In this document: piece after piece, positions 1 through 24,827 of the stretch
Layout of the letters: each line of letters starts with the position of its first letter
Position numbering within the stretch: the stretch's first letter is position 1
Assembly: GCA_018398765.1 (NCBI GenBank)
Contig: JAHBMJ010005877.1
Coordinates: 37,604 to 62,430, forward strand
Direction: 5' to 3'
Source: Chromera velia
Lineage: Eukaryota; Sar; Chromeraceae
Length of the DNA stretch: 24,827 bases
The notes under the pieces: generated by a model
What the model was told of the DNA's origin: nothing
What the model saw: the letters and a program-made list of their open reading frames with translations, nothing else
The model's database searches: none
Translations under genes and position numbers: made by a program

Positions 1-14
1 GTGTGCGTGTGCGT

Positions 15-51
<37 letters not shown>

Positions 52-394
52 ACTGTTTCCGAAAGATTGTATGGATCGATGAATCCGATTGCCTGCCTGT
101 GTGCAATATAGAGCCGGAATGGCTTTTTTATTTTATTTGCATCCAATCCTCGATCCCTCTTCATTCGTCCTTCTTTGAACGCAGCATTCAATCAATTGAC
201 GCTCCTCTTCGTGCACGTTTTTGTATTTGTTGTCTGTCCTCGGGTCACCTACTGATCTGCCCCTCAGCTGTTCCCCGCCTGATTTTTTAATCGATCGTTT
301 CTGAATTGAATCTTCACATCATGTATCACTCCCCGGCCCCCAACTGATGAATTAATACGATGCCCCCCATGCACGCATTCATGCATTCATGCAG
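1..394 (+). other. Intron (3' part) upstream of gene A exon 1
   Basis: No convincing exon is seen. The stretch opens with a GT-rich dinucleotide tract (1-50), continues with T-rich sequence, and ends in a CATT/GCAT-rich run leading into the acceptor TGCAG at 390-394. It is read as the tail of an intron whose 5' exon lies outside the window. Confidence 0.6.
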
Positions 395-1565
395 GGGGTG
401 ATTGACCGTCTGGGCATTCCCTTCGAAAAATTGTTCAAGAACTTCAAACTGGTCCCCAACCTCAGCAAGGTAGGTCAGTCAAGCAGGCAGGCAGCTAGCT
501 GGTTAGGCAGAATGCTGTAAGCTCAGAGGGTACAGAAGTGATTTATTTGTTCCTCTGTGCCACTTCGTAGTCCACTCTCCATGCACAGATTTTCTTTACT
601 GTTACATGCGAGTCGCAATCGACGTGCAAGCTTTTTTGTCCCCGGCCGTAGAGGGAAAAGACCATCTTTTCCTGCTGACCATCTTTTCTTTCGCTCCCTC
701 TTTTTCTGCTAACTGCAATGTTGCAGATCCAGGGCGTGGTTCTGCAAACGATGGAAGAGGTGGTTGGAGCACAGTGGTCAGTCAGTCAGTGAATCAATCA
801 GTCGATGCGCCCCCCACAAAGCGACAGACAAATTAAGGAGGTCTCCGGTTGGTATTCATTCAGGAGAACTGAAAAAGGTCGCCTGTCTATTCTTCCCATG
901 CACACGCCAGCAGCAGCAGCTTGGCGAAGCACACTACCTCATGCTTGTGAAAGTCCGCAACGCCCAGCTAGGTTCTTTTCCTCCAGAGGGAAAGTGAAAG
1001 TGTGTCTAGACAGACGGTGGCGCTACGGGCAGGCTCAGGAGGATAACAGGAAAAGAAAAGGAATCCTTCATGCATGCTTGGCAGCTTTCTCCATCGTCAC
1101 TCGATCGTTACATTTCGCTCTTTTCTCTTTTTTTCGGAGCTGCTCTGCTCTGCTCTGCTCGGATTCCTCCCTCCCTCCCTCCTTCCCGACCCGGGACGAG
1201 GACCACATAATGGCATACTGAGCCTCTTATCTTATCGATTTCCTCCTTGATTAGTTTATGATTCATGCATTTTTATAATTAATTTTATTTTGGTGCAGGG
1301 ACGAGGACCACATGATGGCATGGGAGTGGCTGTGGTCTCTGGCGACTGTGGAAAGGAGCGTGAACGCGTGAGTCAGACAGAGGGAGAGGGGGGTAGGGGA
1401 ATTCATTCGGCTCTGTCTGTGTTTTGGTCTCTGTTTTCGTTCTTGCGTGGTTCGGTGTCCCTTTTTTCTCCTTCACCCTCGTGTGTTTTTTTCTGCCTTC
1501 CGCTCTCAGTGAGTGCGTGCGTGTGTGTGAGTGTATGTATATATATATATATAGATATATACATA

Positions 1566-1597
<32 letters not shown>

Positions 1598-2025
1598 TGT
1601 GCATTTGTTGCGTGTGAACGATGAATGAAATTTTCTTCTTCAGGTGGCGCTCCACCGACCGCGACATTCTTCTTCAATCCTGGCTGGCAGTGGAGAAGGT
1701 GATCTTGCAGGAGATTGCGGACAACGCTCCGGAGGGCGCAGGGCGGGATTTCTTTGCGGAGGAAGTTCAGCCTGGAGCCGTGAAGAAGGCGGGGTTTGCA
1801 GTGGACGATGATGAATTGGGGGAGGGCGGGGGGAGTGAGAGGCAGTCAGGGAAGTCAATGAAGTCGACTAAGAAGAAAGGAGGGGGAAACATCTGGCAAA
1901 GGTTCTTTGGGAACAACGGGGGGGGGGCGGATGATGACAACAAATCGGCAATTTCGGGGGCATCAAAACAGCGCAAGTCCAAACAGACTGAACAACTCAA
2001 AGCGAGACTGAGTGAAGCACCCAAG
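395..2025 (+). CDS. Gene A exons 1-4: globin C-terminal half and charged insert
   Basis: Exons 1-3 encode about 65 residues that look like the G and H helices of a globin. Landmarks are [17 protein letters not shown] followed by AWEWLWSL, which matches the usual pattern of a helix, G, a short turn with W, and an Ala-Trp-rich H helix. The proximal-His helix of this first domain would be upstream of the window. Exon 4 (1644-2025) starts with a Trp-containing helix ([10 protein letters not shown]) that resembles a globin A helix. It then runs into about 90 residues rich in G, D, K and S, including [12 protein letters not shown] and a KKKGGG stretch, likely disordered. Splice phases are 0, 2, 2, 0. 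I infer that the charged segment is an insert between A and B helices of the second globin; it could equally be a linker between two domains. Confidence 0.75.
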
Positions 2026-5000
2026 GTGAGCAAGTGCAGGGGAGGGGGGGCGGACACCTCATCCACAGAGAAACTTAGACACAGCAAGAAAAGAAAGGAG
2101 GGAGGAAGAGGGAGGATTCTGATGGTGAATTCATTTTTTGACAGAACAAAAATAGGGTTCTTTCACTCACTCTCTCGATCCCTCTCTGGTTGTCCCACTC
2201 TCCCTTCATATTTGACTCAGATCACTCTGTCCGCTCAATGCATCAGTCATAAAACCAACAACCTCCAGCTTTGTGGCATTTCAGAACGAATTAAGATCGC
2301 TCTCCAAAACGACCGGGCCAGGTCTTTCCATGCATTTGTTCCTTCCTCTTCACCTTCTTTCTTTCACTTCTTTCTTTGCATGGCTGGACGAGGTCGGATG
2401 AATTTAAATAAAGAAATGAAATGACCTCAAATGATGCAGGTGACATGGGAAGTCGCCGAAATCTTCGCACGGAAGATCTTCAAAATGTTCGCCACAGACG
2501 CGCCAACTGTCGACTCCATCTTCGTCAAACACAGAGACGTGAGTCTGTCAGTCAGTCAATGAATCAGCTAGAGATTCCGACAGACAGTCAGGCAGCCGTC
2601 TGAACGGACTGATCGATTTGACGAATCCATGCTGTGAAAACAGTGAACCATCAGAACATGATGAGAGTGTACCTTCGAAGTCGCATAACCAGCTGAGTGA
2701 GTCTGGCGTGCTGCCTTCGACCTTCGGGCTCTCTGTAGCTTTCTTCAAGCGATCCTTTTCTGTTGCCTCCATCTCTCACACCAGCCATCCGGCATGTTTT
2801 CGTGATCGTCAAATTCTGCTTTTCTGTCTGCAGGCGTACACCCACACGGTCCAGGGCATCCTGAATCGACTCCTCGCGTACATCAACGACCCTCATGTCA
2901 GTCAGTCCGTCAGTTCTTCGCATTCATTCCTTCCGCAATTAATCTCTCTTTTTGAATGAATGGGTTCATTATCGGGGGGTCCCTGCCGGCGTGCCTCGAT
3001 GCCCTTCCTCGCTAGCTGGAGGAGAGACAATGCAGGGGATGGTATCCGAGGTACGAGCTGTCGTGGGTGGGACATCACTCACTGGCATTCACCGCACGAT
3101 CGTTCATTCATTCATTCATTCATTCATTCACACTGCAGTTGCTCTGGATTGAAGTCATTTCTTCTTCTACTTATTCCATCTCTCTTTCTTTCCTCTTCTC
3201 TCTCTCACACACACTCTCTCTCTGTGTCTGTGTGTGTGTTTGTGTATGTGTGTCGTCTCTCTCTTCATGACGTCATTTGGACCAGGTGCTATAGATCCAG
3301 GCCGACGATCGAGTTGGCAGAATGTTCTTATGGTCACTTTCAATATTTCTTCATTGCCGCTATGATCAATATTTCTCTTACACGTATATGTGCATGCATA
3401 CATAAATACATAAGAATGTATGTATATTTGAATGAATGTTGTTCCTCTCTCTCTCTGTGCGTCTCAGTTGCTCTGGATCGAGGACGAAGAACTGGCGCTT
3501 CGACACATCAAATACGGAGTGATGCCGGGAGACATTCCGATCTTCAGAGAAATCTTCCTGGCGACTTTCCAAGATATTGCCGCAGGGTCGTGGACAAAAA
3601 GGTGCGTCGGTCTGTCTGGCTGACTGTCTGATTAATCCCTCTCTACCTCTTTTTCTTTCACACACACACTACACTCACTATCTTTTTTTGTGGCAAGAGA
3701 CTCTGCCGATCCTCGCTTCTATCTATCGATCTAGGATCGATCTATCTGTCTATCTATCTTGGAAGGATCTATCGGTCGGTCTGTCACTATGTCGGTCTGA
3801 CTATCTTTCTGTCCACGTATCTTTCTTTCTGCCTATCTGTTTCGCTTGGATCTGCCCATTGTTTCCTGTGCACTGTATGTGTGTATGTATGTATGTATGC
3901 ATTCATGCATGTATGTAGGTATGTGTGTACGATTTTCCCCGACTTCACGCACGCAGGTACAACGACACCTGGAAGAAATACCTTTCCATTACCCTCTCGG
4001 GGCTCTCTGAGGTTTTGGTCTCTGCCCTCGACCCTGTGGCCAAGGCACTCATCATCCATTCGCCCTCAGATCTTATGCAGGGCCTGAAGGAGGCCCCCAG
4101 GGGACGACGGGCAGAAATGGGTAGGTCTTTTTTTTTTCTTTTTCATACAGAATGGGTAGGTCATAGGGATGGAAGGAAGGAAGGAAGTAGGGGGACAAAC
4201 AAGGGAATCAGACTGGAGGGGGGAAGGGGGATGGGTGGACGGGGACAAGGAACGTGGCGCTCCCTCGTGAGTTCTGTCTGCTGCAGACTGCATGAAACGG
4301 CCCAAGAGTCTTCAGAGTGTGGAGCATAACTGGAAAGAGAGCGTTTTTCATTCTCCTTCTCTCTTTAATTCTCGATAGGCTTTTCATTTCTCTTCCTCTC
4401 CTTCTCTCCCGTGCTTCCTTCCTTCCTTCCTTCCTTCCTTCCTTTATCCCCTCCTTTGTCTCTTTTCTGGCCACATTCCGAAAAACTCGGTTGCCTGCGC
4501 GGAAGAATGACGTCTCTCCTTCCAGTAACACACAGAGATCTCTTTTTTCGTTTGTGTTTCCTTTTGCGTCCTTTCCTTCCTTCCACCCTTCCTTACCTCG
4601 TGGCTGCAGCGTGCCAGATTGTGATCAAGGGAGAGTCCAAACCAGTGATCTACTGGTCAGTCGGCCTGCGTCCCTGTGTTTCCTTTCTGTGTGTGTAGTG
4701 CGTCCGTCGACTCGTCTGTTTGCCCGTCTTTCGGCCTTTTTATACTTTTGTCGGTTTCTCAGTCGGCTGGTCTCTCTGTCTGTATACGAAGCTGTCCTTT
4801 CTTTGTTGGTTTGTTTGAATAAGCTTTCTTCATTCTCTCCATTCCATTGCTCGATTGAGTACTTTATTGATGGTTTTTTTTTTGAAGGAAAAACTTCTTT
4901 TTTAATTTCTTTCTTCTGATGGTCGATGTGCCCGTACATGCATGCATTTTAGGATGGGTACAGGATGATCAAGGTATGCATTCATCTTCATACATTATGT

Positions 5001-8000
5001 GTAAACAAGAACTCTGTATGAAATGAACACAACACATGCATGCATTCATGCATTTTTGGATGGATGGATGGATGGATCGATGGATGGATGGATGGATGGA
5101 TGGATGGATGGATCGATGGATGGATGGATCGATGGATGGATGGATGGATGGATGGATGGATCGATGGATGGATGGATCGATGGATGGATGGATGGATGGA
5201 TCGATGGATGGATGGATGGATGGATGGATGGATGGATGGATCGATGGATGGATGGATGGATGGATGGATGGATCGATGGATGGATGGATGGATGGATGGA
5301 TGGATCGATGGATGGATGGATGGATGGATGGATGGATGGATGGATGCAGGATGATTGAGGCAGGGCACACGAAGCTTGTGAAGATCCTCATGCGAGACGT
5401 TTTGGCAATTCGGGCCAACAGATCCGGAGTCTGGTGGGGGGGTTCTACATTGTGGGAGTGGTACGGCAAGGATCTGGTGAAGACGATCTGCCAGATGGCC
5501 CCTGAGGCCTCCTCAGACCTCCTCGACGGTCATATCTGGTGCTCCGATGTGGTGGGTTTCTTTTCTTTTCTTCTTGTCTTTTCTGTTGTTTCACTCAAGC
5601 TCCTTTCGGTTTAGATCGCTTCTTCTTCTTGTTCATAGGAAAAGAGGGAAAAGATCGACTTATCTGATTCGGGGGGGGGCGGTGAAGAGAGGTAGTGCAA
5701 AAAACGGAAAGAGCCTGACGCAAACCGAAATTGCTCTTCTTTCCACAGTTATTGCAATGACACGAAGAGCAGACTGTTAGAAGCACAAAAGATCTTAATG
5801 CCTCCGTGCATGAACTGCAGGTCGTGCGGGGGAAGCGTCGCGTGATCTTCTACGTCCGCGATCTGTGGGGAGACTCTACTCGTCTGACTTCCTCAGGAGA
5901 GCCGATGTACAAGTCCGTTGCTGAGTCCCCTCTGGCCCTTCTGGTTAGGATGCACGACGTGAACGTGGCCTCTCACCCTCTGGTGCAGTTCCTCGTCGAG
6001 AAGAAATGGACGCTGTTTGTGAGGAAACAATTCCTCATGCAGGAACTTATGGGCCTCTTTCAGGTCAGCCAGCCGGCCTGCATGGGAAGAGAGAGGTGCC
6101 CAGGTGCATGATTGTGGTTGTCTGCATCTTGGATTGATTTTGTGTCTGCATGATCGAGTCCGTTTCCTCGTTCAAAACAAACAAAATGATTAATGCAACT
6201 TTGGCGAGTAGGATTGCGTGACGGTGTCTGGAGGGACGGGTGTTGGAAAGTAGAAAAGAGAATGGATGATCCAAAGAGAAGAGGGAAGCGCTTTGGTGAA
6301 GTGGTCAGACGAGGGTAAACTCTTCTTTTCTCTTCTTGCGTGGGGAAACAATCTGTGTGGCCACGTAAATGAAAAAGAAACGGTTGTTGTGTGACGTACA
6401 TTAATGCTTCTGAACACATTCATTCGGCTCACATGATTGCCCCTGAATGCACAGATTCTGGCTCTGTGTCTCGGCTACGTGTGGCTTGCGGATTCGCAAC
6501 CGGGGGCTGCGTTCGTCTGTCGGGCGATCGTGTGGACAATTGCTGTGATCTGGTTCGGCATCTTCATCTCCAGATGCCACAAACAAATCCAAATCAAAAT
6601 GTACCGGTAAGTGGGTAAGTGCACGAGTATTGTTTTTAGTGTCCGTTCTTGACTGCAAAACTAGTCCAGCAAAAAAAGAGGGAGCCGCGTGCACTCGTCT
6701 GCTGTATGCAAGCACGCAGGATAGAAACGAGTGGAATCTTTCGAAGGGAGGCACGTGCATATGTCAGAGCGATGCCCTGCCAGTCGTCGGATATTGCAGT
6801 TCTGTGTCAAAATTATTCATACATACATATTCTGGCACGAGACCGGTGGATATCTCCTGAATCATTATCGTCATCATGTTCTGTCCTTCTTATTTTCCCC
6901 CTGACCTTTGTCTTTCGGCTTTCCGTCTGCCTCCATGCATGCAGCCCCAAGCTAGCGGGATTCGACGTGAAGTGCGAGGTGCCGGTCACTGCGGCGTCTT
7001 CGTGGAACGTCCTGAGAACCTTCGCTGCCCTGTTCATGATCGTCATCGCAGTGGAGGAACTCGTGCTCAACGGGGCGGCAGGGATCACTTCAGGCAAGGT
7101 GGGCTGTCGAGTGAGTGCATTTAAATTGTGTTCGGGCGGGTGAGTTTTGGGGGGACAAACTAGTGAGTGGGCGAATTCTGTAGGGCAAAATTCTTGGAAG
7201 ACCGTTACGGTTGACAAAGAACTTTGTTTTGTGTTCGCTTCACGTCTTTGCAAAAGAAAGAGAACAACTGCTGTCTGGTTGGATGTACCAACAGGCAATC
7301 TGAAAATGTAGTTTTTCAAAGCTGAACTAAATCAGGTTCGTCTCCTTTTTTTTTTCTGGACTTTCTCTCCTTCCTCGTTTCTGCTGATGCCCCTTCCTGA
7401 ATCAACGATTCGATGAACGTATGGATGGATGAAGAAATCCATGGATGAATGAATTAATGCAGTCGATCATCTCCCAGGAACCAGACGCCACCGCGATCCT
7501 GAATGCCTTCGGAGTCCTCATTCTCTTCATGTCCTCCCTCCAGCTGATGATGGCTGATCCACGACTCTCCGAGCTCCTCCTCGGCACTCAGGTGCTCTTG
7601 AACGTTGTTGCCAAATACACCGTCATCCTGGTCAGTCAGTCAGGAAGGATCACAGGCAGGCAGGTAGACAACTAATCAATCACTCAAGCAGTAGACTAAG
7701 AAAGCAAGTCGAGAAGGAATGATGCTTCGCTGAAAAGAGAACACCTCATCGAATGGGTCGTGCCGTGCCTGTGGTTTTCTTTCTGTGTGCGTGTAACTCC
7801 GCAGAGAAAGAAAGCCCTCCTCATCCTCATCAGCGCTTTCTTTGCATCAATCAGACGACAGAAAAAAAGAGAACACGCGATCGATCGATCGGAAAAGAAA
7901 TTCGGACAGTGACATGGCAAGCAGGCAAATTGAAAATTCGTTGTGTCTGTGCACCTGCCTGCGTGTCTGCGTGTTTGGCTTCAGGGTTTGTTCGTGATTG

Positions 8001-9412
8001 CCTTCTCTGTGCTGATCACGTTGATCGCATCTGACACCGCGGCATTCGCAACCTTTGAGGTTGCCCTCGCAAACATGTCGGCCCTCGCACTGGGGGCATA
8101 CGAGGTCGACCTTTTGGAGGCGCAGTCGGCAACATCAGTGAGAGTAAGTCGACCGATCAGCCAGGCTGCCCGAATGCTCGTGGCGGGAAGCAGCGTTTGT
8201 GGTCCAATGTTCGCGCATGCCTTTCCATTGGAGAGAGAGGTGAACTGAGGGAAGGAAGAAATCAAGTCGTCGAACGAATTCATCTGGGTACTTTGAATGG
8301 CCCAATTTCGACCTCCCCTTCTTGTCATCTTACTCTTTCTATCTTCGATACTGTCTCTGCCGTGACCAATTGCTGTCACTCGCTCTGTGCCTTCTCCAAC
8401 TTTTAACATGTTGCTAGCGCTGTTGCTTTTACTACACTGTTTCTGTTCTTTTGACTCTTGTGCCTGTATGTCTTGCCGTTGTGTCCTGAGCAGATCGTGC
8501 TGGTGCTTTACTCTCTGGCGACAGCGCTTCTGCTGATCAACGGTCTGGTGGCAGTGATGATCGCTGTGTATCAACAGGAGAGGGGGGACATGGAGAAGAA
8601 GGCAATGCTCGGTCTGGCAGAAATCGTGACGGAGTTCGAGTCCGTCAACTCAACAGAGTTCCTCAAAAAGGTGAGTCAGTGAGTAAGTGAGTGAGTGAGT
8701 GGGGTAGGTGTGTTAGTCTGTCTGTCCTTCCGTCCGTCTTTGCATGAGTGTTATGAAGGGACTCAGTCAGACTGAAGCATGGATCGAATCGTGACTGTAA
8801 AGATGCCTGAAGACTGTTTTTACGTACGAAGATTGACAGCAGACTCTTCAGCAAATTCTCTCCGAGCATGCAGAGGTCCAAGGTGATGCAGATGGACAGG
8901 AACGAATGAATGAACGAATGAATGAGTCAAGGAAGGAAGGAAGGAAGGAAGGAAGGAGAGGCGTCTTTTTCAATCCGTTCGCGATGTGTGAACGCAAATG
9001 TATATAAATGCCCGAATGACTGTCTGTTGTATTGTTTTTCTCTGTGTCCACCTCCTTACCTGCCTGTCGGTTTGTCTGTCTGCCTGCGTGTTTGCATGAT
9101 TGCAGATTTCGGACAGTTTGAATTTCTCCCGGCGACTCTCCCTGGATGACGTCAAAGAGATCGGGCCCGACGGGGGGATCGAGGCCTTGGTGGACGCATC
9201 CACATTCACTGTACGTGAGAATATAAATAGAATAAGCATGTAGAACTGATCTAAGACTGTGCATCGAGATCTTGCATGGTGTATGGGAGGTGCGTTCGTG
9301 TGCGTGTGTGTGTGTGTGTGATTTCGTTAATTCCAAAAGGGCATCTATCGCATGGTTCCCGCCCAATTGCCTCGTTACCTGCCTACCTGCCGGCCTGCCT
9401 GCCTGCCGTTCC

Positions 9413-9445
<33 letters not shown>

Positions 9446-10840
9446 TTCTTTCCTTCCTTTCTTTCTTTCTTTCTTTCTTTCTTGTGTGTATGGGCAGATA
9501 AAGAGAGCATTCAAGCAGGTTCTCCTGTCACCCGACCAATCAAATCCACATACTCTCCTTCGCCGCTTGTCTGCCTGCCTGTGAGTTTCTTCTTCTTTCG
9601 TCTTTCTTTGCATGCAGGTGCCTGGGTATACAGAGAGGGGCAGAGCAAGCAGAGTCGAGAGATATGACAGTGAGGAGGGCCCAGAGGTCTGTCGGTCTGC
9701 GTGGTTGTTTAAAAGTCTATTCTCGTCTCTTTTCTTGTTTGGACAATTCATTTAGTGTCAGAAGGCTTTCAGCGGAGCGAAGACAATAAGAGAATCCTTG
9801 CTCTCATTTTTCCCCGTTCATTCGTGTGCACTCATTGAATCAGAAAAAAGACAGGCTGATCTTTGTTATGCTTTCTTTCGAGTTTTGCGTAGAGATGAAA
9901 GATCCACACGGCTTTCCTACATGCTTAGTCAGGCCTTTCGTTTCTTTTCTCTTTGTTTGTTTGTTTGTTTGTTTGTTTGTTTCGCTTCTCTGTGTGGAAG
10001 GATGGATGTGTTCTCTGACTTGGCTGCATGGTGGTGATTTTCTCTTTCTCTGATGGATGATGCATTTTTTGTTCCGTCTTAATGTAGTCTTCCCCGTCAG
10101 CATATACCTGTGGTCCATTTACTTTCATTGCATCGTTCGTGCTTCAAAAGAACGTCTGTCTGCCCACTTGAATGCAGGCTCCGTGGCCAGACGAGAGCGC
10201 AGGAGCGGGAGGTGCGGTGGAGGGTGGGGGCCAGAGCGTGTACACAGAGAAGGCGATGACTTCCTTGAGAGAACTGGAGAGAGAGGTGAAGAACATGAGG
10301 GCTCCTGCCAACAGGCTCTTTAGATACGTACGTTTTTCTGCCTTTAGTTATGCCTTTTTGGTTAAATGCTTCACTGTGTTACTCTGCACAATTCATGAGT
10401 TTTTACCACTTTTTTCTGACTTCACGCGTTGCGTTTTGTCGCTCTGCAAGTAAACTTCTTGTTTGTCTATTTGACCTTCTTGCCGGTGTGTCTGTGTGTC
10501 TGGGTCGCTCCGAGTTGCTCCATCGAGGTGCTCAGTAGCTTGTGACTGATTGTTTCTCACTCTTCTTTCTTTCAAGTGTTTGTTTTTTGATTTGTCGTCT
10601 TTGTGAAATCCCCATGCACAGCCCGATTTATTTCCGCATGCGGTTTCTGATTCTCTTTTTTTGATTTTGTTTCTGATTCTCTTTTTTTGATTTTGTTTCT
10701 GATTCTCTTTTTTTGATTTAGCCTGATTTGCCCCCCGTCCGTCCGTTCAGGTGAAGAAATCTGCGAAGAACAGACCCCTCGAGGAGATCGACGAGAACAG
10801 GTCTCATGCCACACGCAGCAGCCAGGGGGTTGTCCTCTGA
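395..10840 (+). CDS. Gene A: globin-TRP-like ion channel fusion, 5'-partial
   Basis: This is a multi-exon gene read by hand. Exons: 395-469, 727-776, 1299-1367, 1644-2025, 2440-2538, 2834-2896, 3036-3050 (microexon), 3468-3601, 3957-4120, 4610-4655, 5350-5551, 5821-6063, 6455-6606, 6945-7098, 7463-7630, 7985-8143, 8494-8670, 9106-9210, 9618-9686, 10178-10327, 10751-10840. All introns are GT-AG and phases agree at every junction; the total is 2,766 nt, giving 921 residues and TGA. No start codon is claimed, because exon 1 begins with an acceptor and a globin fold already under way. Order of parts: globin C-terminal half (about 1-65), charged region (66-192), globin core (193-340), linker (350-500), six membrane segments with a pore loop (500-753), polar tail (754-921). 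Inferred role: a membrane channel gated or tuned by a heme-type sensor domain. The domain order is well supported; heme binding, ion selectivity and membrane location are inference. Confidence 0.85.
1526..1601. repeat. Compound TA/TG dinucleotide tract in intron 3
   Basis: Alternating TATATA followed by TGTGTG runs sit just before the acceptor of exon 1644-2025. Both strands stay open here and yield meaningless Cys/Val or His/Thr repeats; this is a microsatellite, not coding sequence. Confidence 0.9.
2440..4120 (+). CDS. Gene A exons 5-9: complete globin core with proximal His
   Basis: Exon 2440-2538 gives helices B and C, with [17 protein letters not shown], then a Pro and, six residues later, a Phe (residues 214 and 220). 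This is the same spacing as the conserved C2 Pro and CD1 Phe of globins. Exon 2834-2896 gives an E helix ([16 protein letters not shown]); E7 could be H229 or Q232, and I cannot settle which. Exon 3468-3601 carries [11 protein letters not shown], with His264 as the likely proximal F8 ligand, then the G helix ([13 protein letters not shown]) ending in GSWTKR. Exon 3957-4120 gives the H helix ([17 protein letters not shown]) and the downstream APRGRRAE element. The CD1-to-F8 spacing is 44 residues with the microexon and 39 without; Vitreoscilla hemoglobin has about 42. The heme-ligand assignment is from family knowledge plus position; binding itself is inferred. Confidence 0.85.
3036..3050 (+). 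CDS. Candidate 15-nt microexon in the globin E-F loop
   Basis: The stretch GGGATGGTATCCGAG encodes GMVSE. It is flanked by AATGCAG on the left and by a GTACGAG donor on the right, in phase 0 on both sides, between exons 2834-2896 and 3468-3601. Including it gives [28 protein letters not shown], a smooth helical run into the proximal His helix with normal globin spacing. Gene predictors would usually skip so short an exon. It could still be chance, since skipping it also preserves the frame. Confidence 0.55.
3718..3922. repeat. Degenerate TCTA/TCTG and GTAT tetranucleotide repeats
   Basis: The intron between exons 3468-3601 and 3957-4120 is largely imperfect TCTA and TCTG repeats (3718-3842) followed by GTAT and GCAT repeats (about 3876-3922), up to the acceptor region. 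No exon is seen inside. Confidence 0.8.
4610..6063 (+). CDS. Gene A exons 10-12: linker domain before the channel
   Basis: Exon 4610-4655 ([16 protein letters not shown]) joins in phase 2 to exon 5350-5551 ([17 protein letters not shown], then [19 protein letters not shown]) and then to 5821-6063 ([15 protein letters not shown], then [16 protein letters not shown]). The short helix pairs, such as the [12 protein letters not shown] unit, recall degenerate ankyrin-type repeats as found before TRP channel pores. The ending, HP..QFL.EKKW..F, is typical of the segment leading into S1 of ankyrin-containing TRP-like channels. From memory, dinoflagellate proteins carry a very similar block between a globin-like part and a channel; this was not checked. 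The exon at 5350 starts directly after a 290-bp GGAT tract. Confidence 0.8.
5056..5347. repeat. GGAT/GATC tetranucleotide microsatellite, about 290 bp
   Basis: The tract is essentially pure GGAT with single-base variants (GGATCGAT) recurring at irregular spacing. It ends in GGATGCAG, which is the acceptor of exon 5350-5551. The in-register repeat creates long spurious open frames on both strands (Trp-Met-Asp-Gly and Ile-His-Pro-Ser repeats). Only the last unit, modified to GCAG, has an obvious function as a splice acceptor. Confidence 0.95.
6455..8670 (+). CDS. Gene A exons 13-17: six-TM channel domain
   Basis: Exons 6455-6606, 6945-7098, 7463-7630, 7985-8143 and 8494-8670 are rich in hydrophobic helices. 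Approximate positions in the window protein: S1 500-526 (ends [12 protein letters not shown]), S2 534-553 ([18 protein letters not shown]), S3 585-607 ([19 protein letters not shown]), S4 627-647 ([15 protein letters not shown]), S5 658-688 ([19 protein letters not shown]). A re-entrant pore loop follows ([23 protein letters not shown]709, E712 and D714 are candidate filter residues), then S6 726-753 ([15 protein letters not shown]). The S6 motif (L-L-x-N-G-L-V-A) and the pore placement match TRP/polycystin-type channels. S4 lacks a regular Arg ladder, which argues against a classic voltage sensor. Ion selectivity cannot be read from this. Confidence 0.85.
9106..10840 (+). CDS. Gene A exons 18-21: cytoplasmic tail and stop
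   Basis: Exons 9106-9210 ([19 protein letters not shown], then [13 protein letters not shown]), 9618-9686 (Arg/Glu-rich), 10178-10327 (acidic and Gly-rich, then an amphipathic helix [14 protein letters not shown]) and 10751-10840 (Lys-rich, ending SSQGVVL and TGA at 10838-10840). The first exon joins S6-proximal FLKK directly in phase 0. The D...GPDGGI element resembles a block that, from memory, closes the channel part of related dinoflagellate proteins. The amphipathic helix near residue 870 could be a short coiled coil for subunit assembly; that is inference. Confidence 0.75.
9415..9484. repeat. TTTC tetranucleotide tract
   Basis: A pyrimidine tract of TTTC units with a few TTCC interruptions lies inside the intron between exons 9106-9210 and 9618-9686. 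A similar GGAA tract is at about 8930-8957, a GTTT tract at about 9951-9982 and a TTCC tract at about 4419-4445. All are intronic. Confidence 0.85.
10644..10720. repeat. 26-bp tandem repeat, three copies
   Basis: Three units start at 10644, 10670 and 10696, each reading TTTCTGATTCTCTTTTTTTG followed by ATTTT(G). The array is T-rich and lies just upstream of the last acceptor of gene A (TTCAG at 10746-10750), so the repeats extend the polypyrimidine tract region. Confidence 0.85.
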
Positions 10841-12290
10841 GCTTCCTTCCTTGCTTTTGTTTTTTTCCTTGCTTGCTTGCCTGGTCACCGGAGGTGTAAG
10901 AGAGTCTGCATGCATGTAGAGAGGGAGGGAGGGAGGGAGGGTGTTTTGTTCTTTCGCAGTGACGGGAAGGGAACGAAAGGCGTAGGTCTGCATGTGAATT
11001 TTCCGTTCGGCCGACGTCTTTTCGGTCTGTTGGGGTGTATATTGCCTAATCGAACCTTGCTTGCGGGACTGGCACTCAGCAGTTCGCATGCAAACGCAGA
11101 GAGAGACGCCATGACGATGAAGGAATGAAGGCATGAATGCATTGATGGATGGATGGACCAGCGTGGTGTGAGTGAGTGTCCATGAACCGGCAGGGAATGG
11201 GAGGAGAAGAGGTCTGAGGGTAAGAGGTCTGAGTAGGAGGAGGAGTAGGAGGATCTGCGTGTGCATCGTGAAGGTAAGAGATCTGAGGCAAAAAAGGAAT
11301 AAGCTCGGGGGGGAAATTGACTCGAATGGAAGGGAGCAAGCAAGGAGAAGTGAAAGAGAGGGCGGCAAAGCAGGGGGGAGACAACTTGGGAAGGGGGCAG
11401 CAGACATTCACTGGCAGTCTTTTGTCTCTGTCTTTCTTTCTTTCTTTCTTTCTTTCTCTTCATTCTTTCTCTGATTCTTTTTTTCTCTCTCTCTTTCCAC
11501 CTCCGGGAAAGAACGACCCGCCTGTCGGGGTGGGGGGAAGGTCCCGCATCTCCTTCCTTCTTTTTCCGATACGAGACAGCAGGCACACGTAGAAAGAGAG
11601 AGAGAGAGAGAGGGGGAGAGACAAAAAAACAAAACACCGGGAGGGGGGGCCCTCAGTTCGACTCTAGAGGAGCCTCTGATGCATTGGATTGAATCGAATC
11701 ATGTGGGGGTGAGTGAGGGAGGGACGGGTTGGATGGATAGATCGATTGATCAGCTTTCTTGGTTTCAGAACAAAAGGAGAGGGAGGCACATGGATCGATA
11801 CAGAAAAGCAAAGGCCGGAGACACGACGCGAGTTGAGAAAAGGAGACAAAAGCGGGCAAACACGTAAACAGACAAACAAATAGAATCAAGGGTACATGGA
11901 AGGAAGAGGAGAGGCCACAACCGAATCTCTTTCTTGGGGAATTTTCATGAAGTGATCGATCGATCTTTTTGCCGATCGATCGGTGCGATCATCGGATAGT
12001 TGCTTGTTTGCTATTTTTGGACTTTTATGACTGCATGGGAGGGAGAGGGAGAACAAAAGAAAGGATTGAAAAAAGGGGCGAAGGAAAAGACAAAGAGAGA
12101 AAGAGAAGCAGACAATTCCATGAAAGAACTGATTCCACTCACGCCTTGCAGCGAAGTGCTTTGCGAAGCGTCTGGCAGAAGGAATCAAAAAAAGAAGGAA
12201 GCTTTCGAGGGAGGGTTCAGTGGGAAAACTCGTTGGACTGTCGACCTGTTTCTGGCATGGGATCGCATTGGTGACAAACAATGACTGATT
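10841..12290. other. Intergenic, low-complexity spacer after gene A
   Basis: No gene is supported. The start should hold the 3' UTR of gene A, but I see no clear poly(A) signal close to the stop. The stretch contains GGGA runs (10921-10940), a GGAT patch near 11143-11157, repeated GGTAAGAG(G/A)TCTGAG elements (11196-11290), a TTTC tract (about 11432-11460), GA and AAAG runs, and palindromic GATCGATC clusters (11955-11985). Several open frames occur on both strands, but they are strongly biased to Ser/Leu/Phe or Arg/Glu/Lys, as expected from purine/pyrimidine tracts. Confidence 0.6.
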
Positions 12291-12479
12291 GATGATTCAA
12301 TCATGAATCAACACTTTATTTGCGGGCCCCGCTTGGCCTAAAATGCAAGCTCGCGTCGGCTCATCAACATTTGTGATTGCTCTTTACCTCTCCAAACAAA
12401 AACAAAAACATGAAGCGTAGATCTTCCCCGCAAAACTAGCCATCTTGTCCCCATGTAAAGCTATCTTTATTGTGAAACT

Positions 12480-13300
12480 CTACTGCTACTACAAAAAACA
12501 AGTATTAAACTTGTACTGTGCATTTGTTTCTTTATCAGATGTTACTTCTGAAAACTTTTTTTAAACCAATTATAATAAAAGCTTGGAAACTAGCTTGGAA
12601 ATATTATATAATTTTATTTCCTGTTATTTTATATTCTTTAATAGATTTTTATGGTATACTAGTTGTGATATTAACACGATACTACTATTACAAGCGGGGA
12701 TGGTTATACACCTAAATAAACCCCTGAAACTGAAGCTGGAATTTACGGTAATAGTTAATCTTTAAGACTTATAACTTGTCCTAGAACTTGTGGTTAGTTC
12801 ATTTGATTTTTAAGTATAATAGTTACTACTACGGCCATTGAGCCACTTATATTTTTTAAAAGTATGTGATAGGTTTTAAGTTGTGTTTATTAAATGCGTA
12901 CAGAAGCCTTTTTAGTAGCCTTTTTAGAGAGGAAGAGTTTAAAAAAACGCATTAATAACATGATGTAGCAGCTATGGTAAACTTCTAAAGTATATACAAT
13001 TCTAAATAAAACTAGATCGAAAGAAATCTAGAAAGATATTTGACTAGACATTTGAACGTGCTGCACGCACCCGTGAACCATTGGTTCACTTTTTAGTCAC
13101 AAATTGCCACAAATTCATTTTTAGGCAAAAACGCTTTTTATGAGGGGCTAAAACCCCCCTAAAAACATGCTAAAACCCCCTTTAAAACCACAAATTTCAC
13201 TTTTTAAAGAGGCTTCAAGTTTTTTAAACATTCAAGAGTGCGTAGTTCATTTAACTTAAGCTAAACTTGTTGTAAAGAGAACGGAATCTATATATATATT
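12480..13300. other. AT-rich island without a recognisable gene
   Basis: Base composition changes sharply to A+T rich relative to both flanks, and the simple repeats that fill the rest of the window are almost absent. Small features include a doubled AGCCTTTTTAG (about 12905-12930), a 17-nt palindrome GTGAACCATTGGTTCAC (about 13073-13089) and a pair of TAAAACCCCC(C/T) blocks (13150-13185). The longest open frame (12518-12715, +) is Ile/Leu/Tyr-rich and matches nothing I know. Possible origins are a decayed mobile element, an organelle-derived insertion or other foreign DNA; none can be shown by reading. Confidence 0.6.
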
Positions 13301-13546
13301 GGTCTTTTAACGATTTCATCATCATCATACGTCATCGCTATTGGCCCATAGTAGGCGTCTAGCGTTCGGCAAGTCACAACACGCAAGGCAGATTGTTAAA
13401 TGATGGACCATTATTTCACAACATTTGGCAAATAGCTTAACAACTGCATTTCTTCTCAAACTCTTCCACTTCTGGCAGGGCGTGCTTGCGTATGAGCGAG
13501 GCTGCTTCATGTGATGTTGACTGACAACTATACCATGCCATCTCAT

Positions 13547-14416
13547 TACCTCCCTGTCACTATCGACTGAAACTTTTTAGGAGATTCAAGTTTAGCCTAA
13601 GTTCTGCGCTTTTCACCTATAAAATTCAAGTCTATTCCAAAGTTCTGCGCTAGGTCAATTTTTACTAGTCTTCAATACCACAGTGTAACCACACCTTGTT
13701 ACACCTTGTCTTACATAAATTTTTCCACTTAAATGTCGTCGTGACTCTCATTGAGGGTTTCGATCATTCTCAAAAATGTGAATGATGTTCAAATTTGAAG
13801 GGCCTTCTCTTGTGCGCAGCAACACACAGAGCCCAAGCCGGCCTGGCAACTCTCTGATCTGTTTTTTGCTTCTGTTTCTGTATTTTGTTGGCTCTCTGCG
13901 ATATGCAGAAGAGAAGATGATGAAGGCTATCATGAAGCTGCAGAGGAAGAAGAAGAAGAGTCTGGGGAAGAAAAGACGTCAGCAACAACAGAAAAAGAAG
14001 ATCAATTGTGATCGATTATCACACTGCAGGTGCATTCGAAGAAAAACCTGTACAAGACGAGAAAGAGCCACTGTAACTAAAATCTAACAGTCAGTCTTTC
14101 TCTAACAAGCTGTACAAGTGCATACAGATGCTCGGAATGGCTCAAAACGTACATAAGCAGAGTATGTATCCCTAGATATATCCATGCATACGTCGATATC
14201 GTAGGTGGCTCGGGACATGCATGTCTTGATCGCACGTTGATGTCGCTGTGCCGCGGCGACTTCGTCATATTGACGTTTTGCGGCTTTCGGCCGCAGCATC
14301 CTCCGAAGTTCTGCACCCCTTATATCAAAGCACACTCCAAACTTCTACAACAAAGTTCAAAACTATTTCGAACTTCTGCGGCCTCAGTTCAAGGAGTCGA
14401 TAGTGACAGGGGGGTA
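13547..14416. mobile_element. Probable non-autonomous DNA transposon, 870 bp, with TIRs
   Basis: Terminal inverted repeats of 22 bp lie at 13547-13568 and 14395-14416 and match at 21 of 22 positions. Each begins TACC(T/C)CCCTGTCACTATC reading inward. The flanking 8 bp are CATCTCAT on the left (13539-13546) and CACCTCAT on the right (14417-14424), a 7/8 match that looks like a slightly decayed target-site duplication. The subterminal zone holds repeated AAGTTCTGC motifs: two tandem units about 41 bp apart near 13583-13650, one at 14306, and inverted ones near 14343 and 14370. The inside has no transposase-like frame; the longest frame (13782-14087, +) is a Lys/Arg-rich low-complexity sequence. 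An 8-bp duplication suggests a hAT- or P-like mobilising enzyme, but the tips are not classic for either. Confidence 0.7.
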
Positions 14417-14424
14417 CACCTCAT

Positions 14425-14984
14425 AACGCTATCCTCTTCCCTGCTTGTACTTCCTAAGAATTTCCTTCACCTGACAGCCCTGAACCTAGCTTCCCTTCTT
14501 TTCTTTGACTGTCTAAGACTTTTTTGGCTGCTCAGAGTCTGGCTGTCTGGGGGCGAGGTCCTTGTGTGCTTTGTTTGTGTGAATGCGAAGCCCATAGGGA
14601 GTAGAAAACGTTCGTCCATATACCTCACACTTCGCATCTCCGTCTCTCTGCCCCTTTCTCACCTCCCTTTTCTTTTCCTTTTCCTCCGCTGCTCTCTTCT
14701 CGATTTAGCAACACACATAACAACAAAATCAGCCATAAAACCGTAGTAGTTTTGACGGGGGGACTTTGTTATTGACAATGGCCTTTGCATATCTTTGCAG
14801 ATCAATCGATTCGACAGTATTACTTTCAACTTACCTGTCTGTATGCATGGCCATCATGATGCTCTAGGAAAGTTGGAGACATGATAGAAAAATGATGGAG
14901 GAAACGTGGAACGAAGACTGCCTGGGGCCTCTTTTACAGTCGTAAGTCTTGAATTCCAGGTCATAAGGCTGCTCGCCAGTCGAC
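14425..14984. other. Intergenic spacer, nothing recognised
   Basis: Ordinary complexity sequence with a CT-rich stretch at 14640-14710. There is an open frame crossing from the transposon into this region (14237-14746, +), but it spans the element boundary and has no family resemblance, so I treat it as chance. Confidence 0.5.
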
Positions 14985-14997
14985 AGTCGGATACCAT

Positions 14998-15200
14998 CGA
15001 TGCATGTACCCGCATTCATTTTCATACAGAACAACGGATACCAATCGATGCATGTACCCGCATTCATTTTCATACAGAACAACGGACACCAATCGATGGA
15101 TGTACCCGCATTCATTTTCATACAGAACAACGGATACCAATCGATGGATGTTCCCGCATTCATTTTCATACAGAACAACGGATACCAATCGATGCATGTA
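14998..15200. repeat. 48-bp minisatellite, four copies plus partials
   Basis: Full units start at 14998, 15046, 15094 and 15142, each exactly 48 bp, with a fifth partial unit at 15190 and a degenerate half unit just before the first. The unit contains CGATG(C/G)ATGT, CCCGCATTCATTTTCATAC and AGAACAACGGA. Copies differ by only one to three bases. Because 48 is divisible by three, several frames stay open on both strands and give 16-residue repeats; there is no other evidence of coding. Confidence 0.95.
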
Positions 15201-16265
15201 CCATGCAGTGACAGCAGCGCTCTAATTTAATGAAGGCTGACTAGCTGTCGGTCTCTCAATTTTTATTTTGACATGCAATGAAAGCGCGGGCAAGAATCAA
15301 AATTCGATCGCCCCCCCATCCTCGTCGTGTTGGATCGGCTCTTGCAGTCCATCGGTTGATCAACTGAATGTCAAAAAATAGGATAGTCCCCCCATTGCAC
15401 AAACAAGAAAACAAGATGACCATGCAAGCAGCGGAGTAAGCAAAGCAAAACTCCATTAAGCTGGCCAGGGAGCCGCCATCAAAACATTCACAGACAGTCA
15501 GGCATGTAACAGTTCAGCATGCTCTGAGAATAGACCCCAGCTCGTCAGCTGACCGACAGCTGTGCCAATTAAATTTGACTGACACGCTGAAAGATCTAAA
15601 AGAGGACGCCCGCCCGCCCAAGTGCAGGCAAAGAGGCGGGCAGGCAGGCAGGATCACAGGGAGGCGAGCCAGAGATCGAGAAGAGATAGAGCAGTCAGAT
15701 CAGAGAAAGACTGGATCTCCCGATTGAATTAAGGCGGGAGGAAGGGAGGGAGGGAGCAAGGGAATGGATGGACAACTAGGGTGGATCCCGCACCCGAGCT
15801 TCCCCCTTAATTCCCCAATCATGTGTTGTGGATAATCAATCGACTCCCTTCCATGCACCCCCTTCCTTCCTTCGATCCCCTAGCTTGAATAAATTCTACT
15901 TGATCCAACTCCCCACTCCCCTTCCTTCATTTGTGCTTTTGACGTCAGTCAGCCGTTCTCAACAGACCTCTCTCTCCTCTGCCTCTAAACCTGGCAGAAA
16001 GAGAGTCCTCTGAGTGATTCCGTCAGGACTTCTTCCGTCACTCTCTTCCTTCCATTGCACAAACTTGCAGACTTTCCTTTTTGTCTGAACTATATTCCGC
16101 GGTTGTGCTTTGGGGACATGTCATCAATTACCTTCACCAATGCCCTCTAATTGTATTTGTCCTATCTGTCCCATATCAGGACTCCGTTGGCCTTCTAAAT
16201 CCATGAGAGAACTCTCGGTACTCTTCCGCTGCTTTTGCTGTTGTCGGCTGGGGGAACTCTGACTT
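15201..16265. other. Intergenic spacer and 3' flank of gene B
   Basis: No gene is supported. The right part (roughly 15800-16265) should include the 3' UTR of gene B on the minus strand. A GC-rich run with repeated GCCCGCCC and GGCAGGCAGG (15605-15660) and GGGA runs (15735-15760) are the only notable structures. A minus-strand TTTATT (AATAAA in gene B's direction) occurs near 15263, rather far from the stop to be its poly(A) signal. Confidence 0.5.
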
Positions 16266-16862
16266 CTATCCCCCGGCGGTCGTTCTTTTTCCTTCATATG
16301 CCGGCTCTCTGTCCAGAAAGAGGGCAGAAAGGCCGCGGCAATGGGACGCTGCTGTGGGTGCCCCCCCTTTGCCTCCTCTTGCGCCACTGTTCTTCTGGAT
16401 GGACTGAGAGGCATAGACTGAAGGACAGTGTCTGGTTCGATGGCTATTTCTACCCCCTCCCCCCTCCTCAAGCTCTCCTTCCCCCTCTTCTCCCTCATCC
16501 ACGTGAAAGTTGCCCCTTTCCCCCCACCTCTCTTTCTGTCTTTGTCTCCCTGAGCCTGGCTGGTCCTCAGGCTCGCTCATCTGATTCATGCTACCCGACC
16601 TTCCTTCAATAACATGATCGTCCTCCTCCTCCTCTCCGACTCCCTCCTTTTCTTCTTCATTCGCGTCGATTTCCTCTGCCTCTGAATCGTCTACGAGGAA
16701 AACGGAACTGTCAAAACACTCGTCTCTGTCCAGTTGCTGTGTCTCTGTAGTCTCCAAAGCATCCAGGCTGTCTGAAGATTTTTGCCGAGACGACGACGAG
16801 AAATAGGAAAGCTCAGGAAGGCCTGACAGGACCCGAACAGCAAGACGGGAATTCCGTCGCAC
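16266..16862 (-). CDS. Gene B last exon: acidic C-terminal tail
   Basis: This exon encodes 198 residues and a TAG. It begins [18 protein letters not shown], then a Ser-rich patch and a strongly acidic run ([18 protein letters not shown], then GEEEEDD), a [15 protein letters not shown] segment and a Gly/Glu stretch. There is no membrane segment after TM5, so the protein lacks the TM6-TM11 channel half of polycystin-1. The acceptor is GCTGCAG. A possible extra 41-nt exon just upstream (17239-17199, [13 protein letters not shown]) ends in phase 0 and would fit only if the previous exon uses its second, weaker donor. Confidence 0.7.
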   Translation of the reverse strand: MRRNSRLAVRVLSGLPELSYFSSSSRQKSSDSLDALETTETQQLDRDECFDSSVFLVDDSEAEEIDANEEEKEGVGEEEEDDHVIEGRSGSMNQMSEPEDQPGSGRQRQKERWGERGNFHVDEGEEGEGELEEGGGGRNSHRTRHCPSVYASQSIQKNSGARGGKGGAPTAASHCRGLSALFLDREPAYEGKRTTAGG

Positions 16863-16879
16863 CTGCAGCAACACACAGG

Positions 16880-16924
<45 letters not shown>

Positions 16925-17086
16925 GAAGACAGTCAAGTTCAAAGAAGGGAGAAGAAGAGAGATAACGAGAAGATCAGGAACCAAAAGACGTCCGCGTGCA
17001 TCCGCGAGCAGACTTTCAGACGAACACAAACTGTAGCCTAGGCAAAGGAGCCGGTGCCTCGAAAAAACCGACACCTACGCACACAC

Positions 17087-17139
<53 letters not shown>

Positions 17140-17148
17140 CGCACACGC

Positions 17149-17193
<45 letters not shown>

Positions 17194-20100
17194 GCTACCT
17201 GCAGCGACTCATCGTTAAAGGCAAGGCAGAGAGGTGTCACTGAAAAGAATGCAGACTTCAACCAAACAAGCAAATGACGGAAATTCGATTCAGAGTAAGA
17301 AATAAATGTAAAAAGAAAGGCAAAGGGGGAATTCAAGAAAAAGGAAGGGACCTACAAGGAGTCTCATGAGTGCGGTGGTGACGAATGAGATGGCGAGAGG
17401 ACGAAAGAAAGAGTCGATGAGGAAACAGAAGCCGGAAGAGCTGAAGAATCCCTTCAGGTCTTCGGGAGTGGCCGCGTACACAAGAGAGAACATGAACAGA
17501 TAATAGGCGGAACCCAAGATGACCATTAGACCGAACACCCGTCCCACCCACTGGAGAATGAAGGCTCTCCTTAAATGCTTTTCCCTCTGTGCAGGAGGAA
17601 GAAGCCACAGCTGCTTTCTTTTGTTTCTTGTGAGGTTCAAATCCCCACGGAGGGGAGGCTTGCTGCTTCTTCTTTGTCCTTCGTTCGTTTCTTCCATGCT
17701 CATTTGTTCGGGTGTCTTCAGGACCTCAGATGACCTTAAAGTTCCCCCCTGTCTCCCTCTCATGCTTTCTTTCAAATTCGATCGAGATGAGTGTTCTCTG
17801 TCAGACAAGTTAGCACTTGAGGTTCCCATATTACATCTCGAATGCTTTTGGCGAAGTGCCTTTTTGGTTCCCTCCTCTCCCTCTCCTGTGACTCTGGACC
17901 GCGAGCGATTCGGACCCACACGGGTGGCACTGCTCAAAGATGATGACTGGAGACGCACGAAGCGCTCGGACGTAAATCTGCACTCAGTCAGGAAGGTAGA
18001 GGAGCAAAAAGAAGGAAAGGGGCTTATGAGAGTACATATAGATTGATGGAAAAACATGACTACCAGAGTGACTGCGTTTCCCCCTGCAGAAGTCAGCTTG
18101 CAAACTGATGCATGTATTTGGACGTGCAGATACGTCCTCATCAGGACGCACGCCCAGAAAGAAGGTTCTTTGAGCTTGTCAGACAATCATCCCGCCGTTC
18201 CACAAAATTTCAACTCTTCTACTTACCTGCTGAGTCTCCCGGTGACTTGTCTCATCATGCGCCGCCTGTTCTCTTCCTCCTGTCGAATCAAAAATTTCAC
18301 TCGGGATATTTTCAGTTGCCTCCCGCTTTTGAGATCTTCAAGGAGTGGAGTCAATGGCGCAATGAAGGGAGGGCGGCGGTAGATCAGTCCTTCGATGAAG
18401 GTCAGAGGGATGACGGAGACGATCTCTGAAAGGAAGGTCGCGAAAATGACCCGAAAGTTCCACGAAACGAAAATGGAGAAAATGCCCAAGAGAGCAGAGA
18501 AGATCTCCTGCACGTCTGTGTCTCCAGGATTGTACCCAGTGTTCTGCCCGTCAGACCCGAAAAAGACTGCTATCACCTGCACGCACACACGGGTCGGAGC
18601 ATGAATGAACTTCCTACTCACTTCATCGTTGAAGTGATCAATTGAGTGAATTCTCAGCAAAACCGATTGCGAATTGCAGGATGCACATACCTGCTCTCAA
18701 GTTCATGCAACGCAATTCGGCATAGAGAGAGCAGCTGCTTTCAAGCAACCCTACTGAAAGATGCCATCAATTTTTTTCTGTATTCATCTGCATTTCTCCC
18801 TCCGTTCTGAATCCAGACTGACGTACCGCCAGGGAGAATGCGATGTCTGCACAGGTCACGATGGCCTTATCCAACCTGGACACGCCCTCTTCCGAGCAGT
18901 CGACCAAATAAACAAACGGATGGTCCCTCATAAACGATCTCCACAGAGATCTTGGAGTGTTCCAAAGACAGGGTGTCACTGTCTTTGCCATCGATTGGGC
19001 GGCAATCTCTCGGCGAGTCCACTCTGCCGGCTTTCTTTTGTCTGCCGCTTCCCTCATCCTTCTCAGCCCCTCAGAAAGTTCGGAAGCAAAACTGTCGAGG
19101 TCTCCGCAGTCGTCATCCTCTTCCTTGCCTCCTCGCAGCTGGAGGAGAAACCTCTGTTGTCCGACTTTGCAGAACAACTGCAAGACGATTTTTTCTTCCT
19201 CTCCCTCCGTCTCTCTCTCTCGGTCTTCAAGAGAAGAGGCCCTCCCTTGCTCCGCTTTATCTCTTGGAGACACACGGACAGGACAGCTCTTGACGTGCAG
19301 GACCCGTTTGAAGGGAATGAAGAAAGCGTCCTTCTTCTCAAACACCAACGAACGCACGCAGGGAGGAAGCACACGACTCGGATGAGGAGCATCTTCTGAC
19401 GGGCAATCGTCCTCCTCACTGCGCGTTGGCGACCTGCGAACGAACTGAACAGAGGCACAAAAGGGAGAGTCGATTGGGAAACTCTTCAGATCAGCCGCAG
19501 AAAGCGAGATGCAGAGAAAAGGCGAAGACACACGTGCTGGCGAGATCACATGCAGGGAAACTTGAGGATGCATGGTGAGGCAACACATACTGACTTGCTT
19601 CTACACGAAATCGAAGTCGAAAGATCCAGAAAAGACCGACAGACAGACATGGAAGTCAGTGAGCCAAAACATAGACAGGAAGAAAAGGCAATCGATCGAT
19701 CGGGAGAACTCTCGTTCCATCCGTCCATTTTCTTCCTGAATTCGGCTGAGGTTTTCTCTCTCCAACAGAGTGAGATGCCGGTTTTCTGTAGCTCTACGAG
19801 CATACATGCCTGCGTGCCTGCCCTTCCTGTCCGACCAACTGAGCGTCTTTCTGCCCTCATACCTGAGAGAGGGAGTGGTCATCTCTCCCCAGCCTGACAG
19901 ACTGATTGATAGATGGACTGACTGACTGCCTGACTGACCTTGATACTTGAGTGATCGACAACGGATGCAGAGAGTGAGATCTCGATGCCCTTTTCTAAAA
20001 CTCCCCCTTCTTCTTCTCCCTGAAGATTCTCCGTCCCCTCTTCTTCTTCTGCACCCGACACCCTCTCACCCGACCGAGAGAGACAGGGAGAGGAAGCCCC

Positions 20101-23100
20101 CTCCCAAGCAGGGAGAGAGAGGGCAGAGTCAGCAGAAGAGGGCAGAGAGAAACCCAAAACACGCACGGTGACCGTGTGGCTGAACCGTCTAAAAATAAAT
20201 TTCCCCGGGGGTGAAGATTCAATCTGCACGTCGATGCCTTCACATGCCCTACGCCCTCCTAATTCCCACTCACCCCCTCTTGTGATGCCCTCATCACCAC
20301 CACCTTGCTCTCTCTCAGACTGATTGGGATCCTCTTCGGGACTGCTGGAGAAACTGATCATGCTGGGAGGGAGGGCATTTGTCTGATTGCGAAGGCCAAA
20401 TGGCTGGGGTAGAGCAGCAGCACCTTCACTTGCGACGTCTCCAAAGTCAAGGTTCTTCTCAAGCTCTCCATCTCTATTCTCCTCTTCCGTCGCTTTTGCT
20501 TTTGCTTCGGGCGTGAGGGAGCTGTGAGTGGGTATGGGGGGACGGAAGCCCTCAGGCTGCTGTGAGTGAGAAAGGATGACACCCGCGTCTTCTGGGGGTT
20601 CTCGGGGTGTGTCGGTGTTGCTTTTCTCTTCTTTTCGTTTCGCTTCTTTCCTTCTGCGGAGCCATGTGCGAATGCGGGCTGCGGCCTGCATCTCCTTCTG
20701 GAGTCTCGCGCGTTCTCTGAGTCTCAAGAGCGTTGGAAATAATGATGAGGTGCCTAGACGGACCATCACCCTTCCTTTTAGAGAAGAGTCTGATTTGAAC
20801 TCGGGCTCTGGAGGGACAAAGTCCGAAATCAAACCCTCAGTCATTCGCCATTGGTCCAAGGAAACTCTCAGAGCTGCTGTTTTCTCAGGAAATGGGGTGA
20901 CGATCCTGACGGATACACTGGACCTGACAGTGGGCGTTCTCACGATTTTGTTGTTGCACTTCGACTCATTCGTGCTCGTACTCAACTCTTCACCCTTTGC
21001 TCGCATGACAAAACCCGACTTACAAGAAGAAGAAGGAGGAGAACCGTTGGAGGAAAAGGCCAGGAAAGTCCCGTCAGCACAAAGATGCATTTCCTGATTC
21101 TCATTAGTCATCCCTGCCTTCACTGCATTTTCTGCAGCAGTTTGCAGAGTTTCGAGAGTCGAGACTTGACCGCTCTTCTCTACTTCCCCTCCTCCCTGCT
21201 GATCCTGTGTGACAAGTTCGGTGTACCAATTCTTCTTCCTCCATAGATTCAACGAGCGCCCGTTCCTCCAAAGCCCTCTGCATTTGCAGCACGAAGAGCC
21301 CACCCGGGAGAGATGCCAAGAGGGGGGGCCCTCCACTAGTCGACCTGCATGCAGGATATATAAACTTATGGAGGGAGGGGCAACAACAGAATCAAAAAGA
21401 AGAGCTGGAGGAAGATGCATCTCGCAGGCCTCTACAGACACACAACCATGCACCGGTACTACTCACACAGACGTCCTGGCACAGACCTGCACGTAGACCA
21501 TCCATCCGCTCTCACAGCCAAACAGCACGGCACACACGAACCCCGTCTCTCTCCCTCACGCACGCACACACAAGCACATGCAGAGAAGAGTACAGCGACC
21601 GACCAAGAAATGCATCATCGCCCACAAGCGCGTCCACTTTCTGTTGGCCACTCTGATGCGGCAAGGGACTCAAATGATCCAAGATGCTCGCACGGAGCAA
21701 AAGCACGAAGCAGTACAGCAAGAGTGCTGTGACTGTCCACATTGCCATATTTCCTGCATGAAAGTTTTGCGATGCAGTTTGAAAGTCAGAGAAAATCCCC
21801 ACATTCAGACTGGCGACCACTGCAACAGAGTCCGACCGCATCGACGCGAAGTCAGTTAGGTGGGAGCATCTGCAGTGGAGACGGGTCCCGTTGGAGCCAA
21901 GACCAAAGCACCCGTCGGAAGACCAATTTCCCCTGAGTTCGTCCCAAAAATGACATCCCTGCAGACAGACAGAAAGACACACACATACACACACACACAT
22001 ACACACAGACAGACAAACAGACGGATAGAAAGACGGACAGAAAGACAGACAGACAGACAGACAGAGTCGCTCAAGTCTTCTTTTTTTTTGTTTTCCGCAT
22101 GTCCTCTAAAACAGAGAGAGAGAGAGAGAGAGAAACAGGTTGAAACAACGGTGGCACAACAAGACAATCCAAGAGAAGTAGCAGACCAACCTTTCTAAAG
22201 TCGAATGGTTGACCCGCTCCCACATCTGCTTCTCTATTCTCCAACAAGAAAAGATCAACTAAGAATTCCCCCCCAACCGAAGAAGAAGCAGAAGTTAAAT
22301 CTCTCTCTGCTGCCTCTTGGTCTTCTTCCAATCTCCGTTGTCTCTTCAGTATCTGTGAATGTCCAGAGGGCATTTGGACACTGTGCCCGCACACCCTCAG
22401 ACTCACACTCGTGGTGCCCCCCCCCACTCCCGACTCTGCGTAGACCAATCCCATGGGCCAGTTGACCAGGCCACCATCGTCAGAGACGGACTGGCAGCCG
22501 CACCAGAGGGGCAGGAGAGGCCCACACCATTCTCTTCTAAAAGCGCATCGAAAAAATCACGTCCCCCCTCTACTCCCCTCTTCTGAGAAAACGCAACCCT
22601 CGCCCCTTGCGAAAAGACAATCTCCGTCTGTCCCTCTGCAGACGACGTCTGTTGTCTTTGCACTTTGTTTACTGTGATGAGAATCTCTTCAGACTCCAGA
22701 GAGGCCCCCCCTGCGCTTTGAAGTGCGGGGTCGGTGTCCAGGCGGCTCTCCGTGATCTCAGCTGACAGGGGAATCAACAGAAGAAAGAGAATAAAAAAGT
22801 CCGAGCTACCAAAATTAATTCAAAAAGTCCCTTGGGCATCAGCAACTTTGACAGGATTGACCCCAGTTACTTTGTAGACATCTTTTCACATACGGAGAGC
22901 GACAGACGCCGAGAGCGGAAAAACAGCATATATGCAGACATCAAGGCACCAAGCAAGTCGCACAGAAAGCACTTTAAGTCTCTGGTCGCATCGCCGCGAG
23001 ACGACCAGAGAGAATTTGTGTAGAACTTACTTGAATTCAATTCAGCTCGACTGACTACTTACTGACTGACTGACTGACTGAAGGCATTCACTGCACTGAG

Positions 23101-24115
23101 AACGGTCTGGCTGCTCCGTTGGAGTCCTCCTTCTCTCGAGAGGGTGGCGTTCTCTGAGTCCTCTTGCGTCCCCTCGGCGACTGCCTGTCTGCCCGTCCCT
23201 GCCATCTTCGTGAGTTCTCCCAGAGAAGAGGACAGACTCCTTGTGACGAGCCACAAATCGTCTATGGCTGCCTGGAGGTCGCTGCTTTCCCTCTGCTCCC
23301 CGAATGAGTCTCTCACTCGTCCCACCAGTCCGGCCACGACCTTCGACACCTGCAGGAATGACATTTTGATGATTTCTTTTTTTTAAAGTAAATGAATGAA
23401 TGCCATTTTGATGATTTTGTTTTTTAAAAGTAAATGAATGAGTGTCATTTTGATGATTTAAATTAGCCGTGAGGAGTGACAAGAACGATGTGTCGCTTCA
23501 TATTTGTACGAGACAGCAAACGTGCAGGTGCAGGTGAAGACATGATGGTGAAAAATAACATACCTAAAACGGGCCTGCATGGACTAGAGGTGTTGCAAGC
23601 ATTCTCAGAGAGGCGAAATTGCGTAAGCATTCACAGCGAGGTGAAATTCACAGAGAGACACGCATTCACGGACACAGGCGTTGTACTTCAGAGAATATCG
23701 AGAGACATTGAGGGAAGAGATACATGGATAGAAGGATGGATAGATAAAGAGAGATTGAGAGGTGCAGACAGACAAACGAACGGAGGAGGCCGGGGAATTT
23801 GTGACGTACCTTCTCTTCGGTTTCTGCCTGTTTGTTCACTGCTCTTGTCTTCTCCTCTTCTCCCATGTTTGAGATCTCCTGCACTGCTTGAGGGATCTCG
23901 GGAAGAGAAACCGCCCCCACGTTCCCGAAGACTTGACGAGAGAGAGCGGCCAGATCACGCAAGGTTGAGGGAGACACACTCGCACTGGTACTCTCAACTT
24001 CAGAGTATGAACTTTCAAGAGTCTCGGCCTCCACACGACCTCTCTGCATAGAGGATACGTAGAGAATGAGGCGAGGAGAAGTTTTGGCCCTCTTGTTCCT
24101 TCTTCCTTTCCCCAC
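16266..24115 (-). CDS. Gene B: GPS/GAIN polycystin-1-like membrane protein, 5'-partial
   Basis: Minus-strand gene in reading order: exons 24115-23810, 23349-23079, 22761-22191 (contains a frame break), 21958 to about 21578, 21204 (or 21344)-19939, 19444-18827, 18576-18227, 17977-17356, possibly 17239-17199, and 16862-16266, ending in TAG. Introns are GT-AG, mostly with TGCAG or TTCAG acceptors, and phases agree apart from the points flagged. Order of parts: helical GAIN-like region, beta-rich GAIN part, GPS motif, TM1, at least 422 residues of polar insert, HP-containing linker, TM2-TM5, acidic tail, roughly 1,470 residues in all. The GPS and TM2-TM5 pattern is that of polycystin-1/PKDREJ relatives. 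Absent are the PLAT domain normally between TM1 and TM2 and the TM6-TM11 channel half. A role as an adhesion or mechano-sensing surface receptor is inference. The start is outside the window. Confidence 0.8.
16883..16919. repeat. GA dinucleotide tract
   Basis: A GA run just beside the last acceptor of gene B; on the gene's strand it is a CT-rich polypyrimidine tract immediately upstream of the GCTGCAG acceptor. A similar GA run is at about 22111-22133, upstream of the GPS exon. Confidence 0.85.
17082..17192. repeat. CA dinucleotide microsatellite in two blocks
   Basis: Two CA blocks separated by a CCTACGCACACG interruption (about 17137-17154), which itself copies sequence found at the start of the tract (CCTACGCACAC at 17074-17084). 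This suggests that one block arose by duplication of the other. It lies in an intron of gene B. Confidence 0.9.
17356..19444 (-). CDS. Gene B membrane module, TM2-TM5
   Basis: Exon 19444-18827 (206 codons) ends with [17 protein letters not shown] and then [17 protein letters not shown]. Exon 18576-18227 completes TM2 (VIAVFF) and adds TM3 and adjoining hydrophobic stretches ([35 protein letters not shown]), then a basic Arg/Glu helix. Exon 17977-17356 begins with a Ser/Arg-rich loop and then [17 protein letters not shown]4 ([18 protein letters not shown]), and TM5 ([21 protein letters not shown]). The HP box, and the W...Y-x-L-x-F-S-x-x-Y then SS...D-S-F-x-R-P-L pattern, match polycystin-1 TM2-TM5. 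Phases are 0, 2, 0. The last donor is either GTAGGT (phase 0, joins 16862 directly) or GTCCCT four bases later (phase 1, joins 17239). Confidence 0.75.
19939..21204 (-). CDS. Gene B long polar cytoplasmic insert
   Basis: A single open exon encodes at least 422 residues (468 if it begins at 21344). It is rich in S, E, P and R, with no membrane segment. Parts that can be named: a helix ([18 protein letters not shown]), a patch with [20 protein letters not shown], a basic helix with IQ-like spacing ([20 protein letters not shown]), and acidic runs ([17 protein letters not shown]). It ends HSSIK at a GTCAGTCAGG donor. In polycystin-1 this position is held by a PLAT domain; I see no PLAT-like pattern. 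The [17 protein letters not shown] stretch could bind calmodulin; that is speculation from spacing alone. Confidence 0.7.
21578..21958 (-). CDS. Gene B GPS autoproteolysis exon plus TM1
   Basis: The exon opens with [17 protein letters not shown] and continues to [12 protein letters not shown]. All GPS hallmarks are present: C-x-F-W-D, W-S-S-D-G-C, C-x-C, and the cleavage triad H-L-T. Self-cleavage is expected between Leu and Thr, at about 21857/21856. A linker ([16 protein letters not shown]) leads to TM1 ([21 protein letters not shown]) and a short cytoplasmic stretch ending SLYSSLH. The donor is uncertain. GTGCTT after His (phase 0, low end 21578) pairs with an acceptor at 21204. A later donor (phase 1, low end 21568) would pair with a better-looking acceptor, CATGCAG, at 21344. 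Cleavage is predicted from family knowledge and was not observed. Confidence 0.85.
22191..24115 (-). CDS. Gene B ectodomain exons (GAIN-like)
   Basis: Exon 24115-23810 (102 codons) is Ser/Glu-rich and helical, with [17 protein letters not shown] and then [17 protein letters not shown]. Exon 23349-23079 continues ([36 protein letters not shown]) and ends in phase 1 at a GTCAGTCAGT donor. Exon 22761-22191 begins [14 protein letters not shown] and becomes beta-like ([39 protein letters not shown]). Next come [12 protein letters not shown] in another frame and [15 protein letters not shown], ending PFDFRK in phase 0. This order, helices then strands then GPS, is that of the GAIN domain of adhesion GPCRs and polycystin-1. 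The frame change at a G9 run (22417-22425) must be either a missing base or a 56-nt intron at 22353-22408. Both restore the phase. Confidence 0.7.
23356..23459. repeat. 42-bp tandem repeat at a splice acceptor
   Basis: Units begin at 23356, 23398 and 23440 (the third truncated), each with CATTTTGATGATTT followed by a T run and AAGTAAATGAATG. On gene B's strand the copy nearest the exon runs directly into CATTCCTGCAG, the acceptor of exon 23349-23079. Confidence 0.85.
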
Positions 24116-24128
24116 CTGAAGTTGCTCC

Positions 24129-24264
24129 AAGTGAGGAAGGAAGTAAGGAAGGAAGTAAGGAAGTAAGGAAGGAAGTAAGGAAGGACGGAAGGAAGGAAGG
24201 AAGGAAGGAAGGAAGGACGGAAGGAAGGAAGGAAGGACGGAAGGAAGGAAGGAAGGAAGGAAGG
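24129..24264. repeat. GGAA/GTAAGG tetranucleotide tract
   Basis: GGAA units with interspersed AAGTAAGG and GGAC variants lie directly upstream (in gene B's direction) of exon 24115-23810, forming an extended TTCC pyrimidine tract before its CTTCAG acceptor. Confidence 0.9.
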
Positions 24265-24383
24265 GTGAGACTTTGAGGGCTCCCTCATCCGAAGGAACTT
24301 GAGAGAAACGAAGAAAACGACGTTGGACAAGACTCGCCAGAGAAAAAAAGGGATTGAAGAGGCGCCAGAGCTAGCTGTGCGAC

Positions 24384-24421
<38 letters not shown>

Positions 24422-24827
24422 TCTCCCTCTCTCTCTCTCTCTCTGTGTTCAGATGCAACCATGCATCTATCATACATGCATGACTGCATGTCGATCGTGC
24501 CTGCATGCTCCCTTCAATGTAATGTAACAGGACACCTGCCTGCTGCCATCTACCAAAGACCCATCGAGCGTGTCTGTCTGAAGGAGTGATCGAGGAGGAG
24601 GGCTTGTCTGTTTGCAAGGTAACGAGTCTGCCTGATGTTTGGAAATGACCTCTGGCAACGACAGCATAGATGCCCAGTTTACGTTGCAGTCACATCCATC
24701 AGCCAAGCGTGTTTTTACTTAGACGTTCAATCCGGAAAAACCAGTCCATGTGATTTTCTGTCTGGATTTGATCGACACCGTAACTGTCACTGGTACACAT
24801 TTTTCAGAAACTCTGACCTCCAGAATT
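24265..24827 (-). other. Unresolved right edge, probably gene B intron with possible exon pieces
   Basis: A CT tract lies at about 24389-24443. On the minus strand the extreme edge (24827 to about 24726) reads LEVRVSEKCVPVTVTVSIKS and on to a possible GTCTAAG donor, which could be a beta-strand-rich ectodomain exon. A frame at 24706-24470 contains CNVNWASMLSLPEVISKHQA but has no clean splice sites. A 65-nt open piece around 24329-24265 (with SQVPSDEGALK) could join exon 24115 in phase 0, but its acceptor would be GCGAG, unlike all others. None is strong enough to call. Confidence 0.35.

Follow-up and report, generated by a model that had tools for sequence, protein, structure and literature searches.

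A candidate gene family in Chromera velia that joins globin domains to a six-TM TRP-like channel

Introduction

To our knowledge, globins that serve as sensors act via cyclases, kinases, chemotaxis modules or reductases. In bacterial globin-coupled sensors such as HemAT, AfGcHK and DosC, an N-terminal globin is coupled to an output module, and in another described protein the partner of the globin is a seven-TM receptor. TRPV channels have an N-terminal domain plan that includes an ankyrin domain, and the O2- or NO-responsive channels we know of use separate sensors or chemical modification. No title or abstract opening that we searched names a globin-channel fusion, in a coverage that leaves out most subscription journals.

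Here we describe a Chromera velia locus where a globin and a TRP-like channel appear to lie on one polypeptide. “The window” is the whole stretch of DNA analysed, i.e., 24,827 nucleotides of contig JAHBMJ010005877.1 (assembly GCA_018398765.1; positions 37,604 to 62,430, forward strand), and all coordinates below refer to it.

Gene model

The gene model was read from genomic DNA. It occupies 395-10840 on the + strand as a 20-exon GT-AG chain that encodes 916 aa, with consistent phases and 0 internal stops (edges were set by eye and checked by script; AG acceptors 20/20, GT donors 19/19). The original prediction had likewise proposed a phase-consistent chain, which stands, but its count of 21 exons does not. 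The stop codon is TGA (10838-10840), and the 5' end of the gene is lost in an assembly gap.

Exons 1-3 (395-469, 727-776 and 1299-1367; residues 1-65) cover the C-terminal portion of a globin unit that lies upstream, G2 (globin 2 below). Exon 4 (1644-2025; residues 65-192) holds a 15-residue putative helix A of globin 3, followed by a low-complexity insert of ~100 residues. Globin 3 continues with helices B-CD in exon 5 (2440-2538; residues 193-225), which carries C2 Pro214 (2503-2505) and CD1 Phe220 (2521-2523), and with helix E in exon 6 (2834-2896; residues 226-246), where Tyr227 (2837-2839) is the E7 equivalent by alignment to HGbRL/HGbI. Exon 7 (3468-3601; residues 247-291) encodes helices F-G and the proximal F8 His259 (codon CAC, 3504-3506), and exon 8 (3957-4120; residues 291-346) encodes helix H and then a connector (306-345) into the linker.

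Exons 9-11 (4610-4655, 5350-5551 and 5821-6063; residues 346-509) encode the linker, part of which may be ankyrin-like, and the pre-S1 helix. Exon 9 is small (46 bases), and intron 9 ends in a GATG repeat. The S1-S4 region, assigned by hydropathy, TRP profile and paralogs, comes from exons 12-14 (6455-6606, 6945-7098 and 7463-7630; residues 510-667), S5 and a pore loop of 22 residues from exon 15 (7985-8143; residues 668-720), and S6 with a TRP-helix-like segment from exon 16 (8494-8670; residues 721-779). Exons 17-20 (9106-9210, 9618-9686, 10178-10327 and 10751-10840; residues 780-916) make up a C-terminal tail with one block that is kept in paralogs. The landmarks first reported for this gene were correctly placed: an 11-residue motif at residues 254-264, the F8 His, C2 Pro214, CD1 Phe220 and an 11-residue motif in S6.

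Globin and channel domains

A Pfam search with the 916 aa (E up to 10) listed neither Globin (PF00042) nor Ion_trans, its sole match being a sub-threshold Ig, which indicates that both domains are diverged. Further comparisons used family profiles. For residues 193-316, the profile matches globins in the PDB, the best being HGbRL (6e-10), with HGbI and flavohaemoglobins also found. Among the best 60 of 81 matches (E up to 10), 59 are globins by name, 13 of these with E < 0.01. Helix A, an assignment that rests on such alignments, extends the match to HGbRL/HGbI once the insert is omitted.

For residues 479-778, the best PDB matches are Inactive (1.3e-7) and TRPV3 (5e-5), and the best 60 of 65 matches are all TRP channels; the matched region takes in S5-P-S6 and the segment after S6. 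Hydropathy gives six strong peaks (503-521, 529-547, 582-600, 623-641, 664-682 and 721-739) and weaker ones at 686-711, the pore helix, and at 300-324, outside the channel; seven hydropathy windows reach at least 1.6, where 300 shuffles average 2.7. Pore sequences in the family read LGAYE, GAWEP or GAWTP. By these profile and hydropathy measures, this part of the predicted protein is a six-TM TRP-like channel with an S5-pore-S6 unit and a TRP-helix-like segment, in agreement with the six hydrophobic segments and pore loop that had been proposed for it.

HMMs built from paralogs alone gave the window 123 bits for the globin (nine rows of alignment A1; at most 6.3 in 500 shuffles) and 150 bits for the channel (at most 6.2 in shuffles), scores that test chance and not independence because the window protein itself had served to find the HMM rows. 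The ankyrin-like stretch is fainter: in the C2621 paralog ORF, the linker matches ankyrin with an E of 0.0046, below the Pfam cut-off.

The upstream globins are seen in part. Residues 1-68 have a single PDB match, to the G-H helices of leghaemoglobin (E 0.03). The globin 2 unit is also found in C1946, C132, C3489 and C3646, and in all five genes where it was inspected by eye (these four and the window) its helix F stretch has no His, so a globin in this family need not bind haem. Globin 1, which lies upstream in paralogs, keeps its His in the three paralogs where it was seen.

Evidence for a single gene

A chain of this kind could arise from adjacent genes or mis-assembly, in which case the gene model alone would connect separate globin and channel genes. 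A chain read from genomic DNA, the small exon 9 and the repeat that ends intron 9 would all fit such an artefact. We nevertheless reject it as barely credible, because in paralog C2621 one uninterrupted exon spans the globin, connector, linker and pre-S1 helix, aligning to window residues 125-509 (35%, E 8.7e-87). The TM part of C2621 is out of sight, as a 2,500-base gap follows the exon. A longer version of this exon, reaching S2 (residue 547), was dropped: the CAG-GTTGGT boundary at residue 509 is the window's own exon end, and the remainder is probably intron read-through.

Further contigs point the same way. Globin, connector and linker parts lie on one strand in ten contigs besides the window, and in several of them TM exons then follow. 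C1946 and C3489 (both rows of the model) have downstream exons for S1-S6; outside the model, C1217 has S1-S4 (1e-15) and pore-S6 (2e-5), and C132 has S1-S2 (8e-6) and a weak pore-S6 (0.008). Of the 122 residues on which the window and C2621 agree (residues 210-509), 73 are written with different codons; differences by codon position are 0.48, 0.33 and 0.63, so the protein is under selection. That the globin-channel architecture resides in one gene, as originally predicted, is nearly certain from these genomic comparisons: the C2621 exon runs from globin to pre-S1 without an intron, and separate profiles match globins and TRP channels.

Family extent

We found 17 loci in this one genome (the window and sixteen other contigs examined), some of which may be alleles or incomplete. 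C2168 and C2906, which match in the C tail alone, were excluded from the locus counts. As 50 of 134 candidates were scored, the family may be larger. Paralogs are 29-47% identical to the window and share its order, i.e., tandem globins, a linker that may be ankyrin-like in part, six TM segments with the S5-pore-S6 unit, the TRP-helix-like segment and the C tail.

Outside the genome, a protein search with window residues 193-780 gave no match at E 0.001 among 7,995 scored, and one with the globin part gave none at E 0.01 among 13 scored. Searching with alignment A3 gave two matches among 6,091. P0002 matches the linker and pre-S1 (window residues 395-509), not the globin, while P0003 (metagenome, 156 aa) matches the connector and linker (window residues 318-447) with no globin visible. 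The connector may therefore be part of the linker rather than of globin coupling. None of these protein searches found the globin part outside this genome, and they lend no support to the alveolate-wide or dinoflagellate family first suggested.

The putative haem pocket

The proximal F8 His of globin 3 is present in 14 of the 17 loci, read directly in 11 and via an inferred splice in three; C1217, C2203 and C3864 fall outside the count. An apparent Gln at F8 in C132, C2153 and C1217 was rejected, as the DNA there is CA before a GT donor, i.e., a codon split by an intron. An acceptor scan that did not require His gave CAC as the F8 codon in C132, C2153 and C731; in C1217 the residue was not recovered, even by a looser scan.

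C2 Pro occurs in all 11 of the loci covered (of 17), and CD1 is Phe in nine of 11, with Trp in C132 and C1217. Position E7 is Tyr in 8/13 loci covered, the other residues lying at an exon edge (5/13). B10 is variable across the eight loci covered (Ala and Ser twice each, Leu, Val, Cys and Gly). At the globin 3 positions, C289, a locus outside the model, carries Pro, Phe, Tyr and His. In the globin-coupled kinase AfGcHK, a distal Tyr is reported to matter for O2 recognition (PMC8697598). Globin 3 likely binds haem, judging by these residues; the globin core of the original prediction holds, both in its profile matches and in a proximal His that homologs have kept.

Possible function

Conservation of the pocket bears on what the globins may do. 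They could be structural, i.e., haem-free or haem-indifferent scaffolds in the assembly or docking role of the TRPV ankyrin domain, with the channel gated by stretch, heat, lipid or Ca2+. We regard this as unlikely, though it has several points in its favour: globin 2 without its helix F His in five genes, the varying B10 of globin 3, and a connector that P0003 carries with no globin in view. A published study also mentions non-haem globins from Bacillus (PMC4101818). A pure scaffold, however, would not need the F8 His, C2 Pro and CD1 Phe/Trp that globin 3 has kept across paralogs as diverged as these, and their conservation counts against it, as does the His of globin 1.

A local enzyme, e.g., an NO dioxygenase or peroxidase with a protective or tuning role at the channel and no ligand sensing, is less probable still. 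The closest solved relatives (among the best 60 of 81 matches) include flavohaemoglobins and bacterial haemoglobins, a lineage which carries out NO dioxygenation, but the protein shows no reductase domain, and a separate flavohaemoglobin-like ORF in the same genome (L001) would do the NO dioxygenation or peroxidase job. It is more improbable again that the channel senses haem or iron availability, responding to how far the globin is loaded with haem and not to a gas. The same anatomy and the variable B10 would suit this, and Tyr can itself coordinate haem iron; the frequent Tyr at E7, however, suggests ligand handling.

The reading we prefer, and to which we give about an even chance, is a globin-coupled TRP-type cation channel gated by gas or redox state via a haem globin. 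The globins would be cytosolic, at the place that the ankyrin domain takes in TRPV channels, on a pore that we infer to be tetrameric. In globin 3, His259 would hold the haem and Tyr227 would face it from the distal side. When a presumed ligand (O2, NO or CO) binds, or the haem iron changes oxidation state, helices E, F and H would move, and the connector and linker would relay this movement to the pre-S1 and TRP helices, altering pore opening in one direction or the other. Globin 2 would be a structural spacer, and globin 1 may be a second haem site.

More tentatively, and with rather less confidence, the 17 loci may form a natural haem-gated channel family, in which tandem haem globins replace the ankyrin sensor, so that a cation (Ca2+) signal would follow gas or redox state directly, with no second messenger in between. 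If so, globin sensors would have an output class, and TRP channels a sensor class, that are both new. With the globin built into the channel, a single protein would suffice for acute gas sensing, and it could serve as a natural scaffold for currents under gas control. The number of loci suggests a main sensory route in the organism, even if some are alleles or incomplete.

Comparison with known systems

Globin 3 most resembles HGbRL (3wfw), HGbI (3ubc, 3s1i) and the flavohaemoglobins, with which it shares its best profile matches, F8 His, CD1 Phe and C2 Pro. It differs in being fused to a membrane channel and in the ~100-residue insert between putative helices A and B, and where the aligned HGbRL/HGbI sequences have Gln at E7, the window has Tyr.

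The channel part resembles TRPV/TRPC-type channels (Inactive, TRPV3, TRPC6 and Nanchung) in its pre-S1 helix, six TM segments, S5-pore-S6 unit and TRP-helix-like segment, and perhaps in the sub-threshold ankyrin-like stretch of the linker. It differs in having tandem globins where those channels carry the ankyrin domain, in its pore sequences, and in a sequence diverged beyond Pfam Ion_trans.

Bacterial globin-coupled sensors share with the family an N-terminal globin and a C-terminal output module, here an ion channel. None of the best 60 of 81 PDB matches is named as such a sensor, the nearest being HGbRL, HGbI, flavohaemoglobin and bacterial haemoglobin, so the family would work like a globin-coupled sensor without, by profile matches, a globin of that lineage. 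The globin with a seven-TM receptor partner shares a globin and a membrane module on one chain.

Chimeric globins of Guillardia theta resemble the family in coming from a protist and in having several globin domains per protein; their partner is a putative cytochrome b5, with no channel described in the part of the source covered (PMC4101818), while the partner here is a channel. A C. elegans protein of the receptor-linked kind has its TM part N-terminal (PMC1457004); in the C. velia family the order is reversed, with the globins preceding the six-TM channel.

Gene structure and single-sequence evidence

The window gene (395-10840, + strand) was rebuilt as 20 exons, with edges picked by eye, that join in phase into a stop-free protein of 916 aa; acceptors are AG throughout, and all 19 internal exon ends have GT donors. 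Rebuilding bore out the coordinates and motifs of the original prediction, and its count of 21 exons is corrected to 20. An assembly gap (8,077 N counted) lies immediately before the window, so the gene is without its 5′ end.

The introns have features of their own. Five of the 19 donors start with GTCAG and lead into GTCAGTCA repeats (read-through SVSQSVSQ), similar to what is found in loci L008, L035, L037 and L038, and seven of the 20 acceptors end in ATGCAG. It looks as if microsatellites grew out of splice sites. A GTCAG-type donor also interrupts the codon of the proximal (F8) His in several paralogs, and a long imperfect GATG/GATC repeat (5050-5345) fills the last part of intron 9 and runs as far as its acceptor.

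Searched whole against PDB, the protein matched bacterial haemoglobin 3wfw at residues 201-299 (2.2e-4) and the TRPV-family channels Inactive (0.017 at 479-520) and TRPV3 (from 0.03 at 654-771), along with other weak matches, e.g., Pup on a low-complexity insert (0.007). The globin part alone, omitting the exon 4 insert, gave 4.5e-7, and the channel part alone gave Inactive at 0.0043 and TRPV3 at 0.037. Because these matches are modest and Pfam was silent for both domains on the 916 aa, we searched for relatives of the protein.

Paralogs and family profiles

A six-frame search of the same genome (177.8 Mb), with 50 of 134 candidates scored, returned 53 matches, spread over 18 contigs in addition to the window's own. 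We examined 16 of these 18 contigs, leaving out C2168 and C2906, whose matches are confined to the C tail. Globin, connector and linker parts lie on one strand in ten contigs besides the window's (C1946, C132, C2621, C3489, C3646, C1757, C289, C2033, C731 and C2153). Downstream transmembrane exons run from S1 to S6 in C1946 and C3489 (both rows of the channel model), cover S1-S3 in C2033 and reach S2 in C3646. Two contigs that are not rows of that model also carry them: C1217 (S1-S4, 1e-15; pore-S6, 2e-5) and C132 (S1-S2, 8e-6; pore-S6, 0.008).

In C2621, globin, connector, linker and pre-S1 helix all lie within one exon, in an open frame that aligns to window residues 125-509 (35%, 8.7e-87). 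Its apparent extension to residue 547 was rejected as probable intron, because CAG|GTTGGT occurs at residue 509, exactly where window exon 11 ends. A 2,500-base gap comes next, so the transmembrane part is not visible. Over residues 210-509, the two genes differ at 0.48, 0.33 and 0.63 of the three codon positions, and 73 of the 122 identical residues use different codons.

Profiles were built from the window gene and these relatives. The ten-row alignment of globin 3 (the unit nearest the channel) has invariant Pro245, Asp252, His259 (F8), Gly263 and Asp268. Against 177,635 PDB sequences its top match was HGbRL (6e-10), ahead of HGbI, flavohaemoglobin and bacterial haemoglobin; the best 60 of its 81 matches (E up to 10) comprise 59 globins and one exportin, and 13 matches fall below 0.01. 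By hhalign it matched a flavohaemoglobin-like ORF of the genome at 92.9%. The seven-row channel alignment, whose S5-S6 part is covered by just three rows (window, C1946 and C3489), found Inactive (1.3e-7), TRPV3 (4.8e-5), TRPC6 (0.001) and Nanchung (0.0014), and the best 60 of its 65 matches are all TRP channels. With HMMs built from the paralogs alone, the window globin reached 123 bits, where none of 500 shuffles exceeded 6.3, and the window channel reached 150 bits, where none of 500 exceeded 6.2; this tests chance only, since the rows had been found using the window protein.

That ORF (C3421:84539-84856, flavohaemoglobin-like by eye) is an intronless single frame of 454 codons, and was the sole match returned by a PF00042 search of the genome.

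Haem pocket and upstream globins

Globin position letters, assigned by alignment to HGbRL/HGbI, are inferred. Over 17 loci (the window and 16 contigs), F8 His is read directly in 11: window, C1946, C2621, C3489, C3646, C1757, C289, C2033, C3449, C2536 and C2669. The same alignment ran over an exon edge in C132 and C731, giving Ser, and left four loci uncovered; an earlier one had put Gln in C132, C2153 and C1217. In C132, C2153, C731 and C1217, the DNA at this site reads CA followed by GTCAGT or GTGAGT, i.e., a donor. We therefore rejected Gln and Ser in C132, C2153 and C731, where a downstream acceptor restores CAC and the family motif, giving His over an inferred splice. The counts make no assignment for C1217 (splice) or for C2203 and C3864 (uncovered, with one doubtful C3864 letter).

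C2 is Pro in all 11 loci covered, and CD1 is Phe in nine of 11, with C132 and C1217 having Trp instead. Tyr stands at the E7-equivalent position in eight of 13 loci covered; in C1757, C3646, C3449, C731 and C132 the position falls at an exon edge and is read as another residue. The upstream exon has Tyr there, in weak matches, in C1757, C3646, C3449 and C132. B10 is variable. This agreement is partly built in, because the globin alignment itself includes nine of the 16 contigs; C289, which is not among them, has Pro, Phe, Tyr and His.

A further upstream unit with LRHxHYG at helix F (globin 1) is encoded in C1946, C3489 and C132. The C1946 copy, a joined piece, fell short of the Pfam Globin cut-off (18.8 bits against 22, E 0.0024) and matched HGbRL in PDB at only 0.12. 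Between it and globin 3 lies globin 2, whose end is window residues 1-65; by eye, its helix F stretch lacks His in each of the five genes in which it was seen, namely those of the window, C1946, C132, C3489 and C3646. The complete gene probably has three globins in a row, of which 1 and 3 carry the His and 2 lacks it, ahead of the linker, the six transmembrane segments and the C tail; the window gene's globin 1 and the start of its globin 2 would then lie in the assembly gap.

Possible coupling of globin to channel

In TRPV channels, movements of N-terminal domains reach the TRP helix and pore by way of a linker and the pre-S1 helix. Globin 3 sits just ahead of connector and linker, so its movements could be relayed to the pore along a TRPV-like route. 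In the alignment spanning globin 3 to pre-S1, mean column identity is 0.54 in helices B-E, 0.59 in F-G and 0.47 at the start of H, then 0.60 in the connector, 0.68 and 0.63 in the linker and 0.60 in pre-S1. Connector conservation suggests coupling. However, the metagenome protein P0003 has the connector from window residue 318 onwards and no globin in its 156 aa, so the connector may instead belong to the linker. For this reason we lowered our estimate that haem ligand or redox state controls gating from slightly better than even to evenly balanced. That the globins are a scaffold seems rather unlikely, that globin acts as a local enzyme less likely still, and a channel responding to haem availability improbable.

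Neighbouring features

A GPS (GPCR proteolysis site) domain (Pfam PF01825, 8.5e-11) lies at 21842-21955 on the minus strand, within ORF 21512-22105, and a hydrophobic segment comes after it (by eye); minus-strand ORFs around it, between 16266 and 22819, hold more hydrophobic stretches. This neighbour of the channel gene may encode a receptor of the PKD1/REJ-like or adhesion type. Also by eye, 14953-15225 is a tandem repeat of ~48 bases (CATTCATTTTCATACAGAACAACGGATACC...) with several frames open, and a short minus-strand ORF at 14513-14704 has a C2H2-like zinc finger motif short of one Cys (CEVYGRTFSTPYGLRIHTNKAH). Upstream of the gap, positions 341-1560 of stretch L002 look coding by eye, with hydrophobic segments and CPIC at the end, and are perhaps a membrane RING protein.

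Distribution and comparison with known systems

Outside this genome, the only relatives found were two metagenome proteins with connector, linker and pre-S1 parts: P0003 (ENA, 156 aa, on a contig of 169,056 bases), with the connector-linker part, and P0002 (JGI, 122 aa), with the linker-pre-S1 part. Neither shows a globin within these lengths. The linker-channel module may therefore exist elsewhere with other N-terminal domains.

A literature search of partial coverage found no globin-channel fusion; within that coverage, the globin-TRP gene combines known modules in an undescribed way. A 2025 essay counts ion channels among the outputs that gas receptors could conceivably have, and the available part of its text does not name such a fusion (PMC12755159). 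In the Guillardia globin chimeras, the partner is a putative cytochrome b5 part (PMC4101818), whereas in the window gene it is a channel.
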